Below, one piece after another: positions 1 to 38,210 of a stretch of 38,210 nucleotides of DNA. The stretch's first letter is position 1. Each line of letters opens with the position of its first letter. Source of the DNA: a virus; IMG/VR virus record IMGVR_UViG_3300030101_001759, positions 899 to 39,108 of that record. The stretch is one strand, 5' to 3'. The notes beneath the pieces were generated by a model, which had not been told where the DNA came from, did not search any database, and saw nothing but the letters and a program-made list of their open reading frames with translations. The translations under genes were made by a program, and so were the position numbers.

Positions 1-1842
1 ATCACTACTAACACTACCACCATTAACAACCATTTCTCCATTAAATGTAGTAAGTGAAGATAAACTACTTGGCACTGTTACACCTGTTCCATCACTAAAA
101 TCATGTGTTAATGTTTCTGCACCCAATGTACTTTTTACATCAGCAGGAATCTTTGAGTATGAAGTAGATTCAAGAACAGATTGGATTTGACTTTGCGTTA
201 GTTCGCCTTTCCAAATTCCTGCACCTGCAATAGAACCATCAAATGTTCTTGCTAATCCTGTGTTGTTGCCAATAAATAAATTTCTACTTGAATCATCAAC
301 TGCATTACCAGCAGGTGTACTAAATTCTGTTACTGCTACACTTATACCATTAATATAATATGTTGCGTTGTTATCAGTAGAACTATTATTATAAGTAACA
401 GCTACATGAGTCCACTCATCTATATTAACTTCAGTATTAGTCGTATCCCATGTACCAATAGTAGTTGCACGACCATGAGCAAATCTTAATTTACAAGAAT
501 TGCCACTTTCTGCGTTAGTCAATAAATGCCAGCCGTCATTTCCACTTGTAGCATCTGACTTATCAAATATTCTGCCTAAACTATTTTCACCATCACTTGA
601 AGGATTTATCCAAGCAGTAAGTGTAGCACCACCAACAAATACATTATCTAATATACTATTAGAACCAATATTAATTATATCAGATGTGCCGTTGAACAAA
701 GCACTACCATCTCCAATCGCATCTGCTTGTCCTTCTTTAGCTACATCAACTGCACGAGGTAAGATCGGTGCATTGCCACCATATACTGATGAGGTAGTTG
801 TTGCTCCTGTGACTACACCTGTGTTTGAGATAACTTGCTTAACTGAAACATTGTCTATATATCCTTGCCAATTACCTTCTGCATAAAAGTTTAATGCCTC
901 TACTGTGCTACTTCCTGCAGTTATATATTCTGTATAAGTACCAGAATCATATATGTAAGTAAAGCTACCTGCTCCAACTCTTACTCTTATATTACCACCA
1001 GACTCTTCAACTACTCTAAATTGTACTTTATATAATCCACCTGCAACTATAGTACCAATACTTTTATTTGCTCTTGCAAATATTGCTGTAGTAGCTGAAC
1101 CATCAACAATTCCAAGAGCGTTATCTCTGTAAACCCAACCTGTATCATTATTAGTAAAATCAGATATTCCACTATCAAAGTTTCCATCTGACATTATTTC
1201 AGTACCTAATTCTTCTCCTGTTGCAGGTTGTACTACTCCATCACTTGCACTATCTAACGCCCACCATGCTTCTAAACTTGTTTTTTCTACACCCTTTAGT
1301 TGGCTATAGGATTTGTTCATTATGGATTGGATTTCTTCTGGTTCGAGTTCTCTACTCCATAATGCTACATTGGTCATACTTCCTTTAAAAAAATTAGTAT
1401 CGTTATTTTGACATCCTATTTTTGTTGTGGTTGATTCTATTGTCATTCCTGTTACACATATATGAGTCCAAGTATTTAATGGTACTGTAGTTCCTTCTAC
1501 TCCGTTAATATATTTAGTTCCACTTGCACAATAAATTGAATTATTAGCATTATTAGAAAAAGCTATATATCCTGTACCGCTATTTTTTCTGAAATCAACA
1601 AAATATGCACCATCTTGCCTAGTTTTAAATACCCATCCCATTACTGTATATGTACCACTTGATAATGTTGCTGATACATCGATTCTATCATCAGCACCAT
1701 CAAACTCTGTTGAACCTTCTGATGGGAACTTTAGCGTGTCTGACTTGCTTGATTTGAAGTCGAGATATAGTTTAAGGTTATCCTTAACAAAGGTTAAAAG
1801 GGATACACCACCTTTTGCTAGACTGCTGCCTAATCCAAGCAT
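1..1842 (-). CDS. Tail fibre / receptor-binding protein with two LamG-like domains (3' end at or beyond the window edge)
   Basis: Open for 614 codons from an ATG at 1842 to the left edge without a stop. Residues about 46-175 and 375-560 each look like a concanavalin/LamG-type jelly roll: both have an FDG or FNG-x-x-D start, a W-T-H core strand and a final G-S-(M/I)...W...L...I segment. Residues about 216-336 resemble a carbohydrate-binding module (DGNFDSG start, IDNVSVKQ end). Such domains bind glycans, and the position at the end of the structural block fits a tail fibre or appendage. The start follows the 99-residue gene by 3 bases with only a weak Shine-Dalgarno, suggesting coupled translation. 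If the genome is circular, the next codon (38210-38208, minus) is TGA and the protein is complete at 614 residues. Confidence 0.7.
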   Translation of the reverse strand, partial: MLGLGSSLAKGGVSLLTFVKDNLKLYLDFKSSKSDTLKFPSEGSTEFDGADDRIDVSATLSSGTYTVMGWVFKTRQDGAYFVDFRKNSGTGYIAFSNNANNSIYCASGTKYINGVEGTTVPLNTWTHICVTGMTIESTTTKIGCQNNDTNFFKGSMTNVALWSRELEPEEIQSIMNKSYSQLKGVEKTSLEAWWALDSASDGVVQPATGEELGTEIMSDGNFDSGISDFTNNDTGWVYRDNALGIVDGSATTAIFARANKSIGTIVAGGLYKVQFRVVEESGGNIRVRVGAGSFTYIYDSGTYTEYITAGSSTVEALNFYAEGNWQGYIDNVSVKQVISNTGVVTGATTTSSVYGGNAPILPRAVDVAKEGQADAIGDGSALFNGTSDIINIGSNSILDNVFVGGATLTAWINPSSDGENSLGRIFDKSDATSGNDGWHLLTNAESGNSCKLRFAHGRATTIGTWDTTNTEVNIDEWTHVAVTYNNSSTDNNATYYINGISVAVTEFSTPAGNAVDDSSRNLFIGNNTGLARTFDGSIAGAGIWKGELTQSQIQSVLESTSYSKIPADVKSTLGAETLTHDFSDGTGVTVPSSLSSLTTFNGEMVVNGGSVSSD

Positions 1843-1845
1843 AAT

Positions 1846-2145
1846 CTAGCCTAAGTATGCTACTACTGATCCACTTGATAATGTAAACGCAGACCAACGA
1901 CCAAAAATTGTAACTCCTTGTGGAAATGTAACACTTGCTGTGCTGTCTCCATTATTGTTAGAGTTTCCTATATATAGATTAGTACCACTTTCAGGTGTAA
2001 GAACGCTAAATACACTATCTTCTAAAAATGTAATAGCTACTATTTCTTTACCAGATACAGCAGAAGTTCCTGTTTCTAATATAGAACCTGCTTGTCCTAA
2101 TCCAATATTGTTTGATTCATTTACTGAGTATTTATGTAATGCCAT
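1846..2145 (-). CDS. Small beta-rich structural protein, hypothetical
   Basis: 99 residues starting MALHKYSV, rich in S, T, G and V with alternating hydrophobic strands (VAITFLEDSVFSVL, SVVAYLG end), and no signal peptide or membrane helix. Its start has a good Shine-Dalgarno (AAGGAG about 8 bases upstream). It lies immediately before the LamG fibre. Small beta-sandwich proteins at this place are often fibre base or capsid/tail decoration proteins, but I do not recognise the family. The structural role is inferred from position and composition only. Confidence 0.6.
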   Translation of the reverse strand: MALHKYSVNESNNIGLGQAGSILETGTSAVSGKEIVAITFLEDSVFSVLTPESGTNLYIGNSNNNGDSTASVTFPQGVTIFGRWSAFTLSSGSVVAYLG

Positions 2146-2200
2146 CTTGTTTCTCCTTACTATGACTTACCGAGCTTGGCTATTCTCATGGTCATATTGG

Positions 2201-2629
2201 TTATAATAAAAACCCATCGCTGGGTATAATAACGTAGCTAGTAGCAGAACCAAGCTTACCTTGATTATCTGTTCCTTTTGCTTTAGCTACTAAATCTTCA
2301 TATTTAGTTCTCCACAATTGAGCAAACCCAAGTATTTCTGGGTCTTCATCAGCACTAGCTTTTATTTCAAATAATTTTGCAATAGTATAATACGCTAATG
2401 CTTTGTGATATATTTTATCAAAATTAGGACTATCATTATTTTTTAATGTAGTAGTACCATTTCCTGAACTAGCTTCAAAATCCCAATCATTTCTAGAAAC
2501 ATATAAACGTATTTCTTTTACTTCAGTAGGACTTGTAAATGAAGTGCTTCCTGATGTACTTGCTTTAACAATTCCTATTTGATTGCGTTCAATCCACCAA
2601 TTGTGACTTTGTGCGTTTGCTCTTGCCAT
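2201..2629 (-). CDS. Hypothetical virion-morphogenesis protein (possible neck/adaptor)
   Basis: 142 residues beginning MARANAQSHNWWIERNQIGI. The middle (about 70-115) is helical and the ends look like strands. The start overlaps the upstream stop by one base (TAATG at 2627-2631), typical of translational coupling. Together with the 95-residue gene it sits between capsid and fibre genes, where short-tailed phages keep neck, adaptor or tail-tube genes. The sequence does not let me name a family. Confidence 0.6.
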   Translation of the reverse strand: MARANAQSHNWWIERNQIGIVKASTSGSTSFTSPTEVKEIRLYVSRNDWDFEASSGNGTTTLKNNDSPNFDKIYHKALAYYTIAKLFEIKASADEDPEILGFAQLWRTKYEDLVAKAKGTDNQGKLGSATSYVIIPSDGFLL

Positions 2630-2916
2630 TATGTTATATCCACTTCATCTGGAAATGTAATTAAACGTTGAATAGTATAATTATCATAATCTACTTTATT
2701 TACTTCTACTATATGTCTTTGAGAACCATCACCATCTAAGTCATTTAAATCATAATAACGTTGGTCTATTACAGTATTAAATGTTTCTACACCTTTTAAT
2801 ATTTTAGTTCTACTAGTAAAATCTCTAGATGCTTCTGTCAAATGTAATGCTATATCAGCATCAGATTCATTAGGAAATACTTTTTTTATATATGTTTTTA
2901 ATTCTGTATGTGTCAT
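2629..2916 (-). CDS. Hypothetical head-tail connector-type small protein
   Basis: 95 residues. The first 45 are predominantly helical (MTHTELKTYIKKVFPNESDA, then ALHLTEASRDF), followed by strand-like segments ending VDIT. The helix-rich front (LKTYIKKVFP...A..L..A...F) recalls small adaptor/head-completion proteins of podoviruses, but the match is only by general look. Translation is coupled to the next gene through TAATG. It follows the 33-residue lysine-rich gene after a 9-base gap. Confidence 0.55.
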   Translation of the reverse strand: MTHTELKTYIKKVFPNESDADIALHLTEASRDFTSRTKILKGVETFNTVIDQRYYDLNDLDGDGSQRHIVEVNKVDYDNYTIQRLITFPDEVDIT

Positions 2917-2925
2917 AATTAATTA

Positions 2926-3027
2926 TTATTTTTTATAACTTTTTTTACTCATTTTTTTCTTTTTCATTTTTTTCTTTTTTGGTGGTCTTCCTTTTTTAGA
3001 CCCATAAGTACCCATACCTTTTGGCAT
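2926..3027 (-). CDS. 33-residue lysine-rich mini-protein
   Basis: ATG at 3027 with Shine-Dalgarno AAAGGA 7-8 bases upstream, stop TAA at 2928-2926. The product begins MPKGMGTYGSKKGRPPKKKK and ends MSKKSYKK; nearly half of its 33 residues are lysine. The opening MPKGxGTYG..GRP recurs, as I recall, in tiny proteins next to capsid genes of marine podoviruses. A DNA-binding or capsid-interior role would suit its charge, but that is inference. It lies just after a hairpin that follows the putative decoration gene. Confidence 0.65.
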   Translation of the reverse strand: MPKGMGTYGSKKGRPPKKKKMKKKKMSKKSYKK

Positions 3028-3048
3028 ATTTTTTTCCTTTCATAAGAG

Positions 3049-3067
3049 GAGGGGCATAAAGCCCCTC
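3049..3067 (-). terminator. Hairpin between decoration and mini-protein genes (terminator or mRNA-stabilising)
   Basis: GAGGGGC (3049-3055) pairs perfectly with GCCCCTC (3061-3067), 7 bp with a 5-base loop, 16 bases past the stop of the putative decoration gene. On the transcribed minus strand it is not followed by a U-run, so it may be a weak terminator or a 3'-end stabiliser of the capsid mRNA rather than a full stop. Confidence 0.5.
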
Positions 3068-3082
3068 ACTCTTTATTTTGTA

Positions 3083-3499
3083 TTATCCGTCAATTGTAAT
3101 TCCAGCAGCAACTTTTCCAAGTCCACCAACTATATAATAGTTAGCGCCATCAGAAAGTAATTTGACATAATCGCCAACGACTGCATTACTTGCTACAAAA
3201 TTAATTCTAGCATTAGAACCACTACTTGTATCAGCAACATCATCTGCTGCACCTGCACTAATAGAACCTTTTATAGCTCCAACAGTAGTAGCAACTGTAT
3301 GGTTGCCACTTGTAGGTGCAATCTTTACTATTACTTTTATTTCAAACCCTTTACATTTTGTTGGGTCAGGAAGAGTAACAGCAATTCCTGTTGCATGATT
3401 AAGCATTATTGATTTACCACTATCAGCAATACTTAAAGATGTTGCACTAACAATATCTTTAACTCCTGCTGTTGAACCACCTAAATAAGGTCTAGCCAT
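3083..3499 (-). CDS. Putative capsid decoration/stabilisation protein
   Basis: 138 residues, MARPYLGGSTAGVKDIVSAT start, all-beta look with repeated short V/I strands and G/S/A turns (VTLPDP, FEIKVIVKI, GDYVKLLSDGANYYIV). It directly follows the major capsid gene, is similarly rich in A, G, S and V, and has no membrane or signal segment. Small beta proteins immediately after the capsid gene are commonly head decoration proteins. I do not recognise a named family. The start has the Shine-Dalgarno AAGGAGG and lies 11 bases after the capsid stop. Confidence 0.6.
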   Translation of the reverse strand: MARPYLGGSTAGVKDIVSATSLSIADSGKSIMLNHATGIAVTLPDPTKCKGFEIKVIVKIAPTSGNHTVATTVGAIKGSISAGAADDVADTSSGSNARINFVASNAVVGDYVKLLSDGANYYIVGGLGKVAAGITIDG

Positions 3500-3510
3500 A
3501 ATAAGCCTCC

Positions 3511-4860
3511 TTAATCTGTGATTTTAAACAGAGAATGACTCTCAATTAACTGTATACCAAGTCCTTCATCAGACATATATTGATCTTTAACACCATCAAA
3601 AGCATTATCAGTTTTAATATTAGCCTGATACATTGCTGGTCTATACTGTGCATGAAATAGATTCTCATCAGAAACTACAACCATGTACTTGTTATATTGA
3701 CCTCTTAATGCTGGAGTTGGAATTAACTGAATCATACCATGAGGTGTTTCTAGTACTCTGTAATTAAATCCTAATGAATCTCTTTTCATATCACCAAGAT
3801 TTACAGTCCAACCAGAATTACCAGCTAATCCAGAACTACCAGCCATTTTAGACCAATATCCTAAAGCACCAGCACCTACAAAAGCACGTTTAACACCTAT
3901 TTCTGGTACATACTGAAATACTTTTTCCATATCATCTACAAAATCACCATAAGAATAACTTGCTTCAGATATAGAAAAAATGTTTTGTGCATCTTGACTT
4001 GCGCTATCTTCACCGTATTTTTCTAAAGCACTTACAATTCCAAAAGTACTTCTAATTAAATTACCATCTGCATCTGTTCTTCCACCATCAGCAAAAGTCT
4101 CATCAATATTAGAAGACCTGTTTCCTGCTCCGTAAGAAGCTTCACCTAAACCAGTTCCACCTACTCTCGTACCAAATAGGAAAGCTTTTTCTTTTTGCAT
4201 TTTATGTTCTTGAGCTTTTTGTCTGCGTAATCTTGCTAATTCAGATGATTCTCCTCTTAGTACTGCAGCTTGAAGTGTTCCAGTTACCTGTAAAGCTGTT
4301 TTGAATATTTGAGTAGAATTATATACTACCTGCAATTCATCAGCCCAGCTATCAGGTGCTGAACTACCTTCACCATGTGCATTACCTATAATGCAATAGT
4401 AATCATTATCAACTAAAGAATAATCACTACCACTAACTGTAGAAATTAATTTTACTTTAATTTCATCAGCATCTACAATAGAAGATATAATACCTGTTGC
4501 TTTTTTACTAGTTTTAGCTGAGTTCCATATTTCAAACATTAAACCAACATAACTGCTGTCTACACTAGATGCAAGACCTACAATTTCATCGATATTTAAT
4601 GCAGCACTTTCAGTTCCATCAACTGCAAGTGTAACTGTTTCCCCAGCATTTCTAAACTCTTGTTTTACCCAAGGGTTTCTATGTTCAAACATTTTGAAAA
4701 TAGGGTCTGGTACTGAACGTAACTCCTGATTACTAACCATTGTAGTAAAGGGAGCAACATCAGTCCATAGTTCTTTAGTAACTTGTGGGTCTACATAAAA
4801 ATCTCGTCTTTCATTATATAGAACGCCACTAGCACCAAGTTTCTTTTCAGTTGCCGCCAT
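3511..4860 (-). CDS. Major capsid protein (HK97-like fold)
   Basis: 449 residues. No catalytic motifs; soluble, long, located between scaffold and putative decoration genes, the canonical place for the coat protein. The N-arm (MAATEKKLGASGVLYNERRD) is followed by FTTMVSNQELRSVPDPIFKM, a mixed segment about 85-165 that looks like an inserted beta domain, then a long helix rich in R/K/E (about 197-225, LARLRRQKAQEHKMQKEKAF) like the HK97 spine helix. The C-terminal part has the usual A-domain strands. The start has a clear AAGGAG. No protease gene is seen nearby, so head maturation probably does not rely on a phage-encoded prohead protease. Confidence 0.85.
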   Translation of the reverse strand: MAATEKKLGASGVLYNERRDFYVDPQVTKELWTDVAPFTTMVSNQELRSVPDPIFKMFEHRNPWVKQEFRNAGETVTLAVDGTESAALNIDEIVGLASSVDSSYVGLMFEIWNSAKTSKKATGIISSIVDADEIKVKLISTVSGSDYSLVDNDYYCIIGNAHGEGSSAPDSWADELQVVYNSTQIFKTALQVTGTLQAAVLRGESSELARLRRQKAQEHKMQKEKAFLFGTRVGGTGLGEASYGAGNRSSNIDETFADGGRTDADGNLIRSTFGIVSALEKYGEDSASQDAQNIFSISEASYSYGDFVDDMEKVFQYVPEIGVKRAFVGAGALGYWSKMAGSSGLAGNSGWTVNLGDMKRDSLGFNYRVLETPHGMIQLIPTPALRGQYNKYMVVVSDENLFHAQYRPAMYQANIKTDNAFDGVKDQYMSDEGLGIQLIESHSLFKITD

Positions 4861-4878
4861 TGCGTAACTCCTTTTTTA

Positions 4879-5778
4879 CTAACGACCTAGTAATGCATCA
4901 CTAAAAGATTGCTCTTCAGTTCTAGGTTGTTCAGATTTACCTGTAATCACAGAAGGATCTTTAGGTACTGATAACCTTTGAGCTTGATTTTGCATCTCTT
5001 GTGTTTTTTGTTGCACTACTGGATTCGCATTTGTTCTTAATTCAAATAACTTAGCTAAATTATCCATAGAAAGATTATCTGGTGCAGAAGCCCATTTAAT
5101 AAATTCATTAGCTTTTGCGTTATCCCAACCATAATTATTAACAGCGTGACTATATGCTTGTTGTTGAATAGCCTGCTGTTGTTGTACAGCTACTTGTTGT
5201 TCATACTGAGATTGCATTTCTGCTTGTCTTTGTGCATCAACATTTTTTAGATAACCAAGATACTCATCTCTATAGTTTTCTTTAGCTACTCGATACTGAA
5301 ATGACTTTGATTCTGGGTCATTATAAGCATCGACTTCATTGTAATTAACTGGTTTTTCAGGTTCTGTAGGCTCCTTCAACGAAGTCTGCTGAACTCCCAT
5401 AGGGGTTTGTCCTGCAGGTTGTCCATTGGAGAGCTTGGCTTCTAAACTATTAAGAACCTCTGGATTATTTCTAATAATTTGCTCAACAGGAGCCATACTA
5501 TTTCTATAATAATCCAGTTCTTCTCTAAGTCCAGATAGCTCACTCTTGGCTTTATCAGCCTGTGACTGCCAGTACTCATACCTATTAGTGTCTTCTTTTG
5601 GGTCAACACTATTTTCTGTGGTTTCACTAATTGGAGCTGCAACTTCTTGACCACTAGCAGGGTCAACATCAGTTGTAGGTATATTACCAGAAGGTATCTC
5701 TTGAGACAACTCTCCTTGAAACATTTCTACATCTTGTGTAGGTGCAGAACCAGCATCAACTACTTCCAAATTATCCAT
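4879..5778 (-). CDS. Scaffolding protein
   Basis: 299 residues, strongly acidic at the N-terminus (MDNLEVVDAGSAPTQDVEMF) and very rich in Q, E and N. Residues about 70-100 (KSELSGLREELDYYRN) and about 165-220 (repeated Q-rich AEMQSQYEQQ-like stretches) look like coiled coils. It lies between portal and coat genes. Low-complexity, helical, acidic proteins in this place are internal scaffolds that leave the procapsid. The start has AAAGGAAA upstream. No protease motif is visible. Confidence 0.8.
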   Translation of the reverse strand: MDNLEVVDAGSAPTQDVEMFQGELSQEIPSGNIPTTDVDPASGQEVAAPISETTENSVDPKEDTNRYEYWQSQADKAKSELSGLREELDYYRNSMAPVEQIIRNNPEVLNSLEAKLSNGQPAGQTPMGVQQTSLKEPTEPEKPVNYNEVDAYNDPESKSFQYRVAKENYRDEYLGYLKNVDAQRQAEMQSQYEQQVAVQQQQAIQQQAYSHAVNNYGWDNAKANEFIKWASAPDNLSMDNLAKLFELRTNANPVVQQKTQEMQNQAQRLSVPKDPSVITGKSEQPRTEEQSFSDALLGR

Positions 5779-5826
5779 TTTTATTTTCCTTTATTTGCGA
5801 TTTGGTTAATTCCAGCAACCGCTTCC

Positions 5827-8058
5827 TCAATTCTCTTCATTTATACTTAGTATAGTTTCATTCATTTGACGCTGTGGATTATCTTCAGCAGCTATAGATA
5901 AATCATTTTTTGCATTCTTTAACTCATCACTAAGTCTAGATTGATATAATTTTTGTGCCATTTCTACTTTGGCTTCAGCTTTAGCAAGCTTCTTTTCAAA
6001 TTCTTTTACCTCTACACGTTTTCTATCATGTAGTGATTCCCTCTGTGCAGTCTGTAAGTCACCTTTAAGTTTCTTAATTTCTTCATTTTGCATTTGTAAC
6101 TGTGATTGTAATTGTTTCATCTGTCCAGATCTTTCTAGTACACCTTCCATATCTGCAACATCTGTTTGTTTTAATAACTCTATTTGGTCAATTAAACCAG
6201 CTTGATACAACTGCATGTAGTACTCAAATCTTCCCCAACGGTTACTTGGCAATGTAGAACCAGACAATACTATAACATCGTATTTACCAACAGTAATGTC
6301 ATTTTGTTTCCCTACAACATTTCCTATATCATCATACATAGGACTATTAACTACAACCTCCATAGGTTTATTATTAGGTTGCATTATTCTCATAACTTTT
6401 TGGTCTGTATAAACTTGCTGTATTAAACCTATAACTACTTTAGCTAATTGATTTATTCCTTCTTCTATATCATCTCTTTTAGATTTTATACGTCTTTGAC
6501 CATATTCGTCTAAAGCAACAGTACCTTTAAAAGTTTGTGGTGCAGCACCCATGTCGCCCTGCATTAAAGCGTATATACCAAGGATTCTTTCAATATCAGC
6601 TTTTGCATCTGCCTCATTTTTATATAATTCATTAGGCAAAGGTATAGGGGATGCTACTATAGGACTACCTAACTCTGGGTCAAACTCTATGACCGCTGTT
6701 CCTGCTCTACCCCAATCTTGTTCTACCTGCTGTTTGTTTACTGCACCACGAGGGATTAATAATTTTACATTTGTACTACTAGATGCATGTGCAATAATTA
6801 ATGAGCGTATTTTATTTATATACTCTTGCAATCCTTTTACAAGTCTTACATCAGACATAGGATAAGGATTACGATTAAAACCATTCATAAATGGCACAAT
6901 TGGATATTCTTCTATAGGTAGTATTGATTTATATAACATATAATCACCTACAGAAACACATTGCTCTATGTTTGTAACTTCTATTTCGTTTACTAAAATT
7001 CTATTATCTTCTATTAAATGGTCTTTAGTAGCAATGTCTATATAGCTTGTAGAGTTAGGTATTGACCCTTCATGTTCTTTACCTCCCATTGGCATAGGTT
7101 GACCTGACATAGGGTCTTGCATCATATGGAATGTATCACCCATTTGTTCATGCAATTGAACATAACCTCTTACTTGTTTTTCATCGGTAAATATTTGAAC
7201 ATCACCATTATTATCAGTTAAGATAACTACTTCTTCTTTTTTGTATTCATCATATTGTTCTATATTTAAAACTTTTTCTTCATTAGCATAAGGGTCATAA
7301 ATCTTATAATAAGGCATACGTATTTTTGTATACCTAGTAAACATTTCTAATTCTCTATCCCCACTTAATTCCTGCCCTGCTATTCTGCTTTTAACTGTAA
7401 CATCTTCAGAATATAAAGAAGCTCTACTTTCAGCAGGTATATTAATATGACTAGTTTCTTGAACTTGTAATATTTGTTCTTCAAATTCAGGAAAATATTG
7501 TATTAATTGATTTTCACTCATCAACTTAGCTATAATTATATGACCACAATCTCTAGCAAAAGGATCTTTACTGCTTGGGTCAAAGTATACTTCAAGAGGG
7601 TCTATTGATTTTAGACAAACTTCACCACGACCAAAGTCTTTATCTGGGTCTGTATATGCCATCATAACTCCCATGCCTTTAACATAATAGTCATCGATGC
7701 ATTGCTTAAGTTCTACGTTGCCATGTGAATTATCCCAGACGTAGGACATTAAGTCAGAAAATAAACGACCAACTTCTGTATCGCTGGTTTCTCTGGCAGT
7801 TGACTGAAATCGTGGTTTGTTAGCAGAGAGCATAGCTTTTGCTTGCTCTACTGCAGAAAAAACTACATTTACTACAATTGGTTCTTGAGCTTTATTACGC
7901 AATGCAGTAGCTTGTTCTTTTGTCCATTGCTTACCATTGCGAAACTCATTATCCTCTACAGCTTGCTTTGCCCAGTTTTCTCTAGCAGAACTATATTCTT
8001 TTAATAAATCGTGTGTAAATTGTACTTCTGAGTCTTTATTAGAGTTATTGTTATGCAT
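5827..8058 (-). CDS. Portal protein (P22-like)
   Basis: 743 residues, the usual size for P22-type portals. The N-terminal signature is clear: NEFRNGKQWT, then PIVVNVVFSAVEQAKAML with NKPRFQ, then CIDDYYVKGMGVMMAYTDP and SIDPLEVYFDP, followed by the helical wing and stem. The C-terminus (about 625-720) is a long charged coiled coil with Q/E/K repeats. It forms the 12-fold DNA channel at one capsid vertex and docks terminase during packaging. It follows terminase by 52 bases, and 48 bases separate it from the scaffold gene. Confidence 0.92.
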   Translation of the reverse strand: MHNNNSNKDSEVQFTHDLLKEYSSARENWAKQAVEDNEFRNGKQWTKEQATALRNKAQEPIVVNVVFSAVEQAKAMLSANKPRFQSTARETSDTEVGRLFSDLMSYVWDNSHGNVELKQCIDDYYVKGMGVMMAYTDPDKDFGRGEVCLKSIDPLEVYFDPSSKDPFARDCGHIIIAKLMSENQLIQYFPEFEEQILQVQETSHINIPAESRASLYSEDVTVKSRIAGQELSGDRELEMFTRYTKIRMPYYKIYDPYANEEKVLNIEQYDEYKKEEVVILTDNNGDVQIFTDEKQVRGYVQLHEQMGDTFHMMQDPMSGQPMPMGGKEHEGSIPNSTSYIDIATKDHLIEDNRILVNEIEVTNIEQCVSVGDYMLYKSILPIEEYPIVPFMNGFNRNPYPMSDVRLVKGLQEYINKIRSLIIAHASSSTNVKLLIPRGAVNKQQVEQDWGRAGTAVIEFDPELGSPIVASPIPLPNELYKNEADAKADIERILGIYALMQGDMGAAPQTFKGTVALDEYGQRRIKSKRDDIEEGINQLAKVVIGLIQQVYTDQKVMRIMQPNNKPMEVVVNSPMYDDIGNVVGKQNDITVGKYDVIVLSGSTLPSNRWGRFEYYMQLYQAGLIDQIELLKQTDVADMEGVLERSGQMKQLQSQLQMQNEEIKKLKGDLQTAQRESLHDRKRVEVKEFEKKLAKAEAKVEMAQKLYQSRLSDELKNAKNDLSIAAEDNPQRQMNETILSINEEN

Positions 8059-8110
8059 AGAGTTAGGTTTTTAATTACTTAAACTGTTAATATTAATAAA
8101 AAGTTCCAAA

Positions 8111-9583
8111 TTAAGATATTTTCCAATCGTAAGATTTTGCAGCAATATTGCTGCTTTGTTTTTTATTTAATTGTTCTGCTACATGATTGGGAGTATAACA
8201 TTTTTTCATTGCATAATATAATCCATCTAATAAATCATCATGCTTGCCCCTAGGGTATAACAATAGTTCATCTTTTAATGCTAGTTGTTCTTTTTTAATA
8301 TACATTTTTTTTTGTGCAAAATATGGCTCCATTGTTTCTAGTCTTGAAGATTTACTTGTTCGTGGAGACTCTTTTATTTCTAATCCACTAATAAATAGAT
8401 TTTCTTCTTCTGTTCTTTGTCTCAGGTATTCTCGTAACATTTCCTGATAACCTACAGACTCAATACGTACTTTTACAGGTTTGTATAGTTTAAAATACTC
8501 TATAATGCTTTCTGCTAAATTCATAGGGGTTGCTCTTTTGCGGTAGTATTCTAGAACATACCTGTTGTTTTTATTATCAACTGCTATAGGCATAATAACA
8601 CTATAGTCAGCTGTCTTGCGTATTGAGGATGCAGGGTCAACCCCCATAAAGACGTTTACTGGTAACTTTCCATTATCAGTTTTTAAATAATGTTGATTGT
8701 CACTATCTATTTCTAATTTATAATTATGATATTGTATATATTCTTCTTTAAATAGCTGGTCTTCATCGCCAACTATCTTACATAGATATTCTCTATAAAA
8801 TACACTTACTCTTGCTATTGACTCTAATTCTTCTTTTTTTTGTTTTAATTTTTTTATAGGTTGCCATTCTTCCCACAATGCTATTTCATTATCCATATCT
8901 GGACTAAAATGCATATTAACCCATCCCTTCATTTGTTTTAATATTTCTACTAAGCAGCGTTGATGCTGCGGTGTACCAATAACTATTATCCTGCCTTTAG
9001 TAGGATCTAATGAAGGGACTGCTGATTGCAATAACCATCTAAGGTTTTGCTCCATAGCTTCTGCAGTTTTAGTATTGTTTTCGTCTTCTGGGTCATCTAC
9101 AATAATTAACGTAGGTCTTTGACTACCTACTTTAATACCTCTAAGCTGTTGACCTGTACCTTTACATATAATCATAGAACCATCTTTTAACTCTATTTCT
9201 GATTTTGCCCATTGTTTAGCACTATGTTGACCCCAATATCCATAGATAGCTCTAAATGTTTCACTATAATCAAGAACATCTTTTATTGTACCTAATAATT
9301 TTATAGCATGGTCTTGGGTTCTAGATACTAAAACTATTAATTTATTCCCCTCGTGATGCATAAGGTGGTATAAAGGGTAGACACCACCCACAATGGAGGA
9401 TTTTGCATGACCACGAGGGGCAATGATGTTTACTTGTTTGGAGGCACTATCAAGTAAAGCATCAGCAATTTTATAATGAAATTTTGGTGAAGGAACTGTA
9501 AACATATTTGGCATTATAATTTTACCAAACATTATCATGTTTTTTTTTAATTTATTTACTACTAGCTTTTTATCTTCTGCCAC
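8111..9583 (-). CDS. terL: Terminase large subunit
   Basis: 490 residues from a GTG start at 9583 that overlaps the upstream gene by 14 bases; the Shine-Dalgarno is weak (AAAAGA). ATPase: Walker A APRGHAKS at 55-62, Walker B LIIVDD ending at D164 with acidic PEDE after it, coupling motif VIGTPQH at 201-207. Nuclease: D316 in FMGVDPASS, E375 in RIESVGYQ, and the HDDLLDG cluster at D449/D450/D453. It is the motor and nuclease that cuts and packages DNA through the portal. The Walker A coding stretch (about 9360-9420) is markedly more GC-rich than the rest of the gene. Confidence 0.95.
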   Translation of the reverse strand: MAEDKKLVVNKLKKNMIMFGKIIMPNMFTVPSPKFHYKIADALLDSASKQVNIIAPRGHAKSSIVGGVYPLYHLMHHEGNKLIVLVSRTQDHAIKLLGTIKDVLDYSETFRAIYGYWGQHSAKQWAKSEIELKDGSMIICKGTGQQLRGIKVGSQRPTLIIVDDPEDENNTKTAEAMEQNLRWLLQSAVPSLDPTKGRIIVIGTPQHQRCLVEILKQMKGWVNMHFSPDMDNEIALWEEWQPIKKLKQKKEELESIARVSVFYREYLCKIVGDEDQLFKEEYIQYHNYKLEIDSDNQHYLKTDNGKLPVNVFMGVDPASSIRKTADYSVIMPIAVDNKNNRYVLEYYRKRATPMNLAESIIEYFKLYKPVKVRIESVGYQEMLREYLRQRTEEENLFISGLEIKESPRTSKSSRLETMEPYFAQKKMYIKKEQLALKDELLLYPRGKHDDLLDGLYYAMKKCYTPNHVAEQLNKKQSSNIAAKSYDWKIS

Positions 9584-9731
9584 GTCTTTTCTTTTTTGGT
9601 TTAGGGCATGTTGTTATGTTGTGTATTTTAGTTTCTTCATAACTACCTGTTTTTATACCACAATGTTTATGGTCGCCACAATCTGTGGCAAATGCACAAA
9701 CTCTGCCTATAATAGGACAATGTGCAAACAT
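9570..9731 (-). CDS. Cys/His-rich small protein, possible zinc-binding
   Basis: 53 residues, ATG at 9731, overlapping the upstream stop (TAATG) and running 14 bases into terL. Five cysteines and three histidines in the first 24 residues (A-H-C, V-C-A, D-C-G-D-H-K-H-C-G) suggest a metal-binding knuckle, followed by a basic tail CPKPKKKRRGRR. Such a protein could bind nucleic acid or help the terminase, given its place between small and large terminase genes. The family is unknown to me. Tight overlaps with both neighbours argue that it is real. Confidence 0.65.
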   Translation of the reverse strand: MFAHCPIIGRVCAFATDCGDHKHCGIKTGSYEETKIHNITTCPKPKKKRRGRR

Positions 9732-9931
9732 TAATAATGCTCATTATTCCATAATAGTCCATATGTTTCCATTTCTTTTAACGCATCCATAGCTACAGAA
9801 GAAAGAAACTCTCCATCACTATTAGGCATTGCAGATATTACATGCAAAGCTCTTATAGCTACATCTAATTGGTCTTCCATGATGTTAGCATTAATATGCT
9901 CATATTCATCAGGATTCTTGGGGATGCTCAT
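9731..9931 (-). CDS. Hypothetical small acidic protein
   Basis: 66 residues, MSIPKNPDEYEHINANIMED start, acidic and largely helical (QLDVAIRALHVISAMP, then AMDALKEMETYGLL). It overlaps the terminase-small-type gene by 23 bases and is coupled to the next gene by TAATG. No motif recognised. Its place in the packaging cluster suggests a packaging accessory. Confidence 0.6.
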   Translation of the reverse strand: MSIPKNPDEYEHINANIMEDQLDVAIRALHVISAMPNSDGEFLSSVAMDALKEMETYGLLWNNEHY

Positions 9932-10691
9932 TTGTTTCCTTTTTTCTTTGTAATGTTAGTTTATTTTCCTCCATTGCTATAGTATCAGCTATTTGTTTAG
10001 TAACATCTATCTGTACTGTATCTGTTAATACTTTTTTACTAGGCTTCATTTCTAGTAAATCCATTATTGCATCGTTTGCTTTTAGAAAATTGTTAACATC
10101 ACCTTTACCTTCAGCCATATGTAATGCTCTTAGTAGGTTATCTAACGCAAATTCTTTATTAATACTCTTTTCAGCCAATAATTCTTTTAATTTTTGTTCT
10201 ACCATGTCTTTTGATACCTTTTGTTTTAAAAATCTTCGTACTGTTGCTGCAGGAATCTTTTGGTCAGGTCTATATATTTTACCAAGTTTGTCAAAATCTA
10301 CTTTATCTCCAGATAATAACATATTAGCATATGTATTTATAGTATTTTTTGCTCTTGTAGTATTGATCTCTTGTTGTTTCCAATCTTTTGCAGGATTTGT
10401 TTTAGAATAACACTCATATGCATGATTTAATTCAAATTTTATTGTAGAAAACGAACTACACCACCCTACACCACATGTTAGTTTAATAAATGTCTTAGTG
10501 TATCCATTTTTATCTGTATAATTTTTTTTTGATACACATTCACTAACATATTTATCATCTGTTAGACCCCAGTCGCCAGTATCACACTCCTTCCAATATA
10601 AATATTTAATATTTTTATTATCTGCTTCTTGTTTTGTATAAACAGGGTATTCTGATGTTTTTCTATTAATTCTTCGTTTTATTTTTATCAT
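9909..10691 (-). CDS. terS: Putative terminase small subunit
   Basis: 260 residues. The N-terminal third is basic and strand-rich with conserved-looking C/W positions (KYLYWKECDTGDWGLTD, LTCGVGWCSSFSTI). The middle includes a possible helix-turn-helix (IPAATVRRFLKQKVSKDMVE). The C-terminal part has LDNLLRALHMAEGKGDVNNF followed by DAIMDLLEM, a pattern I associate with terminase small subunits. It is the first gene of the packaging cluster, as expected. The start ATG at 10691 has almost no Shine-Dalgarno and lies 6 bases from a tandem operator-like repeat. Confidence 0.6.
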   Translation of the reverse strand: MIKIKRRINRKTSEYPVYTKQEADNKNIKYLYWKECDTGDWGLTDDKYVSECVSKKNYTDKNGYTKTFIKLTCGVGWCSSFSTIKFELNHAYECYSKTNPAKDWKQQEINTTRAKNTINTYANMLLSGDKVDFDKLGKIYRPDQKIPAATVRRFLKQKVSKDMVEQKLKELLAEKSINKEFALDNLLRALHMAEGKGDVNNFLKANDAIMDLLEMKPSKKVLTDTVQIDVTKQIADTIAMEENKLTLQRKKETNEHPQES

Positions 10692-10697
10692 GTTTTT

Positions 10698-10747
10698 ACT
10701 AGTAACTGTTACTAACTAGTAACTGTTACTATATAAGTAACTTATAT
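10698..10747. promoter_or_regulatory. Tandem operator-like dyads before the late operon
   Basis: Two perfect 17-bp direct repeats (actagtaactgttacta) lie head to tail at 10698-10714 and 10715-10731. Each contains the dyad AGTAACtGTTACT (10701-10713 and 10718-10730). A third, related dyad ATATAAGTaACTTATAT occupies 10731-10747. AT-rich TATA-like sequence follows up to 10763 and could hold a leftward promoter. The array sits 6 bases before the ATG of the putative terminase small gene, so a bound dimer would block transcription or the ribosome site. The protein that binds is unknown. Confidence 0.6.
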
Positions 10748-10764
10748 ATAATATACTATATACT

Positions 10765-10971
10765 TTAATCCATACTCTTATCAGATTTATCGTTATATCC
10801 ATGTTTTTGCTCAATAATACGAGTAATTATTTCATATTCAGCTTCTAATTCATCTGTAGACATGTTAATTCTATCTAATAATCGCTCATATTCTGCATCA
10901 GTCATATTAGATTCTTCCCATTTACCTGTAGTTATGTTAAATATTTCGTAAATTCGTTTTTTTTCAGACAT
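10765..10971 (-). CDS. Hypothetical small acidic protein at the divergent region
   Basis: 68 residues, MSEKKRIYEIFNITTGKWEE start, then a helical acidic stretch (MTDAEYERLLDRINMSTDEL, EAEYEIITRIIEQ). It is the first leftward gene after the divergent region and is separated from the packaging genes by the dyad repeats. The weak basic start and helical body could suit a small regulator, but no helix-turn-helix is evident. Unrecognised. Confidence 0.55.
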   Translation of the reverse strand: MSEKKRIYEIFNITTGKWEESNMTDAEYERLLDRINMSTDELEAEYEIITRIIEQKHGYNDKSDKSMD

Positions 10972-11417
10972 TTCTTTTTAATTTAAAATAAAACTTTATG
11001 CTATTTCAACTCTAATTTAACTATATATGTTCCAATACTCTTTTACAGCCAGAACAAGAATGGGAGTGAGAGGTATGTTACGTTACCTACCCCTACGTTA
11101 GTTGGGTTGCAGGGGGTTGATTTGGTTGAGTTCAAACATCGAGTCAAGGTGTTGCTTACGCAACCCGTTCTTTACTCACCGTTATCAATCCCACCCTAAC
11201 GTACAGCTCACGACCCCCAAAGCTTACGCTTTGCCGCAGTCGTAGAGGTACTTGTTACCACACATGTATGTGTCTCCCCCTATATACTATAATCCTTACA
11301 CATAAATAGAGTACTTATAGTGATTTACGAATAACCTAACATTTCGTTAGAAACTTTCTCATATGTTACAGGACTTCTTTATTTTTGATATATTCATTAA
11401 CATAGGAGAATAAACAC
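10972..11417. other. Divergent intergenic region with a GC-rich structured segment (candidate origin or ncRNA)
   Basis: 446 bases without a plausible gene on either strand, between leftward late and rightward early genes. 11061-11280 is GC-rich (48% in the line counted by hand) and full of inverted repeats. These include TACGTTAG (11094-11101) with CTAACGTA (11196-11203), backed by TGGG (11103-11106) with CCCA (11190-11193); GGGTTGC (11104-11110) with GCAACCC (11160-11166); GGGGGT (11112-11117) with ACCCCC (11213-11218); and GTGAG (11066-11070) with CTCAC (11207-11211). Local hairpins are GTTGC-TTAC-GCAAC, AAAGC-TTAC-GCTTT, ACACA-TGTA-TGTGT and CTAAC-ATTTC-GTTAG. Some pairings exclude others. 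Placement suits a replication origin, a leader RNA or a structured ncRNA. Strand and role are unresolved. Confidence 0.5.
11288..11293 (+). promoter_or_regulatory. Possible -10 box of the early rightward promoter
   Basis: A perfect TATAAT in the AT-rich stretch just downstream of the structured segment and 125 bases before the first early gene. No convincing -35 box stands 17 bases upstream, so it is a weak call; a phage-specific promoter could lie elsewhere in this region. Confidence 0.3.
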
Positions 11418-11558
11418 ATGAATAAATATATTAAAAACACAGGTTACTTCTTTGTAGGTGTAACCGTAATTGTTACTTGTAAAGTAAAAGATACTATTGA
11501 AACATGCATTGATATTGGTAAAAATGAAATGCATGAAAATAAACCAACGGAGATATAA
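11418..11558 (+). CDS. Small early protein with one hydrophobic segment
   Basis: 46 residues, ATG at 11418 with AGGAG 9 bases upstream, stop TAA at 11556. MNKYIKNTGYFFVGVTVIVT opens with a short hydrophobic helix (about 10-20) that could be membrane-inserted, then a charged tail rich in E and K. It is the first gene of the early block, where phages keep host-takeover proteins. No family recognised. Confidence 0.55.
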   Translation: MNKYIKNTGYFFVGVTVIVTCKVKDTIETCIDIGKNEMHENKPTEI

Positions 11559-11560
11559 TA

Positions 11561-11725
11561 ATGTTAGAGTTATGCGTAATTGTATTACTTGGCTATATAA
11601 ATATAAATCTATTGTACATAGTATATATACTTATAGATAAAATTAGTGAAATATGCAGAATATATGATTGTAATGAATTTGATGAATTATTTGAATCATT
11701 TCCATTTAAATATTTTGTAGAATAA
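11561..11725 (+). CDS. Small probable membrane protein
   Basis: 54 residues, ATG at 11561 two bases after the previous stop, Shine-Dalgarno CGGAG upstream. The first 26 residues (MLELCVIVLLGYININLLYI and on) form one long hydrophobic transmembrane helix, and the rest is soluble and acidic (CNEFDELFESF). A topology of one membrane helix with a cytoplasmic tail is likely. Function unknown. Confidence 0.6.
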   Translation: MLELCVIVLLGYININLLYIVYILIDKISEICRIYDCNEFDELFESFPFKYFVE

Positions 11726-11738
11726 AACGGAGGTAATC

Positions 11739-11912
11739 ATGATAGTATGTATTAGCGAACGGAGCTTGTATTATAAATTTCAAGATTTAAACTCAGGCTC
11801 CGTTGAGTTAGTGAATAAAGAGCAGTTCAACACTAAAGAACTTGCTCGTGATGAGGCAACTCATAGGTTTGCACAGAATAGTGCTATACGATCTGTAGAG
11901 TTCACTCAATAA
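11739..11912 (+). CDS. Hypothetical small early protein
   Basis: 57 residues, ATG at 11739 preceded by a strong CGGAGG, stop TAA at 11910. MIVCISERSLYYKFQDLNSG is strand-like and followed by a helix (TKELARDEATHRFAQ) and a last strand, suggesting a small alpha-beta fold. No motif recognised. A strong hairpin follows 8 bases after the stop. Confidence 0.6.
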   Translation: MIVCISERSLYYKFQDLNSGSVELVNKEQFNTKELARDEATHRFAQNSAIRSVEFTQ

Positions 11913-11919
11913 ACCAAAA

Positions 11920-11957
11920 CCCCCCTCGTAAAAACTCTCCTAATGGAGTTGAGGGGG
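11920..11957 (+). terminator. GC-rich hairpin after the first early genes
   Basis: CCCCCTC (11921-11927) pairs with GAGGGGG (11951-11957). Stacked inside, AACTC (11933-11937) pairs with GAGTT (11946-11950), giving 12 bp with a 5-base bulge and an 8-base loop. The sequence after it (TAAACTTTCTT) has only a broken U-run. It may be a partial terminator or an RNA-processing or stabilising element. Confidence 0.55.
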
Positions 11958-11989
11958 TAAACTTTCTTAAATAACAACGGAGTGTAATA

Positions 11990-12151
11990 ATGCAAAAAGA
12001 TAAACGTATCAAAGAGCTTGAGCATAAATGTAATCAATACAGCAGACTATGCGCACAGCATGTAAAAAACTTGCAAAAGAAAAATGATGAAATCTGGGAT
12101 TTAAAAGCCAAATTAAAAGAGGCTGAATCATTCAATAAAATGCAAGATTAG
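11990..12151 (+). CDS. Small coiled-coil protein
   Basis: 53 residues, ATG at 11990 with ACGGAG 11 bases upstream, stop TAG at 12149. The sequence is almost wholly helical and charged with heptad-like spacing (IKELEHKCNQYSRL, then VKNLQKKNDEIWDLKAKLKE), so a coiled-coil dimer is likely. Two cysteines. Function unknown. Confidence 0.6.
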   Translation: MQKDKRIKELEHKCNQYSRLCAQHVKNLQKKNDEIWDLKAKLKEAESFNKMQD

Positions 12152-12190
12152 TTACTGTATTTTTTATCTATAGCTTATACATAATGTATA
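12152..12190 (+). promoter_or_regulatory. Possible promoter with overlapping perfect dyad
   Basis: TTACTG (12152-12157) and TATACA (12176-12181) are 18 bases apart, a loose sigma70-like pair. The -10 side is part of a perfect 15-bp dyad TATACAT-A-ATGTATA (12176-12190), an operator-like arrangement. It precedes the 12223 gene and the large structured RNA region. Called from pattern only. Confidence 0.35.
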
Positions 12191-12222
12191 GGTGTAAACG
12201 TCTAAAGTTAGGAGATAACATA

Positions 12223-12564
12223 ATGACTGAATTACATAAAGTACTATCAGAGTACAAAAAGCAAATAGAGGATATAACTAAAGCACGAAATGAAAAGCGT
12301 GCTAATAATCCTGTATGGTTTAATCGTAGCAAACAGGTAGACGGAGTCTGGACTGATAACCCTATTGCCATAGATAAAATTAGTGAATCTATGGATGACG
12401 GTTATATAGTTAACATGTTTATCAAAGATGTAGAAGACAAAGATAGTGTTCTTACTACGACTTTGGCAGATTTGTTGAAAGACAAATTGATGTTGGCTTT
12501 GGGTACAGAGAGAGAGTGCAAAAATAACACATTGCGCTACATGGTGGTCAGTACTGAAGAGTAA
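12223..12564 (+). CDS. Hypothetical early protein
   Basis: 113 residues from ATG 12223 (MTELHKVLSEYKKQIEDITK); an in-frame ATG at 12184 is possible, but the AGGAGA at 12210-12215 sits 7 bases before 12223. N-terminal helix, then a segment with NNPVWFNRSK, then an acidic mixed region with LTTTLADLLKDKLMLALGT. No family recognised. The stop is 5 bases before the first helix strand of the large RNA, so both may share a transcript. Confidence 0.65.
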   Translation: MTELHKVLSEYKKQIEDITKARNEKRANNPVWFNRSKQVDGVWTDNPIAIDKISESMDDGYIVNMFIKDVEDKDSVLTTTLADLLKDKLMLALGTERECKNNTLRYMVVSTEE

Positions 12565-12569
12565 TCATC

Positions 12570-13501
12570 TGTCGTGTTAATAGTAAGTGTGGTGTCTGTA
12601 AAAGGATACCACATTTACTAAAAAAGATGTGCTTCGCCCAATATTATAATTCGCCAAAAAGCTCATAACGCTCACCACCATAACCTACAACTGCAATGTC
12701 ACTAGAACAAGCTAGTAACATTTACTGCTTTTTTTATTTGTGATGTATCTGGTTTGGTAATTAATAGTTAGTAATGTCGTAAGGAGATCCTCTGAAATGT
12801 ACAGACACGAGTGAACACTATACCCAGTAATACATTATGCTACTGCAAGCTCTCATGAATTAGTAGTTGTCATGCCTGTCTTAGTACTACAATCTGCATA
12901 AGTCAAGATGAGACAGCAGAGTCATTAGACACCCTAGTCATCAACTTGGGTTAGTGTAATTAACTAACCAGTCAAGTAGCAGCACAATGAGGTAAAGCCA
13001 TCAGTTTAATTAATAGGAGGTTTTACCTTGTTGTGTAATTTCGTTGAAAAAATCTTTACATATCTCCTGCGACTATGTGGATTCATTGAAATTATTCAAC
13101 ACATAGCGTATACAGTTAAGATTAAATGTAAAGTTAGAGAACAATGGTAGGTTATTGCTGTAATAAAGATATCGCCCTACATACTGTTACTCGAACAAGG
13201 TTTGCTCTGTACCTTGACATCAAAACAGAGCAAAGCGTTATAACAGACACTAGGATGGACAAGAGCAGGGAAGAGATTGCTAACTTTCGTAAACATGGAT
13301 ATTACGCTCACCATGAACATCCTAGAAGATATAAGAGCCTATGCACATTAACATTCGTTAACGTCATGACATTAGCCACGATGGAAAGACTATATTCCTT
13401 TTTGGTAAATTGTGTATAGTTTAGTACACGACACGAAGAATCTACCACGAGTTTGCAACGGTGTGGCAGTAGAAGAAGTGTTAGGGTTGTGTATAGGCTC
13501 T
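12570..13501 (+). ncRNA. Large ornate structured noncoding RNA (candidate)
   Basis: About 930 bases without a convincing gene, with GC about 40% in two lines counted by hand, above the flanking genes. Nested pairings: TGTCGTGT 12570-12577 with 13426-13433; a 16-bp hairpin 12581-12620; ATAACGCT 12665-12672 with 13234-13241; ATAACCTAC 12680-12688 with 13147-13155. Inside these: hairpins 12695-12722 and 12876-12883/12909-12916; 12945-12955/12963-12976; 15 bp 12982-12996/13022-13036; 13054-13061/13126-13133 enclosing 13068-13079/13100-13110; and 10 bp 13201-13210/13225-13234. In the 3' part: 13387-13394/13415-13422 and a 14-bp helix 13334-13347/13488-13501 that crosses the first helix, so a pseudoknot or alternative. 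G-U pairs occur in several helices as read on the plus strand; on the minus strand they would be A-C clashes. Size, shape and phage setting recall GOLLD/ROOL RNAs; identity is unproven. Confidence 0.7.
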
Positions 13502-13526
13502 AAAAATTTAAACAAAGGAGAAACAA

Positions 13527-13703
13527 ATGATAAAACTAAAATCAAAAGACAGAATAATATCTATGCTTGTAGATTTATTATCTGATAGTGATAACATTGG
13601 TGATATGTCAGTAGAAGGATGGATAAACGCATTAAAATGGGTATTATCTATGGACGATACTGAAGAACTAAGTGAGGCATACAATGCAGAGACTAGTAGT
13701 TAA
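13527..13703 (+). CDS. Hypothetical small early protein
   Basis: 58 residues, ATG at 13527 with AAAGGAG upstream (spacing 6), stop TAA at 13701. MIKLKSKDRIISMLVDLLSD begins basic, the remainder is acidic and helical (WINALKWVLSMDDTEEL). It is the first gene after the large RNA. No family recognised. Confidence 0.6.
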   Translation: MIKLKSKDRIISMLVDLLSDSDNIGDMSVEGWINALKWVLSMDDTEELSEAYNAETSS

Positions 13704-14043
13704 ACAACGAGTAACAACTTCATCATTAATGGAATTAAAACCAATAGATTATGAACGTAGTGCATATGATTGGATTGATTTAGGCATAGTATGTAATGGT
13801 TTAAGAAATGATGAAGGTATAGTACTTGTACAAATGAAAATAGGTTTATTAAAAAACTTAGGTGCAAAAGTAAAAGACTATCCAAATGAAATTGTAGATG
13901 TAATAGAAAAATACTATGGAGCAGAACATGGTATTAGACATCAAACACCACATCTTGTTGAATCAGTATTGTGGCGTAAACCAAACAATTTAAAAAAACT
14001 AATTAAAAAATATAAAGGAAAGGACATGAGAACAAAATGGTAA
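13684..14043 (+). CDS. Hypothetical early protein
   Basis: 119 residues from ATG 13684, chosen because GAGG stands 6 bases upstream; a GTG at 13672 and an ATG at 13729 are alternatives. It overlaps the previous gene by 20 bases. MQRLVVKQRVTTSSLMELKP, then DYERSAYDWIDLGIVCNGLR, then alternating helices with a basic end (NNLKKLIKKYKGKDMRTKW). No motif recognised; small, soluble, basic C-terminus. Confidence 0.6.
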   Translation: MQRLVVKQRVTTSSLMELKPIDYERSAYDWIDLGIVCNGLRNDEGIVLVQMKIGLLKNLGAKVKDYPNEIVDVIEKYYGAEHGIRHQTPHLVESVLWRKPNNLKKLIKKYKGKDMRTKW

Positions 14044-14174
14044 TAACAGAACAACGTTTTGAAGAGCTATGTACTCAACATGGTGGTAATCCTGAAGACT
14101 ACAAACGTTTTGACAACTTAGGTGTTTGGATGTTTGAAGATGGCATGATTATACATCAACCAGAACAAAACTGA
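14037..14174 (+). CDS. Hypothetical mini-protein
   Basis: 45 residues, ATG at 14037 overlapping the previous stop by 7 bases, stop TGA at 14172. MVITEQRFEELCTQHGGNPE then DYKRFDNLGVWMFEDGMIIH. The ending (LGVWMFEDGMII) looks like a beta hairpin. Shine-Dalgarno is weak, consistent with coupled translation. Function unknown. Confidence 0.5.
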   Translation: MVITEQRFEELCTQHGGNPEDYKRFDNLGVWMFEDGMIIHQPEQN

Positions 14175-14208
14175 TAGGAATAATCTTATATATTAATTAA
14201 ATTCTAAC

Positions 14209-14275
14209 AGAGATAGGAAGAACTATTCTTTAGTGTTATCTTCCTTCTTGAGCAAAAACGGTTTTTCCTATCTCT
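14209..14275 (+). promoter_or_regulatory. Two mutually exclusive hairpins in a 5' leader (attenuator-like)
   Basis: Between genes, AGAGATAGGAA (14209-14219) pairs perfectly with TTCCTATCTCT (14265-14275), 11 bp. The same left strand can instead form AGGAAGA (14215-14221) with TCTTCCT (14239-14245), 7 bp. Both cannot exist together. The longer form ends 24 bases before the next ATG (14299), close to its GGAGG site. This is the layout of a leader switch, but no ligand or leader peptide is evident. Confidence 0.45.
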
Positions 14276-14298
14276 AAAATATAAAAATGGAGGTAATT

Positions 14299-14592
14299 AT
14301 GAGATGTATGATACATCCAGACATCAAACCACAGATGACTGAAACTAGTTATGTAGAAATAGATAAACATACTGATGAATATGTAACTAGAAGTCATGAT
14401 GTAGTTTATTGTCCACAATGCTTTGAAGAAGCAGCAGAAGAAGGTAAAACTATGCAGATGCAGATGCAACCTGCACCTATCAGATATACCTTAACTAAAG
14501 ATGAGGTTAAAACAATCAAAATAGAAAACCAACTAAAAGATCTAGAGAATAATCATATAGATAGATGGTTGGAAGGAGGAGAATGGAAATGA
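14299..14592 (+). CDS. Hypothetical protein with zinc-ribbon-like CxxC
   Basis: 97 residues from ATG 14299; the upstream in-frame ATG at 14287 overlaps the GGAGG ribosome site, so it was not chosen. MRCMIHPDIKPQMTETSYVE, then VVYCPQCFEEAAEEG: C3 and H6 with CPQC about 38-41 may form a metal knuckle. The second half is helical and acidic with a short MQMQMQ run. The stop overlaps the next start (ATGA). Function unknown; a small regulator or anti-host factor is possible. Confidence 0.6.
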   Translation: MRCMIHPDIKPQMTETSYVEIDKHTDEYVTRSHDVVYCPQCFEEAAEEGKTMQMQMQPAPIRYTLTKDEVKTIKIENQLKDLENNHIDRWLEGGEWK

Positions 14593-14888
14593 GTAAAATG
14601 ACATTGATTGGTCAGTTTAGTAGAACACTAGGTTATCTTGCTTTTGGTCTTAACAATGTATTGAGATTTGTTGGAACAGCAACTAGTAAAGTATCAAATG
14701 TAGTAAATAGTAAACAACGTTACGACATTGAAATACTTGTAGATGGTGCAACAACAATAACACACAATAACCAAACTGAAACACAATTGCGTAATTGTCT
14801 TGAAGGTATGGATAGATTTGGTGTTACAGAAGTCATTATAAAACAACATGTTAAAGAACAACAAAAGGAGAAAGAAAATGACAACTAA
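14589..14888 (+). CDS. Hypothetical early protein
   Basis: 99 residues from ATG 14589 (MSKMTLIGQFSRTLGYLAFG), chosen because the strong GGAAGGAGGAG upstream is then about 7-9 bases away; ATG 14583 lies too close. The N-terminal 30 residues are amphipathic and hydrophobic (LGYLAFGLNNVLRFVGTA) and could touch a membrane; 45-99 is alpha-beta (YDIEILVDGATTITHNN). ATGA overlap with the gene before. Unrecognised. Confidence 0.6.
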   Translation: MSKMTLIGQFSRTLGYLAFGLNNVLRFVGTATSKVSNVVNSKQRYDIEILVDGATTITHNNQTETQLRNCLEGMDRFGVTEVIIKQHVKEQQKEKENDN

Positions 14889-15027
14889 AGAGTTACTACA
14901 AGATATACAAGAGTTTCTTGACCAACTTGGTACAGCTAAACCATTGTATGTAAACAGAGCTAAAAAGTTATCAAAAGCTATTGATTATCACATGGGAGTT
15001 TTAGACAATGTATCTGAAACTAAATAA
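14878..15027 (+). CDS. Small helical protein
   Basis: 49 residues, ATG at 14878 with AAGGAG at good spacing, overlapping the previous stop by 11 bases; stop TAA at 15025. MTTKELLQDIQEFLDQLGTA then VNRAKKLSKAIDYHMGVLDN: two helices. No motif recognised. Confidence 0.55.
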   Translation: MTTKELLQDIQEFLDQLGTAKPLYVNRAKKLSKAIDYHMGVLDNVSETK

Positions 15028-15205
15028 CGATAATAGATTGCAGTTTGGGGTGTTGTTAACATTAGACGAAGTTGATACTATCATACTTGGTTTAAATGAA
15101 TTAGCAACACCAGAAGCTGACAAACTACAAACAGAGCTGATACATTTAAAAGCTAAAGCTAAAATCAAAGGGAAACAAACTTATGGAGAAACAAAAAGAT
15201 TGTGA
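15008..15205 (+). CDS. Small early protein
   Basis: 65 residues, overlapping its neighbours by 20 and 23 bases. MYLKLNNDNRLQFGVLLTLD then EVDTIILGLNELATPEADKL: one strand pair, then helices, with a basic end (KAKAKIKGKQ). Unrecognised. Confidence 0.55.
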   Translation: MYLKLNNDNRLQFGVLLTLDEVDTIILGLNELATPEADKLQTELIHLKAKAKIKGKQTYGETKRL

Positions 15206-15314
15206 ACATAAAAACAAAGAGTATATACCTGCAGAAATTGACAATTATGTAATTGAAAATTTAATCTGTTTAGATTGTCACAGTAACTTATCACTAGAAA
15301 GGGAGGACATATGA
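15183..15314 (+). CDS. Mini zinc-ribbon-like protein
   Basis: 43 residues, ATG at 15183, stop overlapping the next start as ATGA (15311-15314). MEKQKDCEHKNKEYIPAEID then ENLICLDCHSNLSLE: C7/H9 plus C-x2-C is the spacing of a small zinc ribbon. Its end supplies the strong AGGGAGGA ribosome site of the following gene. Function unknown. Confidence 0.5.
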   Translation: MEKQKDCEHKNKEYIPAEIDNYVIENLICLDCHSNLSLEREDI

Positions 15315-16306
15315 GTCCAGCATTTATAGATAATATGATGTACGTTGGAGATACACCTTGGCACAAACAGGGTGTAAGAGTAGACGATGCTCCAACAATA
15401 GAAGAGGCATTGCATTATGCAAAGCTTAATTGGGAAGTAATAAAAGAACCTACTTATATATATCCTAACAATGGATATGGAGGTAAGAAAACAGGTCATT
15501 ATGTAACTTTACGAGAAGACACTCATCAGATACTGGGTAATGTATCTGGTAAATATGGTATCTTACAAAATCGTGAAGCATTTGAACCATTTGAACCACT
15601 ACTTGATATGGGTTTCAAACTAGAAACAGCAGGTAGTGTACAAGATGGTAAGAAAGTGTGGATACTTGCTAAGTCTCCAGAAAACTACAAAGTAGGTGAT
15701 GACCTTATAGAACAATATGTATTGCTATATACATCACACGATGGTTCAGCTGGTAGTGTATTTAGACCTACAGGTGTTCGTGTAGTATGCTACAATACTA
15801 TTGAATTAGCATTATCAAGACAAGCCAAATGGCAATATTCATTAAAACATACTGCTAGTATTAAAGACAGAGTTAAAAATCTTACAAAAATTATAGGAAG
15901 ATCTAACGGAGACTTTAAAGCTGCTATTGATGACATGAATAACTTTGGTGAAATAGAAATGAACGAAGATTCATTAGACCTATATCTTGAAACAGTTATA
16001 CCATTCTTAAAAGACAGAAACAAAGAATCTAACCCAGAAATGGGTATCTTTGTACGCAATACTGCGTTACCTGTATACAATAAGATTAAAGATAACTTTT
16101 ACAATGGTATGGGTAATAAAGGTGAAACACTTTGGGATGCATACAATGCAATCACTCAGTATTACACACATGACAAACAATATAAAGACTGGGTAAGAAC
16201 TACACAGTTTGGTGCTGGCTATGATTATAATGTAAAAGCATTTAAAATAGCACAGAAATTTGTAAATGTCACAAGAAAAAACAATCAATCATTCAGCTTA
16301 AATTAG
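15311..16306 (+). CDS. DUF932 / TIGR03299-type phage-plasmid protein
   Basis: 331 residues. Typical features of this widespread phage/plasmid family are present: an N-terminal G-DTPWHKQGVRV motif (about 13-24), a Y-x-L-R-E-D segment near ILGNVSGKY, and FRPTGVRVVCYNTIELAL around 150-170. Strong Shine-Dalgarno AGGGAGGA. The biochemical role is unknown; family members sit with recombination and replication genes, as here directly before the ERF annealase. Confidence 0.85.
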   Translation: MSPAFIDNMMYVGDTPWHKQGVRVDDAPTIEEALHYAKLNWEVIKEPTYIYPNNGYGGKKTGHYVTLREDTHQILGNVSGKYGILQNREAFEPFEPLLDMGFKLETAGSVQDGKKVWILAKSPENYKVGDDLIEQYVLLYTSHDGSAGSVFRPTGVRVVCYNTIELALSRQAKWQYSLKHTASIKDRVKNLTKIIGRSNGDFKAAIDDMNNFGEIEMNEDSLDLYLETVIPFLKDRNKESNPEMGIFVRNTALPVYNKIKDNFYNGMGNKGETLWDAYNAITQYYTHDKQYKDWVRTTQFGAGYDYNVKAFKIAQKFVNVTRKNNQSFSLN

Positions 16307-16316
16307 GAGGTAATTA

Positions 16317-16940
16317 ATGGATGACTTTAAAACAGCAACTATTACAGAAAAACTAAACTACATACAGCATGAGCTAAAAGTAAAAAAGTCAAATGTAAAT
16401 AGTTTTGCTAAATTCAATTACAGGACACTAGACGACATCTTTGAAAATGTAAAGCCGCTGCTAGGTCAAACTGCTTGCGTTCTTACAATTTCAGATGAAC
16501 TAGTAGATAAAAATAATGGTACTTATGTTAAAGCAACAGTTGAATTATCAGACGGAAATGACAGTATATCTGTAGATGCATTTGCTAGAGAATCTGTTGG
16601 TAAGAAAGGTATGGATGACCCACAGATGACAGGTACTGCATCAACGTATGCTAGAAAGTATGCTTGTAATGGTTTGTTTGCAATTGACGATACAGAAGAT
16701 TCTGATAGCATGGACAATCGTGAGCAAACATTACTTAATGGTAAGAAACCAACTAAAGGTCATATAACTATAGACCAAAATATAAAGCTAGATAGATTAT
16801 CACGAGATCCAGCTTTAAAAGGTAGTGGTACTTCAGCAAAAGTTAGAAAACTAATTGATGAGAACCCTACTGAAGAAAGAGCTGACAAAGCTATAGTTAA
16901 GTTACAAAACGCAATCAAAAAAGCAAAGGAGGCTAAATAA
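16317..16940 (+). CDS. erf: ERF-family single-strand annealing protein
   Basis: 207 residues. Residues 1-140 carry the ERF pattern: helical start, FNYRTLDDIFENVKPLL near 32-48, then beta strands and the MTGTASTYARKYACNGLFAI signature (about 102-121) with acidic DDTEDSD after it. The C-terminal third is basic and helical, perhaps partner-binding. ERF proteins anneal complementary single strands and promote circularisation or recombination of phage DNA. AGGAGG ribosome site; the stop overlaps the next start by one base. Confidence 0.85.
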   Translation: MDDFKTATITEKLNYIQHELKVKKSNVNSFAKFNYRTLDDIFENVKPLLGQTACVLTISDELVDKNNGTYVKATVELSDGNDSISVDAFARESVGKKGMDDPQMTGTASTYARKYACNGLFAIDDTEDSDSMDNREQTLLNGKKPTKGHITIDQNIKLDRLSRDPALKGSGTSAKVRKLIDENPTEERADKAIVKLQNAIKKAKEAK

Positions 16941-17470
16941 TGGCTGGATGTTACAGACAAGTCGTTAAAGCTAAATCTGTATCTGCAAGATACAATGAAC
17001 CACCTAAATCATATATGTCATGGAACAATGACGTATGTTTAGATGTTGTAATAGAGAAACAAAGTAAAGATGGTAGTTCTTATGACTACACATTTACTAT
17101 TTCTGGCAACTACAAGAAAGACAATCCTAAGAATCCTTGGGGTAGTGCATTCAAAGTTGCTAAGTTCTTTGAGGCTGTTGGTGTAAATACTAAAGACCTC
17201 AATGGAGATATGGTAATACCTGATGCATGGTTTGACCAAGCAATAGGTAAAGAGTTCTCTTACATTACATATCCAAGTGATAGACTTAGAGACAATGGCA
17301 AACCATTTTGGAATGACTTTGACATTGTTGCATCTGTTGCTGCAGGTCAAGATGCTCACAAAGCAGAATTTGATAAGCAAGTTACTGATGGATGGATAAA
17401 AGTCTATGAAGAACCTACTGAAGAACCTTCTGCTGATAGTTCTGATGTAAGTGACGATATGGATTTGTAA
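16940..17470 (+). CDS. Putative single-stranded DNA-binding protein
   Basis: 176 residues. Strand-rich core with aromatic residues spread through it (YMSWNNDVCLDVVIE, YDYTFTISGNYKK) and a long acidic tail ending VSDDMDL, the type of C-terminal tail SSBs use to recruit partners. It lies between ERF and the primase-helicase, the usual place for an SSB. OB-fold identity is inferred; a distinct DNA-binding fold in the same role remains possible. Shine-Dalgarno AAAGGAGG lies inside the ERF gene. Confidence 0.65.
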   Translation: MAGCYRQVVKAKSVSARYNEPPKSYMSWNNDVCLDVVIEKQSKDGSSYDYTFTISGNYKKDNPKNPWGSAFKVAKFFEAVGVNTKDLNGDMVIPDAWFDQAIGKEFSYITYPSDRLRDNGKPFWNDFDIVASVAAGQDAHKAEFDKQVTDGWIKVYEEPTEEPSADSSDVSDDMDL

Positions 17471-17472
17471 TC

Positions 17473-17745
17473 ATGGGTAAGCCAACAGTTACACAGATAT
17501 TGATAAATTGGCTTAAATCTCGTATGGAGGTTGGCAACTTTAAGGTTGCCAGCCACGAGGTTGAGAATGATTTGACTCGATATGGTTTAGTATATCACGA
17601 CAAACTATTTAATGCAGGTACTGCAGGTAGATATTGGCGTGAGTTTAAACGTACTCCAGAGTTAATGCAACGTATCGATATAAAGGAAATAAACAGAGTT
17701 AAAACGAAAAGTGCAGAACACACATGGGAAATAACACTTATCTAA
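17473..17745 (+). CDS. Hypothetical protein, winged-helix-like
   Basis: 90 residues, MGKPTVTQILINWLKSRMEV start. A helix, a helix-turn (HEVENDLTRYGLVYHDK), then TAGRYWREFKR and a strand end give the outline of a winged helix, often seen in small replication accessory or regulator proteins. It overlaps the primase-helicase by 22 bases, so both are likely co-translated. Family not recognised. Confidence 0.6.
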   Translation: MGKPTVTQILINWLKSRMEVGNFKVASHEVENDLTRYGLVYHDKLFNAGTAGRYWREFKRTPELMQRIDIKEINRVKTKSAEHTWEITLI

Positions 17746-19565
17746 TAGAATACGCAATCAACACAGTTGCAAATCGTAACAAATTTTGCACAGTTGCTGA
17801 GTTCAAAGATGTTCTAAACAAGAACAAAAATAGAGAAATATATCGCAGTATGTTTTTGTATGAACCTGATGAAATAAAAAAACATCATGCTGAACATGGC
17901 ACAGTAGCAAGATACAATGGTAAGCAAGCAATAGATAAGTTATATATTGACGTAGACCTAGAAGGGCAAAAACAAGGTGATGCAACTATAGAAAAAGTTG
18001 GCAATCTTGTTAATGATATACTAGAACTAGGTGTAAAAGAAGAACATATTAATGTATGGTTTTCTGGTAGAGGTTTTCATATACATCTACCAAACATCTA
18101 TGGTTTTGAACCAAGCAGCAGTATTGCTGCACAAGTCAAAGCTACAATGCAAAGAGACTTTGCTAAATACATAGATAATATCTACGACAATACTAGACTT
18201 ATTCGTGCTAGTTATTCTCTTAACAAAAAATCTAATAGGTATAAAGTTCCCTTGCCTCTCGTAGCAGTAACTACTAATCAATGGGCATACTCTGAAGTAT
18301 TGGACTTCGCTAAAACCAATTCTAAAATGTTTGCACATAGAAAGTTACCTGATGAGGTAAGCGAGCTTTATCCTAATCTCCTTCCACACATACCTAGTGA
18401 GAAAAATGAAAAGATAACAAAAGCTATTTTTACTAATGTAAAATACAAACCAACTAAACATATTACATGCATACAACATATGTATAATGCTGGATATGTA
18501 CATGGTCATAGACATAAGCATTTGTTACGTCTTGCTAGTTTATGGATTACCAAGTTTGGTTTTCCTAAAGAAGCAGTTATGAGTATGGCTAGAGCGTGGA
18601 ATAAATCATTGACACAACCATTGCCAAACGAAGAAGTTAGTTCTGTATTACGCAGTATAACTACTAAAGATGGTTACAATTATAGTTGTAGAGATGAAGT
18701 GCTTTCAAGATATTGTGATAGCAAATGTACTCTGTACAAATACAAAGATCTTGATGACAATGTAGCAGCAGTTAATTCTAGTCAAATGGCACAGTTATTA
18801 CTAGAAGCTTACACAGAAGACTTTACTAATAGGTCATTTAACATAAAGGATATATTTCCGTTTATGACACAAGACTATGTAGTTAAGTGTGGTGAGCTTG
18901 TTGTACTAACAGGTGATACTAAACTAGGCAAAACTGCTTTCTGGCAGTATATTATTGCTAACATTGACATACCAACTTTGTTCTTGTCCTTAGAAGTACA
19001 AGCTAAACTAATGTCTAGACGTTTCTATCAGATAGCATTAGGTAAAAGCAAAGAACAAATAGAAGATATGTTTATTGCTGGTAATACTAACATGATAGAA
19101 GAAGGCGTAAATAAACTTGCACATTTAGAAATTATAGATTCTAGTGCAGCACCTGATGTAAGTCAGTATGCTGAAATGATAGATAAATATGATGTCAAGA
19201 TTATTGTAGTAGATACATTAGACGTAGTTCAAGCTAAATTTGCTAAGAAAGAACCATTGCAACAGCAGATATATATTATTAATGCTCTTAAAAACCTTGC
19301 TGTCGAGAAAGACATTATTGTACTTGCAGTTAATCATTTATCCAAAACTGCAAGCTACAGACATAAAGAAGGTGAAGAGCTTGATGTATATAGTGCAAAA
19401 GGTGCTAGTGACGTAGCACAAAAGTCAGACAAGATAATAGCGTTTATGGGTAATAAACAAAGTAAGAAACGTAAGATTAAATCTCTTGCATCTCGTGACG
19501 AGTCAGACTTTGAAATAGTCACAGCATTTGACTGGAAAACATTTAGTTTTTCTAAATATGCATAA
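17724..19565 (+). CDS. AEP primase - PriL-like Cys domain - DnaB/RecA-like helicase fusion
   Basis: 613 residues. N-terminal archaeo-eukaryotic primase signs: LYIDVD (D76, D78) as the metal motif, FSGRGFHIHL (about 113-122) as the S-x-H motif, and TRLIRASYSLNKKSNRYKVP around 157-176 for nucleotide contact. Middle: C249, then GHRHKHLLRLA, then C322, C331 and C335, a four-cysteine layout like the Fe-S domain of the archaeal/eukaryotic large primase subunit. C-terminal helicase: Walker A GDTKLGKT at 397-404, Walker B IIVVDTLD with D497. It would prime and unwind the fork. No CHC2 finger or Toprim domain, unlike T7 gp4. No DNA polymerase is seen in the window, so the host polymerase probably completes the replisome. 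Confidence 0.85.
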   Translation: MGNNTYLIEYAINTVANRNKFCTVAEFKDVLNKNKNREIYRSMFLYEPDEIKKHHAEHGTVARYNGKQAIDKLYIDVDLEGQKQGDATIEKVGNLVNDILELGVKEEHINVWFSGRGFHIHLPNIYGFEPSSSIAAQVKATMQRDFAKYIDNIYDNTRLIRASYSLNKKSNRYKVPLPLVAVTTNQWAYSEVLDFAKTNSKMFAHRKLPDEVSELYPNLLPHIPSEKNEKITKAIFTNVKYKPTKHITCIQHMYNAGYVHGHRHKHLLRLASLWITKFGFPKEAVMSMARAWNKSLTQPLPNEEVSSVLRSITTKDGYNYSCRDEVLSRYCDSKCTLYKYKDLDDNVAAVNSSQMAQLLLEAYTEDFTNRSFNIKDIFPFMTQDYVVKCGELVVLTGDTKLGKTAFWQYIIANIDIPTLFLSLEVQAKLMSRRFYQIALGKSKEQIEDMFIAGNTNMIEEGVNKLAHLEIIDSSAAPDVSQYAEMIDKYDVKIIVVDTLDVVQAKFAKKEPLQQQIYIINALKNLAVEKDIIVLAVNHLSKTASYRHKEGEELDVYSAKGASDVAQKSDKIIAFMGNKQSKKRKIKSLASRDESDFEIVTAFDWKTFSFSKYA

Positions 19566-19571
19566 ACAATA

Positions 19572-19607
19572 ATAAATAGGGAAAGTATAACAGCTTTCCC
19601 TATTTAT
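19572..19607 (+). terminator. Perfect 14-bp hairpin after the primase-helicase
   Basis: ATAAATAGGGAAAG (19572-19585) pairs perfectly with CTTTCCCTATTTAT (19594-19607), loop of 8 bases, 7 bases after the stop. The following sequence is A-rich rather than U-rich, so it resembles the other hairpins of the early block and may protect or process the mRNA rather than terminate. Confidence 0.6.
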
Positions 19608-19626
19608 AAATAAAATAAAGGGTACT

Positions 19627-19863
19627 ATGAAAAATGCAACACATTACACTATATTAGGTGTACCAATAGTAAAAATTACAAAAAGAGTAGATAGTGACGG
19701 AACCAATACCTATCATAGTAATAGAATAATATTGTTCAACTTGTTCTTGTTTGGTGCAGGATATGCATCACAAAAAGAAAGTGAACATATACATTTTAAC
19801 GTAGGAATTACAAAGTTTGAATTACTTTGGAGTTTCTGCATAAGAAAAAGGTGGTTATTATGA
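19627..19863 (+). CDS. Hypothetical early protein
   Basis: 78 residues, ATG at 19627 with AAAGGG upstream. MKNATHYTILGVPIVKITKR then a hydrophobic stretch IILFNLFLFGAGY (about 34-46) that is short for a transmembrane helix. The ending is strand-like (HFNVGITKFELLW). ATGA overlap with the next gene. Unrecognised. Confidence 0.5.
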   Translation: MKNATHYTILGVPIVKITKRVDSDGTNTYHSNRIILFNLFLFGAGYASQKESEHIHFNVGITKFELLWSFCIRKRWLL

Positions 19864-20045
19864 AAATATATCCTAATTTAAAATCAACTAAAATGCAGCA
19901 ATTAATATCATTACTAGGTGATTTAGAACATACAGACAGGCAAAGAATGTCTAGAGATGGTCAAGAAATACTAGATAATATATTTGAATTATTAGGTATG
20001 CCTAAGTATGATGACATGATAAAAGCAGCAAAGGAGGAAGAATGA
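19860..20045 (+). CDS. Small helical protein
   Basis: 61 residues from ATG 19860 (MKIYPNLKSTKMQQLISLLG); the in-frame ATG at 19827 would give 11 extra residues inside the previous gene and lacks a ribosome site. Helical, acidic C-terminus (KAAKEEE). GGTGG upstream. Unknown function. Confidence 0.55.
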   Translation: MKIYPNLKSTKMQQLISLLGDLEHTDRQRMSRDGQEILDNIFELLGMPKYDDMIKAAKEEE

Positions 20046-20236
20046 TGGCTAAAGAAGATTGGAACGTAGTCAAACGTAAACGAGGTACAGAAGTATTCGT
20101 TGGCAACGGATATAGAGAAATATTCATTGGACACTCTGATGAAATGACATCACATGAATCACACAGAACTACTGTTCTTATTGCTCATATAATTAGAAAA
20201 GCATTAAATAGGGATAATCCATATGAGCGGAGGTAG
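20042..20236 (+). CDS. Small basic protein
   Basis: 64 residues (63 if ATG 20045 is used, which has better spacing to AGGAGG). MAKEDWNVVKRKRGTEVFVG then strands and a C-terminal helix with HESHRTTVLIAHIIRKAL. Overlaps the nuclease gene by 14 bases. No motif known to me; co-expression with the resolvase suggests a DNA-related role. Confidence 0.55.
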   Translation: MMAKEDWNVVKRKRGTEVFVGNGYREIFIGHSDEMTSHESHRTTVLIAHIIRKALNRDNPYERR

Positions 20237-20549
20237 AGCTGCCAAACAAAAAGGCAATAGAGTGGAACGAGAATGTGTCAATCTAGCAAAGGGTTTTGGT
20301 TTTGAATCACGCAGAGCGTGGGGTTCAGATGGAAGATCTTTAGGTTGGCACGAAGAAGTAGATATAGTAATAGATTTACCAAAGTCAGAACCATATAAGT
20401 TTCAAGTCAAAGCTCGTAAAAAAATTGGTGACTTATATAAACCTTGTGATGATGTTTATGGACAAATCATAAAAGAAGATAGAGGAGAACCATTAGTAAC
20501 TATACGTTACAAAGACTTCTTACTCCTGTTAAAAAAAATAACAGAGTAG
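20223..20549 (+). CDS. Hjc-like Holliday junction resolvase (PD-(D/E)xK fold)
   Basis: 108 residues. KGNRVERECVNLAKGFGFES (E15/E17 in helix 1), SDGRSLGWHEEVDIVID (D47) and FQVKARKK (Q61-x-K63) are spaced like archaeal Hjc and related small phage resolvases. Q replaces the usual D/E of the (D/E)xK motif, a known variant in the superfamily. It would cut branched DNA before packaging. ERF, SSB-like, primase-helicase and resolvase form one co-directional module. A restriction-like endonuclease of other specificity is the alternative. Confidence 0.75.
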   Translation: MSGGRAAKQKGNRVERECVNLAKGFGFESRRAWGSDGRSLGWHEEVDIVIDLPKSEPYKFQVKARKKIGDLYKPCDDVYGQIIKEDRGEPLVTIRYKDFLLLLKKITE

Positions 20550-20612
20550 AAGGTCTCTTTTGACAAAGTTTTTTTAAAAAAAGATTTTAAAGGAAGAGGC
20601 TGATAAATGAAA

Positions 20613-20645
20613 GAGGTGGTACTGGTTGGCGCTAAGTGCCACCTC
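20613..20645 (+). terminator. 11-bp hairpin after the resolvase gene
   Basis: GAGGTGGTACT (20613-20623) pairs with AGTGCCACCTC (20635-20645), 11 bp including one G-U, 11-base loop. It is not followed by a U-run. A self-complementary T7/A7 block lies upstream at about 20570-20584. The hairpin ends 18 bases before the next ATG (20664) and could affect its translation. Confidence 0.5.
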
Positions 20646-20663
20646 AACAACTAAGGAGATAAA

Positions 20664-20843
20664 ATGAATAAACATATCCAATCAGAAATAGAAGATATAA
20701 CTAGTATCTTAAACCATGTGGAAAGTTTTACATCATGTCCTCATGTTAAAGATGCAGTACCATTACTTAAAATAAAATATAATCGTGTAAAGGAATATAT
20801 AAATGACTCACATAATAGAGAGCTATTTGGAAAGGACTACTAA
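20664..20843 (+). CDS. Small helical protein
   Basis: 59 residues, ATG at 20664 with AAGGAG at good spacing, stop TAA at 20841. MNKHIQSEIEDITSILNHVE, then SCPHVKDAVPLLKIKYNRVK: helical, with one C-P-H. Overlaps the next gene by 41 bases in another frame. Function unknown. Confidence 0.5.
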   Translation: MNKHIQSEIEDITSILNHVESFTSCPHVKDAVPLLKIKYNRVKEYINDSHNRELFGKDY

Positions 20844-21060
20844 AGAAAAAGTAGTCAATGGAACTGGTAGAAAGACTTGTGCATTAGATAAAAAGGCAGA
20901 TAAACTAATAAAACATTGTAGACAATGTAAACGTTGCTGGGAACCAGTATGTAAACCTGACAGTTCTAAAACACAATTCTTATGGTACAATGACTTTCCT
21001 GCATACGGAAAGGAGATTGAAACATGTCCTACATGTCAAATGAAGAACAAAAACAATTAG
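20803..21060 (+). CDS. Cys-rich zinc-ribbon-like protein
   Basis: 85 residues. HCRQCKRCWEPVC and CPTCQMKN form CxxC pairs separated by about 30 residues, the look of a zinc ribbon or treble clef. N-terminal half basic and helical. Zinc-ribbon mini-proteins in early phage genes often bind host RNA polymerase or DNA, but no such match is claimed here. Confidence 0.6.
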   Translation: MTHIIESYLERTTKEKVVNGTGRKTCALDKKADKLIKHCRQCKRCWEPVCKPDSSKTQFLWYNDFPAYGKEIETCPTCQMKNKNN

Positions 21061-21182
21061 AAGAAATGTTATCAAAAGCAATCGAGGGATACGATAAAAT
21101 TTTAACAACTAACGCAGATAGCGGCACAATTAAAAAAATTGCTAAAGAACATTTAGATAGAATAATACATAACAAAAAATAG
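21024..21182 (+). CDS. Small helical protein
   Basis: 52 residues, ATG 21024 with AAGGAG 8 bases upstream, stop TAG at 21180. MSYMSNEEQKQLEEMLSKAI then a basic second helix (IKKIAKEHLDRIIHNKK). It overlaps the Cys-rich gene by 37 bases. Helical hairpin; function unknown. Confidence 0.55.
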   Translation: MSYMSNEEQKQLEEMLSKAIEGYDKILTTNADSGTIKKIAKEHLDRIIHNKK

Positions 21183-21190
21183 GAGGTGTT

Positions 21191-21403
21191 ATGAAAACAT
21201 ATTATTTTACTGCAACTGCTCATGCATGGGTAACTGCACCTGACGAGCAGGATGATGATGAGATGGTAGAGTGGATTTTAGAAGATCCCTTGAGACATAT
21301 AATAGAAGACCCAGATATAGATATAGAAGACTTATCTGTAGGTCAAAATGGTAATTGGAAATGGCTTATTGAAGGAAATCCAGTAAAAAGTGTAATAAAA
21401 TAA
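21191..21403 (+). CDS. Acidic small protein
   Basis: 70 residues, strong AGGAGG before ATG 21191. MKTYYFTATAHAWVTAPDEQ then a run of acidic residues (DDDEMVEW, EDPDIDIEDLSV) and a final strand with NGNWKWLI. The charge resembles DNA mimics or anti-restriction proteins, but length and fold are not decisive. Strand-helix-strand outline. Confidence 0.55.
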   Translation: MKTYYFTATAHAWVTAPDEQDDDEMVEWILEDPLRHIIEDPDIDIEDLSVGQNGNWKWLIEGNPVKSVIK

Positions 21404-21413
21404 TGGAGGTATT

Positions 21414-21608
21414 ATGACAAAACAGAGTATAAAAGAAATCTTTAAAAACGAAAAAGTACAGCTAGGTGCTGGTGCTATGGAAGTTATTGAAGATGAACTT
21501 AGAAGAAAAGTAAGAACAATGGCAGCTCGATGCACATTGGGTAATGTAAAACGTCTTACACCTGAGTTAATATGGATTGCATTAGGAAAGCCTAATCAAT
21601 TTGTCTAG
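21414..21608 (+). CDS. Histone-fold-like small protein (candidate)
   Basis: 64 residues, ATG 21414 with GGAGG upstream. The outline follows an archaeal histone: short helix (SIKEIFKNEKV), loop (QLGAGA), long central helix (MEVIEDELRRKVRTMAARCT), loop (LGNVKRLTPE), last helix (ELIWIALGK). The K-R-L-T-P-E-x-x step before the last helix matches the R-K-T-x-x-x-E/D step of histone folds, and total length is near 65-70. The central helix looks about 4 residues shorter than in HMfB. It could compact or bridge DNA or bind a host factor. Call rests on pattern only. Confidence 0.45.
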   Translation: MTKQSIKEIFKNEKVQLGAGAMEVIEDELRRKVRTMAARCTLGNVKRLTPELIWIALGKPNQFV

Positions 21609-21789
21609 TATAAATAAAGAGGTTGCTACGCTCATACAAGAACGCCTTGATAAAGGTGCAGAAAAGTATGGGCGTGACATACCTTTAAACGATAAAAGAG
21701 ATTTCTTGCAAGAATCAATAGAGGAAGCATTAGACAATGCTATATATCTTGCATGTTATCTAATACAAATAAAAAAGGGTATAAAATGA
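21601..21789 (+). CDS. MazG/dUTPase-like all-alpha NTP pyrophosphohydrolase-type mini-protein
   Basis: 62 residues from a TTG at 21601 overlapping the previous stop by 8 bases. KEVATLIQERLDKGAEKYGR, then DFLQESIEEALDNAIYLACY: the E-S-I-E-E-A-L-D-N-A core resembles the metal-binding ExxE...D helix of small all-alpha NTP pyrophosphatases, often encoded by phages to clean the nucleotide pool. Short compared with the full MazG domain (about 100), so catalytic activity is uncertain. Confidence 0.5.
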   Translation: MSSINKEVATLIQERLDKGAEKYGRDIPLNDKRDFLQESIEEALDNAIYLACYLIQIKKGIK

Positions 21790-22022
21790 AATTAACATAT
21801 TACGTTAAAAAACAAATAGATAGTGATGATATAATAGACGTTAATATTGCAGATGCTAATATGTCTGATTATCCAGACCTAACTGATGCATATATAGCTA
21901 ATATAACTCATCCAGATGTTACACTAACTGCAGAAGACTGCGAATCATTACAAGAAGAAAATGATGAATGGTTTTACGAATTAGCATTAGAAAAAGCAAG
22001 AGAGGGTAGCCATGGGTTATAG
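21786..22022 (+). CDS. Acidic hypothetical protein
   Basis: 78 residues from ATG 21786 (MKLTYYVKKQIDSDDIIDVN), overlapping the previous stop as ATGA; a longer in-frame start at 21753 is unlikely because it lies inside the previous gene without a ribosome site. Strand-rich front, acidic helix at the end (EENDEWFYELALEKAREG). Unknown function. Confidence 0.55.
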   Translation: MKLTYYVKKQIDSDDIIDVNIADANMSDYPDLTDAYIANITHPDVTLTAEDCESLQEENDEWFYELALEKAREGSHGL

Positions 22023-22404
22023 GTCAGAAATATGTGCAGGTGTACCAATAGAAGATAAAGATAAAGCATTAGCTATTATAAACGAATGGGATGCTATAGG
22101 TACAGGTATGCTAGATAGATTCTGGGATAAAAACCCAGATGGTAGTAAAAAAGACCCAGTAGAATACTTTTATATGCAAGCTGATTATTGGAAATGGTAT
22201 GATACTTTTGAAGATGTTTCAGCATTTGAAGATTTCATACTTGATGATGATAAAAGATTCTTAACTTGTTTAGGGGAAGATGGTGAACATCATACTAATT
22301 ATGGTGATTCAACAATGCATGACATATATGTAGTGTCAACACTAGCTGTAGAAGGCGATATTAAGTGGCAACATAAACGACAAGATGGTGTTTGGAAATT
22401 ATGA
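22012..22404 (+). CDS. Hypothetical phage protein (MGYRSE-type)
   Basis: 130 residues. The opening MGYRSEICAGVPIEDKDKAL resembles a small phage family starting MGYRS that I have seen annotated without function. Aromatic and acidic (YFYMQADYWKWYDTFEDVSA). Its stop overlaps the start of the membrane protein by ATGA. Confidence 0.6.
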   Translation: MGYRSEICAGVPIEDKDKALAIINEWDAIGTGMLDRFWDKNPDGSKKDPVEYFYMQADYWKWYDTFEDVSAFEDFILDDDKRFLTCLGEDGEHHTNYGDSTMHDIYVVSTLAVEGDIKWQHKRQDGVWKL

Positions 22405-22553
22405 TTATCTTATCAGTTTGGGATTGGGTGTTAAATATATTTTTATTGAGTACGTCTGTGTTTGTATTTATAATTAGCATGTATATGCTTGCACTTTTTG
22501 TGTATATATTAGCAGATTTTGCTAATTGGGTTATAAATAAAAAACGCATTTAA
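22401..22553 (+). CDS. Small membrane protein, possible holin-like
   Basis: 50 residues, ATG 22401 (ATGA overlap), stop TAA at 22551. One or two hydrophobic stretches (WVLNIFLLSTSVFVFIISMY, then LALFVYILADF) and a basic tail NKKRI. It is the last gene of the early rightward block, before the convergent terminator. Holin is possible by size, but holins usually sit with the endolysin, and the M15 peptidase is in the late block; an early membrane or superinfection protein is as likely. Confidence 0.5.
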   Translation: MIILSVWDWVLNIFLLSTSVFVFIISMYMLALFVYILADFANWVINKKRI

Positions 22554-22559
22554 GCACCC

Positions 22560-22624
22560 AAAAAACACTAGGCGAGTGTTATATCGACAAGACTAATAAT
22601 CTGTCCATATAACGCTCCCTAGTG
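22560..22624 (-). terminator. Convergent terminator, intrinsic on the minus strand
   Basis: CACTAGG and GAGTGTTATAT (22566-22572, 22574-22584) pair with ATATAACGCTC and CCTAGTG (22607-22617, 22618-22624), 18 bp with one bulged base and one T-G pair. GACA/TGTC stacks inside the loop. Read on the minus strand the hairpin is followed by six U (22565-22560), a classical rho-independent terminator for the giant gene. On the plus strand it could also slow the early transcript. It separates two converging units. Confidence 0.75.
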
Positions 22625-22653
22625 GCGTTAAGTGACCCCATAGTAGCTTCTAT

Positions 22654-25600
22654 TTACTCACCTAAAGTTTCTTCTATCCTGCTTTTTTGTCTACTTCTAC
22701 GTTTTTCTCTTTCAAGCCTAGACTTCATCTGATTAACAGGTAATCTTAAAAATATTTCACCAGCTCTTTCTGGTCTTTCTGAAAACTGAACAAGCTGTCT
22801 TACACCTCTTCCAAACGGAAACATAGTATATGCAGTATAAGAACTAAATTTTTCCCAGTCACCAGTCAGCAGCTCTATTGCTGCATCAGGTATTCTAGCA
22901 ACAGGTGGCTTTAATAATTGTAATGCCCCTAACTTGCTACCCCAGAATGCCATATCTCTTTCACGCTTGTCTCCATATAAACTATCTGCTATAGATTGGA
23001 ATGTATCTAATGGTGGTGCTAATGCAGTATCAAAAATACTAAACATAAATGCACTACCCAATGCAAACATGAACAAGTCAATCATATATGTATCTTTAAA
23101 TCTTTCGTACTCTGGTGTACCTTCTTTAAATCCATATAACTTAGCTTGTCTATAAAATTCTTTTCTTGTTCTTACGGAGTTCCAAACAAATAATTTAAAC
23201 CTAGATAATACTTTACCAACAGCAGTTCTCATAAATGCTGGTCTTGCAGAGTTTTGATAAAGGAATTGAGTATTTTCTATACCTCTCATTGCCATATTAA
23301 AAACAAAAGGATCTTCTATAGATAACTCTCTTCCTTCAGCTCCAAACTTTTTTACTGCTTGCATTGCATGTGCAGTAAACGCATTTAATCTGTTTATGCG
23401 TTCAGAGTTCTGCATAAAGAACGAGCCATATTTAACCATAGTATCCATTACGTTGTATTTTCTTACAACTTCCATAACACTTAAATTTGGATTTTTACTT
23501 TTTGCTGCAGTTGTTATTTCTCGTTTAAATGTTGATAAATTAACACCAGCTTTTTTTAATCCTGACCTAAGTCTTGGATTAACATCAAACTCATTCTGTA
23601 TAAATGCATCAATAACACCTCGCTCTTCAAGGTATTGTAATAATTCTTTTCTATTCTTAGCAGTCTTACCATTATTAAGTTTTACAACTTCATTGCCTTT
23701 ACCATCAGTTAATAGCATGTCATATATTTTTTTATTGCTGTAAGTATCAGCAAAATTTTTAATACCTGCACTACCAATAGTCATAGCACTACCACTAAAT
23801 ATATTAGTTGCCCATGTACCTGTGTTTGCTAACAAACTCATCAATTGATACTGAGCTTCCATTCTACCTAATTCATGTAACTTACGACTAAAATATTCTT
23901 TTCTTGCTTCTTTACTCTTAGGAGCATGCTTAAAGAAAGGAGAGCTTACACCTTTATTTTGATAATATTTTTCAAATATATTAATTACATTTTCATCAGA
24001 AGTAAGATAAAATAAATTTCTTTTGTCTTTTAATTTTAATGGACTTTTAGGACTTACCATTTCTGTTGAAAAATATGATTGATGTCCTAATATACTTTGT
24101 AAATATAATTTTACATAGTCTGCCCAAACTTCTACAGGATTTTTATAATCAGAGCCTTTTAATTGTTCTTGTTCTGCTTTAGATACTTTATATCTTGTTC
24201 TAGGATTTCTAGTTAACCTATGAACCATATTATTAATTTCATACTGACCTTTTATAGCAGTAGCATTATTATAATAACTGCCAACAAGTTTATCTAAATA
24301 CAATTTAAATATAAAAGGACTCTTATCAAATCCTGGCATATCTACAACTCTATTTTTTAAATTACCAACAAGACTACCTTGACTAGTAAATTGTACATTT
24401 AAATCTGATTCCATTATCTTACTAGGTTCTATTAATTCACCGTAAGCAAAAAACTCTTCAGCACCTGCAAGTTTATTTTCTTGCTGTCTGTTATACTCTA
24501 AGAATGCTCTATCAGCTCTTTGAGCTGCCATCTCTGGAGTTAATCCTTTAGCTATAGCTTTTGAGTAAGTATCACCATATATATCATTAGCTTTATTTTC
24601 TATAAAAGTAACAATCTCTCTTGCAGATTTTTTAGTAGCACCAAAGTTCATGTGAGGCATGTAGCTAGTAACATCACGCTGTCCTATGCCTTTCATAAAT
24701 TGGTGCATCCTGTCTCTATATACAAAACTATCTTTCTGTCTAAAAGCTTCTTTCTCTAATCTTGTGCCAAGCATGGTCTTACTAAATTCTATTTCATTTA
24801 ATATAGCTTCTTCCATTTTTAATTCACGCTGATAACGTTTAATACCATCTATACCTACAGTTCTAATTACTTCTGGTTTATTTATATTATTGTTATCAAT
24901 TACAGTTCTTCTAAAATGTTGTAAATCCATTTTACCATCTGCATTCCATCTCATATATTTATTTAGTACTCCACCAGTAGACTTATACCATGACTGGAAA
25001 TCTTTATCCATTACCCAAGTACCATCTGCATCAGTTGCCTTAATACCTTTAGAATCTTTTGTATAAATTAAATCATGCATACCTTTAAAAAATTCTGTAA
25101 CAGGTTTATTGAGAGCTTCTATCTGTGCTAATTTTTTTGGGTTACTAGGAACAATTCCTTTTTCTCTAAAATCAAACAACTCTTCAACAAGCTTTGTTCT
25201 CTCTTCTGTACCATATTTATTTAATTCTTTTTCAATATTTTTATAATATTTATTCTCATAGTATACTATATCTTTACTAATACTTCTTTCGTTAGCTCCA
25301 TGATACCTAGCTATCTCTCCTACAGGACTTGTAAAAAAGAATATAGGTTTTCTTACATCACCACTAGCTGTTTTAACAGGAGCAAAGTATTGAAAGTATT
25401 TATTAATAAGACCTTTAGTAGCCATTTTTTCATCTGCAAAACGAGGATCTCTATACCAATAACTTAAATCAAACTTTAATCTATTAGGGTCTTGTATGCC
25501 TTTAAAATATCTATTAATAGCAACAATATCTTCCATTCTCATAGTACTAGCTTCTCTAGGTTCTATACCGCCAGATAATATACTTGTAAAATATTCAAAC

Positions 25601-28600
25601 CATTGTTCAAAATTTTCTTTAATTACTCTATGTCTATTAAGATTTTTTCTAAACTGTTGCACTTCTTTTAGTTGTGCTTCATTAATAGCCAAACCTTCCA
25701 TAGCTTTAGATGTAGTTAATTCAGTTAAAGTCTCTTTAGGTGATTTATCCATTAAAATCATTTCTGCTTTTGGTGGATTGAACAAATCAAATTGACTAGG
25801 GTCTACTTTTTTAGGCTTAGACTTAGGAGGTGTATTTTCATTTAACAACTCTTCAGTTGTTTTTATTGCTAATTCTTTTAATGTCGATATACTTTTAGCT
25901 TTAGCTTCAAGTTGTGGAGACTCTTGCTCAACACCTCTATTAAATACTTCTTCCATTTTACCATAAAATTCTTTTTTAGTTTCAAATGGAATACTTCTAG
26001 CACTATGTATATCTTTATATAGTTGGTTATGTCCAAAAAATCCTTGAGTCTTTTTAAATGTAATAGGACTTAATAATAATGTATGCCAATATTTCATTAA
26101 AGGTTCTGGTGTAAAATTATTATCTACTGCTAAATCTAAAAGCTCTTGTGATGTTTTTTGTATTTGTCTTTCTAAATTTTCTAATACACCATCCTTATCT
26201 AAACGTACTGTAGCTTGTAATTCTTCTTTTATTTTTTTATTACGTTCTATTAATCTAGGTATTAATTCTTTTATTGCATTTCCTTTAACACCTGCAGAAT
26301 CTATTGCTTTATGTAAATCTAAAAAGTTTTTATGCAGTAATTCTATTGTAGAAAAATGAGCTAACCCTCTACCTATATTATCAAATGCAAAACTATATTG
26401 AGATATTCTAGGGTCTAGTTTGCCTCTAGGATTCATATCAAAATTAAATTCTTTAGCTAATATTCCTAAATGCGTTTCTATAAACTTAGTTAATTCTTTA
26501 CCACCTATTAATCTTAAATTGTTTGCTGCCTGTTGCTGCACAGGTAAACTTTCCATTAATCTTGAATAAGCTCTAGTAATAATAGGAAAACTAAAAGACT
26601 CTATATTTAACCCTGCATTTTCCATACGTTTTACTAATGCAGGAATCATACCAGTCAATTCATGTTTTTTAACATTTACATTTGTTCTGGTTAACAATCT
26701 ACCTAAATCAAATATATCTAAAGCTTGACCTGTGCCAAATCTGCTTTTATTAAGTATAGCTTTACCATCACTATTTGGCTTTCTAGTTATAGAATATGTT
26801 ATATCATTTTCTGTAGTTAGTACTCTTTCACCTACATCAATGTCTAACTTAGCAATTTCTTTAGGTTCTAGTTTTAATATAACTTGTCCACTCTTAGTGG
26901 TTTCCCATGCTCTATCTTTTAATATACTCCACGAGATTTGTCTTACACTAGATTGTGGCTTTACTACTCTTAATGCATCTAGTATTGTAGAAAATGGTGT
27001 ATTAATAGCTTTACTTTTTAATTGATTATATCCAAAATAATCTTTTGGCAATTTAATATCTGAACCATTACGTTTTACTAAATCAAGCTCACCTGTTTTT
27101 TCATTTGCTTTATATACTTTCATATCAAATAAAGCATCAAACAATACTCTAGTGTGTGCAACAGAAGGCTTTATTGTAGGGTCTGTACTAGCATCTGCTG
27201 ATTTGTTTACAACTGCTGTACCAAGATCCCTAAAGAATTGCATTCTGTCAACTCCCATGACACTACCTTTTTTAACTTTTATGTTAGCAACAAAAGTTTG
27301 CCCACCATCTTCAAATGTAAAATCAACACTATTATTATTCTTAAGTATATAATCTGCAAAGTTTTGCATAGCTATCTTTGCATTTAAACTAGTACCCATA
27401 CCTTGCTTTGCAGAATAAGCCATCTGTGATGCTCTTAATCTGTAAGCAGGATTGTACATAAACATTTGATATTCTATATCTTCTACTTTATTGTAACCCT
27501 TATCACCTTCTTTTTTATTATAACCTTTGAATCTTTGCACTTCTGTAGCATCTAAGTCTGCATTAGAAAATATCCTATCTATTTCTTTAGCATAATCACT
27601 AGGTGTGCCATCTTTATTTTCCCATGCTGCTCTTTCATCTTTTACTTCAACAAACTTCTTTCTTAAATCATTACTGATTCCTTGATAGAGTTTGATACTG
27701 TCTGAGTCTTTATCTGCACCTCCAAGGTATTTATTATCCTTGTGGTGTGTGAACGAACCAGAACCTCTCTGCCCTGTAAAACCCCTAAAGCGTAACTGCC
27801 TTGTACCAGAGACACTATCAGCAGGAATGCGAATAGCGAGGAGCATAAATGTCTTATCCCATTCTTTAATGTTACTTCTGGATTTATTCCCAGTATATTG
27901 CTCCCAAGCTTCGCCCAAATTGACTCGCTTGTCGATAGTTTCCATAGTAGCTTTGCTATCAGTTTTTTGTGCATTTTTTAATTTCCTTTGGTATATAGCT
28001 TCTAATTCTTTTTCTGGTATGTATTTAGTTTCTATAGGCATTTTTTTAAACATGTTGTCTAAATACACATCGCCCTCTCTTAATTCTTTAATCCCTTTTT
28101 GTACATATTCTGGGTCTATTATTATACTTTCACCTTTGTATGTAAATAGCTGGTCAGGTGTAAATGCTTTCAACCAAGACTTACCACCTGTATAGATATA
28201 TGGATTAGCAAATCTTCTTACTAAAAATTTCTTTAAAGCATTATGATAATTTTCTTTAAATACAGTATTACGCACTGCGTATGTTCCAGCCATAGCTTGT
28301 GCTAATATTTTATTAGATGCATGAAATTGCCTAAAGTCAGAATTAGTATCAAATTCAAAATCTATATCTAACTTACCTTCTCCCTCTAATTTCATTATCT
28401 TGTCCATTACCTTACCTGCAACTCTGCTGTCAGGAAACTTAAGTAATGTATCTTTTATAAAGTCTAATGGTAATTCATTCAAAGAAAGGTCTGCATCTTC
28501 TATTATCTTATCTAATTCTTTTAATTGTTTATCAGATAACTTTTCATTCTTAGCTCTTACTTCATTTACTTTTTCTGCAAAAGATCTTCCTCTTTCTGTA

Positions 28601-31299
28601 CCTTGTAAACTAGGTTCTAATATTTCTTTAAAATATTGTTCAGCAAAATCTGGAAACTGATTACTAGATGCATGTAAATAAAATTGTCTTGCAATTTCAT
28701 CACCTTTAATAGATTTAAATGGGTCTTCAAATGTACCTGTACTAACTTGCATATGTTCAATAGGTACTTCAAATGTTTTAGGATTTTTAATAGAAAAAGT
28801 ATTGGATTTAGAATTGTAAGTAAACTCTGTGTTTATTTCTAAATTACCTCTTAACTTAGCTCCACTATCAAACACAATAAAATCTAAGCCATTTTCTTTC
28901 ATAAAGTTATTCCAACGACCTGTAGCTCTTTGTCCATTTGATTTAGTAAACAATGCACCTAATCCAGTATTGCCAGCTACAACTGGTTTAATATGACCTA
29001 CCATACTATCTTGACCCATATACTTAACTACATTGTCAAAAAATTTATGAGCAATAATTAATCCACCATCAGTATCACTATTACCTGTAGTTTCTATATC
29101 TTTAATTATCATTCCTCTTATTTTACCATTAGGAATAGTTTCTGTAAAACTAGCAGCATTTAATGGTGTCATTCTATTTGTTATAAGAGTTAATCTTTTA
29201 TTTAAATCTGCAACAGACTTACCATAACCTTTATTTAACAATAAACCTAAACCTTGTAAGCTAGGAGAGTTCTTATTAACTAACCCATTCATTGCAGCAT
29301 GATGCAGCACATTGCTAATCCATTTACGTTCATATAATCTATTTGTACCAAAAATACTTTTATCTGATGCAAGCCCAGCTTCAAAAGTTTTTTCTATAGC
29401 ACTTCTAATAACAGGGTCACCTTTAGACATAGCATCAAATATCATTTCTTTTGTTATTTGCACATTGCCTAAAGTGTCTACATAATTAGCAATTAACATA
29501 AAAGTTTTATCTTTTACACCACTATATATATACTTGCCTTGTTCTTCTAATTTATTTTCTATCTTGCGAAGTTTATTACTATCTACTTTAAATATTACGT
29601 TTTCACCTTGTGGTGCAAAATCTAATATTTTATAAGCTTGACCATTTTTAGTAACACCATGTGTCATAAACGAAAAACCACCAAAACCTAAGTAATTTAT
29701 AGGTAGTGTAACATACCTTTCACCTAAACTAGTTGTACCAAATGTTTTATCTTTTGTACTTTTTACTTCTATATCACCAAAAGCTTTATCTCTAAAATAA
29801 AATACTTCTTGTGTAGGTTCTGTTTCAGTATGCCACTTTCTTCTATACCTAGCTTCATGTTTAGTAGTTAAGTCATTACCTATTAATTTTTTAAGATTAG
29901 TTATAAATACTTCTACATTTCTACCACCTTCTGCTGATAAACTTTCAGCAGTAGCTTGTTCTCTAGCTGATATAAAATCTTGTTCTGTTCTAAATTGTTT
30001 TTTATCAACTTCTTTATATACTTCTTTATCTGTATTTTTTAAATACTCTATCTCTCTAGTAATAGGATCCATAAAATCACTTTGTTGGTCAGCATATAAT
30101 TGAGCAGAAGTACTTTCAGCATCTCTTAATCTACCTTGCAATACAGCCATTGCATCTGCGGCTCTTAGTCTGTAAAATGCTTGTATGTTAGCATCATTAA
30201 CTTCTCTACCAGAATTTTTAATATAAGTTTCTGCTAGTTGTCTCCATCTTGCTTCTGGAAAGTTTTTTTCTAAATAACCTAATGAAGCACCAGTAGCACC
30301 TTTTAACCTTTCAGAATTAGGAAAAGTAAGTGACTCACCCATAGGATGTTCATATAAAATAAAATCTTGTGTTCGTTTAGTTATAGTATTCCAATCTTTA
30401 GCATGCTCTGGGTCTAATATATCTTGCATATTTCTACCCAATCTCTCACCTTTTTTGCCTATCATCCATTCACCAGCAGCTTGTTTGTAAGCAGGTCTAG
30501 TATTATAACCAAAAAATCCACCTAACAAATACTCATAAATTTGCATTTCTATAGGGTCATTTCTCATAGTAGCAGGTAAACCCATAAACAAACTAGCTAC
30601 TCCAGCTCTTAATCTAGCATTAGCTTTTTGTATTTGTTCTGGACTACCTTTATACATTTTACCTACAGATACAAAATTACCTATACCACCAAATGCACCA
30701 CCTGCTATAGCTCCACCTACAAATGCATCAGCCATTATATCAGAACCTTTCCATACAGAACTAACAGCACTAGCTACACCAAGACCTAATGCTTCTTCAG
30801 TTATTTGTCTAGTAGCAGCACCTTTTCGTAAAAAATCTATAGTTTCAGCACCAGTTTTTTCTAAAACTTTATCAAAGGTAGCTTTTGTACCTCTAGAAAA
30901 TTTCATTGGAATAGCAATATCATCTAGTGTTTTAATACCAGCTTCTAATGCTTGATACATTCCTGTACCTCTAAATTTACTAAAAACAGATAATGGCGCT
31001 CTCATAATAGCAGGAGCAAAACCTGCAAGATGTCCAAGTTGTCTAAATATTGCTTCGCCTGTTGTACGAGGTTCTTTAGGTATTAGGTCAAATGTAGTTA
31101 GACCTTCTAAAAATCCTGCTTGTGCTTGTTGAAAACCTCTTCTTAAACTAAAATTACCTTCTAGTCTTTTAAAGTTTATTTCATTTTGTTCTGCTAATGC
31201 TTCCAACTCATCTAGTTGGTCGTCATTAAACATATCAGGATTAGCTCTGTATGTATTTATAAGGCTCTTTACTTTATAGCCTTCGTATGGATTAGCCAA
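22654..31299 (-). CDS. Giant 2881-residue protein: putative virion two-barrel RNA polymerase with ejection domains
   Basis: The longest gene of the window. Residues 12-45 match the next gene upstream. 170-212 is a Gly/Ala-rich hydrophobic stretch and 2738-2757 is a likely transmembrane segment; the C-terminus is basic. In the middle, R1157-I-P1159 is followed 39 residues later by D1196-K-D1198-S-D1200 in LGGADKDSDSIKLYQ, the order and near-spacing of the R-x-P and D-F-D-G-D motifs of the RNA polymerase beta-prime barrel. Upstream, DGGLIIAHKFFDNV at D744 and GHIKPVV with K771 recall the first barrel of single-chain polymerases such as crAss gp66 and QDE-1. F to K and G to S in the motif are unusual. 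A large 'polyvalent' injected protein without polymerase activity is the main alternative. Codon use around 27680-27970 differs from the rest. Confidence 0.6.
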   Translation of the reverse strand: MANPYEGYKVKSLINTYRANPDMFNDDQLDELEALAEQNEINFKRLEGNFSLRRGFQQAQAGFLEGLTTFDLIPKEPRTTGEAIFRQLGHLAGFAPAIMRAPLSVFSKFRGTGMYQALEAGIKTLDDIAIPMKFSRGTKATFDKVLEKTGAETIDFLRKGAATRQITEEALGLGVASAVSSVWKGSDIMADAFVGGAIAGGAFGGIGNFVSVGKMYKGSPEQIQKANARLRAGVASLFMGLPATMRNDPIEMQIYEYLLGGFFGYNTRPAYKQAAGEWMIGKKGERLGRNMQDILDPEHAKDWNTITKRTQDFILYEHPMGESLTFPNSERLKGATGASLGYLEKNFPEARWRQLAETYIKNSGREVNDANIQAFYRLRAADAMAVLQGRLRDAESTSAQLYADQQSDFMDPITREIEYLKNTDKEVYKEVDKKQFRTEQDFISAREQATAESLSAEGGRNVEVFITNLKKLIGNDLTTKHEARYRRKWHTETEPTQEVFYFRDKAFGDIEVKSTKDKTFGTTSLGERYVTLPINYLGFGGFSFMTHGVTKNGQAYKILDFAPQGENVIFKVDSNKLRKIENKLEEQGKYIYSGVKDKTFMLIANYVDTLGNVQITKEMIFDAMSKGDPVIRSAIEKTFEAGLASDKSIFGTNRLYERKWISNVLHHAAMNGLVNKNSPSLQGLGLLLNKGYGKSVADLNKRLTLITNRMTPLNAASFTETIPNGKIRGMIIKDIETTGNSDTDGGLIIAHKFFDNVVKYMGQDSMVGHIKPVVAGNTGLGALFTKSNGQRATGRWNNFMKENGLDFIVFDSGAKLRGNLEINTEFTYNSKSNTFSIKNPKTFEVPIEHMQVSTGTFEDPFKSIKGDEIARQFYLHASSNQFPDFAEQYFKEILEPSLQGTERGRSFAEKVNEVRAKNEKLSDKQLKELDKIIEDADLSLNELPLDFIKDTLLKFPDSRVAGKVMDKIMKLEGEGKLDIDFEFDTNSDFRQFHASNKILAQAMAGTYAVRNTVFKENYHNALKKFLVRRFANPYIYTGGKSWLKAFTPDQLFTYKGESIIIDPEYVQKGIKELREGDVYLDNMFKKMPIETKYIPEKELEAIYQRKLKNAQKTDSKATMETIDKRVNLGEAWEQYTGNKSRSNIKEWDKTFMLLAIRIPADSVSGTRQLRFRGFTGQRGSGSFTHHKDNKYLGGADKDSDSIKLYQGISNDLRKKFVEVKDERAAWENKDGTPSDYAKEIDRIFSNADLDATEVQRFKGYNKKEGDKGYNKVEDIEYQMFMYNPAYRLRASQMAYSAKQGMGTSLNAKIAMQNFADYILKNNNSVDFTFEDGGQTFVANIKVKKGSVMGVDRMQFFRDLGTAVVNKSADASTDPTIKPSVAHTRVLFDALFDMKVYKANEKTGELDLVKRNGSDIKLPKDYFGYNQLKSKAINTPFSTILDALRVVKPQSSVRQISWSILKDRAWETTKSGQVILKLEPKEIAKLDIDVGERVLTTENDITYSITRKPNSDGKAILNKSRFGTGQALDIFDLGRLLTRTNVNVKKHELTGMIPALVKRMENAGLNIESFSFPIITRAYSRLMESLPVQQQAANNLRLIGGKELTKFIETHLGILAKEFNFDMNPRGKLDPRISQYSFAFDNIGRGLAHFSTIELLHKNFLDLHKAIDSAGVKGNAIKELIPRLIERNKKIKEELQATVRLDKDGVLENLERQIQKTSQELLDLAVDNNFTPEPLMKYWHTLLLSPITFKKTQGFFGHNQLYKDIHSARSIPFETKKEFYGKMEEVFNRGVEQESPQLEAKAKSISTLKELAIKTTEELLNENTPPKSKPKKVDPSQFDLFNPPKAEMILMDKSPKETLTELTTSKAMEGLAINEAQLKEVQQFRKNLNRHRVIKENFEQWFEYFTSILSGGIEPREASTMRMEDIVAINRYFKGIQDPNRLKFDLSYWYRDPRFADEKMATKGLINKYFQYFAPVKTASGDVRKPIFFFTSPVGEIARYHGANERSISKDIVYYENKYYKNIEKELNKYGTEERTKLVEELFDFREKGIVPSNPKKLAQIEALNKPVTEFFKGMHDLIYTKDSKGIKATDADGTWVMDKDFQSWYKSTGGVLNKYMRWNADGKMDLQHFRRTVIDNNNINKPEVIRTVGIDGIKRYQRELKMEEAILNEIEFSKTMLGTRLEKEAFRQKDSFVYRDRMHQFMKGIGQRDVTSYMPHMNFGATKKSAREIVTFIENKANDIYGDTYSKAIAKGLTPEMAAQRADRAFLEYNRQQENKLAGAEEFFAYGELIEPSKIMESDLNVQFTSQGSLVGNLKNRVVDMPGFDKSPFIFKLYLDKLVGSYYNNATAIKGQYEINNMVHRLTRNPRTRYKVSKAEQEQLKGSDYKNPVEVWADYVKLYLQSILGHQSYFSTEMVSPKSPLKLKDKRNLFYLTSDENVINIFEKYYQNKGVSSPFFKHAPKSKEARKEYFSRKLHELGRMEAQYQLMSLLANTGTWATNIFSGSAMTIGSAGIKNFADTYSNKKIYDMLLTDGKGNEVVKLNNGKTAKNRKELLQYLEERGVIDAFIQNEFDVNPRLRSGLKKAGVNLSTFKREITTAAKSKNPNLSVMEVVRKYNVMDTMVKYGSFFMQNSERINRLNAFTAHAMQAVKKFGAEGRELSIEDPFVFNMAMRGIENTQFLYQNSARPAFMRTAVGKVLSRFKLFVWNSVRTRKEFYRQAKLYGFKEGTPEYERFKDTYMIDLFMFALGSAFMFSIFDTALAPPLDTFQSIADSLYGDKRERDMAFWGSKLGALQLLKPPVARIPDAAIELLTGDWEKFSSYTAYTMFPFGRGVRQLVQFSERPERAGEIFLRLPVNQMKSRLEREKRRSRQKSRIEETLGE

Positions 31300-31974
31300 T
31301 TAATCTCCTAATAAATAATTTAATCCTAATAAACTACTACCACCTACAGCACTATAATTTAAATATTTTTCTGCAACATCCATTGGTATGTTTAAATTTT
31401 TAGATAAATTAGATGCTGCTTTAAATCTACCCATTCTTGCATAATTTGCTCCAGCTCTACCCATGCCTATTCCTAATCCAGCAGCACCTCTGCCTAACGA
31501 ACCAGCCATTTGACTTGCACCTTGTGCAAATCCACTTTCTGCTATTCTACTTCCAATAGACCTTGCACTATCTTCTGCTGTTCTAGCTCCACTCATTCTA
31601 TTTCTTACAGCCTTTAATGCATCACTAGCTCTGCCTTTTAATGCTCCAGCACCAAATGATACAGCTTTACCTGCTCCTAATAGTCCTGCTCCTAATCCAC
31701 CTACCATACCAATAGTAGAAGCTATAGAATCTAAATCTGTTTCACCAAAAGCTTTTTCGCCTCTAGCTACAGGTCTATAACTATCTGGAAGTAATCCAAA
31801 AGTAGCCATATCTCCTAATTCAAATATAGCTTTTCTAATTGGTTTACTTTCTCTTTTAAAATTTCTATTCATAGCTTTAGCAAGTTCAGCTATTACTTCT
31901 GATTCAGCATCAGTAAACTTTCTTGGGTCACTATTATATTCGTCTATAAGACTTATTATTTGCATTGGATTCAT
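31300..31974 (-). CDS. Internal virion/ejection protein with Gly/Ala-rich hydrophobic core
   Basis: 224 residues. Residues 8-41 align without gaps to residues 12-45 of the giant protein (13 of 34 identical, sharing S-L-I, Y, P, F, D, L-A and N-F-K-R), and a following F-x-L-x-P ... G-E-x-x-F pattern continues the likeness. Residues about 85-115 and 150-185 are Gly/Ala-rich and hydrophobic, as in membrane-active ejection proteins. It abuts the giant gene (ATG of the latter 1 base after the stop) and follows the 222-residue gene with a one-base overlap. Confidence 0.65.
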   Translation of the reverse strand: MNPMQIISLIDEYNSDPRKFTDAESEVIAELAKAMNRNFKRESKPIRKAIFELGDMATFGLLPDSYRPVARGEKAFGETDLDSIASTIGMVGGLGAGLLGAGKAVSFGAGALKGRASDALKAVRNRMSGARTAEDSARSIGSRIAESGFAQGASQMAGSLGRGAAGLGIGMGRAGANYARMGRFKAASNLSKNLNIPMDVAEKYLNYSAVGGSSLLGLNYLLGD

Positions 31975-32642
31975 TAGTACTGTCCTCCTATGTTACCTAA
32001 TTGATTTAACATTAACATGTTTAAAAAATTTGTTTGTAATTGTTGCTGTTGAGGAACAAACTGCAATATTTGATTCATATTAGCAGGAGCAACATCACTA
32101 CTACTACCTATTAACCTTGACATATCTGGTTGATATAGTTGCTTTGGAGCAATTTTATCAAACTCAACACCTAACTCAGCTTTACTTTTTCTATTAAAAG
32201 GATTTTTCATAGTATTTTCAATATACTTTGTTTTTTCTCTTTGCCTATCAGCTTCACTTTCTTTTGATATAGCTTTATTAATTCCTTCTACTGCTAAACC
32301 TCTTTTATATTTAACTTCATCTTGTCTTATTTGATTAGATAAATCAAATACTCTGTCTCTATAAGCTTGGTCTGCAAGCCTTGCTTGCGCTCTTTGTTCC
32401 ATTTCTCTAATACGAGCATCGTTTATTTCTTTAGCTTGTGCTAATCCTTGTGAAGTTAAATCATTTGCATCTTTTGCAAGATCTCTTTGTAATTGAAATC
32501 CTTCTCTTTTTAATTGATTAGCAGCATTAGCCATATCTTGAGTTATATCTTGTTGTCTTTTTTGCATTACTGCATTTAAAAGATTTTCTGTTCCTCTAGC
32601 ATTATATCCAGTAAACCTTGTTTGCATGTTTGGTACAATCAT
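31974..32642 (-). CDS. Coiled-coil internal virion protein
   Basis: 222 residues. About 20-150 is one long charged, Q/A/R/D-rich helical region (QQDITQDMANAANQLKREGF, RIREMEQRAQARLADQA), likely coiled coil; the end is Q/N-rich (QFVPQQQQLQTNF). No signal or membrane helix. Together with the neighbouring genes it resembles podovirus ejection proteins that pass through the tail before DNA. One base separates it from the upstream gene's stop. Confidence 0.6.
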   Translation of the reverse strand: MIVPNMQTRFTGYNARGTENLLNAVMQKRQQDITQDMANAANQLKREGFQLQRDLAKDANDLTSQGLAQAKEINDARIREMEQRAQARLADQAYRDRVFDLSNQIRQDEVKYKRGLAVEGINKAISKESEADRQREKTKYIENTMKNPFNRKSKAELGVEFDKIAPKQLYQPDMSRLIGSSSDVAPANMNQILQFVPQQQQLQTNFLNMLMLNQLGNIGGQY

Positions 32643-32643
32643 A

Positions 32644-33615
32644 TTATCTCCCTAATCCTAAAAAGCTACCAGCTAAATTAAATAAATTATTAGATTGACT
32701 ATTTCGATATGCAGCTTGTGCATTTTGATTTTGCACAGCTTGATTATATTCAGCCATTACTCTTTGCTGATTATAAGTATTCATATTTTGAGTATTAAAT
32801 TGTTCATTTTGCAATGCTCTTGCATCAACACCAGCTCCAAGTTGTCCAGCTTGACCATAAGCTCCCATAGCTAAATTACCCATTGCACTAGCAAGTTGAG
32901 TACCTTGATTAATAATACCTTGTTGCCCTTGTGCAAATTGGTCACCAGCTTGTCTATTAGCTATAGCATCATATGCTCCACCTATACCCATCATTCCTCT
33001 AGAAGCCATAGCAGCATTCATTGCATTTATACTCTGTGCTGACTGGTCACCTATATTTCTTCTTAATATATCAAATTGTCTTTGATTATATGTTGAATTA
33101 GGATTAAGCATTGCTTGAGATTGTCGAGCAAACTGCCCACCTAATCCAGATAAATCATTCATACTACTTTGTAAATTTTGATTAACATTATAATCAGATT
33201 CTGTTAATCCAAAATCAAAATCTACATTTATATCTTTTGGTCTATTTCTTCTGCTTGCTCCTAAACCCATTAAACCAAACAAACCTGCAGCTACAGGTGC
33301 TACTCCTCCAAGCATTCCTATACCTTTACCAAGAACACCACCTAATTTACCTAATGTACCCATTATATTTGATGTAGAAGGACTTCCCATATTAGGCATA
33401 GGTACATTTTGCATAGCACCTGATAACACACTATTAGCTAATGCACCTGCTTGTGGATTTAAAAAATTAACTCCTCTATTATATTGACCTAAAACACCTC
33501 CTTGGTAACCTATAGGTAAACCTGTATTAGGTGTTAAAGTTCCTATTTCTTGTGGTGGGAGATTGTTTTCATCATATCCCATTAATATTTGTCCACTAGT
33601 TAATCTTGGTGGCAT
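32644..33615 (-). CDS. Q/N/G-rich internal virion or ejection protein
   Basis: 323 residues. Residues about 80-120 are Gly-rich and hydrophobic (LGGVLGKGIGMLGGVAPVAA), a membrane-active look; 150-300 is helical and very rich in N, Q, A and M (SQAMLNPNSTYNQRQFDILR, AMNAAMASRGMMGIGGAY). The final LFNLAGSFLGLGR is again hydrophobic. It follows the 83-residue gene by 3 bases. Composition matches ejection proteins such as T7 gp14-type or P22 gp7/gp16-type more than tail fibres. Confidence 0.6.
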   Translation of the reverse strand: MPPRLTSGQILMGYDENNLPPQEIGTLTPNTGLPIGYQGGVLGQYNRGVNFLNPQAGALANSVLSGAMQNVPMPNMGSPSTSNIMGTLGKLGGVLGKGIGMLGGVAPVAAGLFGLMGLGASRRNRPKDINVDFDFGLTESDYNVNQNLQSSMNDLSGLGGQFARQSQAMLNPNSTYNQRQFDILRRNIGDQSAQSINAMNAAMASRGMMGIGGAYDAIANRQAGDQFAQGQQGIINQGTQLASAMGNLAMGAYGQAGQLGAGVDARALQNEQFNTQNMNTYNQQRVMAEYNQAVQNQNAQAAYRNSQSNNLFNLAGSFLGLGR

Positions 33616-33618
33616 AAT

Positions 33619-33870
33619 TTACTCCTCATTTAAATTTAAAGATGCACTAGCCCAGCCTTCACTAGTACGTCCTTGTATTTTATATGTTGTTCCATCTCCT
33701 GACCTAACAACTCTAATGTCACCTTCTTTACCCAGTGACTCACTTGCTGGTGATGTAGTGTCTCTACTATTAACAGCATCTATTAATTCATTTAAATCAT
33801 CATAGATTTTATCTATAACTCTTTGCATATTATTATTGTTAATTCTTTGTGGTCTTTTTTTACTTATCAT
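33619..33870 (-). CDS. Small structural protein, coiled-coil plus beta tip
   Basis: 83 residues. NMQRVIDKIYDDLNELIDAV is a coiled-coil helix, and GDIRVVRSGDGTTYKIQGRT then EGWASA is a beta tip; such short helix-beta proteins are found at tail or fibre bases of marine podoviruses. It overlaps the nozzle gene end by 4 bases (stop/start coupling), and the ribosome site is inside the nozzle gene. Role inferred from neighbours. Confidence 0.55.
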   Translation of the reverse strand: MISKKRPQRINNNNMQRVIDKIYDDLNELIDAVNSRDTTSPASESLGKEGDIRVVRSGDGTTYKIQGRTSEGWASASLNLNEE

Positions 33871-36800
33871 GTCATTGATTTTGTTGTACGTAGTCTTCTA
33901 AATACAATACGAAATGCATCTGTTATAGCTGTAGAATCACTAGCTACTAATAATTTTATTTGAAAATGTCTAGCTTTTCTTTGAACAGTATGCGAACTAT
34001 AAGAAGTACTATTTTCTGCTGTATTTACACTTATTGTAGGAGTACTATTTTCAGATAATACTTCACTTTTATAAAATATTTTATCTGCAGTAGAATTTCC
34101 CATTGTAAATTTTTTACTATACCATACCCAATTATTTCTTCTTGTTGTATTGTGAGGGTCAAATGTTTGAATTAATCCTTGTTGTGTATCAGACATTAAT
34201 ATTTCATTATTTTTTCCAATTACAGCTCCTAATATTCCATGATTTGTTAATCCATATGCTGAAGGATTACTTCTTTTCCAAAAATCCCACCTTCGTTTAG
34301 GAACTGTATATACCCAAAAATATTGTCTATATTCTGTACCACCACCATATCCAGTATTTATAACTGTAAAACAATAATAAAAAGATTTTCTATAACCATC
34401 ATATGTAACTACTATATCATTAGCATAATTTGAATTGCTAAATTTTAATAAATTTTTTAATGCACTTCTGTTATTAATATCAAAACTAACTACATCTGGT
34501 TGCTCAACATCTTTTATTGCTACACCAATATCTTGATATTGTTGACCATTATGATAATAAATAGAATTTTTATCTAGCCAAGTCATACCTATATCAGAAA
34601 CTACAACAGTATTTTGATTTTTGCATCCAATGCCAGTTAAAGTATCTTCTATATACATACCATCTGGATTAACAATATAACTTTCATTTTCAGAAAATAC
34701 ATATAAACGACCATTAAACCCTGCAATAGCAGTAGGTTTATTAGGTAATTTTAAACTATCTCTTATCCAATTAAATTGGTCAAAATTAAATGGTCTAGAT
34801 TTAAATAAATAATTAGTTGCATCATTTATATCTGGATGAGAACAATTAGTAATATATAAAAAATTATTTATTTTTGCACTTAATCCATATTTAGGTATGG
34901 TAGTAAGTAAAGCTTCAGATATACCTGTACGAGATTCATAAGATGCTCCAGAAATACCAGAGTCTATTATAGTTTTAGAATAATATTTACCATAGTCAGG
35001 ATTAGATGTATTAGAATCAGTTTCAAGCCAACCTGATTTTAATGATATAGATTTAACTAATCTAAAAAATGATGTAGGTTGTGTAGAACTAGAATCATTA
35101 GCACTAGAACGATAAACATTTATATGAGTTATTCTTTTACTTAAATTTTTAGGAAATATATCTATTTTAACATTTAATGAATCTTGTGAAATACTACTAT
35201 TATCTATATGTTGCCAAGAAGATAAAGGTGATTCTTGATAACCGTCATAAAGAAAAGAAGTACAATAAAATTGATCATGATTAGAATTAATACTTCCAGT
35301 TGTATTAGCATTATTTGATATAGTTAATTCAACTTCACTTTCAGCTTTTGCAGTTAAAGAACCAGATAAACCTGCTGCCCACCTTTGTGAACCTGTTCCA
35401 GAAAAAACATTATAAGTTGCACTAGTTTCATCTAATATAGCATCATTTAAATCTAAATTAGTTGATATACTATTTCTTACTCCTCCTATTATAGAAGTTT
35501 GAGTATGATTGTAAGCAACTTTAGTAAGTCTATATAAATTAGAATTTAATACTGTACTACCTTTTTCTACCCAATTTAAATAACTAGTATTAGTATCTTG
35601 TTTTGTTAAATAAACATTATCATAAGTTTGATTAAAATCAGAACTATATGCATACACTAATCCTTTAGTACTTATATTATCTAATTTATCATTAGCTGTT
35701 ATATTATCTTTAACAACTTGTAAAAAATATCTTATTTGTCCTTTTACATTTGCATTGTTATCTATTGAACCATTATAACCTATAAAATTTGTTAAACTAC
35801 CATAATGCCACCTAACAAATCCACCATCAGGTATTGGTCTTACTGTTATACCAACATAACTATTACTTCCTGTAACTCTTATTAAAGGTAATTTAGGTAT
35901 GCTAAAGTCAGGAGCTATTGTAGTATTGTCATTAGTACTTACACCCCAATCTCCTATATTAGGACTAACACTTGTAGCATCTGCTCCTTTATATGGAGTT
36001 CTATCATCAACTGTTATTCCAGTAGAGCCTGTTGATAAATTAGAAACAGAAACATTAAATAAATAACTTGATGTTGTAAGAATATTTCCTGCTGCTAACC
36101 ATAATGTATTTCCACATTGCATTATATCTGTTATATTAGTATCATTAGTAAAATTATTTAAAGGTCTGCTAGTTACTACATCCATATTATCAGTATCAAT
36201 TTTTAACACAAAAAGATTGCTACTTACTTCATCTATTACCCAAAGATTGCCATCACTAGCTAAACACATAGCTTTTGTTTTAGTAAAATAATAATCTGAA
36301 CGTTTTATTAATTTTCCTAATTCAACATCAAATTTATATACATAATTACCATTTTGTTTTATTCCATATACATTTGTATTTGTACTATTATTTACTATAG
36401 TATGCATTGCAGAAAATGGACTAGGAGAAGATAATTCTGCATTTTCTATTTGTGAACCACTAGGAGCATTAGCTCCAAACTGTCCATGTGATATTATACC
36501 TACCCATTTTGCATTTTGTGATTTACCTAAACCTATATGAACTTCTTTATTATTATTTTGCATTGCTGGTATATCACCAGAACTAACAAAACTTCCTGTT
36601 TCTAATGTACTTATACTTGGACTACCAGCATATAAATCTTCAATAGATTTTATATCTCCATCAGAATCATCAACATAAATTAATCTATGTGTGTCATTGT
36701 CATTTATTATTGCCATTCTTCTAGCATCTACTCCTGCAAGTATAGGACTAGCATCTTCGTGTATTGCCATTAATGAACCAGACTGTCCATATGGGTCTAT

Positions 36801-36902
36801 GTTTTCACTATAAACTGCTGCGTCATCTGGTATATCTCTATCATCTGCATTATAAATAACTCCAGACTCAAATTGATTTATTTCAAATAATTCTTTAGGC
36901 AC
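33867..36902 (-). CDS. Tail nozzle / tubular protein (beta-propeller type)
   Basis: 1011 residues, MPKELFEINQFESGVIYNAD start. Strand-rich repeats with the look of a beta-propeller, especially RLYVFSENESYIVNPDGMYI, GIGCKNQNTVVVSDIGMTWL and SIYYHNGQQYQDIG (about 740-800) and a W-rich end (QYFWVYTVPKRRWDFWKR). This is the pattern of P22 gp10 / T7 gp12-type nozzle proteins of short-tailed phages; it is longer than either, so extra domains are likely. It overlaps the phosphoesterase stop by 8 bases. Confidence 0.7.
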   Translation of the reverse strand: MPKELFEINQFESGVIYNADDRDIPDDAAVYSENIDPYGQSGSLMAIHEDASPILAGVDARRMAIINDNDTHRLIYVDDSDGDIKSIEDLYAGSPSISTLETGSFVSSGDIPAMQNNNKEVHIGLGKSQNAKWVGIISHGQFGANAPSGSQIENAELSSPSPFSAMHTIVNNSTNTNVYGIKQNGNYVYKFDVELGKLIKRSDYYFTKTKAMCLASDGNLWVIDEVSSNLFVLKIDTDNMDVVTSRPLNNFTNDTNITDIMQCGNTLWLAAGNILTTSSYLFNVSVSNLSTGSTGITVDDRTPYKGADATSVSPNIGDWGVSTNDNTTIAPDFSIPKLPLIRVTGSNSYVGITVRPIPDGGFVRWHYGSLTNFIGYNGSIDNNANVKGQIRYFLQVVKDNITANDKLDNISTKGLVYAYSSDFNQTYDNVYLTKQDTNTSYLNWVEKGSTVLNSNLYRLTKVAYNHTQTSIIGGVRNSISTNLDLNDAILDETSATYNVFSGTGSQRWAAGLSGSLTAKAESEVELTISNNANTTGSINSNHDQFYCTSFLYDGYQESPLSSWQHIDNSSISQDSLNVKIDIFPKNLSKRITHINVYRSSANDSSSTQPTSFFRLVKSISLKSGWLETDSNTSNPDYGKYYSKTIIDSGISGASYESRTGISEALLTTIPKYGLSAKINNFLYITNCSHPDINDATNYLFKSRPFNFDQFNWIRDSLKLPNKPTAIAGFNGRLYVFSENESYIVNPDGMYIEDTLTGIGCKNQNTVVVSDIGMTWLDKNSIYYHNGQQYQDIGVAIKDVEQPDVVSFDINNRSALKNLLKFSNSNYANDIVVTYDGYRKSFYYCFTVINTGYGGGTEYRQYFWVYTVPKRRWDFWKRSNPSAYGLTNHGILGAVIGKNNEILMSDTQQGLIQTFDPHNTTRRNNWVWYSKKFTMGNSTADKIFYKSEVLSENSTPTISVNTAENSTSYSSHTVQRKARHFQIKLLVASDSTAITDAFRIVFRRLRTTKSMT

Positions 36903-37656
36903 TTATTATTTTTCCATTATATGTTGTGTAGCCATTACTTATTGTTAAGACTACTAAATTAAAATTTCCATTAGATAATATATCACAAACACCTACGTTA
37001 TGACTCCAATTAGTTGGTCTACCTTTTAAATAACTTTTAGTCATATCAGTTAAGCATCCCATTGAATGAGCCATGTGGCTTCCGCTAATGTGTTGGATTG
37101 TGGCTTTTTGACAATCATGGGTATGTCCATAGATGACGTTGCATCCCAATTGCAGGGCGTGAGTCCTTGCGTGTGACACTCCCATATAATGCCCCCCATG
37201 ATAAGCGTACAACTTGCTACCAAGTACTTTGAAGACTTCTCCATATTTATGCCATTCATATCCACGCTCATCAAACTTAAATGCTTTTCTACTTTCGTAT
37301 TTATCTAGGTATGGGTTTTCTTCAACGAAGTTGTCAAACCAGATTTCGTGGTTACCTTGTGCAAAGATCTTCTTCTTGCATTGTACCAATTGTAAAACTT
37401 CATCAATTTCATCAAGTCCTTTGTTTCCATATTCTATTTCCTTATCTATTGCAGGTAATTGATACTCGACAGGTGGTCTTTTCTTTTTAGACCATTGCCA
37501 ATGACTTACTGACTCACCATCAATTGCATCTCCTAATAGCAAAAATGCTGTAGGTTTTACTTCCTTTATAACATTTAATGCACATGCATATGCTTTCTTA
37601 TCGTGGTTTGGAAAGTGTATATCTGGAAAGATAACCACTCTGTTTTTTATTTTCAC
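36895..37656 (-). CDS. Calcineurin-like metallophosphoesterase
   Basis: 253 residues with the complete metal-site pattern: D12-x-H14, G42-D43, G101-N-H-E104, H153 in AYHGGH, and G177-H-T-H180. It would hydrolyse phosphoesters or nucleic acid ends; the exact substrate is not readable. Such genes accompany virion genes of several marine phages. The DNA around 37060-37200 is far richer in GC (55% in one line counted) and uses codons seldom used by its neighbours, which hints at separate origin or recombination. It lies 14 bases after the M15 peptidase gene. Confidence 0.85.
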   Translation of the reverse strand: MKIKNRVVIFPDIHFPNHDKKAYACALNVIKEVKPTAFLLLGDAIDGESVSHWQWSKKKRPPVEYQLPAIDKEIEYGNKGLDEIDEVLQLVQCKKKIFAQGNHEIWFDNFVEENPYLDKYESRKAFKFDERGYEWHKYGEVFKVLGSKLYAYHGGHYMGVSHARTHALQLGCNVIYGHTHDCQKATIQHISGSHMAHSMGCLTDMTKSYLKGRPTNWSHNVGVCDILSNGNFNLVVLTISNGYTTYNGKIISA

Positions 37657-37670
37657 AGTAAACTCCCATG

Positions 37671-38069
37671 TTACTTTTTTAACTCGAAGTGAACTAAATC
37701 ATCAAAGTTATTGTCTTTAGTAGTTCTTCTACCCTGACTTAAACTTGAGTCACTCCAATCGCCTCCCCAACGAATATTAATTCCCTTACTTGCTGCTATC
37801 CCCAAAACAAAACCACCAAGGTAATGAAAATCATCCCTAGCATTCCAATCAATTGGATAAGGAGCAATGTCCACAGCTTCCCCAGCGACATGCTTACCAA
37901 ATTTAGTTTTGCTTTTACCTTGTGCAACCAATTCATTTTGTCTTTCCTGACTTCTTAAACCTTCTATTACAGTTATATCAAAGTATTTACAAACTTCTTC
38001 TAATACTTCTACTAACTTAGGGTCTACCCCTTTTAGTCTTCTTCGTGACCTGCTACCAAATTTTGGCAT
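37671..38069 (-). CDS. M15-family D-Ala-D-Ala-type peptidase (endolysin)
   Basis: 132 residues. EGLRSQERQ (R39), KFGKHVAGEAVDIAP (H60, D67), W-G-G-D-W and DLVHFEL (D124, H127) give the zinc site and catalytic pattern of peptidase M15, as in T5-type endolysins. It would cut peptidoglycan cross-links during lysis, or during DNA entry if virion-bound. No signal peptide, so a holin is needed. The start overlaps the previous stop by one base (TAATG). Confidence 0.8.
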   Translation of the reverse strand: MPKFGSRSRRRLKGVDPKLVEVLEEVCKYFDITVIEGLRSQERQNELVAQGKSKTKFGKHVAGEAVDIAPYPIDWNARDDFHYLGGFVLGIAASKGINIRWGGDWSDSSLSQGRRTTKDNNFDDLVHFELKK

Positions 38070-38210
38070 TATCTTTTTACAATTCCTTCAATTACATCTG
38101 TAACTAAATCAACACACTTTTCAAAAAAGATTTGTTCTTTTTCTTCTGATACAAAAGGTATGTCTATTTTTTTATTAATTTTAGATGCTAACATTTCTTT
38201 AAAACCATCA
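38069..38210 (-). CDS. Small hypothetical protein, 5' end at window edge
   Basis: Open to the right edge, stop TAA at 38071-38069. An ATG at 38194 gives 41 residues (MLASKINKKIDIPFVSEEKE then EKCVDLVTDVIEGIVKR), helical and charged. If 38210 is joined to 1, a GTG eight codons upstream in the same frame overlaps the end of the tail fibre. No motif recognised; by position just before the endolysin it could be a lysis accessory. No transmembrane helix. Confidence 0.5.
   Translation of the reverse strand, partial: DGFKEMLASKINKKIDIPFVSEEKEQIFFEKCVDLVTDVIEGIVKR

Follow-up and report, generated by a model that had tools for sequence, protein, structure and literature searches.

Large structured RNAs are known from phages, GOLLD and ROOL among them, and large, complex RNAs such as OLE and HEARO are known from bacteria. 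To our knowledge no large phage RNA is assembled from a set of exchangeable RNA domains, and we therefore rate the RNA described here as a kind of its own and not as a further member of a known one; the open-access literature returned no report of such an RNA or of modular shuffling within one. ROOL, a large structured RNA of phages and prophages, forms a homo-oligomeric cage, whereas the present RNA has no single conserved fold, and oligomers are here hinted at by the self-complementary loops of one module (Y). GOLLD has a conserved 3' region and a less conserved 5' region (PMC12286853). A similar pattern is seen within the phage group to which our sequence belongs, but here the order of modules is free, and the 3' domain (module D) was found only in this group and in one further contig (L012), going undetected in other phages that carry modules K, M or H. 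GOLLD is also often encoded near tRNA genes, whereas a tRNA search gave none in our sequence and a single tRNA in one of 12 further loci.

Membership in GOLLD or ROOL, which a sequence-only reading of this DNA had raised, was not borne out by covariance models run on 12 records: GOLLD (RF02032) had no match at E up to 10, with control genomes giving only sub-cut-off matches and no certain positive, and ROOL (RF03087) had none, with the control genomes silent too. OLE and HEARO differ in that neither had an Rfam match at E up to 10 and no associated ORF family was seen at this locus. None of the Rfam 15 families, which include these two as well as group I/II introns and riboswitches, reached its gathering score in the window, and the loose matches in the window region and at related loci were weak, unrelated and set aside.

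The window is a 38,210-nt stretch of a 39.1-kb IMG/VR record (IMGVR_UViG_3300030101_001759) from an uncultured bacterial virus. The RNA interval, 12570-13501, lies between two small genes and holds a folded RNA of roughly 0.7-0.9 kb, whose parts are listed in Table 1. Its neighbourhood is an early/recombination region with Erf, a primase-helicase and a DUF932-type protein, the last of these assigned through annotated relatives. Matches of the portal protein are P22-like, in keeping with the podovirus that had been proposed as the source. By far the longest open reading frame of the window encodes 2881 aa on the minus strand (22654-31299). The ribosome-binding site of the 58-aa gene begins ~12 nt past module D, and relatives of its protein (36-56% identity) occur in L005, L007, L039, L051, L059, L068-L070, L077, L079 and L081, where their genes are frequently, not invariably, close to the RNA array; the protein is a possible partner of the RNA.

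Table 1. Features of the RNA locus and its flanks (window coordinates).
Feature	Position	Strand	Description	Remarks
Upstream flanking gene	12223-12564	+	113 aa, product unassigned	outside RNA
5' hairpin	12581-12621	+	~17 bp, ahead of the module chain	by reading, not counted
Conserved box	12650-12664	+	TTCGCCAAAAAGCTC, in 5' region	relatives in window's phage group
Hairpin then T run	12691-12738	+	terminator-like by eye	not listed by strict terminator scan
Module A	12838-12981	+	domain closed by GCUAC/GUAGC (relatives: CUGUC/GACAG)	covariation
Module X	12982-13038	+	long hairpin	missing in L003, L005, L007
Module K	13054-13133	+	covarying outer and inner stems, almost invariant core AUCUCCUGCGA / CGUAUACAGUUAAGAUUAAAU	19 contigs
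Module Y	13137-13192	+	stem GAGAAC/GUUACUC and GUAGG/CCUAC	mostly immediately before H
Hexamer of Y	13168-13173	+	self-complementary GATATC	variants in relatives
Module H	13196-13231	+	H-type pseudoknot CAAGG..GCUCUGU..CCUUG..ACAGAGC	36 contigs
M leader	13237-13244	+	self-complementary GUUAUAAC (other phages: CUUAUAAG)	
Module M	13250-13325	+	three-way junction closed by CUAGGAUG/CAUCCUAG	18 contigs
Module D (3' domain)	13334-13501	+	14-bp terminal helix, invariant block CAUUAACAUUCGUUAACGUCAUGACA, three more helices	covariation
Downstream flanking gene	13527-13703	+	58 aa, product unassigned	outside RNA

Homologues were sought in IMG/VR with the DUF932-type protein (15311-16306) and the upstream protein, which yielded a close group and distant relatives. 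Members of the close group have 79-98% identity in the DUF932-type protein, and their RNA regions align at ~62-99%, interrupted where whole blocks have been inserted or lost. Core-pattern scans of IMG/VR then gave the contig numbers for K, H and M entered in Table 1, and K, M or H is present in about 60 contigs, the window not counted; three extra matches to a relaxed D pattern (L035-L037) were judged to be chance. The carriers are phages related to the window's at widely differing distances, with terminase identity to it running from 95% down to about 29% (distant carriers ~29-33%). Module cores, which are unpaired or pseudoknotted, are near-invariant throughout, and the stems vary freely and covary: at 29% terminase identity, L054 has a K core identical letter for letter and unaltered H pseudoknot helices. 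Free stems around fixed cores would fit a binding site, or a core with a catalytic or tertiary role.

Compensatory changes were counted in helices named by hand, against shuffled and slid controls, a procedure simpler than R-scape and applied to small alignments of partial IMG/VR contigs (four sets of 7-15 sequences each), those of K, D and the Y loop hand-trimmed to the tested stems. Module K (15 sequences, 24 pairs) had 91.9% of its cells paired and 13 pairs changed on both sides, for a covariation score of 0.398; shuffles gave 0.157 +- 0.017 (0/500) and slid controls no more than 0.083. Scores also exceeded their shuffled values in M (0.225 vs 0.094; 15 sequences), in A (0.284 vs 0.168, 0/500; 11 sequences, 94.1% paired) and in D (0.196 vs 0.104; 7 sequences, 34 pairs), where 100% of counted cells were paired and seven pairs carried double changes. 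The terminal 14-bp helix of D (13334-13347/13488-13501), pointed out in the sequence-only reading, is thus real and covaries in relatives, its outer part being AGAGCC/GGCUCU, AGAGGU/ACCUCU or AUAAAC/GUUUAU. Across nine sequences the pseudoknot of H has one changed pair per helix, CAAGG/CCUUG becoming CAUGG/CCAUG and GCUCUGU/ACAGAGC becoming GCCCUGU/ACAGGGC. Modules X, N, T, V, P, Q, R, S and U were recognised from their similarity and folding, outside the covariation count. The strong local hairpins noted earlier are likewise present, the long 5' hairpin and several others; the stem of the former changes in step, by reading, from UAGUAA/UUACUA to UAGCAA/UUGCUA in L002.

The general claim of a large structured non-coding phage RNA on the plus strand is therefore upheld by compensatory changes in M, K, D, A and pseudoknot H, and by the helices, in which G-U cells outnumber A-C cells. 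This excess was 49 to 17 over four alignments and 19 to 0 in D, although module M alone had none (5 G-U, 6 A-C). We take plus as the RNA strand because of this excess and because the modules follow gene orientation, as had been read from the G-U pairs of the window itself. Folding energy, by contrast, does not discriminate. The interval has an MFE low for its composition (z-score -4.5, and -4.8 in a second run), but its reverse strand scored -4.0 and a coding control (15311-16270) -6.8; since the coding control lies below the RNA, we dropped the z-score as proof of structure.

A protein-coding gene in the interval can be given practically no credence. An open reading frame of 91 aa (13144-13419) does overlap Y, H, M and part of D, but its frame is not kept in homologues (L005, L006 and L018 have no ORF of at least 45 aa there), it has no PHROG or Pfam match, and base pairing dictates the substitutions. 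The earlier statement that the interval holds no credible gene agrees with the relatives, in which none of its reading frames is kept.

What did not survive comparison is the nested architecture first drawn for this RNA, in which long-range helices enclose one another. The outermost, 12570-12577/13426-13433, is confined to near-identical relatives, and its 3' arm is taken up by P4 of the 3' domain, a local helix that covaries. The second, 12665-12672/13234-13241, is missing in L002, L005 and L008, and the third, 12680-12688/13147-13155, is rivalled by a local helix within module Y, which 25 distinct Y-H sequences share. We consequently rejected the nested fold; judged from the relatives, the real architecture is serial. 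The suggestion of a new class is supported, but the type is different: exchangeable modules form a mosaic, in place of one nested ornate fold.

In the window the module chain, A-X-K-Y-H-M-D, occupies 12838-13501; between phages, whole modules are lost, gained, exchanged for others or put in another order. Module A is present in every full-length member of the group, and what follows it varies: A-X-K-M-D (L002), A-Y-H-M-D (L003, where X and K are missing), A-X-K-D (L004), A-K-Y-H-M-D (L005), A-K-Y-H-N-D (L007) and A-H-N-M-D (L011). Other phages carry modules absent from the window (N, T, V, P, Q, R, S, U), in orders such as P-K-Q-R (L048), H-P-K (L051), H-Q-P-K-S (L059), K-M-U (L060), K-V-U (L049), K-T-M (L056 and L044), T-M (L042), Y-H-V-U (L080) and Y-H-P-M-U (L061), and L038 and L039 have M as their sole module. 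Order is partly free, with H ahead of or behind K and Q ahead of or behind P, and L044 and L042 share their flanks and differ by K, present in the former. Most modules are closed by a helix of their own and joined by short, often A/U-rich linkers; all modules of one array share one orientation, that of the neighbouring genes, and K and M each occur at most once per record in whole-record searches with covariance models. We regard it as virtually certain that this is a structured RNA of exchangeable modules.

A single giant ornate RNA that, like GOLLD or ROOL, adopts one global and perhaps cage-forming fold might be suspected from the size, the phage origin, the self-complementary loops, and the conserved 3' domain and variable 5' part within the window's group. 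We consider it improbable: the free order of modules rules out one conserved global fold, and the silent GOLLD and ROOL models, the failure to detect D in other phages and the lack of a nearby tRNA all speak against it.

Several further observations concern individual parts and loci. A hairpin with a U-rich tract of the type CUUCCUUUAUUUAU recurs near the arrays of L038, L039, L042, L044 and L012 and at 12720-12740 of the window, and probably represents how terminators are built in this phage lineage. The motif AACGUCAUG (13356-13370 in the window) occurs both in the invariant block of D and in the R modules of L048, L054 and L068, which are different in other respects, and is perhaps a contact site common to them. 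In L012 (5066-7215) a 470-aa ORF (5668-7080) is flanked by ~600 nt of structured non-coding sequence on one side and a short D on the other, at a place where other relatives carry RNA modules only; the intron-like element that it brought to mind was discarded, as the ORF has no Pfam match and no intron model matched in the scanned loci. The M-bearing non-coding stretch of L045 (2860-2985) has an end that looks tRNA-like by eye (GTGGGTTTGATTCCCGC CCCCCTAACCA), which ARAGORN calls neither tRNA nor tmRNA. Two related phages in which modules A, K, H, M and D are all missing still show several hundred non-coding bases at the equivalent position (L014:7198-8900, L016:6791-7260), possibly composed of other modules.

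The hexamer in the loop of module Y keeps a fixed place and appears as GATATC, CTCGAG, CACGTG, AATATT, GCATGC or, with G-U pairs, GTGTACGC. Scored as pairs 1-6, 2-5 and 3-4, it is self-complementary in all 12 distinct aligned loops, with a score of 1.202 against 0.287 +- 0.104 in shuffles (0/500); a thirteenth form, GATTC, found in three contigs and left out of the scored alignment, is not self-complementary and counts against dimerisation. Palindromes in the window RNA overall are at chance level, without general excess, so that only sites that vary and yet stay self-complementary can serve as evidence. Such sites, in two forms each, are the V loop (AACTCGAGTT/ACAGCTGT), the loop before T (GCTCGAGC/GTTCGAAC) and the M leader (GTTATAAC/CTTATAAG); D has an invariant self-complementary GTCATGAC. 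Since the pairs of the Y hexamer cannot form within one loop, their simplest cause would be pairing between two copies of the RNA. The HIV-1 dimer initiation site is likewise a six-base loop whose sequence varies and whose self-complementarity is kept, a likeness of mechanism only, between unrelated RNAs, with dimerisation of the present one a prediction. We consider it slightly more likely than not, from the loop sequences, that the RNA forms a homodimer or oligomer.

The alternative cause of the hexamer is a dimeric protein bound to a DNA palindrome, and the modules as a whole might be elements of recombination or replication, or mobile hairpins, working as single-stranded or cruciform DNA and spread by exchange. 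The clean gain or loss of a unit between L044 and L042, the adjacent recombination genes and the palindromic hexamers would all suit such elements. Uniform orientation with the genes, the excess of G-U over A-C cells, the pseudoknot of H and the long asymmetric single-strand cores would not, and we consider this explanation quite improbable.

As to what the RNA does, our overall explanation, held at a little under even confidence, is a large non-coding phage RNA of a new class, built like beads on a string from exchangeable modules, probably oligomeric and serving as a multivalent binding platform. It would be transcribed with the early/recombination genes and act as RNA, a protein or ligand being bound at each module core. 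Copies would be joined into dimers or larger assemblies through the self-complementary loops of Y, V, T5, the M leader and D. The resulting platform could either soak up host factors, perhaps proteins of defence or RNA processing, or hold phage proteins as a scaffold, with recombination tuning its module set. Distinct domains with strict cores and possible dimerisation read best as a multivalent platform, and the flanking genes vary between phages, which makes control of one gene unlikely to be the whole story; a multivalent platform acting in trans thus seems to us a plausible but tentative assignment.

The main rival is a leader acting in cis, in which the modules would be attenuators, put-like antiterminators, ligand sensors or stability elements for downstream early genes. 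The put antiterminator RNA of phage HK022 consists of two short hairpins acting in cis. Our modules may be likened to it as early-region phage hairpins with conserved unpaired parts, but not in extent. The arrays do lie between co-directional genes and mostly end shortly before the next ribosome-binding site, as a leader would; in L038 and L039 M stands alone ahead of a recombination gene, Erf or another, and U-rich tracts follow nearby hairpins. However, the downstream genes differ widely among carriers, L012 has an oppositely oriented gene after D, no known leader uses as many different modules as the three to seven seen here, and the Y hexamer suggests pairing in trans. We therefore hold a leader to be unlikely, though to be taken seriously.

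Returning to the multivalent platform, it is tempting to speculate, as a rather improbable extension, that phages share a repertoire of recombining RNA modules, strung in different sets into an oligomer-forming RNA whose modules would each neutralise or recruit a host factor of their own. Such an RNA would amount to an 'RNA island' for counter-defence or take-over, by analogy with protein anti-defence islands. The modules have probably been overlooked because they occur mainly in uncultured viruses, with no relevant match among the GTDB contigs scanned for M and K or, by blastn with five RNA regions, in the cultured-phage collection searched. K, M and H are defined cores of about 36-100 nt that can be used directly to fish for partners, and the natural Y-loop variants are a ready test series for RNA oligomerisation. 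If the proposal is right, phages would trade RNA domains as they do protein genes.
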